Below, in pieces: positions 1-64,000 of a stretch of 64,000 nt of DNA. Every line of letters begins with the position of its first letter. Position 1 is the first letter of the stretch. This DNA comes from Anaerolineales bacterium (GTDB taxonomy: Bacteria > Chloroflexota > Anaerolineae > Anaerolineales > UBA11579): assembly GCA_025808555.1 (NCBI GenBank), contig CP075526.1, positions 946,712-1,010,711 on the forward strand, read 5' to 3'. A model generated the notes under the pieces. The model searched no databases. It saw only the letters and a list, made by a program, of their open reading frames with translations, and was not told the origin of the DNA. The position numbers and the translations under genes are program-made.

Positions 1-111
1 CGATACGGGTGTAGAGATCACCGGCTCGGAGGGGGAGGTGCTGGGGGCCGGGCGGTTGTAGCAGGCCGCCAACAGCAGCATCAAAGGCAGTAGGCGAAGT
101 AAGGTCTTTAT
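1..111 (-). CDS. lipoprotein, N-terminal part only
   Basis: The minus strand carries the first 37 codons of a secreted lipoprotein whose remainder lies outside the window. A short basic start (Lys2, Arg6), a Leu-rich stretch and a lipobox L-A-A-C ending at Cys17 are followed by a Pro/Ser/Thr-rich spacer, as expected for a lipid-anchored protein facing outward. No ATG, GTG or TTG gives a signal peptide of workable length. The best-placed codon is an ATA at 111-109 that overlaps the stop of the upstream DUF1232 gene, so the start is either non-canonical or a mutated ATG. The function of the mature part cannot be told. Confidence 0.55.
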   Translation of the reverse strand, partial: MKTLLRLLPLMLLLAACYNRPAPSTSPSEPVISTPVS

Positions 112-455
112 TCTTTCTCCGTATAGTCGGCGTCCATTACGTCGCCTTCATCGATCTTGATCTGGGCGCGGCGGCCACCTTTGGCCAGCGCGGCGCGGTG
201 CTCTTCCACCACATCGGGCGGGCACAGCTCAGTGAATATGGAGGTGCCCAGCCAGAGAACGGCTACATCATCCAGCAGGGGAATGGCAAAATCCAGCGGG
301 GAGATGAGATACAAAAGCGATGCAAACGGAATGATCTTGTACAGCGCAATGACCCGCTTGTCGCGAAGAAGACGCCAGGTCAGGCGGAACTGGTTGAGAA
401 AATCGGCCATGCGGCCACCGCCGCCGGGAGGGAGGAATTTCTGCAAAAATTGCAT
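108..455 (-). CDS. DUF1232 (YkvA-like) membrane protein, copy 2
   Basis: A 115-residue protein with the DUF1232 signature: a hydrophobic segment containing an 'LISPLDFAIPLLDD' type motif, followed by 'ELCPPDVVEEHRAAL'. Members are small membrane-associated proteins of unknown function. The start at 455 is chosen because conserved sequence begins just after it and it lies 4 nt past the stop of the upstream paralogue (460-462). The two proteins share the LCPPDVV-EHRAAL stretch, so this is a tandem duplication. It is followed by an overlapping lipoprotein gene. Confidence 0.8.
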   Translation of the reverse strand: MQFLQKFLPPGGGGRMADFLNQFRLTWRLLRDKRVIALYKIIPFASLLYLISPLDFAIPLLDDVAVLWLGTSIFTELCPPDVVEEHRAALAKGGRRAQIKIDEGDVMDADYTEKE

Positions 456-459
456 GGGA

Positions 460-762
460 TTAGCTGCCTCTCGCAGCTTCAGCAGCCAGGGCGGCACGGT
501 GCTCGGCCACGACGTCAGGCGGGCACAACTCGATAAATGCATAGAAACCCACACCCAGCACGACGGCATCGTCCAGGATCATGGGCAGCAGGTCAGGCGA
601 GAACAGATACACCACCGCGCCCACCGGCAGCACTTTGAGTAGAGGGCTTACACGCGGGTCACGCATCAGGCGCAGCAAAAGCTTGAATTGAGCGCCCAAG
701 CCGCTGGGGGTGCCACGCTGATCACGTTCTACGAGAATTTCAGGCTTATTGTTATCTTCCAT
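460..762 (-). CDS. DUF1232 (YkvA-like) membrane protein, copy 1
   Basis: A 100-residue DUF1232 protein with the hydrophobic core 'VVYLFSPDLLPMILDDAVVLG' split around the S-P-D-L-L-P motif and the C-terminal 'ELCPPDVVAEHRAAL'. It begins an ATG preceded by GGAGG at a good distance. A TATAAT box at 786-791 on the minus strand marks the likely promoter for this gene, its paralogue and the lipoprotein. Function unknown; homologues are usually annotated only by the domain. Confidence 0.82.
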   Translation of the reverse strand: MEDNNKPEILVERDQRGTPSGLGAQFKLLLRLMRDPRVSPLLKVLPVGAVVYLFSPDLLPMILDDAVVLGVGFYAFIELCPPDVVAEHRAALAAEAARGS

Positions 763-785
763 CTTGCCTCCAGCATGCTACGGGC

Positions 786-791
786 ATTATA
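786..791 (-). promoter_or_regulatory. -10 box for the DUF1232 pair
   Basis: A perfect TATAAT on the minus strand, 24 nt before the ATG at 762 and upstream of a GGAGG ribosome binding site. No clear -35 is visible. Confidence 0.5.
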
Positions 792-894
792 CCGTTGCGT
801 GCCTGATTGATTTTAGTGAAGCATTATCAGAACTAAATTAGCAAACGAAGCAACTCCCTGACCTGTGCTGGTGTTCCTATAGAGGCTCATCAAT

Positions 895-900
895 TAGAAT
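895..900 (+). promoter_or_regulatory. -10 box, leaderless type, for the DMT pair
   Basis: TAGAAT ends 9 nt before the ATG at 910. Transcription from it would begin within a few bases of the start codon, and no Shine-Dalgarno sequence precedes that ATG. Confidence 0.5.
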
Positions 901-909
901 CCGAGACGT

Positions 910-1803
910 ATGCCTAAAACCCAATCGCTTTGGAAAGCCTATCTCGCCCTTGCGGCGGGGACATTGATCATCGCCACCTCGGCCATCTTCACCCGCCTGG
1001 CCGACGCGCCGGGTAGCGTGGTGAGCCTGTACCGCATGGGCATTGCCGCGGTTGCGCTGGCGATCCCATTCTTCGCCAGCCGCCGCAAACTGGGGCCGCT
1101 CTCGCGCCAAGGCCTATGGTTCGGCGCCCTGGCCGGCCTGTTTTTGGCAACCGACCTGGCGGTATGGTCCAGTGGCGTCGCTTACGGCGGCGCCACGATC
1201 CCTACGTTGCTTGGCAATGCGGCACCGCTTTGGGTGGGGCTGGGCGCGCTGTTCATCTTCCGCGAGAAACTCAAGCCCACCTTCTGGCTAGGTTTGGCGC
1301 TGGCGATGCTAGGCGCGTTGGTTGTGCTGGGGATCGAATTTGGCGCAGAGTTCGAGATCAACCGCGGCGGCATCCTCGGCCTGATCGGCTCATTCTTCTA
1401 TGCGGGCTACATGCTGGTGGCGCAACGCGGCCGCGAGCATTTGGATACCTTTTCATTCTTCTGGGTCACGGCGGCCGTCGGCAGCGTACTGTTGCTCATC
1501 TTCTGCCTGATAGTGCAAGCGCCACTGACCGGCTATTCGCAGCCCACGTATCTGTATCTGGCCGCGCTGGGTCTGGTGGTGCAGGGCGGCGGCTGGATGC
1601 TGCTCAACTATGCGCAAGGCCATCTGCCCGCCTCGATGGTTTCGCCGACGCTGCTGATCCAGCCCATTCTCACCGCCATCATTGCCGGCCCGATTCTAGG
1701 CGAATGGCTTTCGCGCGGCGAGTGGCTGGGCGCGCTGGCGGTGCTGATCGGCGTGGTCATCGTGCATCGCAGCCGCGTAGCGGTTACTGTTCCGGCAAAG
1801 TAG
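910..1803 (+). CDS. EamA-family drug/metabolite exporter 1
   Basis: A 297-residue integral membrane protein with ten predicted helices arranged as two EamA repeats, the layout of DMT-superfamily exporters such as RhaT and YdcZ-type carriers. The first repeat opens with 'TSAIFTRLADAPG', the second with 'GILGLIGSFFYAGYMLVA'. The substrate cannot be read from sequence. It ends 10 nt before a second DMT gene of the same length, so the two are probably co-transcribed and may act together or as a hetero-oligomer. Confidence 0.88.
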   Translation: MPKTQSLWKAYLALAAGTLIIATSAIFTRLADAPGSVVSLYRMGIAAVALAIPFFASRRKLGPLSRQGLWFGALAGLFLATDLAVWSSGVAYGGATIPTLLGNAAPLWVGLGALFIFREKLKPTFWLGLALAMLGALVVLGIEFGAEFEINRGGILGLIGSFFYAGYMLVAQRGREHLDTFSFFWVTAAVGSVLLLIFCLIVQAPLTGYSQPTYLYLAALGLVVQGGGWMLLNYAQGHLPASMVSPTLLIQPILTAIIAGPILGEWLSRGEWLGALAVLIGVVIVHRSRVAVTVPAK

Positions 1804-1813
1804 ACTGGGCGGA

Positions 1814-2728
1814 ATGACAACTCACACATCTTCGCAAGGCTTGAATCGCACCGGTCTGGCCAACCTGCTGGTGGTCTACCTGGTGTGGAGCAGCACCTAC
1901 CTGGCGATCCGCATCGCCGTGCGCGAGGGCGCCGGCTTCCCGCCTTTCACCATGGGTCTGATGCGCGCCGCGCTGGGCTGCCTGATCCTGTTCACCTGGA
2001 GCTACTTCAAAAAAGAGCGCATCCGCATCACGCGGCGCGAAGCACTGACCCTATTGGTGTCTGGCATGCTGCTGTGGGTAGCCGGCAACGGCTTGGTGAC
2101 CTTTGCCGAGCAGCGCACCGAATCTGGCCTGGCGGCGCTGCTGGTGGCGGCCTCGCCCATCTGGGCCGCGATGGTGGAAGCAATCTGGGACCGCAAGCTG
2201 CCGTCGCCATTGCTGTTCATCTCGCTGCTGATCGGTTTCGGCGGCATTGTGGTATTGACCCTGCCGTCGCTCTCCAGCGGGGTGCAGGCGGATGCGATCG
2301 CCACGATCGCGCTGTTGGTGGCCGCCATGGCCTGGTCCAGCGGATCGGTGTACCAGGCGCGCAACCAGCTGGATCTGGCCCCGCGGGTCAGCTCGGCCTA
2401 CCAGATGCTGTTCGGCTCGATCGGCTTTGGCCTCCTGGCCGTGCTGCTCAATGAGCCGGCACCCACGCCCAACACGGAAGCCTGGCTGGCCTGGGGTTAC
2501 CTGGTGATCTTCGGCACGCTGGCGTTCACGTCCTACGTGATCGCCCTCAAGCTGTTGCCGACCCGCATCGTGATGACGTATGCTTACGTCAATCCGGTAT
2601 TGGCCCTGCTGCTGGGTTACTTCGTGCTGGGCGAGGAGATCACGATCTACACGATTGGCGGCAGCCTGCTGGTGTTGCTGGGGGTTGCAGGCGTTTTCCG
2701 CGAGCGGCTGGCGAAGCAAAAGCGCTAG
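1814..2728 (+). CDS. EamA-family drug/metabolite exporter 2
   Basis: A 304-residue, ten-helix DMT transporter with two EamA domains. The first contains the typical 'LVWSSTYLAIRIAV' motif and the second ends with 'NPVLALLLGYFVLGE', a hallmark of this family. It closely follows the first DMT gene. Such exporters move amino acids, nucleobases or drugs; no substrate is implied by the neighbours. Confidence 0.9.
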   Translation: MTTHTSSQGLNRTGLANLLVVYLVWSSTYLAIRIAVREGAGFPPFTMGLMRAALGCLILFTWSYFKKERIRITRREALTLLVSGMLLWVAGNGLVTFAEQRTESGLAALLVAASPIWAAMVEAIWDRKLPSPLLFISLLIGFGGIVVLTLPSLSSGVQADAIATIALLVAAMAWSSGSVYQARNQLDLAPRVSSAYQMLFGSIGFGLLAVLLNEPAPTPNTEAWLAWGYLVIFGTLAFTSYVIALKLLPTRIVMTYAYVNPVLALLLGYFVLGEEITIYTIGGSLLVLLGVAGVFRERLAKQKR

Positions 2729-2782
2729 CTCGGCGTGCAACGCCGGCTGCAGCACTGCGTATATATGCAGAAGGAGATATTT

Positions 2783-3325
2783 ATGGATACAAGTCGAAAT
2801 GGAAATGCGGTCATCGGTGTGCTTTTGTTGCTGGCCGGCGGCTGGTTTTTGGCGCAGCAATTCTTCCCCGAACTTGCGGGCATGATCGATCTGCAAGTTG
2901 AATGGCCGGTGCTGATGGTCGCCATCGGCGCGGCGATCCTGCTGCTCAGTGTTTTGTTCCGCTCGCCCGGCCTGGCGGTCCCCGCCGCGATCGTGGCGGG
3001 CGTGGGCGGCATCCTGCACTACCAGAACCAATCGGGCGATTGGGCAAGCTGGTCGTACATGTGGACGCTGATCCCCGGCTTCATTGGCGTGGGTACGCTG
3101 ATCAAGAACCTGCTCGAGGGCCGCTTCCTGGCCGGCCTGCGCGAAGGCCTCACCGCCATCGCCTTCAGCGCTGCCTTGTTCGTCTTTTTCAGCGGCATCA
3201 TGGGCGGCACCGACTGGCTCAACAAGCTGTGGCCGCTGATCCTGATCGCGGTGGGTATCTCGATCCTGCTGCGCAACTTCCAGGAGAAGCGCGCCAGCCG
3301 CAAGCCTGAGGTCATCGAGCAATAG
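2783..3325 (+). CDS. small multi-pass membrane protein, DUF5668/LiaF-N-like
   Basis: 180 residues with about six hydrophobic segments and paired 'WPxLLIxxG' style motifs ('EWPVLMVAIGAAILL' and 'LWPLILIAVGISILL'), characteristic of the LiaI/LiaF transmembrane region. The start at 2783 has an ideal AAGGAGATATTT Shine-Dalgarno spacing; an upstream in-frame ATG at 2735 lacks one and would add an unlikely tail. In other bacteria such domains sit in envelope stress proteins, but no sensor pair is adjacent here. Confidence 0.75.
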   Translation: MDTSRNGNAVIGVLLLLAGGWFLAQQFFPELAGMIDLQVEWPVLMVAIGAAILLLSVLFRSPGLAVPAAIVAGVGGILHYQNQSGDWASWSYMWTLIPGFIGVGTLIKNLLEGRFLAGLREGLTAIAFSAALFVFFSGIMGGTDWLNKLWPLILIAVGISILLRNFQEKRASRKPEVIEQ

Positions 3326-3333
3326 CGGCGCGA

Positions 3334-3339
3334 TATAAT
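3334..3339 (+). promoter_or_regulatory. -10 box upstream of moaA
   Basis: A perfect TATAAT. Transcription would start near 3346, just before a perfect hairpin (3361-3385) in a leader of about 50 nt. A GTG at 3348 in frame with moaA would then be a leaderless alternative start. Confidence 0.5.
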
Positions 3340-3360
3340 CGGATTAAGTGAGCATCACCA

Positions 3361-3390
3361 GAGGCGTAGTGCTTCACTACGCCTCTTTTA
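3361..3390 (+). terminator. hairpin plus T-run in front of moaA
   Basis: Perfect 11-bp stem (GAGGCGTAGTG / CACTACGCCTC) with a CTT loop, followed by TTTTATT. It has the form of an intrinsic terminator for the upstream membrane gene, yet it ends only 6 nt before the moaA ATG and lies downstream of a TATAAT box. It may therefore act as a leader attenuator for moaA. Confidence 0.7.
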
Positions 3391-3395
3391 TTCCT

Positions 3396-4406
3396 ATGAG
3401 CACACTGGTAGACACCCTGGCCCGCCCCCTGCACGATCTGCGCATCTCTGTCACGGATCGCTGCAACTTTCGCTGCACCTATTGCATGCCCAAAGAGGTT
3501 TTCGGCAAGCACCATCAATTCCTGCCGCAGGAGCAGCTGCTCAGTTTTGACGAAATTGAGCAGGTGACCCGCGCCTTTGTGGCCCTGGGGGTGCGCAAAG
3601 TGCGCCTCACCGGCGGCGAGCCGCTGATGCGCAAGGACCTAGAGAGCCTGATCAGCCGGCTGGCAGCGTTGGCCGGCGTGGAGGATATTGCGCTCACCAC
3701 CAATGGCTCCTTCCCGCTGGAGCGCGTGCACAGCCTGAAAGCCGCCGGCCTCAAGCGCATGACCGTCAGCCTGGATGCGCTGGACGATGACACCTTCAAG
3801 CGCATGAACGATGTTGACTTCCCGGTGGAACGCGTGCTGGCCTGGATCGCCGAGAGCGCCCGCGCTGGCCTGGCGCCGGTCAAAGTCAACATGGTGGTGA
3901 AGCGCGGCGTGAACGAGCATGCCATCCTTCCGATGGCGCGCTACTTCCGTGAACACGGCCACATCCTGCGCCTGATCGAATATATGGACGTGGGTCATAG
4001 CAATGGCTGGCGCATGGACGATGTGCTGACCGCCCGCCAGATCTTTGAGACCATCAACGCCGAGCTGCCGCTCGAGCCGCTTGAGGCGAACTATCGCGGC
4101 GAGGTGGCCGAGCGCTACCGCTATGCCGACGGCAGCGGCGAGCTGGGCATCATCGCCTCCGTCTCGCAGCCTTTCTGTGGAGACTGCAGCCGCGCCCGCA
4201 TTTCTGCCGACGGGCGGCTGTTCACCTGCCTGTTCGCCCTGGGCGGCGCTGACCTGCGCGGCCTGTTGCGCCGCGGCGCAGACGATGCCGCCCTGCAGGC
4301 CGCCATCGCCGCCGTGTGGGAGAAGCGCGCCGACCGCTATTCAGAGCTGCGCTCTGCCAACACCGCTGCCTTGCCCAAAGTGGAGATGTCTTACATTGGT
4401 GGTTAA
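3396..4406 (+). CDS. moaA: GTP 3',8-cyclase
   Basis: 336 residues. Radical-SAM enzyme of the first step of molybdenum cofactor synthesis, converting GTP to 3',8-cyclo-7,8-dihydro-GTP. The SAM-cluster motif is Cys23-x3-Cys27-x2-Cys30, followed by 'LTGGEPLMRKDL'; the C-terminal cluster is carried by 'CGDCSRARIS' and 'RLFTC', and the protein ends in the typical Gly-Gly. The ATG at 3396 gives the usual N-terminus; the longer frame from 3348 would include the hairpin. It overlaps the HAD gene. The molybdoenzyme at 7558-9195 is a plausible user of the cofactor; no other moa/moe gene is in the window. Confidence 0.95.
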   Translation: MSTLVDTLARPLHDLRISVTDRCNFRCTYCMPKEVFGKHHQFLPQEQLLSFDEIEQVTRAFVALGVRKVRLTGGEPLMRKDLESLISRLAALAGVEDIALTTNGSFPLERVHSLKAAGLKRMTVSLDALDDDTFKRMNDVDFPVERVLAWIAESARAGLAPVKVNMVVKRGVNEHAILPMARYFREHGHILRLIEYMDVGHSNGWRMDDVLTARQIFETINAELPLEPLEANYRGEVAERYRYADGSGELGIIASVSQPFCGDCSRARISADGRLFTCLFALGGADLRGLLRRGADDAALQAAIAAVWEKRADRYSELRSANTAALPKVEMSYIGG

Positions 4407-5151
4407 GCCGCTCGACCCAACACCGATCCGAACGATTGTCTTCGACCTGGACGACACGCTGCGCTATAACGAGCCGCATGCGCACGCCTTTATCTCCGAT
4501 TTTGCCGAGACGTTGCGCGGCCGCCCGCTGACGCCGCAGGAGCGTCGTTTTGGCCAGCTGTGGGAGCACCAATACTGGGCCAGTTCGGATGATCTGAAGG
4601 CCGACATTACCGCTTACAAAGAGGGCACGCAGGAATTCTGGGTGAACTACGGCGTGCGCAGCCTGCTTTCGCTGGGCTTTGACGAAGAGCAAGCCCAGCA
4701 ATACGCGGCCCAGGTGCACGAGTACATGCGCGAGAACTATTCGCCGGTCAGCCATGTGCTGCCCGAAACGCGGGCTGCCCTGGCCACCCTGCGCCAACGC
4801 GGCTACCGCGTCGGCCTGCTGACCAACCGCCCCAAACCTGTGCACGCGGAAATGAACAGCATGGCCCTGGATCTGCATATGGATTTCTTCCTGGCGGCCA
4901 GCCAGCTGGGCGCCTACAAGCCGGATAAAGAGATCTTTCTGCGCATGATCCAGTTTTTAGGCGTCAACAAAGACAGCATTCTGTATGTGGGCGATAACTA
5001 TTACGCCGATGTACTGGGAGCGCGCGGCGCGGGCTTGCAATGCTTATTGCTCAATTGGAACGGCTTGTACGAAAAGCCGGATGTAGCCCAGATCAGCGCC
5101 ATCACCGACCTGCTCGACCTGCTGCCCGGCCCGCTGGCGGCTGCCGCCTAG
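4399..5151 (+). CDS. HAD-superfamily hydrolase
   Basis: 250 residues. All four HAD motifs are visible: 'IVFDLDDTL' with the nucleophile Asp, 'GLLTNR', a Lys in 'LGAYKPDKEIF', and 'ILYVGDNYYADVLGA'. The family dephosphorylates small phosphorylated metabolites in the cytoplasm. The start is a GTG at 4399 (TTG at 4396 is the alternative) that overlaps the end of moaA, implying translational coupling. The substrate is unknown. Confidence 0.87.
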   Translation: MVKPLDPTPIRTIVFDLDDTLRYNEPHAHAFISDFAETLRGRPLTPQERRFGQLWEHQYWASSDDLKADITAYKEGTQEFWVNYGVRSLLSLGFDEEQAQQYAAQVHEYMRENYSPVSHVLPETRAALATLRQRGYRVGLLTNRPKPVHAEMNSMALDLHMDFFLAASQLGAYKPDKEIFLRMIQFLGVNKDSILYVGDNYYADVLGARGAGLQCLLLNWNGLYEKPDVAQISAITDLLDLLPGPLAAAA

Positions 5152-5161
5152 GCACGCCTAC

Positions 5162-5806
5162 ATGCCTACCCGTTTATCACGTGCGTTCTACCAGCAATCC
5201 ACACTCGAGTTGGCGCACAGCCTGCTGGGCCAGCGCCTGGTGCACTTACAGCGCATCAACGGGCGCGAGCGCCGCATCGCCGGCATCATCACAGAAACCG
5301 AAGCCTATTGTGGCGAAGAGGACCTGGCCTGCCATGCCCGCGCCGGGCGCACCAAGCGCACCGAAGTGATGTACGGCCCGCCGGGCGTAGCCTATGTATA
5401 TTTCACCTATGGCAACCATTGGATGCTCAACGTGGTTGCACAGCCTGAGGGTGTGCCGCACGCTGTATTGATACGCGCCGTGCAGCCCATTGAGGGGTTA
5501 GAACTCATTGCCAGGCGGCGCAAAGGCCGCCCTGCCCCACTGTGGACCAATGGCCCCGGCAAGCTGGCCCAGGCCTTTGGCATTACAGGCAAGCACAACC
5601 GCCTAAGCCTCACAGACCCGAAGGCTATAATCTTCATTGAGCGCGGCCCGGCCGTGGCGGATGACCGTGTGCGCACCGGCCCCCGTGTGGGCCTGGGCGC
5701 CACGCCTGAGCCCTGGCTGAGTAAACCCTGGCGATATATGGTAAATCTGCCTGTGGCAGGTCTGCCACAGGCAGATTTGCCAATAAACAAAGAGGAGAGA
5801 ACATGA
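5162..5806 (+). CDS. 3-methyladenine DNA glycosylase, AAG/MPG family
   Basis: 214 residues. Base-excision repair enzyme that removes alkylated purines. The family core is clear: 'ITETEAYCGEEDLACHA', 'RTEVMYGPPGVAYVYFTYG' and 'GPGKLAQAFGIT', including the catalytic Glu in the first and the DNA-intercalating Tyr region. The protein should end soon after 'KPWRYM', but a 42-bp palindrome (5740-5781) replaces the usual end and codes for the last 20 or so residues. Its stop overlaps the fabI start (ATGA), so the two are translationally coupled. Confidence 0.92.
   Translation: MPTRLSRAFYQQSTLELAHSLLGQRLVHLQRINGRERRIAGIITETEAYCGEEDLACHARAGRTKRTEVMYGPPGVAYVYFTYGNHWMLNVVAQPEGVPHAVLIRAVQPIEGLELIARRRKGRPAPLWTNGPGKLAQAFGITGKHNRLSLTDPKAIIFIERGPAVADDRVRTGPRVGLGATPEPWLSKPWRYMVNLPVAGLPQADLPINKEERT
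5740..5781 (+). repeat. 20-bp stem palindrome inside the 3' end of aag
   Basis: Two 20-nt arms (5740-5759 and 5762-5781) separated by GT are complementary throughout, with one G-U pair in RNA. No T-run follows, so it is not a standard terminator. It encodes an atypical glycosylase tail and sits directly in front of the fabI ribosome binding site. Confidence 0.85.
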
Positions 5807-6606
5807 GCTTACTGCAAGGAAAGACCGCCCTTATTTTCGGGGTAGCCAACGAGCGCTCGATCGCCTGGGGCGTAGCCAAGGCGCTGCACGAACATGGCGC
5901 CGATGTGGGCATCAGCTACGCCGGGGATGTGCTCAAAAAGCGCGCCGAGCCGCTGGGCCAGTCCATCAACAGCAAATTCATCGAATCCTGTGACGTCACC
6001 AAGGACGAGGACATTGCCAGCGTGGCCGAGAAGGCTCACAAGGTTTACGGCAAGATCGATATCCTGGTGCATGCGGTGGCCTTCGCCAACCGCGAGGAGC
6101 TGAGCGGGCCGTACTACAACACCACCCGCGCCGGCTTCCACACCGCCATGGACATCAGCGTCTATTCCTTCACCGCCCTGGCGGGCGCCTTCGAGCCCTA
6201 CCTGCCGGAGTGGGCCTCCCTGATGACCATGACCTATTATGGCTCCCAGAAGGCCGTGCCCAGCTACAACGTAATGGGCGTAGCCAAGGCCGCCTTGGAA
6301 TCCTCGGTGCGCTACCTGGCCCGCGATTTTGGCCCGCGCAAGATCCGCGTGAACGCCATTTCGGCCGGCCCCATCCGCACCCTGGCCGCCTCTGGCGTTT
6401 CGGGCTTCAAGGGCCTGTACAACAAGTTCGCCGAAGCCGCCCCTCTGCGCGAGAATGTGACCATCGAGGATGTCGGCAACGCGGCCCTTTTCTTTGCGTC
6501 TGACCATTCCAAGCGCATCACCGGCGAGATCATGTACGTCGACTCAGGTTTCAACACCGTAGGCATCGCCGACAACAGCAGCGAAGAAGGGGCGCCCGCC
6601 GCCTGA
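5803..6606 (+). CDS. fabI: enoyl-[acyl-carrier-protein] reductase (NADH), FabI type
   Basis: 267 residues. Last reductive step of fatty-acid elongation in the cytoplasm. The FabI-type nucleotide motif 'GVANERSIAWGVAKAL' is followed by the catalytic pair Tyr155-x6-Lys162 (FabI spacing, not the Tyr-x3-Lys of ordinary SDRs) and 'GPIRTLAASGVSGF'. An AGAGGAGAGAAC sequence precedes the ATG. Target class of triclosan and isoniazid-like inhibitors. It overlaps both neighbours by a few bases, placing it in the moaA-to-bactofilin run. Confidence 0.95.
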   Translation: MSLLQGKTALIFGVANERSIAWGVAKALHEHGADVGISYAGDVLKKRAEPLGQSINSKFIESCDVTKDEDIASVAEKAHKVYGKIDILVHAVAFANREELSGPYYNTTRAGFHTAMDISVYSFTALAGAFEPYLPEWASLMTMTYYGSQKAVPSYNVMGVAKAALESSVRYLARDFGPRKIRVNAISAGPIRTLAASGVSGFKGLYNKFAEAAPLRENVTIEDVGNAALFFASDHSKRITGEIMYVDSGFNTVGIADNSSEEGAPAA

Positions 6607-7049
6607 TGTTCCGCCGCAAAGCCAGCGTCTCCAAACAGCAGGCTGCCCCGCCGCCTACCGAGCGCATCACCTCGGTGGTGGCGGATGGCATCAACCTGCG
6701 CGGCAAGCTGACCGGCAGCGGCGGCGTGCGCGTGGAAGGCGCCTTCGAGGGCGAGATCGAACTTGACGGCCTGCTAGTCATCGGCCAGACCGGCCGGGTC
6801 ACCTGCCCGCAGCTGCGCGCCCGCCACGTCATCGTGGCCGGGGCGATGCGCGGCGACATCCTGGCCGAAAAGGTGGAGATCCGCGCCACCGGGCGCGTAT
6901 GGGGCGACGTGGTCACTGTTTCCATGTCCACCGAGGAAGGCGCATTCCTGCGCGGCCAGATCCAGATGGAAGGCTCGGTCGAACTGGAGCTCACCCCTCC
7001 GCCCGATCCAGCAGCGGATGTCGAAACCGACAAAGCGTCCACCGAGTAA
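6606..7049 (+). CDS. bactofilin
   Basis: 147 residues with one bactofilin (DUF583) domain at about residues 25-120: regularly spaced Gly/Val beta-helix rungs such as 'GSGGVRVEGAFEGEIELDG' and 'EIRATGRVWGDV', flanked by short disordered ends. Bactofilins polymerise without nucleotides and act as cell-shape or polarity scaffolds. The start shares a base with the fabI stop (TGATG). The coupling to fabI links scaffold and membrane lipid supply only by position. Confidence 0.88.
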   Translation: MFRRKASVSKQQAAPPPTERITSVVADGINLRGKLTGSGGVRVEGAFEGEIELDGLLVIGQTGRVTCPQLRARHVIVAGAMRGDILAEKVEIRATGRVWGDVVTVSMSTEEGAFLRGQIQMEGSVELELTPPPDPAADVETDKASTE

Positions 7050-7103
7050 CAAGACTGGACTAGAATCAGTTAACCTTTGCAATACCCGTACTTTAGGAGA
7101 AAG

Positions 7104-7511
7104 ATGAAGAACGTAAATTTCAAAGTTTTACTGGTAGTCGCAGTTCTGGCAATTACCGCCCTGGCTTGTGGCTTCAGCGCCAGCACGGCCAATTTCCAGG
7201 ATGCCTACATGGCTTACGACTCGGCCGGCACCCAGCGCACCAACGTCTATGGCCCTGAAGATGTCTTCTATGCCATCGTCGACCTGGCCAATGCCTCCGA
7301 CAGCACCGAGGTGCGCGCCGTGTGGACCGCGGTCAATGTGGATGGCGAAGCGGCCAACACGCTGATCGACGAGGTCAGCATCCAGAGCGGCGATGCCATC
7401 CTCACGTTTGACCTGGCCAACACCGGCATGCTGTGGCCCAACGGCTCCTACAAGGTAGACCTCTACCTCAATGGCGAGCTGGAGACCACGCTGAACTTCC
7501 AGGTTCAATAA
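7104..7511 (+). CDS. small secreted lipoprotein of unknown function
   Basis: 135 residues. Signal sequence with Lys2/Lys7, a hydrophobic core and the lipobox A-L-A-C (Cys21). The mature part is a single beta-rich module containing 'VYGPEDVFYAIVDLANA' and ending 'NGSYKVDLYLNGELETTLNFQV', resembling Ig-like 'additive' domains found next to lipoproteins in Chloroflexota. A GGAG site precedes the ATG at 7104; the in-frame ATG at 7077 would bury the signal peptide. A bidirectional terminator follows. Confidence 0.75.
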   Translation: MKNVNFKVLLVVAVLAITALACGFSASTANFQDAYMAYDSAGTQRTNVYGPEDVFYAIVDLANASDSTEVRAVWTAVNVDGEAANTLIDEVSIQSGDAILTFDLANTGMLWPNGSYKVDLYLNGELETTLNFQVQ

Positions 7512-7530
7512 GCCAACACTCCACAAAACA

Positions 7531-7560
7531 AAAACGCCTCCCTGCGGGAGGCGTTTTTTA
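7531..7560. terminator. bidirectional intrinsic terminator
   Basis: AAAACGCCTCCC / GGGAGGCGTTTT stem with a short TGC-type loop and T-runs on both strands. It separates the converging lipoprotein gene and molybdoenzyme gene and overlaps the latter's stop codon. Confidence 0.92.
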
Positions 7561-9195
7561 TATGGTCACAACAACCTGGTGAATGCCCGTAGCACCGCTG
7601 GGCGCAGGAGGCGCATTGCGCGTCTCCTGCGGCTGCCCGGCGCCATCATAGGCACGCACTTGCAGCACGCGGCGACCCATCACATACGGGAAGCTAAACT
7701 TCCACAATACCCAGTTCAGTTGGCTCAGCGGTGGGTTGATCAACTCGGCGGGCAACCACTCGGCATCGTCCACTTTGACCTCCACCCGGCTGATGCCGCG
7801 CGTGCCTGCCCAGGCAATGCCGCCACAGGTGGCCTGGCCGGTTTCGCCCACATCGGGATCCGCAACCACGGTGTCGATCACAGAAACCGTGTGAGCGAAA
7901 GCTTCGCGGTCCCAACCGCGATCCACCCAATACCCGTCAACCCGCTCGGGTACCAGCTCGATCCATTCGATCCACTTGGGCTGCTTCATGCCATAGCGGT
8001 TGGGAATGTACACGCGCAGCGGGAAGCCGTGCTCATACGGCAGCGGCTCGTCGTTCATCGCATACACCAACAGTGTGCGCTCATCTTCGATGTCATGCAT
8101 CGTGACGAACTCATAGAAACCATCAGCAGACGTGATGTATGCCCCCGCCGCCTGCGCCTGCACGCCGGCCAGCGCCAGCACATCCTTGAAGCGCACACCC
8201 GTCCAGCGTGAAGCGCTGGTCAGATCGCCGCCCACGGTATTGGAGATGCACTGCATGGTCAGGATCTGGGTCTGCGAGGGCAATCCACGCAGCTCTTGCA
8301 GCGTGAACTGCAACGGGGTGTCCACCAACCCACCGATCTGAAGCTGCCAGGCGTCTTCGTTCAATTGTGGCGGGCGGGTGTTGATGTCAATACGGTAGAA
8401 GTCATCATTGGCGGTCAGTTCCGGGCGCGTGCCGCGCACCGGCGCCGGGCGCGCCGCCAGCTCTTCGGGAGATGGCGATTGGGCCGGGCCGCTGGTCAGC
8501 CGCGCCCCGAACGGGTCATCACCACTTGCCGGCACCGGCGTGCTATCGGTGCGCGGTGGCATGGCCTGCCCGCCGAACAAGCGGCTTGCGCCCCAGGCGC
8601 CCAGCGCCGTCACCGCCAGGCTGGCCCCGCTAACGGTAAGGAACTGCCGCCGCGAAAGCTGCGGGGCTGCCGCTTCCTGCGGGCGGGCCGCATAGGCTTG
8701 TACAAGCCTGGCGGTGCCCCAACCCCAGACAAGATAAAGCACGGCCAACGCCAGGCTGCCCAGGCCGGCGGTAATCCCCAGCTGCGCATGCACCATCAGC
8801 GTAAACGCCAGCAGCAGCAGGCCACCCACGAGGCCATAGGTAGCAATGCTGCTGCTCTTGCGCTGCAACCAGGCCAGCAGTGCGCCGAACGCGGCACCAG
8901 CAACGATGAACTGCAACACCGCAATGCTTTGCTCGGCCAGTTTGGCGGCCGTGGACGTATCTCCGATGGGCAGGAAGCGCTGCAGGAACTGGATCACTGC
9001 CACCATGTTCTCGATCACGAAGCGGATCAAACCGCCTGGCAGCACGCGCGCCATCACATCAAAAATGTCGAAGGGGAGGAAGGGTGTGCCCAGCAATGGC
9101 TCAGCAAGCGCCAAAACGCCGGTCAGCGCCGCGGTGGTCAGCGCGCCGAAGAATGCGCCGGCCCATACGGATGATCTGTCTTGAAAGGATTGCAT
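7558..9195 (-). CDS. membrane-anchored molybdopterin oxidoreductase, sulfite-oxidase family
   Basis: 545 residues. Residues 10-165 hold about five membrane helices; residues 181-205 form a Tat-like segment ('SRRQFLTVSGASLAV'); residues 255-430 are the oxidoreductase Mo-binding domain, with the predicted Mo ligand Cys316 in 'LTMQCISNTVGGDL' and 'IPNRYGMKQPKWIEWIELV'; residues 435-545 match the C-terminal Mo-co dimerisation domain. It should work outside the membrane with the pterin made via moaA. The natural electron donor or acceptor is unknown; no cytochrome partner is adjacent. It is preceded by two promoters and a strong leader hairpin. Confidence 0.88.
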   Translation of the reverse strand: MQSFQDRSSVWAGAFFGALTTAALTGVLALAEPLLGTPFLPFDIFDVMARVLPGGLIRFVIENMVAVIQFLQRFLPIGDTSTAAKLAEQSIAVLQFIVAGAAFGALLAWLQRKSSSIATYGLVGGLLLLAFTLMVHAQLGITAGLGSLALAVLYLVWGWGTARLVQAYAARPQEAAAPQLSRRQFLTVSGASLAVTALGAWGASRLFGGQAMPPRTDSTPVPASGDDPFGARLTSGPAQSPSPEELAARPAPVRGTRPELTANDDFYRIDINTRPPQLNEDAWQLQIGGLVDTPLQFTLQELRGLPSQTQILTMQCISNTVGGDLTSASRWTGVRFKDVLALAGVQAQAAGAYITSADGFYEFVTMHDIEDERTLLVYAMNDEPLPYEHGFPLRVYIPNRYGMKQPKWIEWIELVPERVDGYWVDRGWDREAFAHTVSVIDTVVADPDVGETGQATCGGIAWAGTRGISRVEVKVDDAEWLPAELINPPLSQLNWVLWKFSFPYVMGRRVLQVRAYDGAGQPQETRNAPPAPSGATGIHQVVVTI

Positions 9196-9211
9196 ATCAG
9201 CTCCTGCAGAG

Positions 9212-9217
9212 ATTATA
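9212..9217 (-). promoter_or_regulatory. proximal -10 box of the molybdoenzyme gene
   Basis: TATAAT on the minus strand, 16 nt from the ATG at 9195 with an AGGAG site between. A second, stronger promoter lies further upstream at 9316-9343. Confidence 0.45.
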
Positions 9218-9269
9218 GGAGTGTTTGGACTGCCAGGTCATGAGGCCAATGTGAGGCTGGACCTTAAAT

Positions 9270-9308
9270 GACAAGCGCCCAGGTGAGGGGGGCACCCGGA
9301 CGCTCGTC
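9270..9308 (-). promoter_or_regulatory. leader hairpin of the molybdoenzyme gene
   Basis: Arms 9293-9308 and 9270-9285 form a 16-bp RNA stem with three G-U pairs and a 7-nt C-rich loop. It starts at the predicted +1 of the distal promoter, so the leader RNA would begin directly with this hairpin. It does not resemble the known molybdenum-cofactor riboswitch as far as I can see. Confidence 0.6.
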
Positions 9309-9315
9309 AAATGGG

Positions 9316-9343
9316 ATTATAGCGTTTGTGAAACTTGTGTCAA
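9316..9343 (-). promoter_or_regulatory. distal sigma-70 promoter of the molybdoenzyme gene
   Basis: On the minus strand TTGACA (9343-9338), a 16-bp spacer and TATAAT (9321-9316). Predicted start near 9309, about 113 nt before the ATG at 9195. Confidence 0.75.
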
Positions 9344-9420
9344 GGGCTTGCAAGGAGGCTCTAATGTCATAACGTTATAAGGCGACTTCCTAAGTGCCGA
9401 AGTCTATGCGAGTGAACCAA

Positions 9421-9469
9421 CGCCTAGGAGTTTCGTTACTCGGTGAAGCCGAGTAGAAACTCCTAGGCG
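9421..9469 (+). repeat. bulged palindrome near tRNA-Arg, copy 1
   Basis: Outer arms 9421-9434 and 9456-9469 (14 bp, core GGAGTTTC / GAAACTCC), an unpaired GT at 9435-9436 on the 5' side only, inner arms TACTCGG / CCGAGTA and a 5-nt loop. Same architecture as the copies at 9521, 9687, 53289 and 53362. Confidence 0.85.
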
Positions 9470-9520
9470 TAGCACCGTCAGGCGCTGGATATGCTTCGGA
9501 TGTGCATTGAACCAGCGGAT

Positions 9521-9557
9521 GGAGTTTCGTTACTCGGCAAAGCTGAGTAGAAACTCC
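9521..9557 (+). repeat. bulged palindrome near tRNA-Arg, copy 2
   Basis: Outer arms GGAGTTTC / GAAACTCC, GT bulge at 9529-9530, inner arms TACTCGG / CTGAGTA (one G-U pair) and loop CAAAG. Flanking sequence matches copy 1 as well (a GCRCCGTCAGGYGCTG stretch follows both), so about 90 bp is tandemly duplicated up to the 3' end of the tRNA. Confidence 0.85.
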
Positions 9558-9586
9558 TAGATGCAGCGCCGTCAGGTGCTGCATAT

Positions 9587-9659
9587 GCCCCAGGTGGGAC
9601 TCGAACCCACAGCCTTAGCCTTAGGAGTGCTCTGCTCTATCCATTTGAGCTACCGGGGC
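9587..9659 (-). tRNA. tRNA-Arg (anticodon CCT)
   Basis: A 73-nt cloverleaf on the minus strand: 7-bp acceptor stem (one G-U), D arm GCTC/GAGC, anticodon loop CTCCTAA, T arm GTGGG/CCCAC with TTCGAGT. CCA is not encoded. The anticodon stem is poor: only the middle three pairs form, with A31-G39 and G27-A43 mismatches next to a duplicated AAGGCT. No promoter is visible close upstream; it may be read through from the hydratase operon. It reads AGG codons if functional. Confidence 0.75.
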
Positions 9660-9662
9660 TTT

Positions 9663-9683
9663 GCGCACGCCTGCGGCGTGCGC
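9663..9683. repeat. simple hairpin between tRNA-Arg and palindrome copy 3
   Basis: GCGCACGC / GCGTGCGC, 8 bp, loop CTGCG. A similar 8-bp hairpin precedes the palindrome at 53289 (53265-53284), so the two kinds of hairpin recur as a pair. Confidence 0.7.
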
Positions 9684-9686
9684 TTT

Positions 9687-9721
9687 GTAGTTCCTAGCGG
9701 GCTGCCCGCTGACGGAACTAC
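9687..9721 (-). repeat. bulged palindrome near tRNA-Arg, copy 3
   Basis: Outer arms GTAGTTCC / GGAACTAC, a GAC against T bulge (GTC read on the minus strand), inner arms AGCGGG / CCCGCT. Sequence differs from copies 1 and 2 but every change is paired, so the fold is kept. Orientation is opposite to copies 1 and 2. Confidence 0.8.
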
Positions 9722-9776
9722 GCGCTTAAGTTTACACGGAACAGAAGTGGACTGCTGCGCTTTCTTTCTCTATGCG

Positions 9777-10556
9777 CTACCGCCCCTTCCAGTTAGGCTT
9801 GCGCTTCTCGCCAAAGGCGCGCATGCCTTCTTTCTGGTCCTCGGAAGCGAAGAGGAAGTAGAAGGACTGGCGCTCCTCCTGGATCCCGTCACCCAAGTGC
9901 GTTTCAAAGGCGCGGTTCACCGCTTCCTTGCCCAGGCGTACGGCCAGCGGGGCGCGGGCGGCGATTTCGGTGGCCAGCTGGATAGCCTCCACCAGGTAGC
10001 GTTCCACCGGCACCACGCGGTTCACCAGGCCGCGGCGCAGCGCCTCTTCGGCGCTCAGGCTGCGGTTGTTCAGCACCATCTCCATCGCCAACGCCTTGCC
10101 CACCGCCCGCGTCAGGCGTTGTGTGCCGCCTGCGCCCGGGATGACGCCCAGGTTGATCTCGGGCTGGCCAAAGCGGGCGCTCTCGGAAGCCACGATCATG
10201 TCGCACGACATGGCCAGCTCATTGCCGCCGCCCAAACACCAGCCGGAGACAGCCGCAATGATGGGTTTGGTGATCTTCTTGATGCGGTCAAACGGAGAGA
10301 TGTGCCCCTTGAGCATCAACTCCACAGACGAAGCCTCGGCCATCTCTTTGATGTCGGCGCCGGCGGCAAAAGCCCGTTCGTCACCGGTGATGACAAAGGC
10401 GCCTACGCCGTCATCCGCGTCCAGCTGCTCCAGTTTGTCCATCAGCTTGATCATTAGCGCGCTATTGAGCGCGTTCATCGCATCGGGACGGTTCAGGCGC
10501 AGCAGAGCAACGCGTTCTCTAATTTCGACCAAGATGAGTTCTTTGTTCTCCGCCAT
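9777..10556 (-). CDS. enoyl-CoA hydratase/isomerase
   Basis: 259 residues of the crotonase family, with the oxyanion-hole stretches 'AFAAGADIKEMAE' and 'GWCLGGGNELAMSCD' and the Glu-containing 'LGVIPGAGGTQRL'. The residues usual for hydratases (Glu near 'NRSLSAEEAL' and the first Glu in the 'LGV' helix) are present, so beta-oxidation type hydration of enoyl-CoA is likely. It follows a degenerate SDR gene by 9 nt in a minus-strand operon and carries a GGAGCACCC site before the ATG. Confidence 0.9.
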   Translation of the reverse strand: MAENKELILVEIRERVALLRLNRPDAMNALNSALMIKLMDKLEQLDADDGVGAFVITGDERAFAAGADIKEMAEASSVELMLKGHISPFDRIKKITKPIIAAVSGWCLGGGNELAMSCDMIVASESARFGQPEINLGVIPGAGGTQRLTRAVGKALAMEMVLNNRSLSAEEALRRGLVNRVVPVERYLVEAIQLATEIAARAPLAVRLGKEAVNRAFETHLGDGIQEERQSFYFLFASEDQKEGMRAFGEKRKPNWKGR

Positions 10557-10565
10557 GGGTGCTCC

Positions 10566-11159
10566 TTACTTTGCGCCAATTGTAAGACCAGCCAGCTCGG
10601 CCAACACGTCCGCCGCCTGGCTGCCTGGCTGCCATACCAGGCGAATTTTATGAGTGGCCAGCTCCGGCGCGGCGCGGTGCGCCAGGGCCTGCAGCCCGGC
10701 GGCGGCGGCCGTATACACCGCTGAGACCGCTTCGCCAGCGCCGGCATACACGATCGTGCCGCCGCCGATCTCACGCATCACGCGGCCAACCGACTGGGTG
10801 ATCAGGAACCCTGCCGTCAGCGTGGCGTCAATGCCGCGGTGCCAATCCCACTCGTCCATATCCAGCACAACGCCATCAGGCCGCACGCTTGGGATGAACA
10901 CCAGCGCATCCACGCGCCCCCAGCGCTCCAGCACGCCCTGCAGCATCGTTTGCAAAGCCAGCTTGCGGGTGAGATCCGCGGCATAGGCGCCAACTTGGCC
11001 GCCAGCCGTCTGCAATTCCTCTGCCAGCGGCTCGATGCGCGTGGGCAGCAAGTCATTCAGCGCTACGCGCCATCCATGCGCCGCCAATTGCCGCGCCAGT
11101 TGTTGCCCAAGCTCTGTCCCCGCCCCCGCCAGCAGGGCTACACGTTCACTCGCTGTCAT
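10566..11159 (-). CDS. degenerate short-chain dehydrogenase-like protein
   Basis: 197 residues, shorter than the usual 240-260. A Rossmann start ('VALLAGAGTELGQQLARQL') and SDR-like order are clear, but the catalytic motif is lost: Tyr149 is followed by Ala153 where Lys is required, and the Ser of the active site is replaced in 'GTIVYAGAGEA'. It overlaps the M23 gene by 14 nt and precedes enoyl-CoA hydratase. It may bind a nucleotide or act as a partner rather than an enzyme. Confidence 0.75.
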   Translation of the reverse strand: MTASERVALLAGAGTELGQQLARQLAAHGWRVALNDLLPTRIEPLAEELQTAGGQVGAYAADLTRKLALQTMLQGVLERWGRVDALVFIPSVRPDGVVLDMDEWDWHRGIDATLTAGFLITQSVGRVMREIGGGTIVYAGAGEAVSAVYTAAAAGLQALAHRAAPELATHKIRLVWQPGSQAADVLAELAGLTIGAK

Positions 11160-11889
11160 CTATCAATTCCCAATCTTCATAGGTCACTACGCCTTCGCAC
11201 AGGGGCACATCGCTGCGGTTGTGTTGATGATTCACGTTCATATTGAAATACGGGGTCGGGTCATACGTATTGCCAATGCGGGTCTCATTCAGAAAGTTAC
11301 CTTGGCCGTCATCTTTTACGATCGAGATGTGCAAATGCAGGCCGGTCGGGTTGATCGGATCGCCCGAGTAATTGCCCATATGTCCAAGAAAAGTGCCGGC
11401 CTCCACATACACCTCGCTCGTGCCCGGCGGGAACTGCTCAGAGACAAAGCTCTGGCCGTCCACACTGGCCATATGGGTGTAGTAGGCCCAGATCTGGCGA
11501 CCGGGCTCAAGCGGATCGCTGGGAATACGAATGATGACGGTGGAGAGCCAATCCGCCTGACGGGTCAGATAGCCCGGGTAGGCGGCATAGATCGGCGTGA
11601 TGCCGGGTTGCGTGCCGGAGAAAATATCCAGCCCGGTATGCGTATGCCCAAAGCGGTACGACTGGTTCCACAGGCCGAGAATCACCCCATGGGTCGGGAA
11701 GGCGAACGGGGCGCCGTCACAGCGCGCTCCCGGGCGAATGGCATATTGCTCGAACAGCTGGCGGTCCGTATTCAGCTCGCGGAACAGCGCCCAGCGACCC
11801 GGCGACGGCGCATAGCGGTTGTACAAGAACACGCCCAGCACGCTGGCAGCCACCACTGCGCCAAGGATCAGCCAAGTTTTACGCGTCAC
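11146..11889 (-). CDS. membrane-anchored M23-type (LytM) peptidase
   Basis: 247 residues: one N-terminal helix (residues 7-24), then a LytM domain. The zinc ligands of M23 enzymes are present as His84-x3-Asp88 ('HTGLD') and His185-x-His187 ('GLHLHIS'), so it should be an active endopeptidase on the outer face, probably cutting cell-wall peptides. The start is a GTG that overlaps the EthD stop (GTGA). Confidence 0.82.
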   Translation of the reverse strand: MTRKTWLILGAVVAASVLGVFLYNRYAPSPGRWALFRELNTDRQLFEQYAIRPGARCDGAPFAFPTHGVILGLWNQSYRFGHTHTGLDIFSGTQPGITPIYAAYPGYLTRQADWLSTVIIRIPSDPLEPGRQIWAYYTHMASVDGQSFVSEQFPPGTSEVYVEAGTFLGHMGNYSGDPINPTGLHLHISIVKDDGQGNFLNETRIGNTYDPTPYFNMNVNHQHNRSDVPLCEGVVTYEDWELIDDSE

Positions 11890-12242
11890 GCCCGGTCTCC
11901 AGGCGGGGCATCATCGCTATGGCGCCGGAAGTGCGCCAGATCATCCTGCAGGTGGTCGGCGAACAGCAGGGTCACCTTGCCGCCGCTGATGTCTTGCAGG
12001 ACCTGGCCAGCTTTCTGACCCTGGGGTGAGCCCATCGCATCCGCCACTGCGCTCAGCGAGTCAAAGAACAGCTCGTGCACCAGATGGACCGGGTAGCTGC
12101 CGTGCAGCACGCGGTCTACCCGGCTGGTCACTTCACGGCGCAGGCCGGGCATCTTCTCCGCCTCGGCCAGGAACAGGGGCCAGCGGCTGTCAAAATGAGC
12201 CGCATCATCTTGCGGCTCAACCAGAATCACTAATTTGTACAT
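11886..12242 (-). CDS. EthD-domain protein
   Basis: 118 residues with a ferredoxin-like EthD domain ('MYKLVILVEP' strand, 'FLAEAEKMPGLRREVTSRVD', 'HLVHELFFDS', 'LLFADH'). Members are small dimers linked to degradation pathways, often without known activity. The start at 12242 is preceded by a TATAAT box 9 nt away, so the mRNA is probably leaderless; the open frame continues to 12311 but that part lies upstream of the promoter. First gene of a four-gene minus operon. Confidence 0.78.
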   Translation of the reverse strand: MYKLVILVEPQDDAAHFDSRWPLFLAEAEKMPGLRREVTSRVDRVLHGSYPVHLVHELFFDSLSAVADAMGSPQGQKAGQVLQDISGGKVTLLFADHLQDDLAHFRRHSDDAPPGDRA

Positions 12243-12251
12243 ACGCGCGGC

Positions 12252-12257
12252 ATTATA
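12252..12257 (-). promoter_or_regulatory. -10 box, leaderless type, of the EthD operon
   Basis: TATAAT on the minus strand with 9 nt to the ATG at 12242; predicted +1 falls at or next to the start codon. Confidence 0.65.
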
Positions 12258-12349
12258 ACCTTGGCCATTTTGCTGGCCCACAGACCCATTGCAAAGCCAG
12301 CCAGCAATCAAATTTTGCGTATGGTAAACTACGCGCGCAAGTGGAAAGC

Positions 12350-12730
12350 ATGGACGACAAAATAACCATCATCGAAGGCCCGCCGCCCACCTTTGAAGTT
12401 GTGGACGACGGCTGGTCCACGGGGGTCCTTGAAGGCCCAACCCTGTACGGCGTAGCGCTCACTCATTTACGCACCTTCAACGGCGGCGAGCTGGTGGAGC
12501 GTTGCTACCGCGCCTGGAAGAAACGCCAAGCCATCGATCTTGAATACCGAGACGAAGACGGCAACAACAAAACCGCCCCCATCCTGGCAGCGCGCAGCGC
12601 TAACACGGATGAAGGTGAGATGCTGATGCTGTGGGTGCGCTTGCCAGACGAAGAGATCGAGCTCGCCATCGACTTTGATGACGATGACGGCGAAGATGTA
12701 GACGGCGAAGACTTCGAGCCGCTGCCGTAG
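12350..12730 (+). CDS. conserved-looking acidic protein of unknown function
   Basis: 126 residues. I do not recognise a family. The first 100 residues are a compact alpha/beta-type sequence with 'LYGVALTHLRTFNGGELVERC'-like stretch broken around Gly-Gly; the C-terminus is a run of Asp/Glu ('DFDDDDGEDVDGEDFEP') that should be disordered. Codon use matches the neighbours. A GTG at 12341 is an alternative start in frame; a TATGGT box at 12320-12325 would suit either. Confidence 0.6.
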   Translation: MDDKITIIEGPPPTFEVVDDGWSTGVLEGPTLYGVALTHLRTFNGGELVERCYRAWKKRQAIDLEYRDEDGNNKTAPILAARSANTDEGEMLMLWVRLPDEEIELAIDFDDDDGEDVDGEDFEPLP

Positions 12731-12794
12731 TTCCACGGTCTGGCCGCATCATTCCATTACAATTCAATCCAATATTCCTGTAACGGAGGCGTCA

Positions 12795-13586
12795 ATGTCT
12801 GATGCAACGATTGCGCGCGAGCTCAAAGAGGGTGTGCTCACCTTAACCCTCGACCGCCCGAAGGCCAATGCCTTCAACACCCCAATGGCCGTTGAGCTGC
12901 AAAACGCCTTCAAAGACGCAAAGAAAGACCGCTCTGTACGCAGTGTGCTGCTGCAAGCCAATGGCAAGCTATTCAGCGCCGGGCAGGACGTCACCGAATT
13001 TGGCGGCGAAGGGCACGTCTCCTTCCGTCAACATCTGCAAAAGACCTACAACCCGCTGGTGCTTCAGATACGCCAGCTGGAGAAACCCATCCTGGCTTCC
13101 ATCCAGGGTGCCGCTGCCGGCGCAGCCTTGGGCCTGGCCCTGGCCTGCGACCTGCGCATCGGCTCGCCCGAAACACGCTTCGTCATCGGCTTCAGCGGCA
13201 TTGGCCTGGCGCCCGACTCGGCCGTCTCGCTGATGCTGCCGGTCGTCATCGGCCTGGGCCGTGCATCCCAGGTGGCTTTTTACAACGACCCCATCACAGC
13301 TGAGCAGGCCTTGGCCTGGGGCTTGCTGAACGCTGTCGTGCCCGCCGAGCAGCTGCAGCAGACCGCCTGGGATTGGGCGCTGCGCCTGGCCCAAGGTCCG
13401 ACCAACGCCATGGGTCTCACCAAGCGCGCCTTCAACAAAGCTTTGCTCTCAAACCTGGAAGAAATTCTGGATTATGAAGCCCACAATCAGGAGATCGCCG
13501 GCGAAGGCAGCGACCATAAAGAAGGCCTGGCCGCTTTTGTAGAAAAGCGCACCCCAGACTACGCCAAGGCTGCTGCGAAGAAATAG
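12795..13586 (+). CDS. enoyl-CoA hydratase/isomerase family protein
   Basis: 263 residues, crotonase fold with 'LFSAGQDVTEFGG' and 'GAAAGAALGLALACDLRIG'. The position of the second catalytic Glu is taken by Asp/Ser ('GIGLAPDSAVSLML'), as in isomerase-type or PaaG-like members, so hydratase activity is not certain. Preceded by GGAGG 7 nt before the ATG. Stands alone; the converging rhomboid gene ends 6 nt after it. Confidence 0.86.
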   Translation: MSDATIARELKEGVLTLTLDRPKANAFNTPMAVELQNAFKDAKKDRSVRSVLLQANGKLFSAGQDVTEFGGEGHVSFRQHLQKTYNPLVLQIRQLEKPILASIQGAAAGAALGLALACDLRIGSPETRFVIGFSGIGLAPDSAVSLMLPVVIGLGRASQVAFYNDPITAEQALAWGLLNAVVPAEQLQQTAWDWALRLAQGPTNAMGLTKRAFNKALLSNLEEILDYEAHNQEIAGEGSDHKEGLAAFVEKRTPDYAKAAAKK

Positions 13587-13592
13587 CTGGAG

Positions 13593-14402
13593 CTAGCCCA
13601 ACAGTTTGCCGGCCGCGGCCGCGCCAAAGATCAGTAGCACTGCTATAGCGCCCAGCCAAACCTGGTTGGAATGATTGGTATCCACCAATTCCAGCTCTTC
13701 GCCATGTTCGCGTAGCTCGAAGACTGGCCCGCTCAGGTATGTGAACACCAGCCCGCCCAGCAAACCGCCAAAGTGACCCCAGTTGTCAATGCCGGGCGAA
13801 AGGCCGATCAAAAAGTTAATCGCGGCGATCTGCAGGATGCTACGCATCACCGCCTGGGCACGGCGGCCAAATACGCGCTGGTTGCGATAGGCGAACACGG
13901 CGTGCGCCCCCAGCAGGCCGAACACCGCGGTGGAGGCTCCCAGCGAAGGCGCCTCACTCATCAGGAACGACATGACCCCGCCGGCAAAGCCGCTGACCAG
14001 ATACAAGCTCAGAAACGAAAAGTGCCCGAACATGCGCTCAAGCTCGGGCCCCAGAGCGAACAGCGCATACATGTTGAACGCAATGTGCAGCAAGCCGGCA
14101 TGCAAGAGCACCGGCGTGATCAGCCGCCACCACTGGCCGGCCATGATCAACGGGTTGACCTTCATGCCATAGCACGCCGGAATGTCCGGGCTGATGAAAT
14201 ACGGGCAGACCCCCAGATCCAGCAGGCCAATCGACGTCAGTGACTGCAGCGCATAGACCAGCGCGGTGATCGCCAGCACCACATACACCACCACCGGGCG
14301 GTTTTGCGGCAAGCGTACCGGCTTGCGAGCCGGCGAGATGCGCCCCAGGACTTGGGGCTCGTCAGCTTCAGGCTGGGGGGTGTTTTCAGGGCGCTCGCTC
14401 AC
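13593..14402 (-). CDS. rhomboid-family intramembrane serine protease
   Basis: 269 residues: cytoplasmic tail of about 35 residues, then six or seven helices. The catalytic dyad is Ser157 in 'GASTAVFG' and His210 in 'NWGHFGGLLGG'; 'HIAFNMYAL' in helix 2 matches the oxyanion region. It cleaves membrane proteins within the bilayer. The start is a GTG overlapping the gmk stop (GTGA). Substrates unknown. Confidence 0.92.
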   Translation of the reverse strand: MSERPENTPQPEADEPQVLGRISPARKPVRLPQNRPVVVYVVLAITALVYALQSLTSIGLLDLGVCPYFISPDIPACYGMKVNPLIMAGQWWRLITPVLLHAGLLHIAFNMYALFALGPELERMFGHFSFLSLYLVSGFAGGVMSFLMSEAPSLGASTAVFGLLGAHAVFAYRNQRVFGRRAQAVMRSILQIAAINFLIGLSPGIDNWGHFGGLLGGLVFTYLSGPVFELREHGEELELVDTNHSNQVWLGAIAVLLIFGAAAAGKLLG

Positions 14403-15022
14403 AGTTGCACGCGCCGAGGGTTTACGCGGTGATGCTCCGCGGAGATGATATCTTCGATACGGTCCACCGTTTCATCCAACTCACCGTCACGGTTGACCAC
14501 CACATAGTCAAACTCATCAATGCGCTTGAACTCCTGGCGGGCGGTGGCGATGCGCAGTTTCAGGTTCTCGGGCGTCTCGGTCTTGCGGCGCTCGAGCCGC
14601 TCCACCAACTCCTCTTCGCTGGAGGTGGTGATGAACACCAGGATCGCCTCAGGCGAGATCTTGCGCACGGTAGCAGCGCCTTGCACATCCACGCGCATCA
14701 CCACATCCTTGCCGCTGGTCAGGGCTTTGCGCACCTGGTCCTTGGGGATGCCCTTGTAGTCGTTGTACACGATGGCATATTCCAGCAGCTCTTGTTTTTC
14801 GATCAAGCCAGCAAATTCTTCACGGCTGACGAACAGATAATCCACACCATCGCGCTCTTCTGGCCGCGGCGGGCGCGTGGTAGCGGTCACCACGAAGTGG
14901 AAGGGCAGACCGCGCTGTTTCATCAGTTCAAGCACGCTGTCTTTGCCTACACCGGATGGGCCGGAGATCACGATCAACAGGGGTTCTGCTACAGGACCAA
15001 ATTCTGGGCTTGGGTTGCTCAT
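14399..15022 (-). CDS. gmk: guanylate kinase
   Basis: 207 residues. Converts GMP and ATP to GDP. P-loop 'GPSGVGKDS' at about 21-29, GMP-binding 'TTRPPRPEERDGVDYLFV' and lid region 'RRKTET' are present. The ATG at 15022 is preceded by a TATAAT 9 nt away. It lies directly downstream of tmk, so two nucleotide kinases sit together, with gmk also having its own promoter. Confidence 0.94.
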   Translation of the reverse strand: MSNPSPEFGPVAEPLLIVISGPSGVGKDSVLELMKQRGLPFHFVVTATTRPPRPEERDGVDYLFVSREEFAGLIEKQELLEYAIVYNDYKGIPKDQVRKALTSGKDVVMRVDVQGAATVRKISPEAILVFITTSSEEELVERLERRKTETPENLKLRIATARQEFKRIDEFDYVVVNRDGELDETVDRIEDIISAEHHRVNPRRVQL

Positions 15023-15031
15023 GTGCGCCTG

Positions 15032-15037
15032 ATTATA
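15032..15037 (-). promoter_or_regulatory. -10 box, leaderless type, of gmk
   Basis: TATAAT on the minus strand between the tmk stop (15045) and the gmk ATG (15022); 9 nt separate it from the ATG. Confidence 0.65.
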
Positions 15038-15044
15038 CAAGGCG

Positions 15045-15662
15045 CTACTTGCTTTCCAGACGCTGCAGCGTGACGCGGGCCAGATCCGCGGCCACCTCGT
15101 CAGGCGTGCGGGTCGCATCCACCACGGCCCAGCGCTGCGGCTCGGTCGCGATCAGTTCCTGGTAGCCGGCGTAGACGCGCTGGTGAAAGTCGGCATCGTA
15201 ATCATCTAGCCGGTTCCAGTTGCCATCCGCGTCACGGCGGCGCAAGCCGGCTTCCGGGCTGATATCAAAGAACAGGGTCAGGTCGGGTTTCAAGCCGCCG
15301 GTGGCAAAGCGTACCAGCTCAGCCAACTGGGTCAGATCCACCCCGTGGCCGTAACCCTGATAGGCCATGGTGCTATCGGCGTAGCGGTCACACAGCACCA
15401 CTTCGCCGGCATCGATGGCTGGGCGGATGACTTCGTCAACCAACTGGGCTCGCGAAGCCTGGAACAGCAGGATCTCGCTGCGCGGCTGCATGGCCTTGTT
15501 TCCCAGGTCGAACAGGACCTTGCGAATTTGGTCGCCGATGAGCGTGCCGCCCGGCTCACGCGTGGTCAGCACTTTGTAGCCAGCGGCGCGCAACGCCTCG
15601 GCCAGGCGCGGAATTTGGGAGGTCTTGCCGCTGCCTTCCGGGCCTTCCAGCGTGATGAACAC
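15045..15662 (-). CDS. tmk: thymidylate kinase
   Basis: 205 residues. Phosphorylates dTMP to dTDP. P-loop 'EGPEGSGKTSQI', 'TREPGGTLIGDQIR', and the 'CDRYADSTMAYQGYG' motif are typical. GTG start 3 nt after the glyQS stop, so translation is coupled to the tRNA ligase. Arg residues in the lid ('AGLRRRDADGNW') suggest the type with a basic lid. Confidence 0.94.
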   Translation of the reverse strand: MFITLEGPEGSGKTSQIPRLAEALRAAGYKVLTTREPGGTLIGDQIRKVLFDLGNKAMQPRSEILLFQASRAQLVDEVIRPAIDAGEVVLCDRYADSTMAYQGYGHGVDLTQLAELVRFATGGLKPDLTLFFDISPEAGLRRRDADGNWNRLDDYDADFHQRVYAGYQELIATEPQRWAVVDATRTPDEVAADLARVTLQRLESK

Positions 15663-15665
15663 CGC

Positions 15666-18600
15666 CTAGAACCCTTCCAGCTTGGAGAGGTCGGCTACGC
15701 CGTGGGCCAGGGCCGCCACGCGCTGCAGCAAGCCAAGGCGGTTGCGGCGCACGCTCTCGTCCTGGGCCATTACCATCACTTTGTCGAAGAAAGTGTTGAT
15801 GGCCGGGATCATCGGTGTGAAGGCCGCCATGAGCTCATCCACCGAGCCCGCGGCGCGGGGGGCGGCTTCGGCCGCCTGTACGGCGTCCAGCAGGCCGCGC
15901 TCGGCACTCTCAACCAGCGCGGTTTCTTCTACGGTGTAGGTCTCATTCAGATCGCGCGTGATGCGCACGCAGCGTGCAAAGGCGGCCAACGTCTGCGGCC
16001 AGTCCGGCTTGGCGCTGTGGGCGGCCAACTGGCGTACGGCGCGGGCGGCGGCGGCCGGGTTATGGCCCTGGGCGGCCAGCACCGCGTCCACCACATCGTG
16101 ACGTTCGCCGTTCTCCAGCAGCAGGGCGCGCAAGCGGCCCACAACAAAGTCCAGCGTGTCTTGCAGCACTTTGCCATCTGCCGCCACCGGTTGCCCGGTA
16201 GCAGCCCGCTCGATACCCTGACGCAGATCAAAGTCCATATCCCAGGCGATCAGGTTCTGCACCAGGCCGATGGCGGCGCGGCGCTGGGCGAACGGGTCTT
16301 TGGCGCCCGTGGGCGCCAAGCCCACGGCGAATAGGCCGGTCAGGCTGTCCAGGCGGTCGGCAAGGCCAACCGCCAACCCAGCCTTGCTCACCGGCGTGCT
16401 ATCGCCGGCGTAGCGCGGCAAGTAGTGCTCAAAAATAGCGTCGGCGACCGCGGCCGGTTCGCCCGATTCGAGCGCGTAGGTGCTCCCCATCACGCCCTGC
16501 AGCGAGGTCATCTCGACCACCATCTTGGTGACCAGATCGGCCTTGCTCAATTGGGCAGCGCGGTGGGCGGTCTGGGTCTCCTCCGCATCCAGGCCCAACG
16601 CAGGGCTGAGCACGCGGGTGAGTTCAGCCACGCGCTGTGCTTTGTCCCACATCGAGCCGAGCTCTTTCTGGAAGGTGAGCTGCTTGAGCCCATCCACATA
16701 ATGCGAGAACGGGTGCTCGCGGTCTTTGCGGATGAAGTAAGCCGCATCTGCAAAGCGGGCGCGCAGCACAGCTGCATTGCCAGCGGTGACTGCCTTGGCG
16801 TCAATATCGCCGTTGGCTACCGCAATAAAACTATTGAGCAGTTTGCCATCTTTTCCGATTGGAAAATATCGCTGGTGCTTCTTCATCACACCGATGAGGA
16901 CTTCTTGAGGCAGGTCCAGAAAGGCGGCGTCAAACTCGCCGCGCAGGGCGGTGGGGGCTTCCACCAAGTGGGTGACTTCGTCCAACAGGCCTGGGTCGTC
17001 CGGTATGTTGCCGCCTGCACTCGCCGCCAATTTCTCGATCTGCTTTTGAATGGCGGCTTTGCGCTGAGCCACATCCAGCAAGATGCCTTGCTTCTTCAGC
17101 TTGGCGAAATAATCCTTGGCATTGCTGACGACGAACTGCTCGCTGGCACCCAGGCGCAGGCCGCGGCTGCTCTTGGCAGCCTGCAGGCCGGCGTACTCGA
17201 ACGGCACGAGTGCATCGCCATGCAGCGCCAACAGCCAGCGCACGGGGCGCGAGAAGGTGACCCCGCTGGCGTTCCAGCGCATGGATTTTTCAAAACGCAG
17301 CCCGGCGATCAACTCTGGCAGTTTTTCGGCAAGCACCTCGGCCGCCAAGCGACCCTTGCGCTCGACGCGCGCCACGGCGTATTCGCCGCCGTCGATCGTT
17401 TCGATTTTGAGCGCGCTGGCCGGCAGCCCCTGGCCGCGGGCAAAGCCTTCGGCGGCCGGTGTGGGCGTGCCGTCGGCGCCAAAGGCGCGGGCGGCCGGCG
17501 GCCCCTTGACCACCTGCTGCAGGTCCGGCTGTTTGGCCGCCAAGGCGGCGACCTGTGCAACTAAGCGGCGCGGCGTGCCTTGCACCGTCACGCCTTTGTG
17601 CTCCAAGTGCTCAGCTTGCAGCAGCTGCTGCAAGCTGGCGGTTAATTGCTCGATGGCCGCGTCCAGGTCACTGGGCGGCAGTTCTTCGGTGCCGACCTCC
17701 AGCAAAAAGTCACTGGCGGTCTTGGGGCCGGTAATCTTCGCAGTCTTGGCGGCGGGCTTCGCCTCGGCCGCCTGCTCCAGCCAGGGATATTCTTCACGCT
17801 GGCGCTCGGCGGCATAGGCTTCAGCCACGCGGCTGGCCAGGGCGCGCATGCGCCGGAAGTAAGCCTGGCGCTCGGTCACGCCGATGGCGCCGCGCGCATC
17901 CAGAACATTGAAGGCATGCGAGGTGCGCAGCATATAGTCATAGGCGGGCAGCAGCAGGCCGCCATCCAGCGCGGCCTGGCCTTCGGCCTCGTATAGGTCA
18001 TACAGTTGGCGCAGGCGCTCCACGTCGGCCAACTCGAAGTAGTACTTGCTCTGCTCGCGCTCGGCCTGCAGGTTCAGGTCGCCCCAGCTGCGCTCAGCAC
18101 TCCAGCGCACATCGCCAACATAATTCACGTCTTGCAGCGCCATGGCGATGCGGTCGAGCCCGTAGGTGATCTCCACCGAAACCGGCTCGAGGGTGATCCC
18201 ACCGGCCTGCTGGAAATAGGTGAACTGGGTGATCTCCAACCCATCCAGCCAGACTTCCCAACCCAGGCCCCAGGCGCCCAGCGTCGGTGAGGCCCAGTTG
18301 TCTTCCACAAAACGAATGTCGTGCTTGTGCACGTCAATGCCGATGGCCTGCAGGGAACGCAAGTAGATCTCCTGCGGGTTGCCAGGGTCTGGTTTGAGAA
18401 TCACCTGGAACTGGTGATGCTGTTGCAGGCGATTGGGATTCTCGCCGTAGCGGCCGTCGTCGGGGCGCACGGAGGGCTCGACATAGGCCACATTCCACGG
18501 CTCGGGGCCGATCACGCGCAGGAAGGTGGCCGGGTTCATGGTGCCGGCGCCGACCTGTTGGCTGTAGGGCTGCCAGAGGACACAGCCTTGCTCCACCCAG

Positions 18601-18758
18601 AACTGCTGCAACGCCATCACGATGGACTGAAAATCGCGCGGTGCGGCGGGCTTGGGCGCGGCCTGCTTGCGTCCAGCCGCACTCGTGCGGCTGGGGGTCT
18701 TCTTCGCCTTGGGAGCGGATCTCTTTGCTGCGGTGGTTTTGGACTTTGACTTGGCCAT
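15666..18758 (-). CDS. glyQS: glycyl-tRNA synthetase, alpha and beta subunits fused
   Basis: 1030 residues. Charges tRNA-Gly. Residues about 40-325 match the GlyQ alpha subunit ('[15 protein letters not shown]', '[19 protein letters not shown]', '[13 protein letters not shown]'); a 30-residue Ala/Lys linker follows; the rest is GlyS beta from '[15 protein letters not shown]' to a DALR-like C-terminus. Most bacteria keep the subunits separate; fusions are known in Chlamydia and plant organelles. A Lys/Ala/Ser-rich N-terminal tail of about 40 residues is unusual. The upstream ATG at 18770 lies within the -10 box, so 18758 is the start. Confidence 0.93.
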
Positions 18759-18768
18759 GTGAACGTCC

Positions 18769-18774
18769 ATTATA
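18769..18774 (-). promoter_or_regulatory. -10 box, leaderless type, of glyQS
   Basis: TATAAT on the minus strand; it contains the T-A-T-A-ATG overlap that creates a false upstream start at 18770. The real ATG at 18758 is 10 nt further on. Confidence 0.7.
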
Positions 18775-18982
18775 AACGGCGGCGCCTCTTGCTCCTCACC
18801 CTCGGCTCGTTCGGAATGACAGCACGCCGAAAGATATTGTTGCTGGAATATGGGTGGGGGTTAAAAGTTATTACTAACAACTTTTTCTCTTCCAAGCCTG
18901 GCATACCCATGCGGGGCTTATAGCAGAGAATGTTGGTTGGCAGGTTTGATGAAGCCGATTGTCAAGCAACTGAAACTAGCCC

Positions 18983-19006
18983 GTAATTGCAATTACCAAT
19001 TACTAT
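18983..19006 (+). promoter_or_regulatory. palindrome and -10 box before the glycosyltransferase gene
   Basis: Perfect 14-bp palindrome GTAATTGCAATTAC (18983-18996) followed by TACTAT (19001-19006), 6 nt before the ATG at 19013. The palindrome lies in the spacer region and could be an operator. The rest of 18775-18982 is AT-rich with a weak AAAAGTT/AACTTTT hairpin and no gene. Confidence 0.45.
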
Positions 19007-19012
19007 CCCTGT

Positions 19013-20035
19013 ATGCCCCCGCGCATCCTCTACGACGGCTGGCCGCTGACCCACGCCTCACTGGGCGCGGCAGCCGCTCACCTGCGTGAGCTGCTGGCTG
19101 CCGCGCCCACCGAGGCCGAACTGCTGCTGGCCCTGCCCGGTGCGATCAGCGAGCCGCTGCCTGCCCGCGTGCAGACCCTGCTCGCCACCCCGCGCGAGCG
19201 TGGCGACTGGGAGCAAAGCCGCCTGCAGGCCCTGGCCGTAGAGCACGGCGCGACAGTCATCCACACCACCGCCCGCGCCGCGTCGCTGCTGGGCAAGGTG
19301 CCCACCCTGGCCAGTCCGGCTGAATACGCGGCTAGCCCCGCTGCCCGCGGCCGCATGGCGGCCGCCCAGGCCAGCGGCGGCCTGGCGCGCGCGCGCCTGC
19401 TGTGGCCGAGCGACCTGCCCGCCCCGGCTCATTCCGGCGTGCTCAATACGCTGCCGCCGGTCGCCGCGCCTGTTACGCAGGCCGCGTTGCCCGCCAACAC
19501 TCCGCAAGAATATTTGCTGTACCACGGCTCTGGCCAGCCCGAAGCGCTGCTGCCACTGCTCAAAGCGTGGACCTGGGCGGCGGGCTCCATCGGCGAGCTG
19601 TACCCGCTCCTGATCGCTGGCCTGGACGCGCAGCAGGACGCCTGGCTGCAGAGCCAGCTGCCTATTTTCGATGTGCAGGACTATGTGCAAACCATCCAGC
19701 CCAGCCCAACCGAACTGCACGCGCTCATCCAAAGCTGTACCGCTCTCATTCACCCTGAGCCGCCGCCAGCGTGGGGCAGCAGCCTGCGCCAGGCGCTGGC
19801 CTACGGCAAAGCGATCGTGGCGCTGCAGGAGCCACTGACCGAGACGATGGCCGGCTCAGCCGCCTACCTGGCGCCCGCCGGGGATACGCGCAGCCTGGGC
19901 GCGGCCATCATCACCGTTGTGGTCGAAGAGAGTGTGCGCGCCGCGCTGGAGCAACAGGCCGCACAAAAAAGCGCCCGCTGGACGGCGGACGCTTTTGAAG
20001 CTGCACTCAAAGCACTGTATTCGGAATTGGCTTAG
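19013..20035 (+). CDS. glycosyltransferase, GT4-like
   Basis: 340 residues. The C-terminal half has the GT-B pattern: 'EYLLYHGSGQPEALLPLLKAW', then 'CTALIHPEPPPAWGSSLRQAL' and 'AYLAPAGDTRSLGAAI', equivalent to the donor-binding E-x7-E region of GT4 enzymes. The N-terminal half is short and Ala-rich. Its acceptor and sugar are unknown and no other glycan gene is next to it. The gene overlaps the converging LysM gene by 4 nt. Confidence 0.72.
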   Translation: MPPRILYDGWPLTHASLGAAAAHLRELLAAAPTEAELLLALPGAISEPLPARVQTLLATPRERGDWEQSRLQALAVEHGATVIHTTARAASLLGKVPTLASPAEYAASPAARGRMAAAQASGGLARARLLWPSDLPAPAHSGVLNTLPPVAAPVTQAALPANTPQEYLLYHGSGQPEALLPLLKAWTWAAGSIGELYPLLIAGLDAQQDAWLQSQLPIFDVQDYVQTIQPSPTELHALIQSCTALIHPEPPPAWGSSLRQALAYGKAIVALQEPLTETMAGSAAYLAPAGDTRSLGAAIITVVVEESVRAALEQQAAQKSARWTADAFEAALKALYSELA

Positions 20036-20871
20036 AAGCGGCGGCGCGAGAGCTGCCAGCTGTAGAAACCCAGCCCGCCACCTGCCACGACCAATACAAT
20101 CCCCAGCAGCCCCATCAACGGAGACGGCGGGCCGCCCTCTTCCGGCGTCAGAATGTTGAACCCGCCGGAGGAACCGGCTTGGGCGCCAAAGTTCAGGCTG
20201 GTCTCATCGCCCGGGCTGAGCTGGATGGTTGCGCTCTGGGCGGTGGTGGGGTTGAAGCCTTGCGGGGCGGCCACGCTCACGGTGTATTCGCCGCCCGGCA
20301 GGTCATCAAAGCACACGGCCTGCGGCAGGCCGGTGGTGGCATCCAGCTGGGCCAGCGTATCGCCCTGGCGTGAGGCCAGGCCGGTGCGCTCGCTGACGCT
20401 GGCCGCGCCGCCGGGGATGCCCAGTTCGGCATCCTGGCGCATGGCGTCACCATTCACGTCGTCAAACAGCAGCACACAGATGGTGCCGGTACCGGGTGTG
20501 CCTTCGGGTGTGCTGGTGGCAACCACTTCGGAAGTCGGTTCTGGAGCAGTGGGCGTGGTCTGCGCGGCAGTCGCCAGCACCACGGTTTCACCTTCCTGCA
20601 GCACCTTGTCCGGTCCCCAGCCGTTCAAAATGCGCAGTTGCTCGATAGGAATATTGAACTTTCCTGCGATCAACCACGGGGAATCGCCCGGCAGGGCAGT
20701 ATACAAAATACGCCCATCCGGGCCTGGCTCAGGCAGGGGTTGCGGCGTAGATTGAAACAAGGGAGAGGCTGCCGCCTGGCTCGGCCAGGCCGAGAGGGCC
20801 ACCACCGCCAGCAGGCTTGCCAGCATCAGAAGCAGGGGCAGCTTCTTTAGAAGCTCTTTACCTATGCGCAT
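20032..20871 (-). CDS. secreted LysM and SdrD-B-like surface protein with C-terminal anchor helix
   Basis: 279 residues: signal or anchor helix (12-35), LysM module (about 55-105, 'LYTALPGDSPWLIAGKFNI'), Thr/Pro linker, an SdrD/Cna-B-like repeat (about 130-235, 'LFDDVNGDAMRQDAELGIPG' and 'FDDLPGGEYTVSV'), a Gly-rich stretch, and a C-terminal helix ending in Arg-Arg-Arg-Phe. It probably binds peptidoglycan and stays attached to the membrane. A TATAAT lies 6 nt before the ATG. Confidence 0.82.
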   Translation of the reverse strand: MRIGKELLKKLPLLLMLASLLAVVALSAWPSQAAASPLFQSTPQPLPEPGPDGRILYTALPGDSPWLIAGKFNIPIEQLRILNGWGPDKVLQEGETVVLATAAQTTPTAPEPTSEVVATSTPEGTPGTGTICVLLFDDVNGDAMRQDAELGIPGGAASVSERTGLASRQGDTLAQLDATTGLPQAVCFDDLPGGEYTVSVAAPQGFNPTTAQSATIQLSPGDETSLNFGAQAGSSGGFNILTPEEGGPPSPLMGLLGIVLVVAGGGLGFYSWQLSRRRF

Positions 20872-20877
20872 AAAAGG

Positions 20878-20901
20878 ATTATATCAACGCGGCACTATAA
20901 T
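20878..20901. promoter_or_regulatory. divergent -10 boxes of the LysM and GNAT genes
   Basis: Minus-strand TATAAT at 20878-20883 (6 nt from the LysM ATG at 20871) and plus-strand TATAAT at 20896-20901 (15 nt from the ATG at 20917). The two promoters share a 46-bp region and could interfere. Confidence 0.6.
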
Positions 20902-20916
20902 TGAATTGAGCGTCCC

Positions 20917-21891
20917 ATGAGCGCCAGCGCTGCCCATTTTCCCGTTTCCACCCGCCCCGCCAACCTACGTCCCTTTGATGCCCGCCGAGACCTGTTGGCC
21001 GTGGCTGACCTGGTGGAGCTGTGCTTTGCCCCCACGCTGGATTCGGATGGTTACCAGTACATCCGCCAGATGCGCCAGGCCGCCCGCGCCGGGCGCTGGC
21101 TGCCGACCCAACCCGCCGACCTTGACGCGCCGCTGATGGGCATGGTGTGGGTGGAGGACGGCGTGCTGGTGGGCAACCTGAGCTTGATCCCGCAGCACCT
21201 GGGCAGCCGCACCCGCTACCTCATCGCCAATGTGGCCGTGCATCCCAACCACCGCGGGCGCGGCATTGCCGCCCTGCTGACCCAGGCCGCGCTGGAGGAT
21301 GTGCGCAGCCGCGGCCGCGCCGAAGCCTGGCTGCAAGTGGACCAAAACAACGAGACCGCGGTCAATCTCTACCGCCGCCTGGGCTTTGTGGAAAAGATGC
21401 GCCGCACCAGTTGGCGCGGCTTGCCCCAGGCCGCCCCGGCGGCAAACTCCATACGCATCCGCAAACGAATCGATGCCGACTGGGGCATGCAAAACATCTG
21501 GCTGGATGCGCTCTACCCCGCCGATGTTCGCTGGCAGTTGCCGCTCAAGACCAGCGCCCTGCGCCCAGGCTGGCAAGCCAGCCTGCAGCGCCTGTTCGGC
21601 GACCCGCGCACGGTGCACTGGAGCGCCGTCCACGGCGACCGCCTGCAGGCCGTGCTCAGTTGGCAAAGCTCCACGCTGGAGGCCGACCGCCTCTGGCTGG
21701 CGGCCGACCCGCACGATGCGCAGCCCCCGCTGGCACAATTGCTGGCCAGCGCCAGCCGCCAGCTGCGGCGTGACCGCAAGCTGGCGCTCAACTATCCCGC
21801 CGGCCTGGCCGCCGAGGCCATGCAAGCGGCGGGTTTCTCCGCCTTGCGCACCCTGATCTGGATGCGCTACCCATGGGAGGTTTCTGCTTGA
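20917..21891 (+). CDS. GNAT acetyltransferase with degenerate second domain
   Basis: 324 residues. Residues 20-170 form a complete GNAT domain: acetyl-CoA loop 'VHPNHRGRGIAALLTQAAL' and 'VDQNNETAVNLYRRLGFVE'. Residues 185-320 look like a second GNAT fold without the CoA loop, as in MshD-like tandem enzymes. Substrate unknown. The end overlaps the next gene. Confidence 0.85.
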   Translation: MSASAAHFPVSTRPANLRPFDARRDLLAVADLVELCFAPTLDSDGYQYIRQMRQAARAGRWLPTQPADLDAPLMGMVWVEDGVLVGNLSLIPQHLGSRTRYLIANVAVHPNHRGRGIAALLTQAALEDVRSRGRAEAWLQVDQNNETAVNLYRRLGFVEKMRRTSWRGLPQAAPAANSIRIRKRIDADWGMQNIWLDALYPADVRWQLPLKTSALRPGWQASLQRLFGDPRTVHWSAVHGDRLQAVLSWQSSTLEADRLWLAADPHDAQPPLAQLLASASRQLRRDRKLALNYPAGLAAEAMQAAGFSALRTLIWMRYPWEVSA

Positions 21892-22301
21892 CTTTGCACA
21901 CACAAGATGAACTGCGCGCGCTGCTGCAGAACGCGCGCACGATCGCCGTGGTCGGCCATTCCGATAAGCCGTACCGCACCAGCTACCGCATCGCCAGCTA
22001 TCTGCGCCAGGCGGGCTACCAAGTCTTCCCGGTCAATCCGCTGCTGAGCAGCATTGATGGCCAGCCTGTGTATCCAGACCTGGCCTCGGTGCCAGTGCCG
22101 ATCGACATCGTAGACGTCTTCCGCCGCTCTGAACATTTGCAAGACGTGGTGGAGGATGCCATCGCCGCCGGCGCCAAAGCCGTATGGTCCCAGGTGGGCG
22201 TGGAGGATGCAGCCGCAGCGGCGGCGGCGCAAGCCGCCGGCCTGCAGATGGTGATGGACCGTTGCATCATGGTGGATCATCGCAGTTTGATCGGTAAATA
22301 A
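21888..22301 (+). CDS. CoA-binding protein, YccU type
   Basis: 137 residues forming one CoA_binding Rossmann domain: 'IAVVGHSDKPYRTSYRIASYL', 'YQVFPVNPLLSSIDG', 'VWSQVGVED', and a closing 'VMDRCIMVDH'. These proteins bind CoA and are thought to act as CoA reservoirs or redox-linked regulators. I choose the TTG at 21888, which overlaps the GNAT stop and has GGGAGG 8 nt upstream; the ATG at 21873 is part of that site. Confidence 0.85.
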   Translation: MTLHTQDELRALLQNARTIAVVGHSDKPYRTSYRIASYLRQAGYQVFPVNPLLSSIDGQPVYPDLASVPVPIDIVDVFRRSEHLQDVVEDAIAAGAKAVWSQVGVEDAAAAAAAQAAGLQMVMDRCIMVDHRSLIGK

Positions 22302-22331
22302 AAAGAGGCCCATACGGGCCTCTTTTTATTT
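22296..22331. terminator. bidirectional intrinsic terminator
   Basis: 16-bp arms (AAATAAAAAGAGGCCC and its complement) around ATAC, with A- and T-runs, between the converging CoA-binding and DoxX genes. Confidence 0.95.
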
Positions 22332-22340
22332 ACAGAGTCG

Positions 22341-22907
22341 TCACTTCTTTCTTGGTTTTGCGTCTTCCCTGCCCCAGGGTGTACCGATCCAGGGGAGCAG
22401 GAAGTAGTCCAGACCCAGGTACCCAGCGATCTTCCAGCCCATGATCAGGCCCAGCGCCGCCACGAAGAGCAGCGGGTTGGTGCTGGCCGAACCCGCCAGC
22501 ATGAAGTTGAAGTTCATGAAGCCACCGAAGAAGGCAGCAATGCCTGTGAAGGCACCCAGGATCAGGGCAATGCCCACCAGCACCTCACCGTAAGCAATGA
22601 GCTTGGCGAACCAGGTGTACGCCTCGGTGTCCAGCATGAACTGCAAGAAATCACGGTACCAGTCAAACGAGATTGGCGGTCGGCCAGTCTCCGGGATGGC
22701 TACGGCGTTGGTCCAGTAGCCCTTCAGGGCCTCGCCGGTCTGGGTCCAGGCCGGGTTGCTGATCTTGCCCAGGCCAGACTGCAGCCATTCGTAGCCCAGC
22801 CACACACGCACAGCCAGCCACACCCATGCCATCCGCAGATCATTGAATAAAAACTTAGCGATTGGGGGATCCTGGATCAGGCGACCCCGTTGCACAACAG
22901 AGCTCAT
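22341..22907 (-). CDS. DoxX-family membrane protein
   Basis: 188 residues with four helices and the DoxX pattern ('LGYEWLQSGLGKI', 'GEVLVGIALILGAFTGIAAF', 'FNFMLAGSASTNPLLF'). Such proteins are quinone-linked or thiosulfate-related membrane subunits. The ATG at 22907 follows AGGAGGAAGAT. A hairpin (22919-22938) stands just before the ribosome binding site. Confidence 0.86.
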   Translation of the reverse strand: MSSVVQRGRLIQDPPIAKFLFNDLRMAWVWLAVRVWLGYEWLQSGLGKISNPAWTQTGEALKGYWTNAVAIPETGRPPISFDWYRDFLQFMLDTEAYTWFAKLIAYGEVLVGIALILGAFTGIAAFFGGFMNFNFMLAGSASTNPLLFVAALGLIMGWKIAGYLGLDYFLLPWIGTPWGREDAKPRKK

Positions 22908-22918
22908 ATCTTCCTCCT

Positions 22919-23013
22919 GGTTTGCGTATCGGCAAACCGTGACCAAAAAGTTGCCAACACTTTACGCTGGCGCCGCTTTACACACTAGGGACATATTGCC
23001 CAAATACTGTCCC
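22919..23013 (-). promoter_or_regulatory. inverted repeats in the DoxX/CoA-transferase intergenic region
   Basis: In the 216-bp gap two repeats stand out: GGTTTGC/GCAAACC (22919-22938, 7 bp) near the DoxX ribosome binding site and GGGACA/TGTCCC (22988-22993 and 23008-23013). Either could be an operator or leader hairpin; the rest of the gap shows nothing more. Confidence 0.45.
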
Positions 23014-23111
23014 AAGATCCCTGGGATAGTGGCCTTCCGAGGACCTTACTCACAGGATAAATATACAAAACTTACCAACATTCGTCATCTGGCAAGGATG
23101 CCTGCTTTCTG

Positions 23112-23117
23112 TATGAT
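23112..23117 (+). promoter_or_regulatory. -10 box, leaderless type, of the CoA-transferase gene
   Basis: TATGAT 6 nt before the ATG at 23124, with a CTGGCA -35 match at 23089-23094 and a 17-bp spacer. Confidence 0.5.
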
Positions 23118-23123
23118 GTGAGC

Positions 23124-24416
23124 ATGAACGCCGCCAATACTGCATTCGCCCAAAAGACCATCACTCCGGCTGAGGCCGTACACCAGATCCCCTCCGGCGC
23201 CCGAATCTATATGGGCGGCGGGGCGGGCTTCCCACAGGAGATCGAGCGCGCCCTGGTGGCCCGGGCGGCTGCGCTCGAGAACGTCGAAGTGGTGCATGTG
23301 CTCACCTTCGCCGGCGGCGCCTACCTGGAGCCGCGCTTCACGCGCAGCTTCCGCCACCGGGCGCTGTTCATCGGCGCGCCAGCCCGCAAAGCAGTGAACG
23401 AAGGCCGCGCCGATTACATTCCGATCTTTCTCTCCGAAGTGCCTGCGCTCTTTCGAGACGGGCTGCTGCCACTCGACATTGCCTTCATCCAGGTTTCCCC
23501 GCCTGACCAGCACGGCTTCTGCTCCTACGGCGTTGAGGTCGGCGTCACCAAGCCGGCCGCCGAAGCGGCCACCATGGTGATCGCCGAAGTCAACCCGCAG
23601 ATGCCGCGCGTGCTGGGCGACTCGTTCATTCATGTCAGCGATATTGATTACCTGGTACCGGTGGATTACCCGCTGCCCGAGCCGGTGCACAAAGAGATCA
23701 CGCCGGAACAGGAGACGATCGGTGAGCTGGTGGCCGACCTGGTGCCTGACGAGGCCACGCTGCAGCTTGGCATTGGCGCCTTGCCCAACGCGGTGCTGGC
23801 CAAGCTGGGCAACAAGCGCAACCTGGGCATCCACAGCGAGCTGTTTTCCGACGGCGTGGTGGACCTGGTGGAACAGGGCGTGGTGACCAACACAGCCAAG
23901 ACCCTGCACCCCGGCAAGATCGTGGCCGGTTTCCTGTTCGGCTCGCAGCGGCTGTACAACTTTGTGGAAGACAACGCCATGATCGAGCTGCACCCTACCG
24001 ATTATGTGAATGATCCGTTTGTGATCGCTCAGAACCACAAGATGACCGCGATCAACTCGGCGATCGAGGTGGACCTGAGCGGGCAGGTGTGTGCGGATTC
24101 AGTGGGCGGCTATTTTTATAGCGGCATCGGCGGCCAGCTGGATTTCTTCCGCGGGGCGGTGCGCTCCAAAGGCGGCAAGGCCATCGTGGCCCTGCCCTCC
24201 CTGGCCCGCGGCGACATCTCGCGCATCGTGCCACGCCTACGCGAGGGTGCCGGCGTGGTCACTTCCCGCGGCGATGTGCATTACGTCGTCACGGAATACG
24301 GGATCGCATCCTTGCACGGCAAGAGTGTGCGCGAGCGGGCCAGCGAACTGATCAACGTAGCCCACCCGGAACACCGCGAGGAATTGCGCTACTTTATGCG
24401 CCAGCAGGGTTGGTAG
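23124..24416 (+). CDS. acetyl-CoA hydrolase/CoA-transferase (4-hydroxybutyrate or acetate CoA-transferase type)
   Basis: 430 residues spanning both halves of the Cat1/Cat2 family. The catalytic Glu is Glu239 in 'GIHSELFSDG', and the glycine-rich CoA site 'GGQLDFFRGA' follows. These enzymes move CoA between acetate, butyrate, succinate or 4-hydroxybutyrate, as expected in fermentative metabolism. The ATG at 23124 fits the promoter; a GTG at 23118 is an alternative. The 3' end overlaps the histidine kinase gene by 23 nt on the other strand. Confidence 0.92.
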   Translation: MNAANTAFAQKTITPAEAVHQIPSGARIYMGGGAGFPQEIERALVARAAALENVEVVHVLTFAGGAYLEPRFTRSFRHRALFIGAPARKAVNEGRADYIPIFLSEVPALFRDGLLPLDIAFIQVSPPDQHGFCSYGVEVGVTKPAAEAATMVIAEVNPQMPRVLGDSFIHVSDIDYLVPVDYPLPEPVHKEITPEQETIGELVADLVPDEATLQLGIGALPNAVLAKLGNKRNLGIHSELFSDGVVDLVEQGVVTNTAKTLHPGKIVAGFLFGSQRLYNFVEDNAMIELHPTDYVNDPFVIAQNHKMTAINSAIEVDLSGQVCADSVGGYFYSGIGGQLDFFRGAVRSKGGKAIVALPSLARGDISRIVPRLREGAGVVTSRGDVHYVVTEYGIASLHGKSVRERASELINVAHPEHREELRYFMRQQGW

Positions 24417-25779
24417 GCGCAGGCTGCAGCGGCATCTGCACCCGCAGGCGCGTGCCCTGGCTGGACACGCTATCAATTTCCAGGTCGCCGCCCAGTTTGC
24501 GGGCGCGTTCGCGCATGTTGCGCAAGCCGTTCCCGTCGCCGCCGGCGGCCGTTTCAAAGTCAAAGCCGATGCCATCGTCCGCGATGCGCAGCACCACCTG
24601 GTCGCCCTCGCCCTTGAGGCTCACCAGCACATTGCGGGCCTGGGCATGCTTGCGAATGTTGTTGAGCGCCTCCTGGGCAATCAGCAGCAGCTCCTCTGTG
24701 CGGGTTTCATCCAGGCGGATCACGCTGAGTTTTGTCGGGGCTTCGTACACAACATTCATAAGGGTATTGGCGCGCAACTCCGTTGCCAGTTGGCCCAGGC
24801 TGGTGGCCACATCCTGCCCCTGAAAGCGCCCGGTGCGCAGCCCCATGATGTAGTTGCGCAGATCGCGCAGCACTTCACCCAGGCTGTCCACCGCCTGGTC
24901 GATGCGCCGGGCGGCGTGCTCAGTATTGGTGCTAATCTCATACTTGGCTTCCTGCAGCGAGAGGCCAGCTGCATACACAGACTGCATGATGCCGTCGTGC
25001 AGCGCCATGCCGAAACGCTCGCGCTCCTGGATCACGGTAAGCTCCTGCGTCTTGCGGTACAGCTGTGCATTTTCAATGGCGATCGCGGCCTGGGTGGCAA
25101 ATTTTTGGAGCAACTGGCGGTCGTCTTCATTGAAGTTGAGCAAGACCTCCGTCTCATCTTCTCCAACGAACTTGTCAGCGACATACAAATTGCCAAAGAT
25201 CTCCCCTTTGGATTTGATCGGCACCCCCAGCAGCGATTTCATTGGCGGGTGGTTGGGCGGAAAACCGATGGCGCGGGGGTCCTTGCGAATATCCTTAATG
25301 ATCAAGGCACCGCCCTCGGGGTTGATCAGCACTCCCAGCAAACCATGCCCGGTCGGGGCCGCACCGATGCGCGCCCGCGCCTCGGCGTCGATCCCTGACG
25401 TTATGAACTGCTGGATGGTAGTGCTGCCGCGTTCCACCACGCCCAGGGCGCCGTACTTGGCGTGCAGCAGATTTCGGCTGATATCGACCACTTTCTGCAG
25501 CACGACCTGCAGGTTCAGTTCCACGGTCAGCGTCAGCGCAGCTTCATGCAGCGCCTCGATCTGGCGGCCGCGCTGGGTGATCTCCTCCTCGCGCCGGTCA
25601 ATGATGTTGAAAAAGAATATAGAGAACCCGGTTGAGCCGAGAGCTACTGCCACCACGGCAAAGATGTTGCCCTCGAGAGCATATTGAGGGGGAACGAGGG
25701 TAAGGCGGGCGTAGATGACGCCCACCATGAACAGCAGCGGTAGCAGGATCGCCAACCCGCGCAGCGTTCGCGTGCTCAT
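24394..25779 (-). CDS. GAF-domain sensor histidine kinase, NarL-partner (HisKA_3) type
   Basis: 461 residues: two N-terminal helices (8-27 and 38-60), coiled segment, GAF domain (about 85-240), HisKA_3 with the phosphorylated His261 in 'FGMALHDGIMQSVYA', and an HATPase_c domain with 'ALNNIRKHA', 'DDGIGFD' and 'GNGLRNMRERA'. It should phosphorylate the divergent response regulator at 25855. The stimulus is unknown; the GAF domain may bind a small ligand or haem. Confidence 0.92.
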   Translation of the reverse strand: MSTRTLRGLAILLPLLFMVGVIYARLTLVPPQYALEGNIFAVVAVALGSTGFSIFFFNIIDRREEEITQRGRQIEALHEAALTLTVELNLQVVLQKVVDISRNLLHAKYGALGVVERGSTTIQQFITSGIDAEARARIGAAPTGHGLLGVLINPEGGALIIKDIRKDPRAIGFPPNHPPMKSLLGVPIKSKGEIFGNLYVADKFVGEDETEVLLNFNEDDRQLLQKFATQAAIAIENAQLYRKTQELTVIQERERFGMALHDGIMQSVYAAGLSLQEAKYEISTNTEHAARRIDQAVDSLGEVLRDLRNYIMGLRTGRFQGQDVATSLGQLATELRANTLMNVVYEAPTKLSVIRLDETRTEELLLIAQEALNNIRKHAQARNVLVSLKGEGDQVVLRIADDGIGFDFETAAGGDGNGLRNMRERARKLGGDLEIDSVSSQGTRLRVQMPLQPAPTNPAGA

Positions 25780-25824
25780 GCAGCTCCGTTTCGGTGTTTA
25801 AAAAGACAGGTCATTGCAAAATGC

Positions 25825-25846
25825 TATAATCCTTAAGGGAATTATA
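25825..25846. promoter_or_regulatory. overlapping divergent promoters of the two-component pair
   Basis: TATAAT on the plus strand (25825-25830) and TATAAT on the minus strand (25841-25846) face each other around CCTTAAGG. Starts would lie near 25837 and 25834, so the two polymerases overlap. The near-symmetry could also form a regulator site. Confidence 0.6.
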
Positions 25847-25854
25847 CAAAGCAC

Positions 25855-26514
25855 ATGCTGAAAGTTCTTCTTGTTGATGACCATGAGGTGGTGCGCCTGG
25901 GCATCAAGTCCCTGCTCAGTCATTACCCCCAATTCGAAGTTGTGGCCGAAGCCGGCACGGCCGACGAGGCCATACGCCAGGCCACCGAGTTCCAGCCGGA
26001 TGTGGTGGTGATGGACATCCGCCTGCCCGGCAAAAGCGGCATCGAGGCCACGCGCGAGATCATGGCCGCCCGCCCGGAAACCAAAGTGGTGATGCTCACC
26101 ACCTTTGCCGACGACGAGCTGCTGTTTGACGCCATCTCGGCCGGCGCATCAGGCTATGTGCTCAAGCAAATCGACAGCCGCGAGCTGATCACCGCCCTGG
26201 AGCGGATCGGCCGCGGCGAATCACTGCTGGACCCCGCCGTGACCCAGCAGGTCTTCAAGCGCATGCGTGAGACCACCCGCAAAGCTGAATCCGAGGCGTT
26301 TGCCCCGCTGAGCGAGCAGGAACTCAAAGTGCTTGCCCTGGTGGCTCAGGGCAAGCGTAACAAAGAGATCGCTGAGCAAGTTTTCCTAAGTGAGAAAACG
26401 GTGCGCAACTACGTCAGTTCGATATTGAGCAAGCTGGCCCTTTCCACCCGGTCTGAGGCCGCCGCGTATGCGGTAAAACATCGCATTGACAATTATGTTA
26501 CATTAGACAAGTAA
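25855..26514 (+). CDS. NarL/FixJ-family response regulator
   Basis: 219 residues: receiver domain with Asp8/Asp9 and the phospho-acceptor Asp54 in '[13 protein letters not shown]', Thr and Lys switch residues ('MLTTF', 'YVLKQ'), and a LuxR-type helix-turn-helix near the end ('[18 protein letters not shown]'). Partner of the divergent histidine kinase. Targets unknown. Confidence 0.94.
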
Positions 26515-26532
26515 GGAGATTACCAATACATT

Positions 26533-26934
26533 ATGAAGAATTCATGGATTATTCGTTTTGCAGTCAACGCCGTGGCGCTGTATGCTGCCATTGCGATTGT
26601 GCCGGGCCTGTCTGTTGCCGATGAGAGCTGGACCACCTATCTCTTGCTGGCGCTGTTCTTTGGCATCATCAACGCCTTCCTGGCGCCTGTGCTGAAATTG
26701 CTGACCTGCCCGGTGTACGTGCTCACCCTGGGCTTGTTCAGCCTGGTGGTGAACACCTTGTTGTTCATGGCTACTGCCTGGCTCAGCAACCTGTTCGGTG
26801 TGCAATTCACCTACGATGGTTTTGCCTCCGCTTTCCTGGGTGCGATCATCGTCAGCCTGGTGCAAATGGTGCTACTTGCCATCCTGCCGGACGGCAACAA
26901 CCGCCCGCGCGTGCACGCCAAGAAGCCCAACTAA
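26533..26934 (+). CDS. phage-holin-family-4 (PF04020) membrane protein
   Basis: 133 residues, four helices, with the family pattern 'INAFLAPVLKLLTCPVYVLTLGLFSL' broken around Leu-Thr and 'GAIIVSLVQMVL'. These chromosomal proteins are named for similarity to holins but their role in bacteria is not established. It follows the response regulator by 18 nt and precedes a terminator, so it is in the same transcript. Confidence 0.85.
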   Translation: MKNSWIIRFAVNAVALYAAIAIVPGLSVADESWTTYLLLALFFGIINAFLAPVLKLLTCPVYVLTLGLFSLVVNTLLFMATAWLSNLFGVQFTYDGFASAFLGAIIVSLVQMVLLAILPDGNNRPRVHAKKPN

Positions 26935-26944
26935 CCATATACAC

Positions 26945-26977
26945 AAAAAAAAGCCCCGCAGATGCGGGGCTTTTTTT
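26945..26977. terminator. bidirectional intrinsic terminator
   Basis: AAAAAAAAGCCCCGCA / TGCGGGGCTTTTTTT with a GA-type loop, between converging genes; the T-run overlaps the stop of the aminotransferase gene. Confidence 0.95.
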
Positions 26978-28049
26978 ATTTACTCTGCGCCAGGAAATCG
27001 TCCATGGCGGCCAGCAACTCTTCCATATCAGAGAGCCCCAGCTCGCCCATATGGCCGATGCGGAAGGTCACACCCTTCAGCTGGCCGTAGCCGTTGGCGA
27101 TGCGCATGCCGCGCTCGCTCAGGAAGGCGTTGAGCTTGCTGACATCAATGCCCAGCTTGTTGTCGATTGTGGTGACCGTCTGCGAGCGGTAGCCCTCGGG
27201 GGCATACAGCTCCAGCCCGCGGCTGGTGGCCCAGTTCTGGGTCAGCTCGGCCATGGCGGCGTGGCGGGCAAAGCGCGCCTCCAGGCCCTCGGCCAGCATG
27301 CGTTGCAGTTGCTTATCCAGCGCATATACCAGGCCGATGGCGGGCGTGGCCGGCGTGCTGTCCTTCAGGCGGTGCTTCTCCATGCGCACCAGGTCAAAGT
27401 ACCAACCGCGGTGGGCGACTGTTTCGGCTTTGGCCATGGCGCGGTCGCTCACCGCCGCCAGCGAGATGCCCGGCGGCAACGCCAGCGCCTTCTGGGTCGA
27501 GGTCAGCACCATGTCCAGCCCCCAGCCGTCCATATCGATCTTGTCGCCGCCCAGCGAGGACACCGCGTCGACACAGATCAGCGTATCCGGGCTGATCTGC
27601 TTCACGACTGCAGCAATCTCTTTTACAGGGTTGACGAGACCCGTCGAGGTTTCGTTGTGCACCACCAGAATGGCTTCGTACTTCTTCTGGCTCAGTGCCT
27701 CCTTCACTCGCTCAGGCGCGATCGGTTCTTTCCAGTCAGCGCTCAGCACATCAGCCTGCTTGCCGTTGCTCTCGGCCACCTGCTTCCAGCGCTCAGCGAA
27801 CGCGCCGTTGACGCAGCACAACACATCCTGGTTCACAAAGTTGCGCACGGCGGCCTCGTGGAAGCCGGTGCCGGACGAAGCACTGATAAATACGCGGTAC
27901 TTGGTGAAGAAGATCTTCTGTGCGTTCTCACTGGCACGGCGGAAGATCTCCTCGAACTGCGCGCTGCGGTGCGGCAGCATGGCGCGGGTTTGTTCTGCAG
28001 CAATCTCCGGGTCTACATCTACCGGCCCGGGAATAAATAGATGGCCCAT
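26976..28049 (-). CDS. class V aminotransferase, alanine-glyoxylate/serine-pyruvate type
   Basis: 357 residues. PLP enzyme: 'FIPGPVDVDPEI' start typical of the alanine-glyoxylate branch, 'SSGTGFHEAAV' phosphate-binding region, 'CVDAVSSLGG' with the ring-stacking Asp, and the PLP Lys in 'TSTQKALALPPG'. Likely converts glyoxylate or hydroxypyruvate using Ala, Ser or phosphoserine-like donors. The ATG at 28049 follows GGAGG; the frame stays open upstream without conserved sequence. Confidence 0.9.
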   Translation of the reverse strand: MGHLFIPGPVDVDPEIAAEQTRAMLPHRSAQFEEIFRRASENAQKIFFTKYRVFISASSGTGFHEAAVRNFVNQDVLCCVNGAFAERWKQVAESNGKQADVLSADWKEPIAPERVKEALSQKKYEAILVVHNETSTGLVNPVKEIAAVVKQISPDTLICVDAVSSLGGDKIDMDGWGLDMVLTSTQKALALPPGISLAAVSDRAMAKAETVAHRGWYFDLVRMEKHRLKDSTPATPAIGLVYALDKQLQRMLAEGLEARFARHAAMAELTQNWATSRGLELYAPEGYRSQTVTTIDNKLGIDVSKLNAFLSERGMRIANGYGQLKGVTFRIGHMGELGLSDMEELLAAMDDFLAQSK

Positions 28050-28093
28050 TCGTCCTCCGATTAATATCAGAGGCGATTGTAACAAACGGCCGC

Positions 28094-29290
28094 TTAGCGC
28101 TGCCCCGCCAGCACGAACAACTCGCGCAGATAGCCGAACGCGGGGATGGGCAGCACCGCATGCTCGCCCGTATCCAGATCCAGCGCGGCGGCCTGGGACC
28201 ATTCCTGCTGTCCTGGATAGACCACGACCAGCGTATCGGCGTCGGCGAACGCTAACTCAGCAGCCAGGCCCGGCATGCGCATGCGCTGCACCGTTTGCAG
28301 GCTGGCCAGATCGACCACATAGAGCTCGCGCTGGTTGCCATCCGGCGAGAGCGCCGTGACGGCGAACAGCATTTTGGCCTGCGCCGGGCGGGCCGCTTGC
28401 TCCAGCAGCCAGTCAAGGGCAGCTTGCAATAGGCCGCCCTGCTCCTGCTTGCCTTCGCTGTAGTTGGCCTGGCGCAACGTCTGCATGGTGGCCGGGTCAA
28501 TTTCCATAATGCTGTAGTCGCTGCTATTGAGCACATACACGCGCCCATCCGGGCCGACCACCAGCCCGTTGGCCGAATAATGCTCCTTCACGGTCATGTT
28601 CAGCAACTCCAGGCTGTGCTGCTCTCCATCAGCGAGTGACACCCGCGTGAGGTAAGCCTGCATCTCATCACCAAACTCAATGCAAAGGCTCACCATGGCA
28701 TGCTGGCTGGCCAAGTATTCAAACTCCACCGGGTAGCCGCGCTCGCACAGGTCGTAGCGTGCCTCATCCAGCGTTTGGCTGGCAAGGTCATAGGCGGCCA
28801 GGTTGCTGTCCTGGCGTTGATTGGTGAAATACAGCGTGCCATCCAGTACCAATACCGGTACGGGAGCGCCAGAGCTCAGATTAGCGAGAAAGTTGCCGCG
28901 CAAGGCCATTTGGCTAATGCGCTCGCCAGTAAGCAGGTCAACCACGCTCAATTGCAGCAAAGCCTCTGGCTCATATGCATTCCTCACCGGGTCCTCCACA
29001 AGGTAAGCGTGCTGGCCGTCCACCACCGCCCCATAGGAATAGCCGGTCTCCAGTGTCCAGGCAAGCTCGCCATCCGGCTGCCAGGCCACCAGGCGCGGGC
29101 CGGCGGCGCTCACCTCGCTATCCATCTGCCAGTCGTTGCTCCATAGCAGCAGTACAGGGTCGCCTTGCAAGCTCGGGGCGCTGGCGGCCGCGGTGGGCGC
29201 CATCAGCTGTGGCAGCCACAACGGCAGCGAAAAGAAGACGAGCAGCAGCGCCAGCGCGGCGGCAAATATACGCAGTGGGTTTTTCATCAT
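28094..29290 (-). CDS. secreted beta-propeller-like protein of unknown function
   Basis: 398 residues with a cleavable or anchor-type signal (residues 5-33) and a mature part of repeated strand motifs such as 'LVAWQPDGELAWTLETG', 'GLVVGPDGRVYVLNSSDY' and 'LSPDGNQRELYVVDL', typical of YncE/PQQ-like propellers. Start at 29290 (second Met at 29287). Divergent from the ECF sigma gene across an 87-bp gap, which makes it a candidate member of that regulon. Confidence 0.7.
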   Translation of the reverse strand: MMKNPLRIFAAALALLLVFFSLPLWLPQLMAPTAAASAPSLQGDPVLLLWSNDWQMDSEVSAAGPRLVAWQPDGELAWTLETGYSYGAVVDGQHAYLVEDPVRNAYEPEALLQLSVVDLLTGERISQMALRGNFLANLSSGAPVPVLVLDGTLYFTNQRQDSNLAAYDLASQTLDEARYDLCERGYPVEFEYLASQHAMVSLCIEFGDEMQAYLTRVSLADGEQHSLELLNMTVKEHYSANGLVVGPDGRVYVLNSSDYSIMEIDPATMQTLRQANYSEGKQEQGGLLQAALDWLLEQAARPAQAKMLFAVTALSPDGNQRELYVVDLASLQTVQRMRMPGLAAELAFADADTLVVVYPGQQEWSQAAALDLDTGEHAVLPIPAFGYLRELFVLAGQR

Positions 29291-29333
29291 GCACCTCACC
29301 TGGAATACACCGCTCATCAAATGAAGGTTCCCT

Positions 29334-29363
29334 TGTAACTTTTTCGGGTTGCTATGCATATAC
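29334..29363 (+). promoter_or_regulatory. candidate ECF-type promoter of the sigma operon
   Basis: TGTAACTTTTTC at 29334-29345 resembles the GTAAC-type -35 elements of ECF sigma factors, with an AT-rich -10 zone around 29352-29363. This would let the sigma factor drive itself. A similar TGTAACTTTTTT occurs at 48374. Confidence 0.4.
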
Positions 29364-29377
29364 TCCAGGACGGGCAA

Positions 29378-29860
29378 ATGGACTTTCATGAGGTGTATGA
29401 GCGCTATGCTGCCTCCGTGCAGCGCTTTGCTTACTGGCTCTGCCAGGACGAGCAAATGGCTCAGGATCTGACCAGCGAAACGTTCACCCGCGCCTGGCTG
29501 CGACTGGACCACCTGCGCGAGCCTACGCTGCGTGCATACCTCTTTGCGATCACACGCAATCTCTACCTGGCTGACCGGCGGCGGCACCGCCGTGAGGTTG
29601 ACCTGCCCGAGAGTTTGCGAGCCGCCAACCAGCCGCTGCACACCATCACCGAGGCCGCCGACCATATGGCCTGGCTGCAACTGGCCCTGAGCCAGCTCAG
29701 CGAGCGGGAGCGCAGCGCTTTACTGCTGCGCTCACAGGAAGAATTGAGCTACGCCGAGATCGCCGCAACGCTCAAGATCAGCCTCTCGGCCGCCAAAGTC
29801 ACTGTACACCGGGCGCGCCTAAAACTATTCATGGCACGCGCCGAACAGGAGAACACATGA
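29378..29860 (+). CDS. ECF-type RNA polymerase sigma factor
   Basis: 160 residues: region 2 ('FAYWLCQDEQMAQDLTSETF', 'RAYLFAITRNLYLADRRRH') and region 4 ('LSERERSALLLRSQEELSY', 'SLSAAKVTVHRARLKL'). I take the ATG at 29378, which has an AGGA site, because the ATG at 29354 falls in the putative -10 zone. Its stop overlaps the anti-sigma start (ATGA). Confidence 0.9.
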   Translation: MDFHEVYERYAASVQRFAYWLCQDEQMAQDLTSETFTRAWLRLDHLREPTLRAYLFAITRNLYLADRRRHRREVDLPESLRAANQPLHTITEAADHMAWLQLALSQLSERERSALLLRSQEELSYAEIAATLKISLSAAKVTVHRARLKLFMARAEQENT

Positions 29861-30345
29861 ACGTTGAACGCGAAGTCATTCTGGACCTGCTACCCCTCTA
29901 TGCGGCCGGGGAGCTCAGCCCTCAGAGCCGGCAACTGGTTGAAGACCACCTGGCAAAGGATGCTTCCTTGCGTCGTCTGGCCGCTTCACTCACCAAAGGA
30001 GAAACTGTGGATCTTGGATTGCAACAGTTGGACCGTGAGCTGGACAACTTGCTCGAACTTAACTCGCCGAGCGACCCGCAGCAACTTGAGAAACGCAGCT
30101 TTTCACGTGCCCGCCTGCTGTCGAGCGTGCGCAGCGCACTCATCGGTGGCGCTATCTTCGCCACCCTGGCCATCTTTTTATTCTGGTTTGATGGCAACTC
30201 GGTCACCTTCCTGGCCCAGGGTTTTCCGCAACTGGTACGCAGCCTGATGCCGGTGGCGGTCGTACTCTGGGTGTCTGTGCTTTTCTCAGAACTGATCGTC
30301 AACATCGTCGCAGACCTGCTCAGCGGTTCTTCAAAGAACAAATAG
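29857..30345 (+). CDS. membrane anti-sigma factor without the zinc motif
   Basis: 162 residues. The N-terminal part follows the anti-sigma pattern 'LLPLYAAGELSPQSRQLVEDHL', but after the conserved His the usual Cys-x2-Cys is replaced ('DHLAKDASLRRL'), so no zinc can bind. Two helices (about 95-115 and 125-155) anchor it. Coupled to the sigma gene, it should hold the sigma factor at the membrane until a signal arrives. Confidence 0.8.
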   Translation: MNVEREVILDLLPLYAAGELSPQSRQLVEDHLAKDASLRRLAASLTKGETVDLGLQQLDRELDNLLELNSPSDPQQLEKRSFSRARLLSSVRSALIGGAIFATLAIFLFWFDGNSVTFLAQGFPQLVRSLMPVAVVLWVSVLFSELIVNIVADLLSGSSKNK

Positions 30346-30356
30346 CTCCAAGCCAA

Positions 30357-30386
30357 AAAGGCAGCAGGTGACTACTGCCTTTATTA
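30357..30386 (+). terminator. weak intrinsic terminator after the anti-sigma gene
   Basis: AAAGGCAG / CTGCCTTT, 8 bp, 10-nt loop, followed by ATTA rather than a long T-run. Confidence 0.55.
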
Positions 30387-30408
30387 GCTGCCTTTGGGCA
30401 GGCAATGG

Positions 30409-30414
30409 CATAAT
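30409..30414 (+). promoter_or_regulatory. -10 box, leaderless type, of the SDR operon
   Basis: CATAAT, 9 nt before the ATG at 30424. Confidence 0.4.
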
Positions 30415-30423
30415 TGACGCGCC

Positions 30424-31206
30424 ATGACTGCCCAAACACCTCTCCCGCCCGAAGCGCCGCTGACGCGGCGCAAGCGCGCCGTCGTCGTCGGCGCTTCCTC
30501 CGGCATCGGCGCCGCATTGGTGCGCCGCCTGGCCGCCGAAGGCTTTGTGGTCGCCGCCCTCTCGCGCAGCCCTGAGCCACTGCAGGCACTCGCCAACGAG
30601 CTTAATGTAGGCGGCGAAACCCGCGCCCTGCCTTACGCGCACGATGTCACCAAGCTCGACGAGATCCCTGCCATGCTGCAACGCCTAGTGACCAATCTTG
30701 GCGGTCTGGATGTCTTCATCTACTGTGCGGGCGTCATGCCAAAAGTGGATATCAACGAGTTTGACCTTGAAAAGGACCAGAACATGCTGTCGGTCAATCT
30801 GGCTGGCGGCGTGGCCTGGCTGGGCCAGGTGGGCGCGCTGTTCCAAAAACAGCGCAGCGGCCACCTGGTGGGCATCTCTTCCGTGGCCGGCGACCGCGGC
30901 CGCGTGCTCAACCCAGCCTACAACGCCTCCAAAGCCGGGCTGGACACCTATCTCGAAGCGTTGCGCAACCGTCTCAGCCGCCACGGCGTGCATGTGCTTA
31001 CCGTGCGCCCCGGCTTTGTCGACACCCAGATCCTGGCCAATGCCCCGCGCAACTTTGGCGTCATCAGCCCGCAGCAATGCGCCGATGGCGTCTGGAAAGC
31101 CATCAAAGGCCGCAAGCAGGTTGTGTACGTGCCCGGGTGGTGGCGCTGGTTGATGCTGGCGGTGCGCAATGTGCCATCATTTATTTTTCGGAGACTCTCC
31201 TTTTGA
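30424..31206 (+). CDS. short-chain dehydrogenase, DprE2-like partner
   Basis: 260 residues. Classical SDR: 'VVVGASSGIGAALVRRL', 'YCAGVMPK', Ser in 'GISSVAGDRG', and Tyr-x3-Lys in 'PAYNASKAGLD'. The C-terminal 'WWRWLMLAVRNVPSFIFRRL' is hydrophobic-basic, as in the membrane-associated DprE2-type group. It overlaps the FAD-oxidase gene, mirroring the DprE1/DprE2 pairing that epimerises decaprenyl-phospho-ribose to arabinose in Actinobacteria; here the polyprenyl sugar substrate is inferred only. Confidence 0.85.
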   Translation: MTAQTPLPPEAPLTRRKRAVVVGASSGIGAALVRRLAAEGFVVAALSRSPEPLQALANELNVGGETRALPYAHDVTKLDEIPAMLQRLVTNLGGLDVFIYCAGVMPKVDINEFDLEKDQNMLSVNLAGGVAWLGQVGALFQKQRSGHLVGISSVAGDRGRVLNPAYNASKAGLDTYLEALRNRLSRHGVHVLTVRPGFVDTQILANAPRNFGVISPQQCADGVWKAIKGRKQVVYVPGWWRWLMLAVRNVPSFIFRRLSF

Positions 31207-32603
31207 GTTCTGCGCCCCCCCTGCTTCACAATGCAGCCGGTTTGGAGAACTTCGGCCACTCGCTCAAGCGTGTGGCCTATGTCTTTCGCCCCCAGCACAC
31301 AGATGAGTTGCCCGCGCTGTTCGAGCAGGCGCAGGCCGCCGGCCTCACCATAGGCCTGCGCGGCTCGGGCCGTAGCTACGGCGATGCGGCCCTCAACGCC
31401 GGCCACATTGTGCTCGAGCTGGGTGGGCTGACCCGCATCCTTGACTGGGACGCCGAAACCGGCACTATCACCGCCGAGCCCGGCGTCACCATCGAGCAGT
31501 TGTGGCGGCACGCCCTACCGCACGGCTGGTGGCCGCCGGTGGTGCCCGGCACCATGTTCCCCACGCTGGGCGGCTGCCTGGCGGCCAACATTCACGGCAA
31601 GAACAACTGGCAGGCCGGCCCCATCGGCGAGCATGTGTTGCAATTCACCGCCCTCTTGCCCACCGGGCAGCAGGTGACCTGCAGCCCCCAGCAGAACAGC
31701 GAGCTCTTCTACGCCATGATCAGCGGGATGGGGTTGCTGGGTATCTTCACCTCCATCACGCTGCAACTCAAGAAGGTGCACTCCAGCCATGTGCGCGTTA
31801 CCGCCTGGACCCAACCACACCTGGCCGGCATGTTGGCCGCGGTGGATGCCAACAAAGACGAGGACTACATCGTGGGCTGGCTGGATGCCGCCGCCCGCGG
31901 CAGTTCACTCGGCCGCGGCCAGCTGCACCGCGCCAGCTACCTGCATGCCGGCGACGATGCCCCGCAGCAGACCGAACTGGACCTGCCCGCCAGCATCATG
32001 GGCATCCCCAAAGGCGCGCTGCCGCCGCTGATGGCGCCGTTCGTCAACAATTTCGGAGTGGGTCTGGTCAACTTCGCCAAATACACCGCCGACCGTCTGC
32101 TGCTCAACAACAAGACCTATTTGCAATCATTGGTGGAATTCAACTTTCTGCTAGATTACATTCCGGGCTGGGAACGCATCTATGGACGCACGGGGCTCGT
32201 TCAGCACCAAAGTTTTGTGCCCGCCGCGGCGGCCGAGTCCACTTTCCGCCAAATTCTCGAGCTGGCTCAGCGTCACGGCCTGCCGCCCTACCTGGCGGTG
32301 CTCAAGCGCCACCGGCCGGATAAGTTCCTGCTCTCGCACGCCGTGGACGGCTTTTCACTGGCGCTGGATTTCCGCGTACCGCGCGATCCTGCCCGCCTGG
32401 TAACGCTGGCCGAAGAAATGGACGCCATTGTGCTCGCCAATGGCGGCCGCTTCTACTTCGCCAAAGATGGCATGCTCTCCGCCGAGTACACGCGTAAATT
32501 TCTGGGAGAGGATACGATTGCTGCTCTAAAGGAGTTGAAGCGCAATGCCGACCCTACCAATATCTTGCAGCACGATCTGTTCCGGCGTTGCTTTGCTGAC
32601 TAG
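31203..32603 (+). CDS. FAD-binding oxidase, DprE1/aldonolactone-oxidase-like
   Basis: 466 residues. VAO-type FAD domain: 'GLRGSGRSYGDAALN', 'LTRILDWDAETGTITAEPGV', 'VVPGTMFPTLGGCLAANIHG', then a substrate domain and the closing 'NADPTNILQHDLFRRC'. The start is a TTG at 31203 overlapping the SDR stop (TTGA), with GGAGA 8 nt upstream. Together with the SDR it probably oxidises and re-reduces a sugar-lipid or similar alcohol. Confidence 0.87.
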   Translation: MSSAPPLLHNAAGLENFGHSLKRVAYVFRPQHTDELPALFEQAQAAGLTIGLRGSGRSYGDAALNAGHIVLELGGLTRILDWDAETGTITAEPGVTIEQLWRHALPHGWWPPVVPGTMFPTLGGCLAANIHGKNNWQAGPIGEHVLQFTALLPTGQQVTCSPQQNSELFYAMISGMGLLGIFTSITLQLKKVHSSHVRVTAWTQPHLAGMLAAVDANKDEDYIVGWLDAAARGSSLGRGQLHRASYLHAGDDAPQQTELDLPASIMGIPKGALPPLMAPFVNNFGVGLVNFAKYTADRLLLNNKTYLQSLVEFNFLLDYIPGWERIYGRTGLVQHQSFVPAAAAESTFRQILELAQRHGLPPYLAVLKRHRPDKFLLSHAVDGFSLALDFRVPRDPARLVTLAEEMDAIVLANGGRFYFAKDGMLSAEYTRKFLGEDTIAALKELKRNADPTNILQHDLFRRCFAD

Positions 32604-32606
32604 CCG

Positions 32607-33365
32607 ATGAAGACCTGTCAGGTATATCGCCTGGGCCTGGTGGAATACAAAAAGGCCTGGAACTTGCAAAATCAACTCGCCGAGCAGATCGCCCGCGGCG
32701 AGCACCCGCCGACCTTGCTGTTGCTCGAGCATCCGCACGTGTACACCTTTGGCCGCCGCGGCCAGGCCGAGAATCTGCTGTGGGAGCAAGCCCGCCTGCA
32801 GGAGCAGCAGGTGGATGTGCACTGGGTTGACCGCGGCGGCGATGTGACCTATCACGGCCCCGGCCAGCTGGTGGGCTACCCGCTGCTGCCGCTCGGCGAT
32901 GTGACGCCAGACCCGGCCAGCGGCAACCCGCGCATCCCCAAGGTCGACTACATTGCCTATCTGCGCAACTTAGAGAAGACCCTGATCAAGGCGCTGGCCC
33001 AGCTCAGCATCCCCACCGGCCAGGTGGAAGGCCAAACCGGCGTATGGGTGCAGCCGGATGTGGCCTCGCGCTGCGTGCACTGCCCGCCGCATCTGCTGCA
33101 GGCGCCCAGCAAGATCGCCTCCATCGGCGTCAAGGTCGATGCCAAGGGCGTCTCGCGCCACGGCTTTGCCCTCAATGTTATGCCAGACATGAGCTATTGG
33201 CAGGGCATCATCGCCTGCGGGCTGGAGAACCAGAACCAGATCAGCCTCGAATACCTGCTCAACGACAAGCCTGATATGGAGCGCGTGGTTCAAGAGGTCA
33301 TGGCTGCCTTCAGCCAGGTCTTCGGCTACGAGCTGCAGGTCAACGAAGGCAGTCTGATAATCTAG
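32607..33365 (+). CDS. lipB: octanoyl-[ACP]:protein N-octanoyltransferase
   Basis: 252 residues. Moves octanoyl groups from ACP to lipoyl domains. The signature 'RGGDVTYHGPGQLVGYPLL' and the catalytic pair Lys169 ('APSKIASIGVKV') and Cys204 ('GIIACGLENQ') are present. A short Cys-containing insertion ('SRCVHCPPHLL') before the Lys is unusual. It follows the FAD oxidase by 3 nt; lipA is not in the window. Confidence 0.94.
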   Translation: MKTCQVYRLGLVEYKKAWNLQNQLAEQIARGEHPPTLLLLEHPHVYTFGRRGQAENLLWEQARLQEQQVDVHWVDRGGDVTYHGPGQLVGYPLLPLGDVTPDPASGNPRIPKVDYIAYLRNLEKTLIKALAQLSIPTGQVEGQTGVWVQPDVASRCVHCPPHLLQAPSKIASIGVKVDAKGVSRHGFALNVMPDMSYWQGIIACGLENQNQISLEYLLNDKPDMERVVQEVMAAFSQVFGYELQVNEGSLII

Positions 33366-33397
33366 CAACTATCCAAACAAACTTGTCAATCGTTTGA

Positions 33398-33426
33398 TTT
33401 GACAGTCAAAACACGAATCCTATACA
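33398..33426 (+). promoter_or_regulatory. sigma-70 promoter with operator-like palindrome, FHA gene
   Basis: TTGACA (33399-33404), 16-bp spacer, TATACA (33421-33426), then 9 nt to the ATG at 33436, so a leaderless mRNA. The -35 is embedded in the 13-bp palindrome TTTGACAGTCAAA (33398-33410), a plausible repressor site. Confidence 0.7.
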
Positions 33427-33435
33427 CTCACGCGC

Positions 33436-34194
33436 ATGGCGACAAATTTCAGTCTGGTCATCCAGGCCGGGCCAAACCCCGGCCAGCGCACGGGTCTGTC
33501 CAAAGACAGCTTTATCATCGGCCGTGACCCCGGCAGTGATCTGCCCATTCAGGATATTGAAGTTTCGCGCCGCCACGCGCGCCTTATTGCCCAGAGCGGT
33601 GGCTTCGTGCTGGAGGACCTGGGCTCCACCAATGGCACCTTCGTCAACGGCGAGCGCGTGCGTACCATCACCGTTCTGCGCCCCGGCGACGAGATCCGCC
33701 TGGGCGAAGTGGTCACGCTGCGCTACGAGCTTGACCTCAATACACTGGAGACGACACCGCCGAGCGTAAGCCCGCCGCGTCGCAGCGTGGTGCCCCCACC
33801 GCCCACAGCCAGCCTTCCATCCCTTGAAGATCGGCCGGCCGCGCCAACACCAGAGCGCCGCTCCGCTTCCGCATCGCCATCTGGCCGCCCTGCGGCCGCC
33901 AGCCAACCTCCGCTGCCGCCGCCTTCGCGGCCAGACGAGCCGGTGGCGGTGCGCATGGCGGCCGCCCGCAATTTTGTAGACCCGCTGCAATACGATGCAG
34001 AAGAGCCAGCCGCGCCGCCCACCAGCTCACGTCGCTCGCGCCGCAAAGGCCCGCGCTTCAGCAATAACATGATCCTGGGCTGCCTGGCCCTGCTGCTGCT
34101 CGGCGTCTGCGCCACCACGGCGTTCCTCTGGTACGTCGACGCCAATTTCCTGTGGTGTGATGTTTTTGGCGGAATGATCGCTGCCTGCCGCTGA
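33436..34194 (+). CDS. FHA-domain membrane protein
   Basis: 252 residues: an N-terminal FHA phosphothreonine-binding domain (about 20-95, 'FIIGRDPGSDLPIQDIEVSRRHAR' split at Pro-Ile, 'EDLGSTNGTFVNGERV'), a long Pro/Ser/Arg-rich linker, and a single C-terminal helix (about 215-235). The FHA side would face the cytoplasm and dock phosphorylated partners; no Ser/Thr kinase is in the window. The following toroid gene starts 11 nt later. Confidence 0.88.
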   Translation: MATNFSLVIQAGPNPGQRTGLSKDSFIIGRDPGSDLPIQDIEVSRRHARLIAQSGGFVLEDLGSTNGTFVNGERVRTITVLRPGDEIRLGEVVTLRYELDLNTLETTPPSVSPPRRSVVPPPPTASLPSLEDRPAAPTPERRSASASPSGRPAAASQPPLPPPSRPDEPVAVRMAAARNFVDPLQYDAEEPAAPPTSSRRSRRKGPRFSNNMILGCLALLLLGVCATTAFLWYVDANFLWCDVFGGMIAACR

Positions 34195-34205
34195 CCCCAC
34201 GAAGA

Positions 34206-35147
34206 ATGAAAATCGAGATGCCTTTGCGCGCATGGCTGCTGGATGGCGACCCCGCCATTCGATGGCAGGTGCAGCGCGACCTGCTGAATGCCAAACCCAC
34301 CACTTGGCAGCGCGAGCGCAACAAAGTAGCCGAAGAGGGTTGGGGCGCCCGCCTGTTGGCAAGGCAGGACAAAAAAGGCACCTGGGGAGCAGGGATTTAT
34401 TCCCCGAAGTACATCTCAACACACTACACTTTGCTTGCCCTCAAACGTCTCGGCCTTCCGCCCAAACACCCCCAGGCACTTAAAGCCAGTTATTTGCTGC
34501 TCAACAGCAGTCTGCTAACCAACGTGGGCAAAGACTTTCCCGAAGACACTCACCCTGGGCACCCAGACATTTGCATCGTCGGCATGCTACTGGGCATGCT
34601 CTCATATTTCCACCTTAAAGAACCCCGCCTCCACACCATGGCCGCTTTCCTGCTTGCCCGTCAGATGGCTGACGGCGGCTGGAACTGTCGCCAATGGCAG
34701 GGAGACACTCATGCATCCCTTCACACCACGTGCTCTGTCCTTGAAGGATTATGGGAGTATAAACAGGCGTTTCCAAAAAGCACATTACCTGTTGCAAAAG
34801 CCCAGTCCGACGGCCGCCAGTTCTTGCTCCAGCACCGGCTCTATCGTTCTCATCGCACCGGCGAAGTGATCAGTGAACGTTTCCTGAAGTTTCCATTCCT
34901 GCCACAGTGGCAATATGACTTCTTGAAAGGCCTCGAAGTCATTGCCGTTTCAGGCGCCAAGCCGGATCCGCGCGCTCAAGATGCTATTAACCTGCTGCTG
35001 GCCGCCCGCGACGCAGATGGCCGCTGGCCGCAGCACCGCATGCAGGCCGGCAAACACTTCTTCCAGTACGAGACGGCAAACAAGCCCGGCCGCGGCAACA
35101 CCTTGCGCGCCCTACGTGTACTCAATTGGTGGCAGACAAAAAAATAA
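34206..35147 (+). CDS. alpha/alpha-toroid (prenyltransferase/squalene-cyclase-like) protein, copy 1
   Basis: 313 residues of helical repeats of the terpenoid-cyclase/prenyltransferase toroid: 'AAFLLARQMADGGWNCRQWQG', 'HTTCSVLEGLWEYK', 'AINLLLAARDADGRWP'. The Asp-rich catalytic motif of squalene-hopene cyclases (DxDDTA) is absent, so cyclase activity is unlikely. It is a paralogue of the protein at 49051-50073. Function unknown; it follows the FHA gene and ends at a terminator. Confidence 0.75.
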   Translation: MKIEMPLRAWLLDGDPAIRWQVQRDLLNAKPTTWQRERNKVAEEGWGARLLARQDKKGTWGAGIYSPKYISTHYTLLALKRLGLPPKHPQALKASYLLLNSSLLTNVGKDFPEDTHPGHPDICIVGMLLGMLSYFHLKEPRLHTMAAFLLARQMADGGWNCRQWQGDTHASLHTTCSVLEGLWEYKQAFPKSTLPVAKAQSDGRQFLLQHRLYRSHRTGEVISERFLKFPFLPQWQYDFLKGLEVIAVSGAKPDPRAQDAINLLLAARDADGRWPQHRMQAGKHFFQYETANKPGRGNTLRALRVLNWWQTKK

Positions 35148-35170
35148 CCCGCCGTCGGCGGGTTATTTTT
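35140..35170. terminator. bidirectional intrinsic terminator
   Basis: AAAAATAACCCGCC / GGCGGGTTATTTTT around GTC, between the converging toroid and slyD genes. Confidence 0.95.
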
Positions 35171-35190
35171 TCTAAATATTCAGTTTCGGT

Positions 35191-35688
35191 CTAGTGATGG
35201 TGATGGCCCTCGGGGCCGTGGACATGCCCGTGCGCCAGCTCATCTTCGGTGGCATTGCGTAGGCCCACCACGGTGATTTCAAAGTCCAGGGTCTTGCCAG
35301 CCAACGGGTGGTTGAAGTCCATCGTGACGGTGTCGTCAGTGATCGCCAGCACGCGGCCGTACAGGTCATTGCCGTCTTCGTCCTTCACTTCCAGCTCCAT
35401 GCCGATCTCCGGCACAATGCCTTCGGGGAAGTCTTCCAGCGAGATCTCTTCGATCTCTTCGCTATCGGTCAGGCCGTAGCCTTCTTCGGGCTGAACGCTT
35501 ACTTTTTTGCTGTCACCCAGCTTCAGCCCAGTCAGTTCATTCTCCAGCCCAGGAATGATGTTGCGGTGGCCATGCAAGAATTGGATGGCATCATCCTTGC
35601 CGGCTTCGTCCAGCACTTCTCCATCCACAGTCAGCTTGTAAGCCATGCTGACCACTACGTCTTTGGCTACAACAGTCGGTTCGCTCAT
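35191..35688 (-). CDS. slyD: FKBP-type peptidyl-prolyl isomerase, SlyD-like
   Basis: 165 residues. FKBP domain with the IF-insert of SlyD ('QFLHGHRNIIPGLENELTG', 'VQPEEGYG', 'MDFNHPLAGKTLDFEITVV'), and a short His-rich metal-binding tail ('HGHVHGPEGHHHH'). Acts as a folding helper and may deliver nickel or other metals. GGAGACGA precedes the ATG. Confidence 0.93.
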   Translation of the reverse strand: MSEPTVVAKDVVVSMAYKLTVDGEVLDEAGKDDAIQFLHGHRNIIPGLENELTGLKLGDSKKVSVQPEEGYGLTDSEEIEEISLEDFPEGIVPEIGMELEVKDEDGNDLYGRVLAITDDTVTMDFNHPLAGKTLDFEITVVGLRNATEDELAHGHVHGPEGHHHH

Positions 35689-35914
35689 TTCGTCTCCTTG
35701 ATCTACACAGCCGGATAAGCGCCGACTATGAAAATGATTCTAACATGCGCGAAAAATTAGCCTATGCTATCGTCTAGCCGCCACCTACCCAAACGGCGGA
35801 TGTGGCAGAACGGGGAAATCTATAGACTCTACATTGCAGGGACACAACACATTTGTCAGCTATACCGGTTGGCTGGCAACCTTATCAATGTCCCGCTATC
35901 ATGAAAGGAGTCTT

Positions 35915-36937
35915 ATGAAAGACGCAAACAACAACCAAAGCCTTACGGGGCTCTCCAACTCGCTGGTCCAGGCCACGCAGGCGGCCAATGCATCCATCGT
36001 TACGGTGCATGCCCGCCGCCGCTTGCCCTCCACCGGCGTAGTGGTGGAGCCCGGGCTGATGCTCACCGCCAGCCACACCGTGCGCGAGGAAGCCGACATC
36101 CAGGTCACCCTGGCAGACGGCACCACCCTGGGCGCCGAACTGCTGGGGCGCGACCCCAACAGTGATCTGGCCGTGCTCAAGCTGGTTGACGCGGTCGGCA
36201 CACCCGCCGAAGTCAACGAGCAGCCGCAGGTCGGCCAGGTCGCCCTCGCGCTCGGCCGCCCCGGCAGCAGCGTGGAAGCCAGCTTCGGCATCCTCAGCGC
36301 GATCGGCGGCCCGCTGCGCACGCATGGCGGCGGCCTGATCGAGAGCTACCTGCGCACGGACGCCACAGCCTATCCTGGCTTCTCCGGCGGCCCGCTGGTG
36401 GACGCTGAAGGCCGCGTGCTGGGCATCAACACGTCCGGTCTCGGCTGGGGCAGCCTGTTGGCCATCCCCGCCAAACAGGCCTGGAAGATCGCCAAATCCA
36501 TCCAGCAGCATGGCGGCATCAAGCGCGGCTACCTGGGCGTGCGCAGCCAATGGGTCGAAGTGCCCAGCGAGCAAGCCAGCGGCCTGCTGATCGCCGGCAT
36601 CGAGCCGGAGAGCCCCGCCGCAGCCGCCGGCCTTATGGTCGGCGACATCATCGTGGGTTTCGCCGGCCAGCCCGTGCGTGACCATGATGACCTGATGGTG
36701 CAGCTCAACAGCGGCGTGGTGGGTACGCCCACCCCGCTGGAATACCTGCGCGGCGGCACATCGCAAACCGTCCAGGTGACCTTGAGCGAGCGCGCCGAAG
36801 CGCCGCACCGCGGCCGCCCCGGCTGGGGCCGCCACGGGCGCGGTGGCAAGCGCCCGTTCGGCCGCCGCCCGTTTGGGCGTCACGGCATGCATCAACTGGC
36901 CTGGGGCCGCCGCATGCGCGGCTGGGGGCGCCGATAG
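35915..36937 (+). CDS. HtrA-like serine protease with PDZ domain and RG-rich tail, no signal peptide
   Basis: 340 residues. Trypsin-like fold with the triad His54 ('TASHTV'), Asp84 ('DPNSDLAVLK') and Ser157 ('GFSGGPL'); PDZ domain at about 195-285 ('GLLIAGIEPESPAAAAGLMVGDII' split); then about 45 residues of Arg/Gly/His-rich low complexity. AAAGGAG stands before the ATG at 35915. No signal or membrane helix is visible from this start, so the enzyme may be cytoplasmic; the basic tail could bind nucleic acid or the membrane. Confidence 0.88.
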   Translation: MKDANNNQSLTGLSNSLVQATQAANASIVTVHARRRLPSTGVVVEPGLMLTASHTVREEADIQVTLADGTTLGAELLGRDPNSDLAVLKLVDAVGTPAEVNEQPQVGQVALALGRPGSSVEASFGILSAIGGPLRTHGGGLIESYLRTDATAYPGFSGGPLVDAEGRVLGINTSGLGWGSLLAIPAKQAWKIAKSIQQHGGIKRGYLGVRSQWVEVPSEQASGLLIAGIEPESPAAAAGLMVGDIIVGFAGQPVRDHDDLMVQLNSGVVGTPTPLEYLRGGTSQTVQVTLSERAEAPHRGRPGWGRHGRGGKRPFGRRPFGRHGMHQLAWGRRMRGWGRR

Positions 36938-36957
36938 CTCGGCAGCCCGAACCCTCG

Positions 36958-37578
36958 CTGTACATCGCCATCCTGGCCGCTGCGCCCGCACTGCGCAGCG
37001 GCCTGCGCGCGCTGTTAAGCAGCGCGGCGCACATCGGCATAGCTGCGGAGGCAGCCGCGCTTCAAACCATCCTCGACGAGGCGACCGAGCGCATTGACGT
37101 GCTGCTCATCGCCGCCGATGAACTGCCAGAACCTGAGCTTTCTCAGGCTCTGGCACAGGCTGAGTTGCCGCCAGCAGTTCTGCTGTTCAGTGAGCAGCAA
37201 GACGCGGCCCGCGGGCTGGCCGCCCTGCCAGCGCGTAGCTGGGGCTGGCTGCCGCCCGACTGCAGCGAAGACGAGCTGGCCGCCGCCATCAGCGCCCTTG
37301 CCGCCGGGCTGATCACCACAACGCCGGCCCTGCTGCCAGCCGCACTGGCGCCTGTGCCCAACCCAGACGAAGTGCTGGCCGAAGAGCTCACCGAACGCGA
37401 GCTCGACGTACTGCAACTCCTCGCCGAAGGTTTGGCCAATAAGCAGATCGCTCTGCAACTGGGCATCAGCGAGCACACCGTCAAGTTCCACAGCTCTGTC
37501 ATCTACGCCAAGCTTGGCGTCACCAACCGAACGGAGGCCGTGCGCCGTGCAGCCCGTCTGGGCTTGCTGGTGCTATAG
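36958..37578 (+). CDS. LuxR-type regulator with pseudo-receiver domain
   Basis: About 206 residues. The C-terminus is a clear LuxR/NarL helix-turn-helix ('LTERELDVLQLLAEGLANKQ', 'ISEHTVKFHSSVIYAKLGV'). The N-terminus aligns with a receiver ('IAILAAAPALRSGLRALL') but the acidic pair and the phospho-acceptor Asp are Ala, so it cannot be phosphorylated. No ATG/GTG/TTG precedes the domain: CTG at 36958 or an ATA at 36934 overlapping the protease stop are the options. Coupled to the HtrA gene. Confidence 0.75.
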   Translation: MYIAILAAAPALRSGLRALLSSAAHIGIAAEAAALQTILDEATERIDVLLIAADELPEPELSQALAQAELPPAVLLFSEQQDAARGLAALPARSWGWLPPDCSEDELAAAISALAAGLITTTPALLPAALAPVPNPDEVLAEELTERELDVLQLLAEGLANKQIALQLGISEHTVKFHSSVIYAKLGVTNRTEAVRRAARLGLLVL

Positions 37579-37581
37579 AAT
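37576..37581 (+). promoter_or_regulatory. -10 box, leaderless type, of the DUF385 gene
   Basis: TAGAAT overlapping the stop codon of the preceding regulator, 6 nt before the ATG at 37588. Confidence 0.5.
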
Positions 37582-37587
37582 TTACCT

Positions 37588-37932
37588 ATGCGCGGGATGA
37601 AGATCATTCACCTCACAACTGTCGGCCGGGTCACCGGTAAGCCCCATTGGGTGGAGCTGTACTGCTTCTTCCACAAAGACAAGCCGGTCATCATTGCTTC
37701 CTATGGCGGCAAAGATGAACACCCTCAGTGGTTCCTCAACCTCAAGGCCAACCCGGCCGTGCACGTCAAGATCGGTAAGGACAGCTACAACGCCACTGCC
37801 AAGATCGCCGGGCCAAAGCTGCGCGCCACCTTATGGGAGGAATTGAGCCAGCGCAATTCCCACTACGAGGGCTTCCAGCGCAAGACCCAGCGCACCATCC
37901 CGATGGTGGTGCTGCACCACGAGGCTGCCTGA
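37588..37932 (+). CDS. deazaflavin (F420)-dependent nitroreductase-like protein, DUF385
   Basis: 114 residues of the split-barrel Ddn family: 'HLTTVGRVTGKPHWVELYCF', 'SYGGKDEHPQWFLNLKANP' and a final 'RTIPMVVLH'. In Actinobacteria and Chloroflexota such proteins use F420 or bind FMN to reduce quinones or nitro groups. The start codon of the ABC gene shares its last base. Confidence 0.87.
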   Translation: MRGMKIIHLTTVGRVTGKPHWVELYCFFHKDKPVIIASYGGKDEHPQWFLNLKANPAVHVKIGKDSYNATAKIAGPKLRATLWEELSQRNSHYEGFQRKTQRTIPMVVLHHEAA

Positions 37933-39857
37933 TGCGCGGCGGTGGTGGAGGCGGGGGCGGCGGCCGCGGCTGGCGCACCTTCCTTTCTTACGACGAGCAG
38001 GCGGCCAAAGCACCGATTGACCGCGAGCTGCTGCGCCGCGTATGGGCTTATGCACGGCCGTACTTCAAGCGCTTGGCGCTCATGCTGGTGGCGATCATCA
38101 TCACTTCCGCGGTGGACCTGCTGCCCCCGCTGCTGTATCGCGACCTGTTCGACAATGTGCTCCCTAATCAGGACTATCACCGCCTGATGATCCTCGGCCT
38201 GCTCATGCTGGCCGTGCCGCTGGTCAGCGGCCTCATCGGCGTGGGCCAGCGCTACCTCAACGCCAGCATTGGCGAAGGCATCATCTACGATTTGCGCCAA
38301 AGCATGTACGAGCACCTGCAGCGCATGGGCCTGCACTTCTTCACGCGCACCAAGTCCGGCCTCATCATCTCGCGCTTCGAAGAGGACGTGGTGGGCGCCC
38401 AGAACGCCATCACCAGCACCGTGCCCAGCATCCTCACCAACGCGGTGCGCTTGCTCAGCACGCTGGGCATCATGCTCGCCATCGAATGGCGTCTCACCCT
38501 GATGGCGCTGGCGGTCGTGCCGCTGTTCCTGCTGCCCGCCCGCCGGGTTGGGCGCGTGCTGCGCGATGTGCGCCGCGAGGCGATGAACTACAACGCCGAC
38601 ATGTCGGTCATCGTGGGCGAGACGCTCAGCATCAGCGGCGCTCTGCTGGCCAAGACCTTTGGCCGCCAGCCGCAGGAGCGCGAGAAGTATCGCGGCATCA
38701 ACCAGAACGTGCGCGATATTGGCCTGCGCCGCGCCATGATCGCCCGCTGGTTCTCGCTGTGGCTCGAGCTGGCTGGCTCCATCGGGATGGTGCTCATCTT
38801 CTGGGGCGGCGGCTATTTTGTGCTGCAAGGCTCTATCAGCTCCGGCAGCATCGTAGCCTTCGTGGCCTACATCTTCGGCTTGTATGGGCCTATCTCGGCC
38901 CTTTCCAACGTCCAGGTCGAATTCGCCACGTCCATGGTTAGCTTCGAGCGGGTCTTTGAATTTTTGGATCTGCCCATAGACATCCAGGACAAGCCCAACG
39001 CCAAGCACATCAAACGGGCCGAAGGCCACATCCAGTTCGAGAATGTGTCCTTCAGTTACGTCGAAGAGAATGAAGAGCCGCTGCTGAAGGTGCCGCCGCG
39101 CCGTGGCGAAGAGGACGAGGTGCAGCAGATCGTGCCCACCCGACGCTACGCGCTGGAAGATGTGAGCTTTGAGATCCAGCCCGGCCAGCTGGCCGCCCTG
39201 GTCGGCCCCAGCGGCTCCGGCAAAACCACCGCCACGTACCTGCTGCCGCGCCTGTATGACCCCACCCATGGCCGCATCCTGCTCGACAGGCATGACTTGC
39301 GCGACCTGGCCCAGGTCAGCCTCGCCGAACAGATCGGCATGGTGACGCAGGAGAGCTACCTGTTCCACGATACGGTGCGCGCCAACCTGCTGTACGCCAA
39401 GCCTGACGCCACCCAAGCCGAGATGGAAGCCGCCGCCAAGGCCGCCAACATCCACGACATGATCGCCGGGCTGCCCCAGGGCTATGACACCGTGGTCGGC
39501 GAGCGCGGCTACCGTATGAGCGGCGGCGAGAAGCAGCGCCTCTCCATCGCCCGCGTGGTGCTCAAGGACCCACGCATCCTGATCCTGGACGAGGCGACGT
39601 CTTCGCTCGACTCGCAGTCCGAGGCGTTGATCCAGGCTGCTCTGCTGCCGCTGATGAAGGGCCGCACCTCGCTGGTCATCGCCCATCGCCTGTCAACCAT
39701 CCTGGCCGCCGACATCATTCTGGTGCTGCAGGCTGGCAAGCTGGTAGAGCAAGGCACTCATAAGGAGCTGCTGGCCCTGGATGGCCTGTACGCTGAGCTG
39801 TACGAGACGCAGTTCCGCCACGCGCTGGAGAGCACCGGCCAGCTGAGCGCCCGGTGA
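37932..39857 (+). CDS. ABC exporter half-transporter
   Basis: 641 residues: a poly-Gly N-terminus (about residues 3-12), six-helix membrane domain (about 45-330), and a nucleotide-binding domain with Walker A 'GPSGSGKTT', signature 'MSGGEKQRLSIARV', Walker B 'ILILDEATSSLD' and H-loop 'IAHRLST'. A charged 30-residue insert ('VPPRRGEEDEVQQIVPTRR') lies between the first strand and the 'YALEDVSF' region. Works as a homodimer; lipid, peptide or drug export are possible. Confidence 0.93.
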   Translation: MRGGGGGGGGGRGWRTFLSYDEQAAKAPIDRELLRRVWAYARPYFKRLALMLVAIIITSAVDLLPPLLYRDLFDNVLPNQDYHRLMILGLLMLAVPLVSGLIGVGQRYLNASIGEGIIYDLRQSMYEHLQRMGLHFFTRTKSGLIISRFEEDVVGAQNAITSTVPSILTNAVRLLSTLGIMLAIEWRLTLMALAVVPLFLLPARRVGRVLRDVRREAMNYNADMSVIVGETLSISGALLAKTFGRQPQEREKYRGINQNVRDIGLRRAMIARWFSLWLELAGSIGMVLIFWGGGYFVLQGSISSGSIVAFVAYIFGLYGPISALSNVQVEFATSMVSFERVFEFLDLPIDIQDKPNAKHIKRAEGHIQFENVSFSYVEENEEPLLKVPPRRGEEDEVQQIVPTRRYALEDVSFEIQPGQLAALVGPSGSGKTTATYLLPRLYDPTHGRILLDRHDLRDLAQVSLAEQIGMVTQESYLFHDTVRANLLYAKPDATQAEMEAAAKAANIHDMIAGLPQGYDTVVGERGYRMSGGEKQRLSIARVVLKDPRILILDEATSSLDSQSEALIQAALLPLMKGRTSLVIAHRLSTILAADIILVLQAGKLVEQGTHKELLALDGLYAELYETQFRHALESTGQLSAR

Positions 39858-39872
39858 TATAAGCTGTAACGC

Positions 39873-39916
39873 AAAGTTTGCACCCAGGTTAATTGTTCTC
39901 CCCGTAAAGTTTGCAC
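39873..39916 (+). repeat. direct repeat AAAGTTTGCAC
   Basis: Two copies (39873-39883, 39906-39916) 33 bp apart, about three helical turns, in the gene-free stretch after the ABC gene; could be paired regulator sites. Confidence 0.5.
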
Positions 39917-39919
39917 TTT

Positions 39920-40148
39920 TAACTTTCCGACGAATTGGTTAAAACTTTTCGGGTTGCAAGCAGGCTTATGGGTAGCGCGAGCAATAGGCAACATTTGGAA
40001 ACCCCCCAAAAAAACAATTGTGCGGGTAAGCGCTGAGACTGTAGCAGGGATGGGGAACGATGTTGGCGAATTGGGGAACGCTGTCAAGCAAGTGGGCGGC
40101 GGCACAGGCAAAAAAAGAGGCCTGATCAGATCTGGGTCTCTTTTTTTT
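39920..40148 (+). ncRNA. possible small RNA in a 449-bp gap, class not recognised
   Basis: The stretch between the ABC gene and the DUF4239 gene has no convincing reading frame, repeated GGGGAACG elements (near 40051 and 40075) and ends in a strong terminator (40110-40148) about 250 nt beyond the ABC stop. That spacing suggests an independent transcript. I could not match it to RNase P RNA, tmRNA, SRP RNA or 6S RNA. It may simply be a long 3' untranslated region. Confidence 0.3.
40110..40148 (+). terminator. intrinsic terminator
   Basis: AAAAAAAGAGGCC pairs with GGTCTCTTTTTTT (one G-U) around an 11-12 nt loop, ending in eight T. Confidence 0.85.
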
Positions 40149-40306
40149 GTCTTTTTTTGTTGTGTGGGGCGAAGCGAGGGAACCCAGATGAGTGTTGAGC
40201 ATATCAGGCTTATATGGAAGATGTGACAATAAGGATTCTTCCCTGGTCAGGTTTTAGCGTTCTCGTGTAGGATGCACAAACCCGGTCAGAATGACACAGC
40301 CAACAG

Positions 40307-41065
40307 CTATTCCACTTCCTCCAAATGCCGTACCAGCCGCTCATATGGCTCCGGCGTCAGCCGCCAGTGGCCCACGAACGGGTTATCCAGCCCTTCGATG
40401 ATAAAGAAGATCATGATCTGCTGGAAACTGATCACCAGCATCGCCAGCGCACCATAATGCGAAGTGGAGAACGGCATGAAAGAGAACGTGAGCAGCGTAA
40501 AGAACGAAGCAATGTAGATAAACGATTTCAGCAGCACCGGCAGGCGCCGCACACTTTTGTTGATGCGTTCGGTGCGAGTGCGCGCCATCTGGCGGTAGTG
40601 CTCCAGCACCTGGTTGAACACGACCGAGTCATGGTCATCATTGAAGTGGACATGGCTGATGATCTCCGCAATGCGCTCGAAGGACTTGCTGCTGCGGGTC
40701 GTGCGGTCACGCCCGCCGAGTTTGCGAAACTGGCCCTCAATGATCAACGAGGCATATTCCTTGATGGCCTCTTTGGTCTGTGCGGTCAGTTTGTCATCGC
40801 GAAAATACACCGTCAACCCATACAGCTGCTCCAACCCCTGGGCCTCCTGGTCGATCAGCTCGGCAATGTTGTTATATTGCTTCCACACTTCCAGGATCAC
40901 GAAGGCGGTGAGGATGCTGTATAGCGAGCCGAAGACGGTCAGGAAGCCGCTCAGCGCGCTCGCCTCTGGAAAGAACGTTTCAGTATGGAACCATTGGCGC
41001 AGCAGGCTGAACAAGCCTGCCATGGTGACGGCAAATAAGAATGCGGTACCCAGTGTGCGTTTCAT
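40307..41065 (-). CDS. DUF4239 membrane protein
   Basis: 252 residues: two N-terminal helices, a long cytoplasmic helical part, and two C-terminal helices, with 'GSLYSILTAFVILEVWKQYN' characteristic of DUF4239 (bestrophin-like). The function is unknown. Third gene of a minus-strand series after recO and a VOC gene, with gaps of 6-9 nt. Confidence 0.85.
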   Translation of the reverse strand: MKRTLGTAFLFAVTMAGLFSLLRQWFHTETFFPEASALSGFLTVFGSLYSILTAFVILEVWKQYNNIAELIDQEAQGLEQLYGLTVYFRDDKLTAQTKEAIKEYASLIIEGQFRKLGGRDRTTRSSKSFERIAEIISHVHFNDDHDSVVFNQVLEHYRQMARTRTERINKSVRRLPVLLKSFIYIASFFTLLTFSFMPFSTSHYGALAMLVISFQQIMIFFIIEGLDNPFVGHWRLTPEPYERLVRHLEEVE

Positions 41066-41071
41066 GTGTCC

Positions 41072-41467
41072 TTAGCTGCTCAGCGATGCATTGATCTCGA
41101 TCAGGTTGCCCTCGGGATCGCGCAGGTGTGCGACGCGCAGCACCCAGGCATCCTGGTTGTGCGGTTCGGTCACAAAGTTTGCACCGCGGCCTTTGAGCTC
41201 CGCATAGGCCGCGTCCACGTCCGCCACGCGGAAGGTCAGTGCGGACTTGTCCGCGGCCTGGTCCCCGCTGCGGGCTTTTTGTGCCACACCGCCAACGCTC
41301 TGCATCAGTTCGCGCGCATACAGCCCCAAGCGGCCTGGGCCAGCCACAAATTCATAGTAGATGCCTTCCACCTTGACGGCGGGCTCGCCAAGCCCCAGCG
41401 TTTCAGCATAAAACGCGCGGCAGGTCTCAATATCATTCACCAACAAACGGGTGTGGGTCAGCTCCAT
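41072..41467 (-). CDS. VOC (glyoxalase-fold) protein
   Basis: 131 residues with paired beta-alpha-beta-beta-beta modules: 'TRLLVNDIETCRAFYAETLG' and 'HLRDPEGNLIEINASL', with His5, Glu-containing strands and 'EIN' as possible metal ligands. Substrate unknown. Between recO and the DUF4239 gene. Confidence 0.87.
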   Translation of the reverse strand: MELTHTRLLVNDIETCRAFYAETLGLGEPAVKVEGIYYEFVAGPGRLGLYARELMQSVGGVAQKARSGDQAADKSALTFRVADVDAAYAELKGRGANFVTEPHNQDAWVLRVAHLRDPEGNLIEINASLSS

Positions 41468-41476
41468 GCAGACTCC

Positions 41477-42250
41477 TTACTTGCGCACGCGGCGCAAGAA
41501 CTTGGGCGTATTCAAACTACGCTCCAACAGATACGAGACATACAGGTTCATCAGCGATTCTAGTTCAACTTGCACCGGCGGGCTGGGCTGCACCCGCCGC
41601 GCCGTGGCATAGTCGCTGCGCTGAAGGTGGCGCAGCACCTTCAGCGCCCCCAGGCTGATGCGCTGCGGCAAACTGACCGCCGCGCCTGCGGGTCTGCGCC
41701 CGCAACGCGGACACAGCGCTCCGCCAAGCTCAAACGAGAAGTATTGGTCCTCGGGCTGGATCTCCTGGCCGCAGGCGGCGCACTGCTGCAGCTGCGGGCG
41801 GAAGCCCATCTGCTCCAGCAACTTGACTTCAAAAAAGCGCACCGCCAGCTGCAGGTCTTCGCCGCCGGCCAGCCGCTGCAGGGTATCCCGCGTCAGGCGG
41901 TACACGCCGCGGTTCTCGTCGTGATCGGCGCTGAACTTATCCACCAGCTCCACCACATACGCGGCATAGCCCAGCGCCACCAGGTTGCTGCTCAACGCCG
42001 CATTCAGCTCCACCGCCTCGGCTTGCTCCACCACCGGGATCTCGCGACCCTTGCCCAGCAGCAGGCTCACCCGCGTGAAGGGCTCCAGGTGCCCGCCCTT
42101 GCGTGAGCCGGGTTTGCGCGCCCCCTTGGCAATCGCGCGCAGCTTGCCCTCCTCGCGCGTGAACAGGGTCACCAGGCGGTCCGCCTCGCCAAAATCAGCA
42201 TGCTTCAACACAATGCCCTCTACGCGCTGGGTGCGGGCTTCACGTGCCAT
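41477..42250 (-). CDS. recO: DNA repair protein RecO
   Basis: 257 residues. OB-fold N-terminus ('VEGIVLKHADFGEADRLVTL'), helical middle, and a zinc site made of Cys-x2-Cys pairs in 'CAACGQEI' and 'LCPRCGRR'. Loads RecA at gaps with RecR. A TAGAAT box lies 6 nt before the ATG, predicting a leaderless mRNA. Confidence 0.93.
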   Translation of the reverse strand: MAREARTQRVEGIVLKHADFGEADRLVTLFTREEGKLRAIAKGARKPGSRKGGHLEPFTRVSLLLGKGREIPVVEQAEAVELNAALSSNLVALGYAAYVVELVDKFSADHDENRGVYRLTRDTLQRLAGGEDLQLAVRFFEVKLLEQMGFRPQLQQCAACGQEIQPEDQYFSFELGGALCPRCGRRPAGAAVSLPQRISLGALKVLRHLQRSDYATARRVQPSPPVQVELESLMNLYVSYLLERSLNTPKFLRRVRK

Positions 42251-42256
42251 GCAAGC

Positions 42257-42262
42257 ATTCTA
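42257..42262 (-). promoter_or_regulatory. -10 box, leaderless type, of recO
   Basis: TAGAAT on the minus strand, 6 nt before the ATG at 42250. The divergent VOC gene has TATACT at 42282-42287 and an AAAGGAGATCACC site, so it has a normal leader. Confidence 0.55.
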
Positions 42263-42310
42263 CGCCACGCGGCGCGTGCTATATACTGTTTGCAATCAAA
42301 GGAGATCACC

Positions 42311-42685
42311 ATGAAACTTGGAGCGTTTTCGATCAGCCTGGCCGTGAAGGATATTAAGGCCTCGCGTGAGTTCTACGAAAAATTGGGCTTTACCGTCTTT
42401 GGCGGCAATCAGGATGACAACTGGCTTATGCTGCAGAACGGGATTGCGACCATCGGCCTCTTCCAGGGCATGTTCGAGGACAACCTCATAACCTTCAACC
42501 CGGGCTGGGACCAGAATGCCAAAGAACTGACGGAGTTCACCGATGTGCGTGACATCCAAAGCAGCTTGAAGCAAAGTGGCCTCGAGCTGCAAACCGAGGT
42601 TGACACCGAGAAAGCCAGCGGTCCAGGGCATCTTGTAGTGCTGGACCCGGACGGCAACACCATCCTGATCGATCAGCATCGCTAG
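42311..42685 (+). CDS. VOC (glyoxalase-fold) protein
   Basis: 124 residues: 'ISLAVKDIKASREFYEKLGF' and 'GHLVVLDPDGNTILIDQH', the pattern of PhnB/glyoxalase-like proteins often tied to antibiotic or aldehyde handling. Good Shine-Dalgarno AAAGGAG before the ATG at 42311. Monocistronic, followed by a terminator. Confidence 0.88.
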   Translation: MKLGAFSISLAVKDIKASREFYEKLGFTVFGGNQDDNWLMLQNGIATIGLFQGMFEDNLITFNPGWDQNAKELTEFTDVRDIQSSLKQSGLELQTEVDTEKASGPGHLVVLDPDGNTILIDQHR

Positions 42686-42686
42686 C

Positions 42687-42714
42687 AAAACTCCTGCCTA
42701 TTGGCGGGAGTTTT
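42687..42714. terminator. intrinsic terminator
   Basis: AAAACTCCTGCC / GGCGGGAGTTTT (one G-U) around TATT. Serves the VOC gene and the converging GT-C gene. Confidence 0.9.
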
Positions 42715-42722
42715 AGATGCAA

Positions 42723-44372
42723 TCAATCTCGACTTAGGAACAAGACCTCGGTCCGCGCATCCTCGAAAATGCTGTACCCGCCCAAAAGTAGATCGTCTTC
42801 AAAGCTGCTGGCTTCAACCTCAGAGCGCAACACGAACCCATAGTCATACGCCACAAGCAGAAAATCCTCTAAATTGTTGCTGTAGCCAACCTGGCCAACC
42901 TGGGTATCAAAGTAAGCCTCAAAGTAGTTCTCTACACTGCCCGAATCCCTGCCAAGCATTGCGTATTCGCGGTACACACCCTGGGTTACGAAAATACTCG
43001 CGTCTCTGGGAGCAGTGATCCTCGAACCAAAGATGGTGTAGGGGGAATAGAAGTTCTCGGCATGCACGCGCGCGGTGGCGAACTCTACCGGGGCATGCAA
43101 CGCCGGCAGGAACATCAGCACTACAAGCGGAGGCACGACAAGTAGCCTCCTTGAAATACCGAACAACTCGGGCAATAGCAGGGCCAATAAAACGAAGGAC
43201 ATTAAAAAACTCGGCAAGATATTGCTAACGAGTGTTGCCTGGGTCCAGCGCAGAGCTTCATTGACCATGGCCGGCACAATCAGGTAGTAGAGCGCCGCGC
43301 CAATGAGAAGAGACAGGAGGATCAGCTTGAGATAGCGCGCCTCATTCTTGCCGCCGCCAAAGAACTGCGCGCCCGTAATGGCGAACAGCGCAAAGCTGGG
43401 ATACACGTAACGGAAGTTTTGAGGGAACGCGGCCCGGTAGGCGGTCACGCTCAAAAAGAGCACCAAAAAGATAGGCAGCAGCCAGATCATTCGGCGCGCC
43501 CAATCATGCGGTGTCTGATCATCCCACAGGGCGAGAATGGAAAGCAGGATTGGGCTAGCCAATGCGGTGGCGAGCATCACGTCGTACCAGCTCAACGGAG
43601 ACCGCTCGGGGTAGACGATGGTTAGGTTGAAGCGGATCAGCTCTCTCCAGTTGTCTGGGCGCAGGCTGAATAACGCATCCCCCAGGAACCACGCATCCAA
43701 CAGCATCAGTGCGGCCCAGCCCGCCACGAACCCAACCCCGGCCCATAACAACCCGCTCACTCGCGGGCGCCACCCATCGCGGTAAACATAGGCGGCCGCA
43801 AGCACAATTGGGGCAAAGATCAGACCGGATTCCTTGGTTTTAAACAGCAGCAGCTGCACCAGGCCGAGCGCGAACAAGCTCCACGGCGAACGTTTGGGCG
43901 AATTCAAGTAAAGCAAGTAAACAAAAATACCCAGGCAAAGAAACAAGACCAGGGTGAATTCAATCAATGGCGCCCCGGCCGTTGCATACAGTTTTCTTTG
44001 CGCCAGAAACAAGAGCAGCGCCAAGATCGGGGTACTAGCCTTGTTCTTAACGTTCAGAAGCTTGGCACACAGGTAAACAAGTACAGCTGTAGCAATAAAT
44101 TCAAACACCCACAGCCCCTTGACCGCGCTAATTGGGTCAGGGAAGACAAAAAGGAACAGCTTTTGCAAGTACACGTGCGCATAACGATTGAGGATAGCCC
44201 CCGCCGCACGCGGAAACATGGCCACATTCAGGTACAGCAGGGTGTCAAATTCATTGCCATTAAAATCGGCTTGGGCGTAGGCCCAAACGCCCGCCGCTAT
44301 CGCCCCCAGGCCCAGAAGCAGCAGCTCCCCCCAGGAAACATTGCCAAAGACTGGCTTTCTAAGCACACTCAC
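42723..44372 (-). CDS. GT-C-type membrane glycosyltransferase (dolichyl-P-mannose mannosyltransferase-like)
   Basis: 549 residues with about twelve helices and an early extracytoplasmic loop carrying an acidic pair ('QADFNGNEFDTLLYLN'), as in ArnT/PMT-like enzymes that use polyprenyl-phosphate sugars. A soluble C-terminal part of about 100 residues follows. Last gene of the 47741-to-42723 operon; the GT2 enzyme at its head could supply the lipid-linked sugar. Confidence 0.75.
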   Translation of the reverse strand: MSVLRKPVFGNVSWGELLLLGLGAIAAGVWAYAQADFNGNEFDTLLYLNVAMFPRAAGAILNRYAHVYLQKLFLFVFPDPISAVKGLWVFEFIATAVLVYLCAKLLNVKNKASTPILALLLFLAQRKLYATAGAPLIEFTLVLFLCLGIFVYLLYLNSPKRSPWSLFALGLVQLLLFKTKESGLIFAPIVLAAAYVYRDGWRPRVSGLLWAGVGFVAGWAALMLLDAWFLGDALFSLRPDNWRELIRFNLTIVYPERSPLSWYDVMLATALASPILLSILALWDDQTPHDWARRMIWLLPIFLVLFLSVTAYRAAFPQNFRYVYPSFALFAITGAQFFGGGKNEARYLKLILLSLLIGAALYYLIVPAMVNEALRWTQATLVSNILPSFLMSFVLLALLLPELFGISRRLLVVPPLVVLMFLPALHAPVEFATARVHAENFYSPYTIFGSRITAPRDASIFVTQGVYREYAMLGRDSGSVENYFEAYFDTQVGQVGYSNNLEDFLLVAYDYGFVLRSEVEASSFEDDLLLGGYSIFEDARTEVLFLSRD

Positions 44373-44378
44373 GATGCG

Positions 44379-45044
44379 CTACTCCGCCAGCCTGTAGCGC
44401 TCCACCGAGAACAAGCACAGTGGCCCCGGCAGAGGCAGCTGCGAGCGCTGCTCTAGCACGAACCCAGCCGCCTCAATCGCCTTGCGGATCTCGAAAATAT
44501 CACGGACGTGATAATCCCCGGAAAAACCAGACACCTTGCGAGCCAGCTTGTATATTTTGTTCTCGGTGGGGCCGGATACAACCAACCTTCCCTCATGGCC
44601 AAGCTTCTGACGAAACGTGGTCAACAAAGCAGGCAGGTCAGAAACATGTTCTAAAACTTCGAGAGCCGTGATATTGTCCAGGCTCCGATCGGCAACCTGG
44701 CTTACCCATGTCTGACTGTCATAGAGCTTTACATCGGTGCGCCCATGGTGCGCCAGCATTCCTTCTGCAGGCCAGAGCTCAAGGTCCACTCCAATATAAG
44801 AACGTCCGTCATTCGGCAGCTGCAAAAACAAAATGCCCGCCCCGCAGCCAAAGTCAAGCAAGCTGGCGCCCTCTTCCAGGTTCAGGAAGCTGATCGCTTC
44901 TCGCATGCGCCTGCCTACGATCCAGCGGATGAGGGGGTTGGGATGCAAATAGGAGGGAGCCGCCATCTCAAGCAAGGTCTCTTGAGAGCGGTTGTACAGC
45001 TTCCTGAGATGCTCGGCGTCGTAAGTGATTTTGCTGTTAAGCAT
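44379..45044 (-). CDS. class I SAM-dependent methyltransferase
   Basis: 221 residues. SAM motif I 'LLDFGCGAGILFLQL', motif II region 'YIGVDLELW', and 'ITALEVLEHVSDLPALL', typical of small-molecule or glycan methyltransferases. The start at 45044 overlaps the stop of the flippase-like gene by 8 nt, with no strong Shine-Dalgarno, so translation depends on coupling. Confidence 0.85.
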   Translation of the reverse strand: MLNSKITYDAEHLRKLYNRSQETLLEMAAPSYLHPNPLIRWIVGRRMREAISFLNLEEGASLLDFGCGAGILFLQLPNDGRSYIGVDLELWPAEGMLAHHGRTDVKLYDSQTWVSQVADRSLDNITALEVLEHVSDLPALLTTFRQKLGHEGRLVVSGPTENKIYKLARKVSGFSGDYHVRDIFEIRKAIEAAGFVLEQRSQLPLPGPLCLFSVERYRLAE

Positions 45045-45981
45045 TTTTTTGAGGTGGTCTTCGCCAAGGCCCCGAAAAATAAAAATATAACATAAGCTCC
45101 CCCAGCGACCACAGTAGCCGCGAGAGGATCGCCGCAGGATACAAGATCGGCGCGGCCACTGCGCCCCCGGCCAGCAAAACCAGGCTTGCTTCTCGAACGC
45201 CGACTCCGCCCGGTGAGAGAAACACGACAAAGCCAAGCAACCATGAGATTGCAAAAGAGGCGATCGAAACCAACGCAATGTCAGCACCCGGTGGCACGCC
45301 CAGGGCCAGCAAGGTCATATAAAAGGCCGCGCCCGCCAGCACCCACCCGGCGCTGGCCACGGCGAGCGAAAGCGTCGCCTTCCATGCAGCTGCGCCGAGC
45401 GTAATGGGTTCACTGCTTGCAAGCCGCCATTTCTCCGGCAGCCGGGCCAAGGCCCCCGGCGGTTTCAGCAAGATCAACATGGCAACCCAGCCCAGCACTA
45501 CCCCGCCTGCCGCGATCCAGCGCAGGTCCACAATCGCAATATCACTGGCAAGCGATCCCAACACCAGTGCACCGCTGCATAATGCCAGCGTCTCATACAG
45601 GATCGCGCCTGCGGTGACTTGATTTGAAAAGCCTCGCTGCTTGAGTAATAAGCCCTTGGCAGGGAAGGCCCAGATGCCGCCAGGCAAATATTTGGCCGGT
45701 TGTGAAAGGAAAAAAATCCTTGCAGCCTCCAGAAAAGTAAAAGTCTTCTGCTGGCTGGCCAGCCAAACCCAAAGCGGCCCAGGCAGCACCAGCAGGCAGC
45801 CCATCTGAACCAGCATGACTCCCGCCATCCAGCCCCAGCGCAGCTCGGCCAGCACCGGCTGGATGCGCGGCCACTGCTGCACCGCGCCATACAACACCAG
45901 GCCCAGGATCACAAGACCAAAGCCAATTTGAAGGTGCGCAGACCAGCGTGTGCGCCTAAACATTCGCAGGTTTTCTCGCAT
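45037..45981 (-). CDS. lysylphosphatidylglycerol-synthase-TM / AglD-like membrane protein
   Basis: 314 residues, about eight helices, with the PF03706 motif 'LSPGGVGVREASLVLLAG' near the C-terminus and 'KYLPGGIWAF' earlier. Family members flip or supply lipid-linked intermediates. It overlaps the upstream methyltransferase by 26 nt. Confidence 0.85.
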   Translation of the reverse strand: MRENLRMFRRTRWSAHLQIGFGLVILGLVLYGAVQQWPRIQPVLAELRWGWMAGVMLVQMGCLLVLPGPLWVWLASQQKTFTFLEAARIFFLSQPAKYLPGGIWAFPAKGLLLKQRGFSNQVTAGAILYETLALCSGALVLGSLASDIAIVDLRWIAAGGVVLGWVAMLILLKPPGALARLPEKWRLASSEPITLGAAAWKATLSLAVASAGWVLAGAAFYMTLLALGVPPGADIALVSIASFAISWLLGFVVFLSPGGVGVREASLVLLAGGAVAAPILYPAAILSRLLWSLGELMLYFYFSGPWRRPPQKNA

Positions 45982-46834
45982 CCACCGTCATGATGTCAAA
46001 GAGATTGACCGAGAAGCGAAAGCGCCCCAGCTTAACCCTCCGCAAAAGCGGCTGCACGCGCTCGCTCAATCGCGGGCTCACCAGCCGCGCCGCCTTCTCC
46101 AGCATGAAGTCGAGCGGAACCACCTTGCCGGGATACCTGACATGGATCTCGGTAAACCCCGCTGTCCGCAGATAGCGTTCAATGGTTTTGCGGGAGAAGA
46201 AGTACGTATGAAAGGGCGGGATCATGAGGTGCCAGAAGCGGCCCATCAGCCTGCTCGCCAGGCTTTCCACATCGCCTGTGCTCAAAACCAAATAGCCGCC
46301 AGGCGTTAGATATTCAAAGGCCTTGCGCAACACGGTAGCGGGGTCTTCTACATGCTCGATCAGGTCCCACATCGTGATCAGGTCAAACTTGGCCGGGCTG
46401 TACTCCAGCGCGGAGAAACTGCCGACCTTCAAATCCTCCAGGCCGCGGCGGCGGGCCACATCGATCGCATATGCAGAAATGTCCGTGCCATGCAATTCCT
46501 GCGCAAACCCGCGCCCGGCCAGCAGGAACTCGCCCGTGGCACAGCCCACATCCAGCCAGGCCTGTACGCCGATGCCCGGCAGGGCCATGATCTGGCTCAC
46601 GCGGTCGCGCCCATTGACCATGCTGGGGCTGTTATCGGCGGCATCAAATTTTGAAGAAGACCCGAAAAATTTATCTGAGTAAAGCTGCGCCAAATCTTCG
46701 GGAGTGGGCAGCTTGCCCACATACACAAGCCCGCAAACTCTGCACTTGTAGATCGAGTAACCGCTACGATTGTAAAGAAAAGCGATCCGAGCGGCTTCAC
46801 CGCACAGATTGCAGGGGCGCGGGCTATCTGCCAT
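45956..46834 (-). CDS. SAM-dependent methyltransferase with N-terminal zinc ribbon
   Basis: 292 residues. Cys-x2-Cys pairs in 'CNLCGEAA' and 'CRVCGLVY' form a zinc ribbon, followed by a Methyltransf_23 domain ('WLDVGCATGEFLLAG', 'GTDISAYAIDVARRRG', 'MWDLIEHVEDP'). This architecture is common in glycan and natural-product clusters, where it methylates sugars or lipids. It overlaps the GT2 gene by 11 nt. Confidence 0.87.
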   Translation of the reverse strand: MADSPRPCNLCGEAARIAFLYNRSGYSIYKCRVCGLVYVGKLPTPEDLAQLYSDKFFGSSSKFDAADNSPSMVNGRDRVSQIMALPGIGVQAWLDVGCATGEFLLAGRGFAQELHGTDISAYAIDVARRRGLEDLKVGSFSALEYSPAKFDLITMWDLIEHVEDPATVLRKAFEYLTPGGYLVLSTGDVESLASRLMGRFWHLMIPPFHTYFFSRKTIERYLRTAGFTEIHVRYPGKVVPLDFMLEKAARLVSPRLSERVQPLLRRVKLGRFRFSVNLFDIMTVDARKPANV

Positions 46835-47741
46835 TTTTGCTGGACATGATCTGGAGGTTGGTGATCTGCTCAGCGATCAAACCCAGCAGGAACACTAAAA
46901 CCGATATGGAAAAGAACAAGGCGCCGGAGTTCGGGATAAAGAGCCTTTGCAGCGAGATGGATGCATACCCAGTAGACGCTAGAGCGGTTAATAGGAACAG
47001 CATCGCAACCGGCAGGAAGATCTGCAGAGGCTCAAAGAGCACGATGATCTTGAGAATGATCATCATAAAGCGCCAGCCGTCTTTCACAATGGCTATCTTG
47101 CTTTGCCCCTGGTTTCTTGGCTTAACTTGAACAGGCAGATATTTGACGTTGTATCCCGCTTTAAGGAAGACTAGAGTGCTGGTTGTGGGATAAGAAAAGC
47201 GCGCCGGCAGCAGATCAATGTAGGGGACGATCGCCTCGCGCCGGAAGGCGCGAAAACCAGAAGTAAGGTCCTGTATCTTAAAGCCGGTTAGCTTGCTGGC
47301 AAACTGATTGAAGATCCAGTTTCCCAGCTTACGAGTCGGTGGGCTCTTGTAGCTTTCTGTCCGCGCCCCCACCACAAGATCGTATTCCCCGATTGCATCG
47401 TACAGATGCAGCAGATCAGCCACATCATGCTGGCCGTCTGCATCCATGCATACGACCACGCGCCCCTTCGCGGCCCGCAAGCCGGTTTTGACTGCGCTTC
47501 CATTTCCTTTGTTGTAGGGGTGTCTGATCACGATCAGCTCAGGAAATTCCTGTTTTACAAGCTCAGCCTTCTCAGCTGTAGCATCCTGCGAACCGTCATC
47601 CACCAGGATCGTCTCAAAAGGCAGCTTGCTTTTTCGCAGCTCACTCAGAAGACGCTGAAGCAACTCGGCCATTACTTCAGCCTCGTTATAGGCGGGCAGC
47701 ACGACGCTCAACTCTAATTCGGCCTTTTTAAGCAATTCCAT
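46824..47741 (-). CDS. GT2 glycosyltransferase, polyprenyl-phosphate sugar synthase type
   Basis: 305 residues. GT-A domain with 'SVVLPAYNEAEVMAELL', 'ILVDDGSQDAT', 'VVCMDADGQHD' (metal-binding DxD) and 'TSGFRAFRREAI', then two C-terminal helices. Likely charges a polyprenyl phosphate with a hexose on the cytoplasmic face. First gene of a five-gene operon; a TATAAT lies 7 nt before its ATG. Confidence 0.9.
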   Translation of the reverse strand: MELLKKAELELSVVLPAYNEAEVMAELLQRLLSELRKSKLPFETILVDDGSQDATAEKAELVKQEFPELIVIRHPYNKGNGSAVKTGLRAAKGRVVVCMDADGQHDVADLLHLYDAIGEYDLVVGARTESYKSPPTRKLGNWIFNQFASKLTGFKIQDLTSGFRAFRREAIVPYIDLLPARFSYPTTSTLVFLKAGYNVKYLPVQVKPRNQGQSKIAIVKDGWRFMMIILKIIVLFEPLQIFLPVAMLFLLTALASTGYASISLQRLFIPNSGALFFSISVLVFLLGLIAEQITNLQIMSSKNGR

Positions 47742-47748
47742 GCAAGAG

Positions 47749-47821
47749 ATTATAAGTCCAACCGTATTAGACGATAACTATCTGTATAGCAATGGTATAA
47801 TATTTTAGTTCTAGGATATTA
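47749..47821. promoter_or_regulatory. divergent promoters of the glycan operon and padR
   Basis: Minus-strand TATAAT at 47749-47754, 7 nt from the GT2 ATG (leaderless), and plus-strand TATAAT at 47796-47801 before padR. The stretch 47800-47821 is an imperfect palindrome (AATATTTTAG / CTAGGATATT, 8 of 10 matching), a candidate PadR operator between the padR -10 box and start. Confidence 0.5.
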
Positions 47822-48378
47822 TGACAAACGCAGAGCTCGCCATCCTCGGCCTGATCGCCGAAGCCCCTCGCCACGGCTACGAGATCGAGCAAGTGCTCGA
47901 GCAGCGCAACATGCGCCGCTGGGCCGATATTGGCTTCTCCTCCATTTACTACCTGCTCAGCAAGCTCGAGAAAAAAGGCTGGATCCGCAGTGAAATGCAG
48001 CCCGCCGTGGGCAAAGGCCCGGCCCGCCGGGTCTACCGCATCCTGCCCAGCGGGCAGGATGCCTGGTACCAGGCCACCCTGGCCGCCCTCGGCGGCCCCG
48101 GCCAAGCCAATACCGCCTTCCTCGTGGGCCTGGCGGGCTTACCCGGCATCCGCCCGCAGGATGCGGTGGCCGCCTTGCGCCAGTACCGCCGCCACGTGCT
48201 CGAACGCATTCAGGAGGTGGAGCAGGCCTGGCAGGGGGCCGAGAACCTGCCCGCCTTTCTGCAGGGCATGTTCGAGTACAGTGCCAACACCCTCCAAACC
48301 GAGCTCGATTGGCTCGACCGTTACATTCCGCGCTTTGAAAGCCAGGTCACCGAGCAGGACGACGAAGAAGATATGTAA
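47821..48378 (+). CDS. PadR-family transcriptional regulator
   Basis: 185 residues. N-terminal winged helix ('ELAILGLIAEAPRHGYEIE', 'IYYLLSKLEKKGWI', 'ARRVYRI') and a C-terminal helical part (Vir-type) for dimer contact. Probably represses itself and the downstream GyrI-like gene in response to a toxic ligand. Could also touch the divergent glycan operon. Confidence 0.9.
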   Translation: MTNAELAILGLIAEAPRHGYEIEQVLEQRNMRRWADIGFSSIYYLLSKLEKKGWIRSEMQPAVGKGPARRVYRILPSGQDAWYQATLAALGGPGQANTAFLVGLAGLPGIRPQDAVAALRQYRRHVLERIQEVEQAWQGAENLPAFLQGMFEYSANTLQTELDWLDRYIPRFESQVTEQDDEEDM

Positions 48379-48416
48379 CTTTTTTGCAGCAAACCACTAT
48401 TGTGTGCAGGGATACC

Positions 48417-49046
48417 ATGGAAAAACTGGACCTCAAAAAAGAATACAAGCACCTCTACAACCCAAGCGCCAAACAGGTCTCGCTGGTCACTGTGCCGCGT
48501 TTCAACTTCATCATGATCGACGGCGTCATCCCACCCAACGTCAAAGTGGATGATGCGCCGGATTATCAGAACGCGGTCGAAGCGCTCTACAGCCTCTCGT
48601 ACACCATCAAATTCATGTGCAAGAAGCGCAAGACGGATCCCATCGACTACGCCGTGATGCCGCTCGAAGGACTATGGTGGAGCAAGAGCAGCCACGAGGA
48701 ATTCACCCCCAACCGAAAAGACACTTGGTACTTCACCGCCATGATCATGCAGCCCAGCCCGGTCACCAAAGCCATCTTCGCCGAAGGTGTGGAGGCCGTG
48801 CGCGCCAAGAAGAACCCGGCTATGCTGGACGCGGCCCGCTTCGAAGCCTTTGCCGAGGGCAAAGCCGTGCAGGTCATGCACCTCGGGCCATATGCTGACG
48901 AGCCGGCCACTATTGCGCGCATGGTGGCCTTCAGCGACGAGCAGGGCTTCAAGCCCAACGGCAAACATCATGAGATCTACCTGGGCGACCCGCGCCGCAC
49001 CGCCCCCAGCAAGCTCAAGACCGTGCTGCGGCATCCGGTGAAGTAA
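48417..49046 (+). CDS. GyrI-like small-molecule-binding protein
   Basis: 209 residues: 'VPRFNFIMIDGVIPPN' and 'AVEALYSLSYTIKFMCKK' match the GyrI-like (SHOCT/COG4832) group, ending with 'KHHEIYLGDPRRTAPSKL'. Members bind or hydrolyse small hydrophobic compounds. PadR plus GyrI-like is a recurrent sensor-effector arrangement. The ATG at 48417 fits a weak AGGGA site. A TGTAACTTTTTT motif overlaps the padR stop. Confidence 0.85.
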   Translation: MEKLDLKKEYKHLYNPSAKQVSLVTVPRFNFIMIDGVIPPNVKVDDAPDYQNAVEALYSLSYTIKFMCKKRKTDPIDYAVMPLEGLWWSKSSHEEFTPNRKDTWYFTAMIMQPSPVTKAIFAEGVEAVRAKKNPAMLDAARFEAFAEGKAVQVMHLGPYADEPATIARMVAFSDEQGFKPNGKHHEIYLGDPRRTAPSKLKTVLRHPVK

Positions 49047-49050
49047 CTCG

Positions 49051-50073
49051 TTACACTTTCAATTCACCAAAGCGCTTAAGCACATACAACGCGTCGGCCG
49101 TGACCCACTCGTTCATCTTTTTTGTGCTGGTGCCGCCCCAACCGACATAGTCGGTGCCCAGGCCTATCTGGTTGGATACTTTGGTGTAGTACTTGCTTTC
49201 CGCCGGCCAGCCGCCCGCCAGCAGCTCTTTGCTCTTCAGCAGCATTAGCGCGTCTTGCAGGCGCGCGTCTTTAGTGACGCCAATCTCAGCGAACACTTTC
49301 AGCGCGCCCAGAATGTCGTAGTGCCAGTACAGCGGATAGTGCAGCTTGGTGAACTCCTCGCGGATCACCGCACCGTCGCGGGCGCGCTTGTACAGCCTGC
49401 GCGTCAGGAACACTTCTGTGGCGCGGGCCACAGCCTGTTTGGCTTTTTTGTCGCCGGTGCGCTGGGCATACAGGTGCAACCCGCGCATAGCCCACAGGGT
49501 ATGAATGAAGGTCGAAGTATCGGCATCAGGGTCTTTGTCGCAGTTCCAGCCGCCATCCGGCCATTGCCAGTACAAGAGACGCTCGGCCAGTTGGTGAATG
49601 CGTTCATCCTCCAACCCTAACGCCAGCACGACGTACAAAGCGTTGCCCTGCTGCGAGGCGCAAGTGCGATGGCGGCCCTGCATCAGAGGGATGGCCGTTC
49701 TTTGTTTCTTGATTGCATCCTGCTTGCTGTCTGCGGTGAACTCACGAAAGAAACGCTCAGCCAACCAAGTGCTCATCACTTCGTCTGCGGTGGGTTGCAG
49801 CCACTTCGCGCCACGCGGATAGCCGATATCCGCAAGGGTCATCAGCACCCACTGCGCGCCCTGCCACTTGGCGTAGACGTTGGCTTGCAAGCGCCCTTGG
49901 TCATCCACCCGACCCAACAGGGCGGCCACCCGCGGCGAGCCGGCGATCTCCTTCTCCAGCTTGCGAATGGCGGGGCTGTTTCTATCTTCGCCCAGCACAT
50001 TGACGCGCACCTTCCAGCGGATCGACGCTTCGGCAGAGTTTTGCAATTGGTCAATGAGTTTGGCGCGCTCCAT
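49051..50073 (-). CDS. alpha/alpha-toroid (prenyltransferase-like) protein, copy 2
   Basis: 340 residues, paralogue of 34206-35147: same order of motifs ('WQWPDGGWNCDKDPDADTST', 'FLTRRLYKRARDGAVI', 'HYPLYWHYDILGALKV', 'LQDALMLLKSKEL'). Catalytic Asp motifs of cyclases are missing. It lies 26 nt downstream of the Trm9-like methyltransferase and is probably in its transcript. Function unknown. Confidence 0.75.
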   Translation of the reverse strand: MERAKLIDQLQNSAEASIRWKVRVNVLGEDRNSPAIRKLEKEIAGSPRVAALLGRVDDQGRLQANVYAKWQGAQWVLMTLADIGYPRGAKWLQPTADEVMSTWLAERFFREFTADSKQDAIKKQRTAIPLMQGRHRTCASQQGNALYVVLALGLEDERIHQLAERLLYWQWPDGGWNCDKDPDADTSTFIHTLWAMRGLHLYAQRTGDKKAKQAVARATEVFLTRRLYKRARDGAVIREEFTKLHYPLYWHYDILGALKVFAEIGVTKDARLQDALMLLKSKELLAGGWPAESKYYTKVSNQIGLGTDYVGWGGTSTKKMNEWVTADALYVLKRFGELKV

Positions 50074-50099
50074 GTTGTCCACCGTATGTTGCAAGCTTA

Positions 50100-50846
50100 C
50101 TATTGTTCGCCGTGCGTGGCTTTGCCCCACACCGAATACAGGCTCAGATCCCCTGTGCTACCGTCAGAATAAAACAGATCGCTTACCGTAAAGCTCGCCT
50201 CCGCCGCCAACCCCGCCAACTCCTCCTCGCTGAACTGGTGCACATAGCGCAGCGCATGCCCTTCGCGCACGCCGCTGCGCCAGTCCAGCAAATGATCGCC
50301 CGCGTCCACCTGGCTCTCGTCCAATCCAGCCGCCGCCCACGACTGCACGCGGGCCGCCAGCTTGGGGCTGCGCATGAACTGCCAGTTGGAATGTACGAAG
50401 CGCCCGCCCTCTCTCACCAGAGCACGCACCTGGCGCAGGAACGTCAGCTGCAGCTCGCGCCCCGGGATGTGATGCATCACCGCCATGGCAAGCACGACAT
50501 CAAATTTGCCGTCCAACGCCGCGGCCCATTCCCCGCTCAGGTCAGCCTGCACAAACTCGGCAGGGTAGCCCGGATACGCCGCCACCCGCTCCCGGGCGGC
50601 CGCCAGCAAGCCCTCGCTAAAATCCACACCCACATAGCCGCCTTCGTGTCCGCTGGCCGCCAGCTGCGCCGCCACGCCGCCGTTGCCGCAGCCCAGGTCA
50701 AGTATGCGCGCCGAGGGGAGCAGGTCGTTGAGTATTCGCTGGGTGCCCGGTTGCAACCGCCCGCGGGTAGCCGAAAACGCTTCAGCGTGCGTTTGATAGA
50801 ATTCTTTGTTCAGGGCAACCAATTGCTGCGCTACCGCGGCATCCAT
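50100..50846 (-). CDS. class I methyltransferase, Trm9/ABH8-like
   Basis: 248 residues. Starts 'LNKEFYQTHAEAFSATRGRL', a pattern close to the 'FSxTR' opening of the tRNA wobble-uridine methyltransferase Trm9, then SAM motif 'ILDLGCGNGGVAAQLA', 'YVGVDFSEGLL' and 'VVLAMAVMHHIPG'. It lies head to head with elp3 with 9 nt between the start codons. I infer methyl-ester formation on cm5U34; an unrelated small-molecule role is possible. CATAAT lies 6 nt before the ATG. Confidence 0.75.
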   Translation of the reverse strand: MDAAVAQQLVALNKEFYQTHAEAFSATRGRLQPGTQRILNDLLPSARILDLGCGNGGVAAQLAASGHEGGYVGVDFSEGLLAAARERVAAYPGYPAEFVQADLSGEWAAALDGKFDVVLAMAVMHHIPGRELQLTFLRQVRALVREGGRFVHSNWQFMRSPKLAARVQSWAAAGLDESQVDAGDHLLDWRSGVREGHALRYVHQFSEEELAGLAAEASFTVSDLFYSDGSTGDLSLYSVWGKATHGEQ

Positions 50847-50855
50847 GCCCCTATT

Positions 50856-52475
50856 ATGGCCTTACTTACGCCCCAGGAACCCCGCATCCACGCGTGGGAG
50901 GAGTCCAAACTCCCCACCCATGAGCGTATGCAACGCGCCCGCCTGATCTTGGAGGAAGTGCGCGCCGGCGCCAACCCACACGAGGCGCTGCGCCGCTACC
51001 CGCTGGATGGCGAGGGCGGCGGCTACATCGGCAAACAGTTCCTCGTCGCCGCCTACCGTCAGCTGGTCGCCGCGGGCGAGATGGCCGAAGACCCGGCCCT
51101 GTTGCACCGCATCCGCCTCAAACCCATGCGCTCGCTCTCCGGCGTCAGCGTGGTCACCGTGCTCACCAAGCCCTACCCCTGCCCGGGCAAGTGCGTCTTC
51201 TGCCCCACCGATGTGCGCATGCCCAAGAGCTACCTGCCAGACGAGCCCGGCGCCATGCGCGCCCTACAACACCAGTTCGACCCGTACGCGCAGGTGCGCT
51301 CGCGCCTGGACGCGCTGGAGGCTGTCGGTCACCCCACCGACAAGATCGAGTTCCTGATCCTGGGCGGCACTTGGAGCTCGTATACGCGTGCGTATCAGGA
51401 GGAGTTTGTCCTGCGCATGTTCGAGGCGCTGAACGACCAGCCCTTTGCCACGATCGAAGAGGCTCACGCCTACAACGAGACCGCCGCCCACCGCAATGTG
51501 GGCCTGGCCATCGAAACCCGGCCCGACCATGTGAACGCGGACGAGATCGCCTGGTTGCGCCGCCTGGGCGTCACCAAGGTGCAGCTCGGTGCGCAAAGTT
51601 TTGACGACGGCGTGCTGGAGTTGAACAAGCGCGGCCACACCGCCGCCGAGACCCAGCGCGCCGTAGACCAGCTGCGCGCCGCCGGTTTCAAGATCGTGCT
51701 GCATCTGATGCCCAATCTACTGGGCGCCACCCCGCAGACCGACCGTGAGGATTTTGTCAAACTATGGGCCGGTCACAACCCGGACGAATTGAAGATCTAT
51801 CCCACCCAGCTGCTCGAGAACGCTGAGCTGTACCTGCACTGGCAGCGCGGCGAATACCAGCCCTATACCACCGAAGAACTGGTGGAGTTGCTCGCTGAGC
51901 TCAAAGCGAATATCCCAGCATACTGCCGGGTCAACCGCGTCATCCGAGACATCCCTTCCACCAACGTGGTCGAGGGCAACAAGCGCACCAGCCTGCGCAT
52001 GGATGTGCACCAGCGCATGCACGAACGCGGCCAGCGCTGCCGCTGCATCCGCTGCCGCGAGGTGCGCGGCCGCGCCGTCAACCCCGTCGAGCTGGAATTG
52101 CAGGATCTGCCCTACAGCACGCCGCACGCCCACGAGCACTTCCTGTCCTACGTCACGCCGGAGGATAAGCTGGCCGGCTTCCTGCGTCTGTCGCTGCCCG
52201 CCGCGGCTGCACCGCATACTGGCTTGGATGAGTTAGCCGGGGCGGCCTTGGTACGCGAGGTGCATGTCTACGGCCAATCGCTCGAGGTTGGCGCCGAGCA
52301 GACCGGCGCGGCCCAGCACATTGGCCTGGGCACCCAGCTGCTCGCCCATGCCGAAGGCATAGCACGCCAGGCGGGTTACCCGCGCATGGCCATCATCGCC
52401 GCGGTGGGCACGCGCCGCTATTACGCCGGCCGCGGCTACCGCCTGCAAGGCACCTACATGGTGAAGGAGTTGTAG
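50856..52475 (+). CDS. elp3: tRNA uridine(34) acetyltransferase/radical-SAM Elp3
   Basis: 539 residues. Radical-SAM core with Cys109-x3-Cys113-x2-Cys116, 'DKIEFLILGGTWSS', 'GLAIETRPDHVNADE', 'LKIYPTQLLENAELY' and 'RVNRVIRDIPS', and a C-terminal GNAT domain ('LVREVHVYGQ', 'HIGLGTQLLAHAEGIARQAG', 'YYAGRGYRLQGTYMVKEL'). Adds carboxymethyl to U34 of tRNA. The frame is open much further upstream, but the family begins at 50856. No other Elongator subunit is present, as in other bacteria. Confidence 0.95.
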   Translation: MALLTPQEPRIHAWEESKLPTHERMQRARLILEEVRAGANPHEALRRYPLDGEGGGYIGKQFLVAAYRQLVAAGEMAEDPALLHRIRLKPMRSLSGVSVVTVLTKPYPCPGKCVFCPTDVRMPKSYLPDEPGAMRALQHQFDPYAQVRSRLDALEAVGHPTDKIEFLILGGTWSSYTRAYQEEFVLRMFEALNDQPFATIEEAHAYNETAAHRNVGLAIETRPDHVNADEIAWLRRLGVTKVQLGAQSFDDGVLELNKRGHTAAETQRAVDQLRAAGFKIVLHLMPNLLGATPQTDREDFVKLWAGHNPDELKIYPTQLLENAELYLHWQRGEYQPYTTEELVELLAELKANIPAYCRVNRVIRDIPSTNVVEGNKRTSLRMDVHQRMHERGQRCRCIRCREVRGRAVNPVELELQDLPYSTPHAHEHFLSYVTPEDKLAGFLRLSLPAAAAPHTGLDELAGAALVREVHVYGQSLEVGAEQTGAAQHIGLGTQLLAHAEGIARQAGYPRMAIIAAVGTRRYYAGRGYRLQGTYMVKEL

Positions 52476-52559
52476 CCATGCCTCTTCACGCTCTCCCCAC
52501 GCCGCTCTATTTCTTTCAGCTTTTCTTTCTACTGTCCTCAGCCGCCTTTCTTGGTTTCT

Positions 52560-53006
52560 ATGTCCTTTCCTAACCTGCTCGTCTCGGCCCGCGGCGTCCC
52601 CCTGCTCGGCATCCTGGCCTACTACGCCCTCAAGCTGCTGGGGGTCGAGATCCCGCGCTCGGTGCGCATCGGCCCAGGGTTTGATTTGGTTCACGGCGGG
52701 GTCGGCGTGGTCATTCATCCGCGCAGCATGATCGGCGCCAATGTCAAGATCTACCCGGGCGTCACCCTGGGCCGCGCCGATGTGCACCTGCCCGCTACGC
52801 AGTCCAAGTTCGAAGGCATCGAGATCGGTGACGAAGCGATCCTCGCCCCCGGCAGCAAAGTGCTGTGCAAAGAGGGCGTACTGAAAGTGGGCCGCGGCAC
52901 GGTGCTGGGCGCCAACGCGGTGCTACTCCAATCCACGGGCGAAGGCGAAACCTGGGCCGGCCTGCCTGCCAAAAGAGTGGGCACGCGTGATGGCTGGGGT
53001 ATCTAG
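52560..53006 (+). CDS. hexapeptide-repeat acetyltransferase, serine O-acetyltransferase-like
   Basis: 148 residues. Left-handed beta-helix rungs ('IGPGFDLVHGGVGVVIHP', 'IGANVKIYPGVTLGRAD', 'IGDEAILAPGSKVL', 'VGRGTVLGANAVLLQ') with the His residues of CysE-type active sites. The N-terminal helical domain of CysE is missing, so it resembles short serine acetyltransferases of glycan clusters. Follows elp3 by 84 nt. Confidence 0.8.
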   Translation: MSFPNLLVSARGVPLLGILAYYALKLLGVEIPRSVRIGPGFDLVHGGVGVVIHPRSMIGANVKIYPGVTLGRADVHLPATQSKFEGIEIGDEAILAPGSKVLCKEGVLKVGRGTVLGANAVLLQSTGEGETWAGLPAKRVGTRDGWGI

Positions 53007-53008
53007 TC

Positions 53009-53117
53009 CGTCATTGCGAGCGAGCAAAGCGAGCGAAGCAATCCGCGAGACGAATTGCGTGCCTGGCTGGGGATTGCTTCGTAGGCGCTGCTACGCAGCG
53101 CCGTTCTCGCAAAGACG
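53009..53117. repeat. REP-pair (BIME-like) element of the CGTCATTGCGAG type
   Basis: Outer ends CGTCATTGCGAG (53009-53020) and CTCGCAAAGACG (53106-53117) are complementary with one mismatch; inner arms GAAGCAATCC (53035-53044) and GGATTGCTTC (53071-53080) pair. Each half also forms its own hairpin, the second with a GGCGCTGC / GCAGCGCC stem. A widespread intergenic palindrome class in bacteria, present once here. Confidence 0.88.
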
Positions 53118-53131
53118 AAGCAGTCACTTTC

Positions 53132-53160
53132 TTGACAGGCCACCTGCCCACCTGTACAAT
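53132..53160 (+). promoter_or_regulatory. sigma-70 promoter of tRNA-Phe
   Basis: TTGACA (53132-53137), 17-bp spacer, TACAAT (53155-53160); start expected near 53167, 20 nt before the tRNA. Confidence 0.85.
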
Positions 53161-53186
53161 CTGCCCTCGCCTCATTTTTGGCAATC

Positions 53187-53259
53187 GCCGAGGTAGCTCA
53201 GTTGGTAGAGCACGCGACTGAAAATCGCGGTGTCGCCGGTTCGATCCCGGCCCTCGGCA
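53187..53259 (+). tRNA. tRNA-Phe (anticodon GAA)
   Basis: 73-nt cloverleaf: acceptor GCCGAGG/CCTCGGC, D arm GCTC/GAGC, anticodon stem CGCGA/TCGCG with loop CTGAAAA, T arm GCCGG/CCGGC. The genome continues ACC T, so CCA is not fully encoded. Confidence 0.97.
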
Positions 53260-53264
53260 CCTAC

Positions 53265-53284
53265 GCAAGGGCTAACGCCCTTGC
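53265..53284 (+). repeat. simple hairpin after tRNA-Phe
   Basis: GCAAGGGC / GCCCTTGC, 8 bp, loop TAAC. No T-run. Paired with the bulged palindrome that begins 5 nt later. Confidence 0.75.
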
Positions 53285-53288
53285 TAAA

Positions 53289-53325
53289 GGAGAAGCTACT
53301 CGCCTCTAGCGAGTAACGCTTCTCC
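53289..53325 (-). repeat. bulged palindrome between tRNA-Phe and tRNA-Gly, copy 4
   Basis: Outer arms GGAGAAGC / GCTTCTCC, inner arms TACTCGC / GCGAGTA, loop CTCTA, and an unpaired AC at 53316-53317 (GT on the minus strand). Same plan as the copies around tRNA-Arg, opposite strand to copies 1 and 2. Confidence 0.85.
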
Positions 53326-53361
53326 ACCCAGCGACAGTAACCGGTTTTGGGTCGGCTTATA

Positions 53362-53399
53362 GGAGAAAGTGCTCGGCTAACGCCGAGCGACGTTTCTCC
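53362..53399 (-). repeat. bulged palindrome between tRNA-Phe and tRNA-Gly, copy 5
   Basis: Outer arms GGAGAAA / TTTCTCC, inner arms GCTCGGC / GCCGAGC, loop TAAC, GAC bulge at 53389-53391 (GTC on the minus strand). Confidence 0.82.
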
Positions 53400-53414
53400 A
53401 AACGAATAGCACGG

Positions 53415-53444
53415 TTCACAGCCACACATGAATCGGGCTATAAT
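53415..53444 (+). promoter_or_regulatory. promoter of tRNA-Gly
   Basis: TTCACA (53415-53420), 18-bp spacer, TATAAT (53439-53444); start expected within 3 nt of the tRNA 5' end. Confidence 0.75.
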
Positions 53445-53453
53445 AGATGTATT

Positions 53454-53526
53454 GCGGGCGTGGCTCAGTTGGTAGAGCATCTCCTTGCCAAGGAGAAGGT
53501 CACGAGTTCGAGTCTCGTCGCCCGCT
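53454..53526 (+). tRNA. tRNA-Gly (anticodon GCC)
   Basis: 73-nt cloverleaf: acceptor GCGGGCG/CGCCCGC, anticodon stem TCTCC/GGAGA with loop TTGCCAA, T arm ACGAG/CTCGT. CCA not encoded. A terminator follows within 4 nt. Confidence 0.97.
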
Positions 53527-53529
53527 CAG

Positions 53530-53562
53530 AAAGAAAAACAGGCCGCTGGCCTGTTTTTCTTT
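53530..53562 (+). terminator. terminator of tRNA-Gly
   Basis: AAAGAAAAACAGGCC / GGCCTGTTTTTCTTT around GCT. Confidence 0.95.
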
Positions 53563-53592
53563 ACGGCAATCTTGTCTGCGCGCAGGCGTAGG

Positions 53593-53598
53593 TATAAT
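53593..53598 (+). promoter_or_regulatory. -10 box of tRNA-Cys
   Basis: TATAAT 9 nt before the tRNA; TTGTCT at 53572-53577 may be the -35 though the spacer (15 bp) is short. Confidence 0.65.
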
Positions 53599-53607
53599 GC
53601 CCCTTCC

Positions 53608-53678
53608 GGCGACGTGGCCAAGTGGCAAGGCAAGGGTCTGCAAAACCCTGACCACGGGTTCGAATCCCGTCGTCGCCT
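53608..53678 (+). tRNA. tRNA-Cys (anticodon GCA)
   Basis: 71-nt cloverleaf: acceptor GGCGACG/CGTCGCC, short D stem GCC/GGC, anticodon stem AGGGT/ACCCT with loop CTGCAAA, T arm ACGGG/CCCGT with TTCGAAT. CCA not encoded. Confidence 0.95.
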
Positions 53679-53686
53679 CACAGCCA

Positions 53687-53715
53687 AGCGGCTGGCATTC
53701 TGCCAGCCGCTTTTT
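53687..53715 (+). terminator. terminator of tRNA-Cys
   Basis: AGCGGCTGGCA / TGCCAGCCGCT around TTC, followed by TTTTATTT. Confidence 0.93.
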
Positions 53716-53765
53716 ATTTCCCATACCCGCTGCATGGCGCGCCAGCGCAAAGAAAATCTCACCAG

Positions 53766-54197
53766 TCAAGCTCGTAGCATAGCGCTACGGGCCAGCCGGT
53801 CTACCCGCTCATTCTCGGCGTGGCCAGCGTGGCCGCGCACCCAGCGCCATTCGATCTCATGCTGGCGGATCACCTTGGCCAGCGCCTGCCACAGGTCCAC
53901 ATTGGCCAGCGCGCCGCCCTTGCGCTTCCAACCGCGCGCCACCCAGCCTGGCAGCCATTCGGTGATCCCTTTGCGCAGATATTCTGAATCGGTAAAAAAG
54001 TGCACGCGGCTGCCAGCCGGCAACGACTCCAGTGCTTTCAGCGCGGCGGTGAGTTCCATACGATTGTTTGTCGTATGCGCTTCGCTGCCGCTGAGCTCAC
54101 GTTCATGCCCATCTGAGCGCAGCAAGGCGGCCCAACCGCCGCGGCCGGGGTTGCCTTCGCACGAGCCGTCTGAGAAAATTTCCACAAGCGTTGTCAT
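53766..54197 (-). CDS. rnhA: ribonuclease HI
   Basis: 143 residues. Removes RNA from RNA-DNA hybrids. Catalytic acidic residues: Asp in 'EIFSDGSCEGNPG', Glu in 'NNRMELTAALKAL', Asp in 'FFTDSEYLRKG', and the C-terminal Asp in 'NERVDRLAR'; the basic handle 'WVARGWKRKGG' is present. The ATG at 54197 is chosen because an upstream ATG at 54209 overlaps a TAGAAT box (54208-54213). Confidence 0.93.
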   Translation of the reverse strand: MTTLVEIFSDGSCEGNPGRGGWAALLRSDGHERELSGSEAHTTNNRMELTAALKALESLPAGSRVHFFTDSEYLRKGITEWLPGWVARGWKRKGGALANVDLWQALAKVIRQHEIEWRWVRGHAGHAENERVDRLARSAMLRA

Positions 54198-54207
54198 CTT
54201 GGGCGGC

Positions 54208-54213
54208 ATTCTA
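54208..54213 (-). promoter_or_regulatory. -10 box, leaderless type, of rnhA
   Basis: TAGAAT on the minus strand, 10 nt before the ATG at 54197 and overlapping a false start at 54209. Confidence 0.55.
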
Positions 54214-54286
54214 TCAGTTACAGGTTGCGCTTTTTCGTATAATGGCGGGGAGTTCGTCGTTTTATCTACTAAGGAGTAATGAACGA

Positions 54287-54973
54287 ATGAATAGTTTTCG
54301 CAAGGAATTCACAACGCTCAGCATTACATTGATGGCCATTGGCATCGGCATCAACCTGGCGGTCGGCACGATTGTGCTGCGCCTTGGCCTGCCGCTGTAC
54401 CTTGACTCCATCGGTACTGTGCTGGTGGGCGCCCTCGTCGGCCCGTGGGCTGGCGCTGCCACCGGCTTCCTCTCCAATCTGGTGTGGACGCTAACCGGCC
54501 TGTTCCCGCAGGCGTTCGCCTGGGCTGGCGTGGCCGCCATCATCGGCGCGCTGGCAGGCGTGTTCGCCCGCTCCGGATGGTTCAACACCTTTGGTAAGGC
54601 TGCCCTGGCCGGCATCATCACCGGCATCCTGTCGGCCGTGCTCTCGGCCCCCATCGCCACTTACGTCTTTGGTGGCGTGGTGGGCGCAGGTACCGATGCG
54701 CTGGTGGCTGCCTTCCGGGCCGCTGGTCTGGATGCGCTGCTCTCCAACGTGGCTCAGGGCACCTTCTCTGACCCGCTGGACAAGCTGGTGACCTTCCTCA
54801 TCGTCTGGTCGCTGCTGTTGGCGCTGCCAGTGCGCGAGAAGGCTCGCTTCGGCAACCTGCCGATGGCCGCCGGCCGCCCACTGCAGGGCAAGACCCGCCG
54901 CCCAGCCGGCAGCAAAACGGCTGCCAAGAAGGCGACGAAAAAGGCCGCCCGCAAGAAGACGGCCCGCCGCTAA
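54287..54973 (+). CDS. ECF transporter S component, vitamin unknown
   Basis: 228 residues with about six helices: 'TLSITLMAIGIGINLAVGTI', 'LYLDSIGTVLVGALVGPWAG', 'GFLSNLVWTLTG', then a C-terminal tail of Lys/Ala repeats (about 35 residues) that should be cytoplasmic. It is the substrate-binding subunit for the T and A genes behind it. AAGGAG lies 11 nt before the ATG; TATAAT is at 54238-54243. A terminator separates it from the T gene. Substrate not readable from sequence. Confidence 0.82.
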   Translation: MNSFRKEFTTLSITLMAIGIGINLAVGTIVLRLGLPLYLDSIGTVLVGALVGPWAGAATGFLSNLVWTLTGLFPQAFAWAGVAAIIGALAGVFARSGWFNTFGKAALAGIITGILSAVLSAPIATYVFGGVVGAGTDALVAAFRAAGLDALLSNVAQGTFSDPLDKLVTFLIVWSLLLALPVREKARFGNLPMAAGRPLQGKTRRPAGSKTAAKKATKKAARKKTARR

Positions 54974-54990
54974 TTCATAGCAAGGTTTCT

Positions 54991-55024
54991 AAACAATGGC
55001 CCGCACATGCGGGCCATTGTTTTT
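54991..55024 (+). terminator. terminator between ECF S and T genes
   Basis: AAACAATGGCCCGC / GCGGGCCATTGTTT with an ACAT loop and T-run. It would make the S subunit more abundant than the transporter module. Confidence 0.92.
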
Positions 55025-55031
55025 AAGGTGG

Positions 55032-55037
55032 TTTAAT
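55032..55037 (+). promoter_or_regulatory. -10 box, leaderless type, of the T-A-A-kinase operon
   Basis: TTTAAT, 6 nt before the ATG at 55044, directly after the terminator. Confidence 0.4.
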
Positions 55038-55043
55038 CGGCGC

Positions 55044-55823
55044 ATGCGTGGCGGCAGTATCTACATCGAGCGCTCCAGTGGCCTGCACCGGCTGCACCCG
55101 CTCACCAAGGTGGCGCTCACGGCGCTGTGCTTTGCCAGCGCCGCTGCGCTGCCCAGCTTGCCCTGGCTGCTGGGCCTGTTCGTGGTGCTGCTACTGCCTC
55201 TGGCCATCTGGGGGCGGTTAACCGGCTCCTTCCTAAAATCCTGCTTGCTGGTCGTTGGGCCTTTCCTTATCTCACTCACCATCATCCAGGGCTTTTTCAG
55301 CGGCGGGGAAACGATCCTGTTCCGGCTTGGGCGCTTCGCCTTCACGCAAGAGGGATTGCTGGCCGGTCTCACCTTCGCCGCCCGCCTATTGGTGGCGCTG
55401 GGCGGCACGCTGCTGCTGATGCAGAGCACGCCGCAAGCTCAGCTGATGCAAGCCCTGACCGAGCGCGGCTTCCCGCCGCGCATTGCCTACGTTGTGCTTA
55501 CCGCCATCCAGATCTTTCCCAGCTTTCAGGACCGCGCCCAGGTGATCATTGACGCGCAGCAAGCCCGCGGCCTGGAGTTGCAGAGCGGCCTGCTCAGCCG
55601 CGCCCGGCTGCTGCTGCCGATGGTAGGCCCGCTGATCCTGGGCAGCGTGATGGACGTGAGCGAGCGCGCCATGGCGCTGGAGGCGCGCGCCTTCAGCAGC
55701 CCGGCGCGCAAGACCAGCCTGCACATCCTGGCAGATAGCAGCAGCCAACGCATTCTGCGCTGGCTGCTGGTGCTGGGCGCCGCCGGCCTGCTGGCCTGGC
55801 GGCTGTGGAGCGCCCTGCAATGA
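55044..55823 (+). CDS. ecfT: ECF transporter T component
   Basis: 259 residues: five to six helices and the cytoplasmic coupling helices with the Ala-Arg-Gly motifs ('QQARGLELQSGL' and 'ALEARAFSSP') that contact the ATPases. Opens with 'SGLHRLHPLTKVALT', typical of EcfT. Overlaps the first ATPase gene (ATGA). Confidence 0.92.
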   Translation: MRGGSIYIERSSGLHRLHPLTKVALTALCFASAAALPSLPWLLGLFVVLLLPLAIWGRLTGSFLKSCLLVVGPFLISLTIIQGFFSGGETILFRLGRFAFTQEGLLAGLTFAARLLVALGGTLLLMQSTPQAQLMQALTERGFPPRIAYVVLTAIQIFPSFQDRAQVIIDAQQARGLELQSGLLSRARLLLPMVGPLILGSVMDVSERAMALEARAFSSPARKTSLHILADSSSQRILRWLLVLGAAGLLAWRLWSALQ

Positions 55824-56638
55824 TCGAGCTCAATAAGCTCAGCTACTGGTACCCCGGCAGCGAGGAGCCGGCTCTGCAGCGCATCTCGCTCAGCATTGCC
55901 GAGGGCGAGTTCATCGGCATTGTCGGCGCCAACGGCGCCGGCAAGAGCACGCTGTGCTACGCGCTCAGCGGCTTCGTGCCGCACTTTTTCAACGGGGAAC
56001 TTGAAGGCAAGCTCACCTTCGACGGCAAGGACATGGCCTCGCTGGACCTGGGCCAGCTGGCTGGCCAGGTGGGGCTGGTGTTCCAAAATCCGTTCAACCA
56101 GATCAGTGGAGCACGCTTTACTGTGCGCGAAGAGATCGCATTCGGGCTGGAGAACTTAGGCCTGCCGCGCGGCGAAATGCACGCCCGTATAGACGAAGCG
56201 CTTGAACTGGTCAATATTCAAGACCTGGCCGACCGCTCACCGTTCTCGGTCTCCGGTGGCCAACAGCAGCGCATCGCCATCGCCTCCATCCTGGCGATGC
56301 AGCCGCGCGTGCTGGTGCTCGACGAGCCCACCTCACAGCTTGATCCTGACGGCACACGAGACGTCTTCACCGCCCTCAGCAAGCTGGTCAGCACGCGCAA
56401 GATCACCGTCATTCTGGCAGAGCACAAGCTGGAGTGGCTGGCCACCTTCTGTGACCGCGTGGTGGCGCTGGGCGGCGGCAAATTGCGCGCCGAAGGCAGC
56501 CCGCAGGAGGTGCTGAGCTCTGAGCTGATGCTGCGACTGGGCATTGGCCGTACTCAATACAGCGAAGCAGCCGCCCGCCTGCTGCGCCGCAAGCAGCTGC
56601 CGGTTACGCTGGAGCAGGCGAAGAAGGCCCTGAAATGA
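55820..56638 (+). CDS. ecfA1: ECF transporter ATPase 1
   Basis: 272 residues. Walker A 'GANGAGKSTL', Q-loop 'VFQNPFNQI', signature 'VSGGQQQRIAIASIL', Walker B 'VLVLDEPTSQLD', H-loop 'ILAEHKLEWL' with the Glu-His typical of EcfA. Pairs with the next gene. Confidence 0.93.
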   Translation: MIELNKLSYWYPGSEEPALQRISLSIAEGEFIGIVGANGAGKSTLCYALSGFVPHFFNGELEGKLTFDGKDMASLDLGQLAGQVGLVFQNPFNQISGARFTVREEIAFGLENLGLPRGEMHARIDEALELVNIQDLADRSPFSVSGGQQQRIAIASILAMQPRVLVLDEPTSQLDPDGTRDVFTALSKLVSTRKITVILAEHKLEWLATFCDRVVALGGGKLRAEGSPQEVLSSELMLRLGIGRTQYSEAAARLLRRKQLPVTLEQAKKALK

Positions 56639-57453
56639 ACCTGCGCGTAGAGGGCGTCAGCTTTCGTTACCCTTCGGACGTGCTGGCGCTGGATGGTGTC
56701 GATCTCACCATCCCCTCCGGCCAACTACTCACCATCCTGGGCGAGAACGGCGCAGGCAAGACCACCCTGGTCAAGCTGTTCAATGGCTTGCTGCGCCCTA
56801 CGCAGGGTACAGTCCACATTGGCGATTGGAAGGCTGCCGAGCGCAGCCCGGCCGCCCTGGCCCGCCGGGTGGGCTTCCTGTTCCAGAATCCGGATGACCA
56901 GCTGTTCGAACGCACGCTGGCCCGCGAAGTAGCCTACGGGCCGCGCAACCTGGGCGCCAGCGAAGCCGAGGTGCAGCGCCGCGTGGCCAGCGCGCTCAAG
57001 CTGGTGGGCCTGCAAGACATGGCCGAGGGTCACCCCTATGACCTGCCCGCCCCGCAGCGCAAGCTGTTGGCGCTGGCGGCCACCATCGCCATGGATACGC
57101 CCATCCTGGTATTAGACGAGCCCACTATCGGGCAAGACGAGCTTGGCCGCCGCGCCATCAGCCGCATTCTGACCGATCTGCACAAAATGGGGCGTACGCT
57201 GATCATGATCTCGCACGATGTGGATTTTTGCGCTCAACACGCCGAACGCATGGTGGTGATGCTTAATGGCAAAATCCACCTGGATGGCCCACCCGCCGAG
57301 GTGTTGCGCCAAACCCAAAAACTGGACGAGGCCGAAGTGGCCCCGCCGCAACTGGTGCGCCTGGCGCAGGCTTTGAAAATGAATGCGACTCCTTTGACAG
57401 TTGATCAATTTGTGGACGAATACAAACAATGGCGAAAGAAGAAAAACAAGTGA
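56635..57453 (+). CDS. ecfA2: ECF transporter ATPase 2
   Basis: 272 residues. Walker A 'GENGAGKTTL', Q-loop 'LFQNPDDQLFERT', Walker B 'ILVLDEPTIGQDELG', H-loop 'IMISHDVDFCA'. The signature is changed: 'DLPAPQRKLLALAATIA' replaces the usual Ser-Gly-Gly-x-x-x-R, so one of the two ATP sites of the heterodimer is probably weak. Overlaps both neighbours. Confidence 0.9.
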   Translation: MNLRVEGVSFRYPSDVLALDGVDLTIPSGQLLTILGENGAGKTTLVKLFNGLLRPTQGTVHIGDWKAAERSPAALARRVGFLFQNPDDQLFERTLAREVAYGPRNLGASEAEVQRRVASALKLVGLQDMAEGHPYDLPAPQRKLLALAATIAMDTPILVLDEPTIGQDELGRRAISRILTDLHKMGRTLIMISHDVDFCAQHAERMVVMLNGKIHLDGPPAEVLRQTQKLDEAEVAPPQLVRLAQALKMNATPLTVDQFVDEYKQWRKKKNK

Positions 57454-58403
57454 AACTGAACATTCTTGGCGACCTGATCGCAGACATTGGCATGCGTCTG
57501 CAAAAGTTTCCGGTGCAAGCGCGTGACATTCACCGCTTGTCTTATATGGAAGTGGGGCCGGGCGGCGCGTGTAACGTGGCGATCATGGCGTCCCGCTTTG
57601 GCGTGGAGGTGGGCGCGCTGGGTGAAGTAGGCGATGATGGCTTCGGCCTGGTGGTGCGCGAGGGGCTGCGCCGCGAAGGAGTGGACGTTGAAAATTTCTT
57701 GGTGAGCTCTGAGGCGCATACGCCGGTTGCCGGCGTCATTGTGGATGAAGACAGCGAGCCCGGCTATCTTGGCTATCCAGGCTCATTGCAGCACCGCAGC
57801 TTGCTGCCGCAATGGCAAGCCGCCATCCAGAGCGGGGCGGCCTTCTTTGCTGACGGCTGGGCGGAGTATCCCGAAAGCCCGGCGCTGGCGCTGGCCGGCT
57901 TTGAAGCCGCCCGCGCCGCCAGCGTGACCACGTTCTTTGACCCCGGCCCCGGAAATCCGGAGATCGATAATAGCTGGCACCTGCAAGCCATCGCGATGAG
58001 CAATGTGGTGCTGATGAACCGCCGCGAGGCGTTGCGCCTGACCGGCCTGGAAGATGACGAAGCCGTAGTGCAGGCGCTGCAAAAGATCGGCGCCGAACTG
58101 ATCCTGCTCAAGCGCGGCGAGCAGGGTCTGCTGGCTGCCCGCGGCGATGAGCGCGTGCAAGCCCCCGGCCTGGATGTGGAAGCCAAAGATGCGACCGGCG
58201 CCGGCGATAGCGTGGCGGGCGCCATGATCTATGGCGTATTGCACGGCCTGCCGTTGGAGAAACTGGCCATGCTTGGCAACGCCACCGGCGCGGCCAAGGT
58301 GCAGAACATCGGCACCGGGCACAACATGCCAACGCTGCAGCAGATCGCGGTTGTGATGCAACACAACGGCGCAGACCCTGGCGAACATTTACCTCAGCTG
58401 TAA
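57429..58403 (+). CDS. PfkB-family carbohydrate/nucleoside kinase
   Basis: 324 residues (318 if the GTG at 57450 is used). Ribokinase fold: 'VGPGGACNVAIMASRFG', 'ALGEVGDDGFG', 'LMNRREALRLTG' and the catalytic 'DATGAGDSVAGAMIYG' with its Asp base. It overlaps ecfA2 by 25 nt, so the kinase belongs to the transporter operon and may trap the imported vitamin, sugar or nucleoside by phosphorylation. Confidence 0.88.
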   Translation: MAKEEKQVKLNILGDLIADIGMRLQKFPVQARDIHRLSYMEVGPGGACNVAIMASRFGVEVGALGEVGDDGFGLVVREGLRREGVDVENFLVSSEAHTPVAGVIVDEDSEPGYLGYPGSLQHRSLLPQWQAAIQSGAAFFADGWAEYPESPALALAGFEAARAASVTTFFDPGPGNPEIDNSWHLQAIAMSNVVLMNRREALRLTGLEDDEAVVQALQKIGAELILLKRGEQGLLAARGDERVQAPGLDVEAKDATGAGDSVAGAMIYGVLHGLPLEKLAMLGNATGAAKVQNIGTGHNMPTLQQIAVVMQHNGADPGEHLPQL

Positions 58404-58447
58404 ACAAAAAAAAGGCGTGGATTTCATCCACGCCTCTTTTTTTGTTT
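58402..58447. terminator. bidirectional intrinsic terminator
   Basis: AAAGGCGTGGAT / ATCCACGCCTCTTT with TTC loop and long A- and T-runs, between the kinase and dnaA. Confidence 0.95.
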
Positions 58448-58457
58448 TGGCTCGAAC

Positions 58458-59858
58458 CTAGGCCCGCACCGCAGTGCGCTCGCCGTAGAGCTGGTCGCGC
58501 AGGTCACTGACCTGGCGGCGTAAGCGTTCGTCAGTTTCGATCAGGTCGCTGATCTTTTCGTATCCGTGCATCACGGTGGTGTGATCGCGGCCGCCCAGCA
58601 CTTCGCCGATCGTGGGCAGGGAGAGGCGAGCCTCCTCGCGCAGCAGGTACATCGCCACCTGGCGGGCCAGCGCCACCGGGGCCGAACGATCGCGCGAGAG
58701 TAGCTTGTCGAGCGGCTGGTTGAAGGCTTTGGCCACCGCTTCCACAATATTCTCCGGCGAGAGGCTTTGCGGCTCCGGCAGCATATCAGCAAGGGCGCCA
58801 TCCACCAGACCGGCGGTCAGGGGCACATCCCGCAGGTAGGCGTAGGCCACGATGCGGTTCAGGGCGCCTTCCAGTTCACGGATGTTGGACTGCATGCGTT
58901 CAGCGATCACTTCCAGCACTTCGGCGGGCACGGGGCGGCCCAGCTTCTCGGCATTGCTGCGCAGGATAGCCAGGCGGGTCTCGTAATCCGGGGGCTGGAT
59001 GTCCGCCAGCAGGCCCCATTCGAAGCGGGAGCGCAGGCGCTCTTCCAGGGTCAGAAAGCCCTTCGGAGAGCGGTCAGAGGTGACCACGATCTGCTTGTTC
59101 TGGCCGTGGAGGGTATTGAAGGTATGGAAGAACTCTTCCTGGGTGGATTCTTTGCCAGCAATGAACTGGATGTCGTCGATCAGCAGCACATCCGCCGAGC
59201 GGTATTTATCCCGGAAGGCCGGAGTGGTCTGGCTGCGGATGGCGCTGATGAGGTCATTGGTGAACTCTTCGGAGGACACGTACAGCACTCGCAGCCCGCG
59301 CTGCTGGGCAGCGTAGCCGATGGCGCGCAGCAAATGGGTCTTGCCCAGGCCTACGCGGCCGTAAAGGAACAACGGGTTGTAGGATTTGCCCGGGGTCTCG
59401 GCCACGGACATGGACGCGGCGTGGGCCAGGCGGTTGCCAGAGCCTACGACAAAATTCTCAAAGGTATAGCGGGAGTTGATGCCGAACTGCGGGCCAGCCA
59501 GCGGTTCAGCCTCAATGCTGACGGCGGGTGCGTCCTCGGTCTGCGTGATATCGGCGGGCGGCGCTTCGCTCACGGCCTCACGCATCGTGGGTTGGGCGGG
59601 CACGGCCTGCTCCTTGGTCCACACTACAAAGCGCACTTCCACGCTGCGGTTCATGATGCCAGTCAGCATGCGCGTCACGGTGCTCTTCAGGCGACTTTCC
59701 AGCCAGTCACGCGCGTAGGCGTTGTTGACGCCAACAACAAAAGAGCCGTCTTCATAGGCCACAAACTCTGCTTCGCGCACCCAGGTGTCAAAGGTGCTCT
59801 TCGGCATTTCAACTTGCAACTGCCCCAGGGCAGCTTGCCAGGCGTGGCTTGCGTTCAA
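58458..59858 (-). CDS. dnaA: chromosomal replication initiator protein DnaA
   Basis: 466 residues: domain I (1-80, 'WQAALGQLQVEMPKSTFDTW'), linker, AAA+ domain with Walker A 'RVGLGKTHL' and Walker B 'LLIDDIQFI', and domain IV with the DNA signature 'GEVLGGRDHTTVMHGYEKI'. TTG start preceded by GAGGAG. The region upstream is gene-free for 0.9 kb. Confidence 0.97.
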   Translation of the reverse strand: MNASHAWQAALGQLQVEMPKSTFDTWVREAEFVAYEDGSFVVGVNNAYARDWLESRLKSTVTRMLTGIMNRSVEVRFVVWTKEQAVPAQPTMREAVSEAPPADITQTEDAPAVSIEAEPLAGPQFGINSRYTFENFVVGSGNRLAHAASMSVAETPGKSYNPLFLYGRVGLGKTHLLRAIGYAAQQRGLRVLYVSSEEFTNDLISAIRSQTTPAFRDKYRSADVLLIDDIQFIAGKESTQEEFFHTFNTLHGQNKQIVVTSDRSPKGFLTLEERLRSRFEWGLLADIQPPDYETRLAILRSNAEKLGRPVPAEVLEVIAERMQSNIRELEGALNRIVAYAYLRDVPLTAGLVDGALADMLPEPQSLSPENIVEAVAKAFNQPLDKLLSRDRSAPVALARQVAMYLLREEARLSLPTIGEVLGGRDHTTVMHGYEKISDLIETDERLRRQVSDLRDQLYGERTAVRA

Positions 59859-60560
59859 CGGCTCTCCTCTCTCTCAGCTCGTCTCACACGTAGACGAAAA
59901 AGAAGGCTCTGTATGTGCTCCAGAGCTTTCTAGTATTTTGTGTTCAGCTATACATGGTAAAGATAAATTGCTGTCCCGCGTGTGAGATACGCTGAGGGGC
60001 GGCATTGTAACAAAAGCCCTATGCAGGTCAAGGATTTTTGCCGTTGAATCACCTACAAAAACCTAAAAGAATCATATTCTTTAAGAGTGAGTTGATTCGC
60101 TCGCTTTTTAAAATTTCGTTCGCGCTTTCTATGTTTATCACCGCATTCAGAAGCTTCACAGCATACCCACACATGGGGGTAGCCCACCACGCGCCCCAAC
60201 GCGTGGTGCAAATCGGCCTTGCGGCTCTAAAGTATCCCTGTTGCGACGAAGTACCTTAATATTTTTTGTGAAACAAAGGCTTGCAATCTTCACTAGGCAA
60301 CTTACAGGTTTATGAATCGCTTTTTTTTGGAGGAATCGAGCAACCCTGAGCATAAATATGGTGATCATTTCTTTCTTTGAATGGAGAGTTCGTACTCTTG
60401 TTACAGAATCTTCTTGACGAGGATTTTGGCAATCGTGTGTTGCAGGATGGCAAGCTTTGTTTTGCTCGGCCCCAACAAGCGCGATCGCTCGTTTAATAGT
60501 TTCAACGCGGGCGAAAATTATCTTGAGCATGGGGTCTAGATTCTGGCTAGACCCGGCACT
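59859..60560. other. gene-free AT-rich region next to dnaA, candidate oriC
   Basis: About 700 bp with lower GC than the surroundings, no convincing reading frame, and local palindromes: CACCACGCG/CGCGTGGTG (60185-60208) and GGGTCTAG/CTAGACCC (60532-60554). Only degenerate DnaA-box-like sites are seen, for example TGTGGGTAT on the minus strand near 60166-60174 and TTTATCACC near 60134-60142. Position beside dnaA is the main argument for an origin. Confidence 0.4.
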
Positions 60561-60760
60561 ATAGTTTGGCAATCAGTAGCCGCCTAGCTCCTGCGGCTCT
60601 TAACATCAGAAACTGCAGGCCGGGCTTCCCCCGGCCTGCAAAGTGCCTGATCGCCCCTGAGGGACACCAAGGAATTCATCCTACGCGCTTTTTCCAGACC
60701 GCGTCAACGCGGCTGGAAAGTGGTACAACTTGCCTGCAGCAAGGGAAAGGTAGTTAGTAA
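60559..60760 (+). promoter_or_regulatory. structured leader of the YkoE-like operon
   Basis: TATAGT at 60559-60564 could start a leader of about 190 nt. It holds two strong hairpins: TGCAGGCCGG/CCGGCCTGCA (60614-60640) and TTTCCAG-CCGCGT/ACGCGG-CTGGAAA (60691-60719, one-base bulge). YkoE operons are often under TPP riboswitches, but I do not find the thi-box core, so a different riboswitch or attenuator is possible. Confidence 0.45.
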
Positions 60761-61342
60761 ATGGCTAAAAAGTCTTCTACATGGAGCACGCGCGACCTGC
60801 TGGTCACCATCGTGATTGGCCTGGCTTTCGGTGTGCTGCTGATCCCGGTAACCTGGGCATACGCCGGCCTGTTGAGCGCTGGCGGCATCTTCACCCGCGC
60901 CATCTTGGGCGGCCTGTATTTCCTGCCGGCTGCCTTTGCCGCCTATGTGATGCGCAAGCCGGGCGCCACCATGCTAGCCAGCATCCTCAGCGCGCTGCCC
61001 TCCATGCTGGGCCCATACAGCCTGATCGTACTTATGATCGGCGGGCTGATCGGCCTGGTGGGCGAGCTGTTCGTATGGCTGCTGACCCGCTACAAGAACT
61101 TCAGTACGCCGCGCATGCTGTGGCTGGGCATGGCCTCCGGCATCACGGTCTACCTGCTCATCCTCGGCTCCATGCTGCGCACCACCGCATTTGAACCCAG
61201 CATCCTGCTGATCGCGGCGGTCGTGTCCGCCGTCGTATTTTCCGCCTGCTCGCTGGTGGCGCGCTACCTGGCCAACTCGGTAGTCAAGACTGGCGTGCTG
61301 GCCAATACCGCCCTGGGAGAAACCACCGCGGATGAAATCTAA
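60761..61342 (+). CDS. ECF transporter S component, YkoE-like (HMP/thiamine)
   Basis: 193 residues with five to six helices: 'LVTIVIGLAFGVLLIPVTWA', 'RAILGGLYFLPAAFAAYVMR', 'KPGATMLASILSALPSMLGP', matching the YkoE family for thiamine precursor uptake. GGGAAAGG precedes the ATG. First gene of an S-hypothetical-A/A-T operon. Confidence 0.85.
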   Translation: MAKKSSTWSTRDLLVTIVIGLAFGVLLIPVTWAYAGLLSAGGIFTRAILGGLYFLPAAFAAYVMRKPGATMLASILSALPSMLGPYSLIVLMIGGLIGLVGELFVWLLTRYKNFSTPRMLWLGMASGITVYLLILGSMLRTTAFEPSILLIAAVVSAVVFSACSLVARYLANSVVKTGVLANTALGETTADEI

Positions 61343-61682
61343 GCCGATGCAGTCCAGCCAGACTAATGGGCTTGTAGCCCCCACGCCTGAACAGGTCAAA
61401 GGCAGTGACCGCAGCATGGCGGGCTACCTGGTGTTCGTAGCCATCCGCTGTACGCTGCAGTACATCGTGTTGCCCTTTGTGCTGCCCTTCGTGGGGCTGA
61501 GCGGCTCGGTCTCGCTGCTCATCAGCGTCATCATCGATGTGGTTGCCCTCAGTGTGATCCTCTACAACATCTACCGCCTGTGGAACACATCATGGCGCTG
61601 GCGCTACATTGCGCTGAGCGTGCTCATGATCGGCATTCTGGCCGTCTTCATGGTTGAAGATATCCGCCTGTTCCTGGCTTAA
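61332..61682 (+). CDS. small membrane protein in the YkoEDC operon
   Basis: 116 residues: a polar N-terminus of 30 residues and three helices ('GYLVFVAIRCTLQYIVLPFV', 'SLLISVIIDVVALSVILYNI', 'YIALSVLMIGILAVFMV'). Not recognised. It overlaps the S gene by 11 nt and precedes the ATPase gene by 8 nt, so it may be an accessory subunit. ATG at 61347 is an alternative start. Confidence 0.7.
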   Translation: MKSKPMQSSQTNGLVAPTPEQVKGSDRSMAGYLVFVAIRCTLQYIVLPFVLPFVGLSGSVSLLISVIIDVVALSVILYNIYRLWNTSWRWRYIALSVLMIGILAVFMVEDIRLFLA

Positions 61683-61690
61683 GTTCGTAG

Positions 61691-63394
61691 ATGTCGATTA
61701 TTGAGATCCGCGCGCTGACCGTCAAATACGCGCGGCGCAAACTCGCGGCCATCAACCAGCTCAACCTGAATGTGCAGCAGGGCGAAACCCTGCTGCTGCT
61801 CGGCCCGTCCGGCTCCGGCAAGAGCACCCTGGCGCTCACCCTCAACGGCCTGCTGCCGCAGGCAGTGGGGGAGCTGCGCGAGGGCAATGTACGCGTAGGC
61901 GGCCTCGATACGCAGGAGCACAGCGTGGCCGACCTTGCACAGCAGGTCGGCATTCTGTTCCAGGATCCTGACGCCCAATTCGCCACCCTCAAGGTCGAAG
62001 ACGAGATCGTCTTCGGCCTGGAGAACCTGGGCCAGGACCCCCGAACAATGGAAGCGCGCATCCAGCAAGTGCTCACCGATGTGGGCGTGCTGGCGTTGCG
62101 CGACCGCCCCGTCTCGGCCCTCTCCGGGGGCGAAAAGCAGCGCGTGGCCCTGGCCTCGCTGCTGGCGATGCAGCCGGAGATCCTGGTCTTCGACGAGCCC
62201 ACCGCCAACCTCGACTCGATGGGCACCCAGCAGGTCTTTGCCCTGCTGGCCGAACTCAAATCACGCAGCAAGCATACGCTGGTGTTGATTGAGCACAAGC
62301 TCGATGAGCTGATGCACTTGATTGACCGCGTGGTAGTGCTGAATCCACAAGGCGGCATCCTGGCCGACGGCCCACCGCGCTTGGTCTTTGACGAATACGG
62401 CCCGGCTTTGCAGGAAATGGGCGTATGGATGCCGCAAGTGGCCGTGCTGGCGCACGAGCTGCGCCGCCGCGGGCGGGAGCTACCCCTGTTCCCGATCACA
62501 CTGGGAGAAGCGGTGCGCGCTTTCCGAGGCTGGGTAGCGGGCTCGGTGGCGGCTGCGCCGCAGCCGGCGCAAAGCCGCAGCCCGGCCGCGCCGGCGCTCG
62601 AGGTCAAAAACCTCACCTTTGCCTACGGCCATCTCGAAGCCCTGCATGATGTTTCGGTAAAGGTCAACCAGGGCGATTTTCTGGCCATCGTCGGCGCCAA
62701 TGGCGCCGGCAAGACCACCCTGGCCAAGCACCTGATGGGCATCCTGCGCCCGCCGGTGGGCAGCATTGGCCTACACGGCGAAGAATTCACCAGCATTCCC
62801 GCCAAGCAGCTTGCCCGGCGGATTGGCTACGTCTTCCAAAACCCTGAGCACCAGTTCGTCACCGAAACCGTCTGGGATGAAGTGGCGTATGGTTTGCGCG
62901 TCATGCACGAGCCCGAAGATGTCATCGCCCACAAGACCCAGGAGCTACTCGAGACCTTTGGCTTGTGGCGTTACGCCAAGGCCAATCCCTTCACCCTGAG
63001 CTACGGCGAGAAACGCCGCCTCAGTGTGGCCAGCATGCTGGCCCTGGGGCAGGACGTACTGATCCTGGACGAGCCCACCTTCGGGCAGGATGAACGCAAC
63101 GCTACCGCTCTGCTCAAGATCCTGCGCGGGCTCAACCAGCAGGGCAAGACCGTCATCGTCATCACGCATGATATGCGCCTGGTGCTGGAGAACGCCAACC
63201 GCGTCGTGGCGATGAGCGCCGGCAAAGTACTGTTTGACGGCACCCCGGCTGAGCTGGCCGGCTTGCCGCAGCTGCTCTCTGAAGCGCGCCTGACCCTGCC
63301 GCCGCTGGCGCGGCTTTCCGCCCTGCTGGCCACCGAGCACCCGCACCTGCGCAGCGTGCTCACCATGGCCGACTACATCGCGCTGAGCCAATAG
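61691..63394 (+). CDS. ECF transporter ATPase with two fused domains, YkoD-like
   Basis: 567 residues. Two complete ATP-binding domains: first with 'GPSGSGKSTLALTLNGLL', 'LSGGEKQRVALASLL' and 'ILVFDEPTANLDSMG'; second with 'GANGAGKTTLAKHLMG', 'LSYGEKRRLSVASML' and 'VLILDEPTFGQDER'. The fusion of both ATPases is the hallmark of YkoD in the YkoEDC system. Confidence 0.93.
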   Translation: MSIIEIRALTVKYARRKLAAINQLNLNVQQGETLLLLGPSGSGKSTLALTLNGLLPQAVGELREGNVRVGGLDTQEHSVADLAQQVGILFQDPDAQFATLKVEDEIVFGLENLGQDPRTMEARIQQVLTDVGVLALRDRPVSALSGGEKQRVALASLLAMQPEILVFDEPTANLDSMGTQQVFALLAELKSRSKHTLVLIEHKLDELMHLIDRVVVLNPQGGILADGPPRLVFDEYGPALQEMGVWMPQVAVLAHELRRRGRELPLFPITLGEAVRAFRGWVAGSVAAAPQPAQSRSPAAPALEVKNLTFAYGHLEALHDVSVKVNQGDFLAIVGANGAGKTTLAKHLMGILRPPVGSIGLHGEEFTSIPAKQLARRIGYVFQNPEHQFVTETVWDEVAYGLRVMHEPEDVIAHKTQELLETFGLWRYAKANPFTLSYGEKRRLSVASMLALGQDVLILDEPTFGQDERNATALLKILRGLNQQGKTVIVITHDMRLVLENANRVVAMSAGKVLFDGTPAELAGLPQLLSEARLTLPPLARLSALLATEHPHLRSVLTMADYIALSQ

Positions 63395-63395
63395 C

Positions 63396-64000
63396 ATGCA
63401 GACCCTATACCAGCCCCATGATTCATTTCTGCACCGGCTCAACCCGCTCAGCAAGCTGCTGGTTGCCATCCCGCAAATGGCGTTGATGCTGCTCGCCAGC
63501 GAGCCATGGACTCCACTGGCCTTCGCCGTTCTGGTGAGCTTGACCCTGCTCACGCTTGGCCGCGTCCCGCTGGGCCGTTTCCTGCGCCTGCTTGGCCCAC
63601 TTATGATGATCGTTTTGCTCTTCACGGCCTTGTACCCATTCCTAGTGCGCCAAAGCCTGGTGGCGGATACACCTCTGCTGTTTGCCCTGGGGCCGATCAA
63701 GCTGTATCAAGGTGGCTTGTACATCGCGCTGGTGACGGGGCTGCGCATCCTGGGCCTGCTCATCAGCTCGCTGCCTTTCTCGCTCACCACCGATTCGGCT
63801 GATTTTGTACGTGCGCTGGTGCAGCAGGCCCGCCTGCCGTACCGGATCGGCTACAGCACTCTGGCCGCTTTCCGCTTCATCCCCATGCTGCAAAGCGAGA
63901 TGTCCGTCGTGCAGGCCGCCCACCGCGTGCGCGGCGTGGACAGCCAGCCCGGCTGGCGCGGCCGACTGGAGCAGCTGCGCCGCTCCGCCGTGCCGCTGCT
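63396..64000 (+). CDS. ECF transporter T component, YkoC-like, cut by the window end
   Basis: The first 201 residues of an EcfT-type protein: 'DSFLHRLNPLSKLLVAIPQM', several helices, and the first Ala-His-Arg coupling motif ('VQAAHRVRGVDSQPGW'). The start at 63396 is 1 nt after the ATPase stop. The remainder lies beyond 64000. Confidence 0.9.
   Translation, partial: MQTLYQPHDSFLHRLNPLSKLLVAIPQMALMLLASEPWTPLAFAVLVSLTLLTLGRVPLGRFLRLLGPLMMIVLLFTALYPFLVRQSLVADTPLLFALGPIKLYQGGLYIALVTGLRILGLLISSLPFSLTTDSADFVRALVQQARLPYRIGYSTLAAFRFIPMLQSEMSVVQAAHRVRGVDSQPGWRGRLEQLRRSAVPL

Follow-up and report, generated by a model that had tools for sequence, protein, structure and literature searches.

The first-pass annotation of the window, that is, of the whole stretch of 64,000 nucleotides analysed here, had drawn attention to an elp3 gene lying beside a methyltransferase gene and had read the two as a possible bacterial pathway to mcm5U34. 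This raises the question of whether the methyltransferase is a relative of Trm9 that acts with Elp3 on the wobble uridine, or whether it has some other role and has merely come to lie beside elp3. The features of the locus on which the answer depends are as follows.

50856-52475, + strand: elp3, 539 aa, a predicted stand-alone radical-SAM/GNAT tRNA U34 carboxymethyl enzyme.
50100-50846, - strand: gene for a Trm9-like class I SAM methyltransferase (MTase), 248 aa, the proposed cm5U34 carboxyl methyltransferase.
50847-50855, 9 nt: gap between the divergent ATG start codons, from the sequence, holding for the elp3 start chosen.
50763-50765, - strand: Arg28 codon of the MTase, by alignment the equivalent of ScTrm9 Arg29 (tRNA/cm5U34 binding).
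50247-50249, - strand: Arg200 codon of the MTase, the equivalent of ScTrm9 Arg241 by alignment with 5cm2 and from the invariant residues of profile A2, with Tyr201 next and Val202 in place of ScTrm9 Tyr243.
49051-50130, or from an ATG at about 50073, - strand: ORF after the MTase gene, the 'toroid' of the first-pass annotation, with no pathway role on present evidence.

The head-to-head arrangement, with 9 nt between the two ATGs, is in the window sequence as it had been described. The 9 nt are counted from the first ATG of elp3; another in-frame ATG is present 72 nt downstream, near the start of homology to the relatives, and would give a spacing of ~80 nt. The ORF listed as 50103-52475 is merely an open extension of elp3 and not a separate gene.

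The Elp3 of the window is complete, as had been claimed, with both the radical-SAM and the GNAT domains: its match to NCBIfam TIGR01211 reaches 478.9 bits (cut-off 350) over residues 77-539. When it is aligned with Dehalococcoides mccartyi Elp3 (DmcElp3), to which it is 42.7% identical, Cys109, Cys113, and Cys116 correspond to the radical-SAM cluster cysteines C23, C27, and C30, and Lys163, Lys279, Glu468, and Tyr522 correspond to K77, K193, E386, and Y441, which are named as residues of the acetyl-CoA pocket (PMC6367351). DmcElp3 is a tRNA enzyme and is presented as a rare example of Elp3 in bacteria (PMC6367351). The Elp3 of one Chloroflexota genome surveyed here (G020) is identical to the crystallised DmcElp3 (PDB 5l7j) over all 458 compared residues, which identifies the phylum shared by G020 and the window genome as Chloroflexota; the window genome is of a different class from Dehalococcoides, probably Anaerolineae. 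The nucleoside cm5U has been made in vitro by an archaeal Elp3, that of M. infernus (PMC13315578).

The MTase is over cut-off on the general Pfam models Methyltransf_25, Methyltransf_12, and Methyltransf_11, which identify a class I SAM methyltransferase domain, and no NCBIfam equivalog is over cut-off. There are 31 Methyltransf_11 matches in the window genome, so that the neighbour of elp3, taken by itself, could have been any methyltransferase. It is the family profiles that are informative on its kinship. Four were used to search 177,635 distinct PDB sequences: A1 for the Dehalococcoides type, A2 for the window type, A3 for these two combined, and A5 for the CPR type. The best match of all four is Trm9 of Yarrowia lipolytica (5cm2, 5cm2_Z), with E-values of 2.7e-21 (A1), 1.3e-13 (A2), 6.7e-30 (A3), and 1.6e-26 (A5), the lead of Trm9 over the next entry being narrow with A2 by itself (54.0 vs 50.5 bits). 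A single-sequence PDB search with the window MTase places generic and small-molecule enzymes first and Trm9 at a rank of about 51, with a weak E-value of 6e-4.

In the reverse search, with Trm9 as the query, the MTase is the best match in all 12 of the Dehalococcoides-type genomes and in 10 of 15 genomes of the window's class, including the window genome (G000), where it is found at 9.3e-5 and the next best at 4.6e-3. The MTase is not the top match in G064, G072 (no match), G096, G216, and G232. The resemblance to Trm9 reported from the sequence alone is therefore upheld by the profile search that had been proposed as a check, and a best match to unrelated small-molecule methyltransferases, which had been named as a refutation, is not seen in the profile searches.

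Five residues of ScTrm9 are important for its binding of tRNA and for its turnover: R29, H115, R241, Y243, and N271 (PMC5372719). In an alignment with 5cm2, the equivalents of R29, H115, and R241 are all kept in the window MTase, while the other two of the five are replaced, Val202 standing for Y243 and Ser235 for N271. Across the four subfamilies of the elp3-linked family, also aligned with 5cm2, the Arg29 equivalent is present in 57/58 members (20/20, 10/10, 20/20, and 7/8), that of His115 in 54/58, and that of Arg241 in 56/58; in the PW...RY motif, the Trp of PW and the Tyr next to R241 are near-invariant as well. Most Dehalococcoides-type (19/20) and CPR (6/10) members keep the Tyr243 equivalent, and that of Asn271 is invariant in both alignments. 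Given the replacement of these two residues in the window's branch, the MTase is called Trm9-like here rather than Trm9; it is likely to be the functional counterpart of Trm9 rather than a proven Trm9.

A tree of Trm9, the elp3-linked family, and other methyltransferases has the topology (Trm9,(CPR,window type)) with support of 94/76, apart from the other methyltransferases of the window genome and with long branches, which would lend moderate support to the grouping with Trm9. Placement of Trm9 outside the elp3-linked family has p=0.265 in the AU test, so that, with these long branches, positions inside and beside the family are not separated. The AlphaFold model of the window MTase (pLDDT 94.2) was also compared with known structures. 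Foldseek places Trm9 5cm2 at rank 19 (TMt 0.81), and VIA-align has METTL6 first, with many other methyltransferases ahead and 5cm2 not among the best 50 listed; CmoM (8joz) is also matched, with Z 19.8. Fold comparison was dropped as a test of Trm9 membership on account of the Foldseek rank and the METTL6 lead, the fold being too common to decide it.

The distribution of the two genes was surveyed in 301 Chloroflexota genomes, among them the window genome, which is one 2.24-Mb contig. Elp3 is over the TIGR01211 cut-off in 52 of these. The window's order contributes all 25 of its genomes and the rest of the class 4; the remaining 23 are of the Dehalococcoides type. Orthologs of the MTase at E < 1e-35 are found in all 25 genomes of the order and in 3 others of the class. 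With profile A3, the MTase family is present in 51 of the 52 genomes that have Elp3 and in none of the 249 that do not, with a clear separation between these 51 genomes (7e-68 or better) and the next methyltransferase (7e-27). The Fisher value for this co-occurrence, 2.8e-57, is too optimistic because the species are related and not independent; the pattern is seen in two Chloroflexota classes. Two genomes of family f22 (G085 and G213; L037, L038) that have MnmG and lack Elp3 carry a distant methyltransferase within a longer ORF, at about 1e-27 on A3, which is not linked to elp3.

In the window's class, the genes are divergent neighbours at 23 of 27 sampled loci, in addition to the window itself; both are present and not adjoining in G176, G144, G240, and G096. 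All 23 Dehalococcoides-type genomes have the divergent pair, with a gap that is usually tens of bp, the MTase there being shorter and more distant in sequence than the window type and in the same divergent place. The one genome with Elp3 and without a member of the MTase family (G192; L087) is complete and belongs to the window's class; its Elp3 is closer by TIGR01211 score to the Dehalococcoides/archaeal type, and there is no MnmG over cut-off in it.

A scan across phyla with an Elp3 alignment as query, taking one genome per species, gave 80 loci from archaea, CPR bacteria, and Chloroflexota. Upstream sequence of 900 bp or more is available at 36 bacterial elp3 loci, and 33 of these have a divergent member of the MTase family: 23 of 24 in Chloroflexota, all 3 in Peregrinibacteria, and those in Staskawiczbacteria, one Minisyncoccota, a MAG of Ca. 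Subteraquimicrobium (Actinomycetota), three bacteria without classification, and one bin labelled 'Deltaproteobacteria'. The last of these (L148, also labelled Myxococcota) has a Dehalococcoides-type elp3/MTase pair, with an MTase at 1.7e-109 on A1, and is not counted as an independent phylum; since its MTase scores like those of Dehalococcoides, the bin is probably wrong (mis-binned Dehalococcoidia) or the genes have recently moved. The MTase is beside elp3 at 6 of 30 archaeal loci, all of DPANN type, and in the same scan no MTase was found near elp3 in the Methanocaldococcus relatives and Woesearchaeota. Thus the co-occurrence survey that had been suggested at the outset, and the search for conserved pairing in relatives, have both come out in favour of a link between the genes, within the phylum and beyond it.

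Neither gene that flanks the pair shares this conservation. The ORF at 49051-50130 exists as annotated, and its identity as a toroid protein is not borne out, there being no Pfam or NCBIfam match; it has no homolog at any related elp3 locus and was rejected as a member of the pathway on that ground. A short hexapeptide-repeat transferase gene (window 52551-53006) follows elp3 on the same strand and was rejected likewise, having no homolog at related elp3 loci. Conservation is therefore restricted to the pair. Shortly downstream of elp3 there is a cluster of tRNA-Phe, tRNA-Gly, and tRNA-Cys (window 53187-53679), and a PadR-type regulator gene followed by one for a GyrI-like small-molecule-binding protein occupies 47821-49046, apparently unrelated to the pair.

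Elp3 and MnmG are mutually exclusive in the Chloroflexota set: of the 301 genomes, 116 have MnmG over cut-off, and not one of these is among the 52 with Elp3 (Fisher 4.6e-13). Neither MnmE nor CmoB is over cut-off in any of the 20 Elp3-containing genomes tested for each. MnmA, for 2-thiolation, is present in the window genome, in which the tRNA anticodons include UUU, UCU, UCC, UAC, UGC, UGU, UGA, UGG, and UCG. The absence of MnmG, MnmE, and CmoB, with MnmA and tRNAs with U34 present, makes Elp3 the candidate source of the C5 side chain on U34. Among those of its 48 tRNAs that were read is also a tRNA-Arg with anticodon GCG (L211:1501-1574), which is unusual in bacteria, where ACG (inosine) is normal.

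Eukaryotic Trm9 requires Trm112. The window genome has a short YcaR-like Trm112p ORF elsewhere than at the pair, and Trm112p was undetected in the pair-bearing genomes G007, G020, G055, G120, G224, G269, and G297, Dehalococcoides included. Trm112 was set aside as a required partner on its scattered presence across these genomes and its weak scores; that it is undetected in several that have the pair would suggest that the bacterial MTase may not need it.

The two genes would make up a pared-down bacterial counterpart of the Elp3-Trm9 route. Acting by itself, with no other Elongator subunit, Elp3 would use SAM and acetyl-CoA to attach a carboxymethyl group at C5 of U34 (cm5U34) in tRNAs with a wobble uridine; to our knowledge, no Elongator scaffold is to be expected in bacteria. 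The divergent MTase would then transfer a methyl group from SAM to the cm5U34 carboxylate, forming the methyl ester mcm5U34, or mcm5s2U34 in those tRNAs also thiolated by MnmA, and the route would substitute for MnmE-MnmG, which are absent there. The first-pass reading of the locus is largely supported by the Trm9 profile matches, the conserved pairing, and the absence of MnmG and MnmE, and we think it probable that Elp3 makes cm5U34 and that its partner esterifies this to mcm5(s2)U34 in place of MnmEG. The gene pair, its co-occurrence, the exclusion of MnmEG, and the kinship with Trm9 are shown by these data; the substrate, the sequence of the two steps, and mcm5(s2)U34 as the ester formed are inferred, and are probable to much the same degree. 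The balance tips only slightly towards a broader statement: that Chloroflexota and Patescibacteria make mcm5(s2)U34 by a two-gene Elp3/Trm9-like unit replacing MnmEG, that eukaryotic Trm9 shares ancestry with the prokaryotic elp3-linked family, and that the pair has been exchanged between bacterial and archaeal lineages.

Other roles for the MTase have to be weighed against this. The methyl ester might be an intermediate only, which a further enzyme would convert, for example to the amide ncm5U or to another cm5U derivative. A report of ncm5U in an archaeon, Thermoplasma acidophilum (cited in PMC5372719), is in keeping with this, as is the fact that the enzyme making ncm5U is unknown (PMC6367351), and genomic linkage places the MTase in the Elp3 pathway and says no more. 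However, no further conserved gene is found beside the pair, the two flanking genes being without homologs at related loci. In yeast, the methyl ester is the end product in several tRNAs, which also counts against an intermediate, and we consider a role of this kind unlikely. Somewhat less likely again is that the target of the MTase lies elsewhere in tRNA, in rRNA, or in a translation factor, shared regulation being all that ties its gene to elp3. Trm11, Mtq2, and Bud23, which are also Trm112-partner methyltransferases, do act on other parts of translation (PMC5372719), and the enzyme that comes first in the fold comparison, METTL6, makes m3C in tRNA; against this, the sequence profiles rank Trm9 above every other PDB sequence, the cm5U-docking residues R29, H115, and R241 are near-invariant, and the co-occurrence with Elp3 is strict.

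It would be most improbable that the MTase is CmoM-like and esterifies cmo5U34. CmoM also forms a methyl ester at U34 and is among the structural matches, but the best 60 PDB sequence matches listed do not include it, and with no CmoB over cut-off in 20 Elp3-containing genomes cmo5U should not be made. The commonness of the methyltransferase domain in this genome, and the small-molecule enzymes that top the single-sequence searches, would be expected of an unrelated small-molecule methyltransferase lying beside elp3 by chance; yet the pairing is kept across classes, phyla, and domains, and the co-occurrence in Chloroflexota refutes such a chance neighbour in practice.

The first-pass annotation knew of no described bacterial Trm9 partner, and the literature search, with most subscription papers outside it, likewise turned up no account of Elp3 paired with Trm9 in a bacterium. 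According to a 2017 review, relatives of Trm9 and of the other methyltransferases that depend on Trm112 could not be detected in bacteria, where U34 bears groups of the MnmEG type (PMC5372719). The kind of pathway is therefore known, while the two-gene bacterial version that replaces MnmEG appears to be new. If the Elp3/Trm9-like reading is correct, a set of bacteria that includes Dehalococcoides, from which the model bacterial Elp3 comes, decodes with a eukaryote-like mcm5(s2)U34, a nucleoside regarded as eukaryotic, by a wobble pathway so far assigned to eukaryotes and, as a prediction, to archaea. It would answer what becomes of cm5U after bacterial Elp3, and would provide a minimal Trm9 system, possibly without Trm112, that bears on the origin of Trm9.

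Among the closest known systems is eukaryotic Elongator with Trm9-Trm112 or ALKBH8-TRMT112, shared features being an Elp3 homolog with the key residues, an MTase whose profiles match Trm9 best of all PDB sequences, and the retention of Arg29, His115, and Arg241. Unlike the eukaryotic pathway, the bacterial genes are adjacent and divergent, no Trm112 is detected in several genomes, and the Tyr243 and Asn271 equivalents of eukaryotic Trm9 are replaced in the window's branch. An Elp3/Trm9 route has been predicted for some archaea, with the genes clustered in Sulfolobus solfataricus (PMC2584109). That predicted pair (Sulfolobus solfataricus, Haloferax volcanii; PMC2584109, PMC5372719) is alike in the clustering of elp3 with a Trm9-like gene, in S. 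solfataricus, and in the predicted mcm5s2U-like U34; here, in contrast, the pair occurs in several bacterial phyla, is divergent, and is mutually exclusive with MnmG, and the window-type sequences are remote from those of DPANN. The MnmE-MnmG-MnmC pathway to (c)mnm5U34 acts at the same position, and likely on the same tRNAs, with other enzymes and another side chain. CmoM, the cmo5U34 carboxyl methyltransferase of E. coli, is similar in forming a methyl ester of a wobble-uridine carboxylate and in its class of fold (8joz), but it acts on the product of CmoB, which is absent here, and the sequence match is not close.
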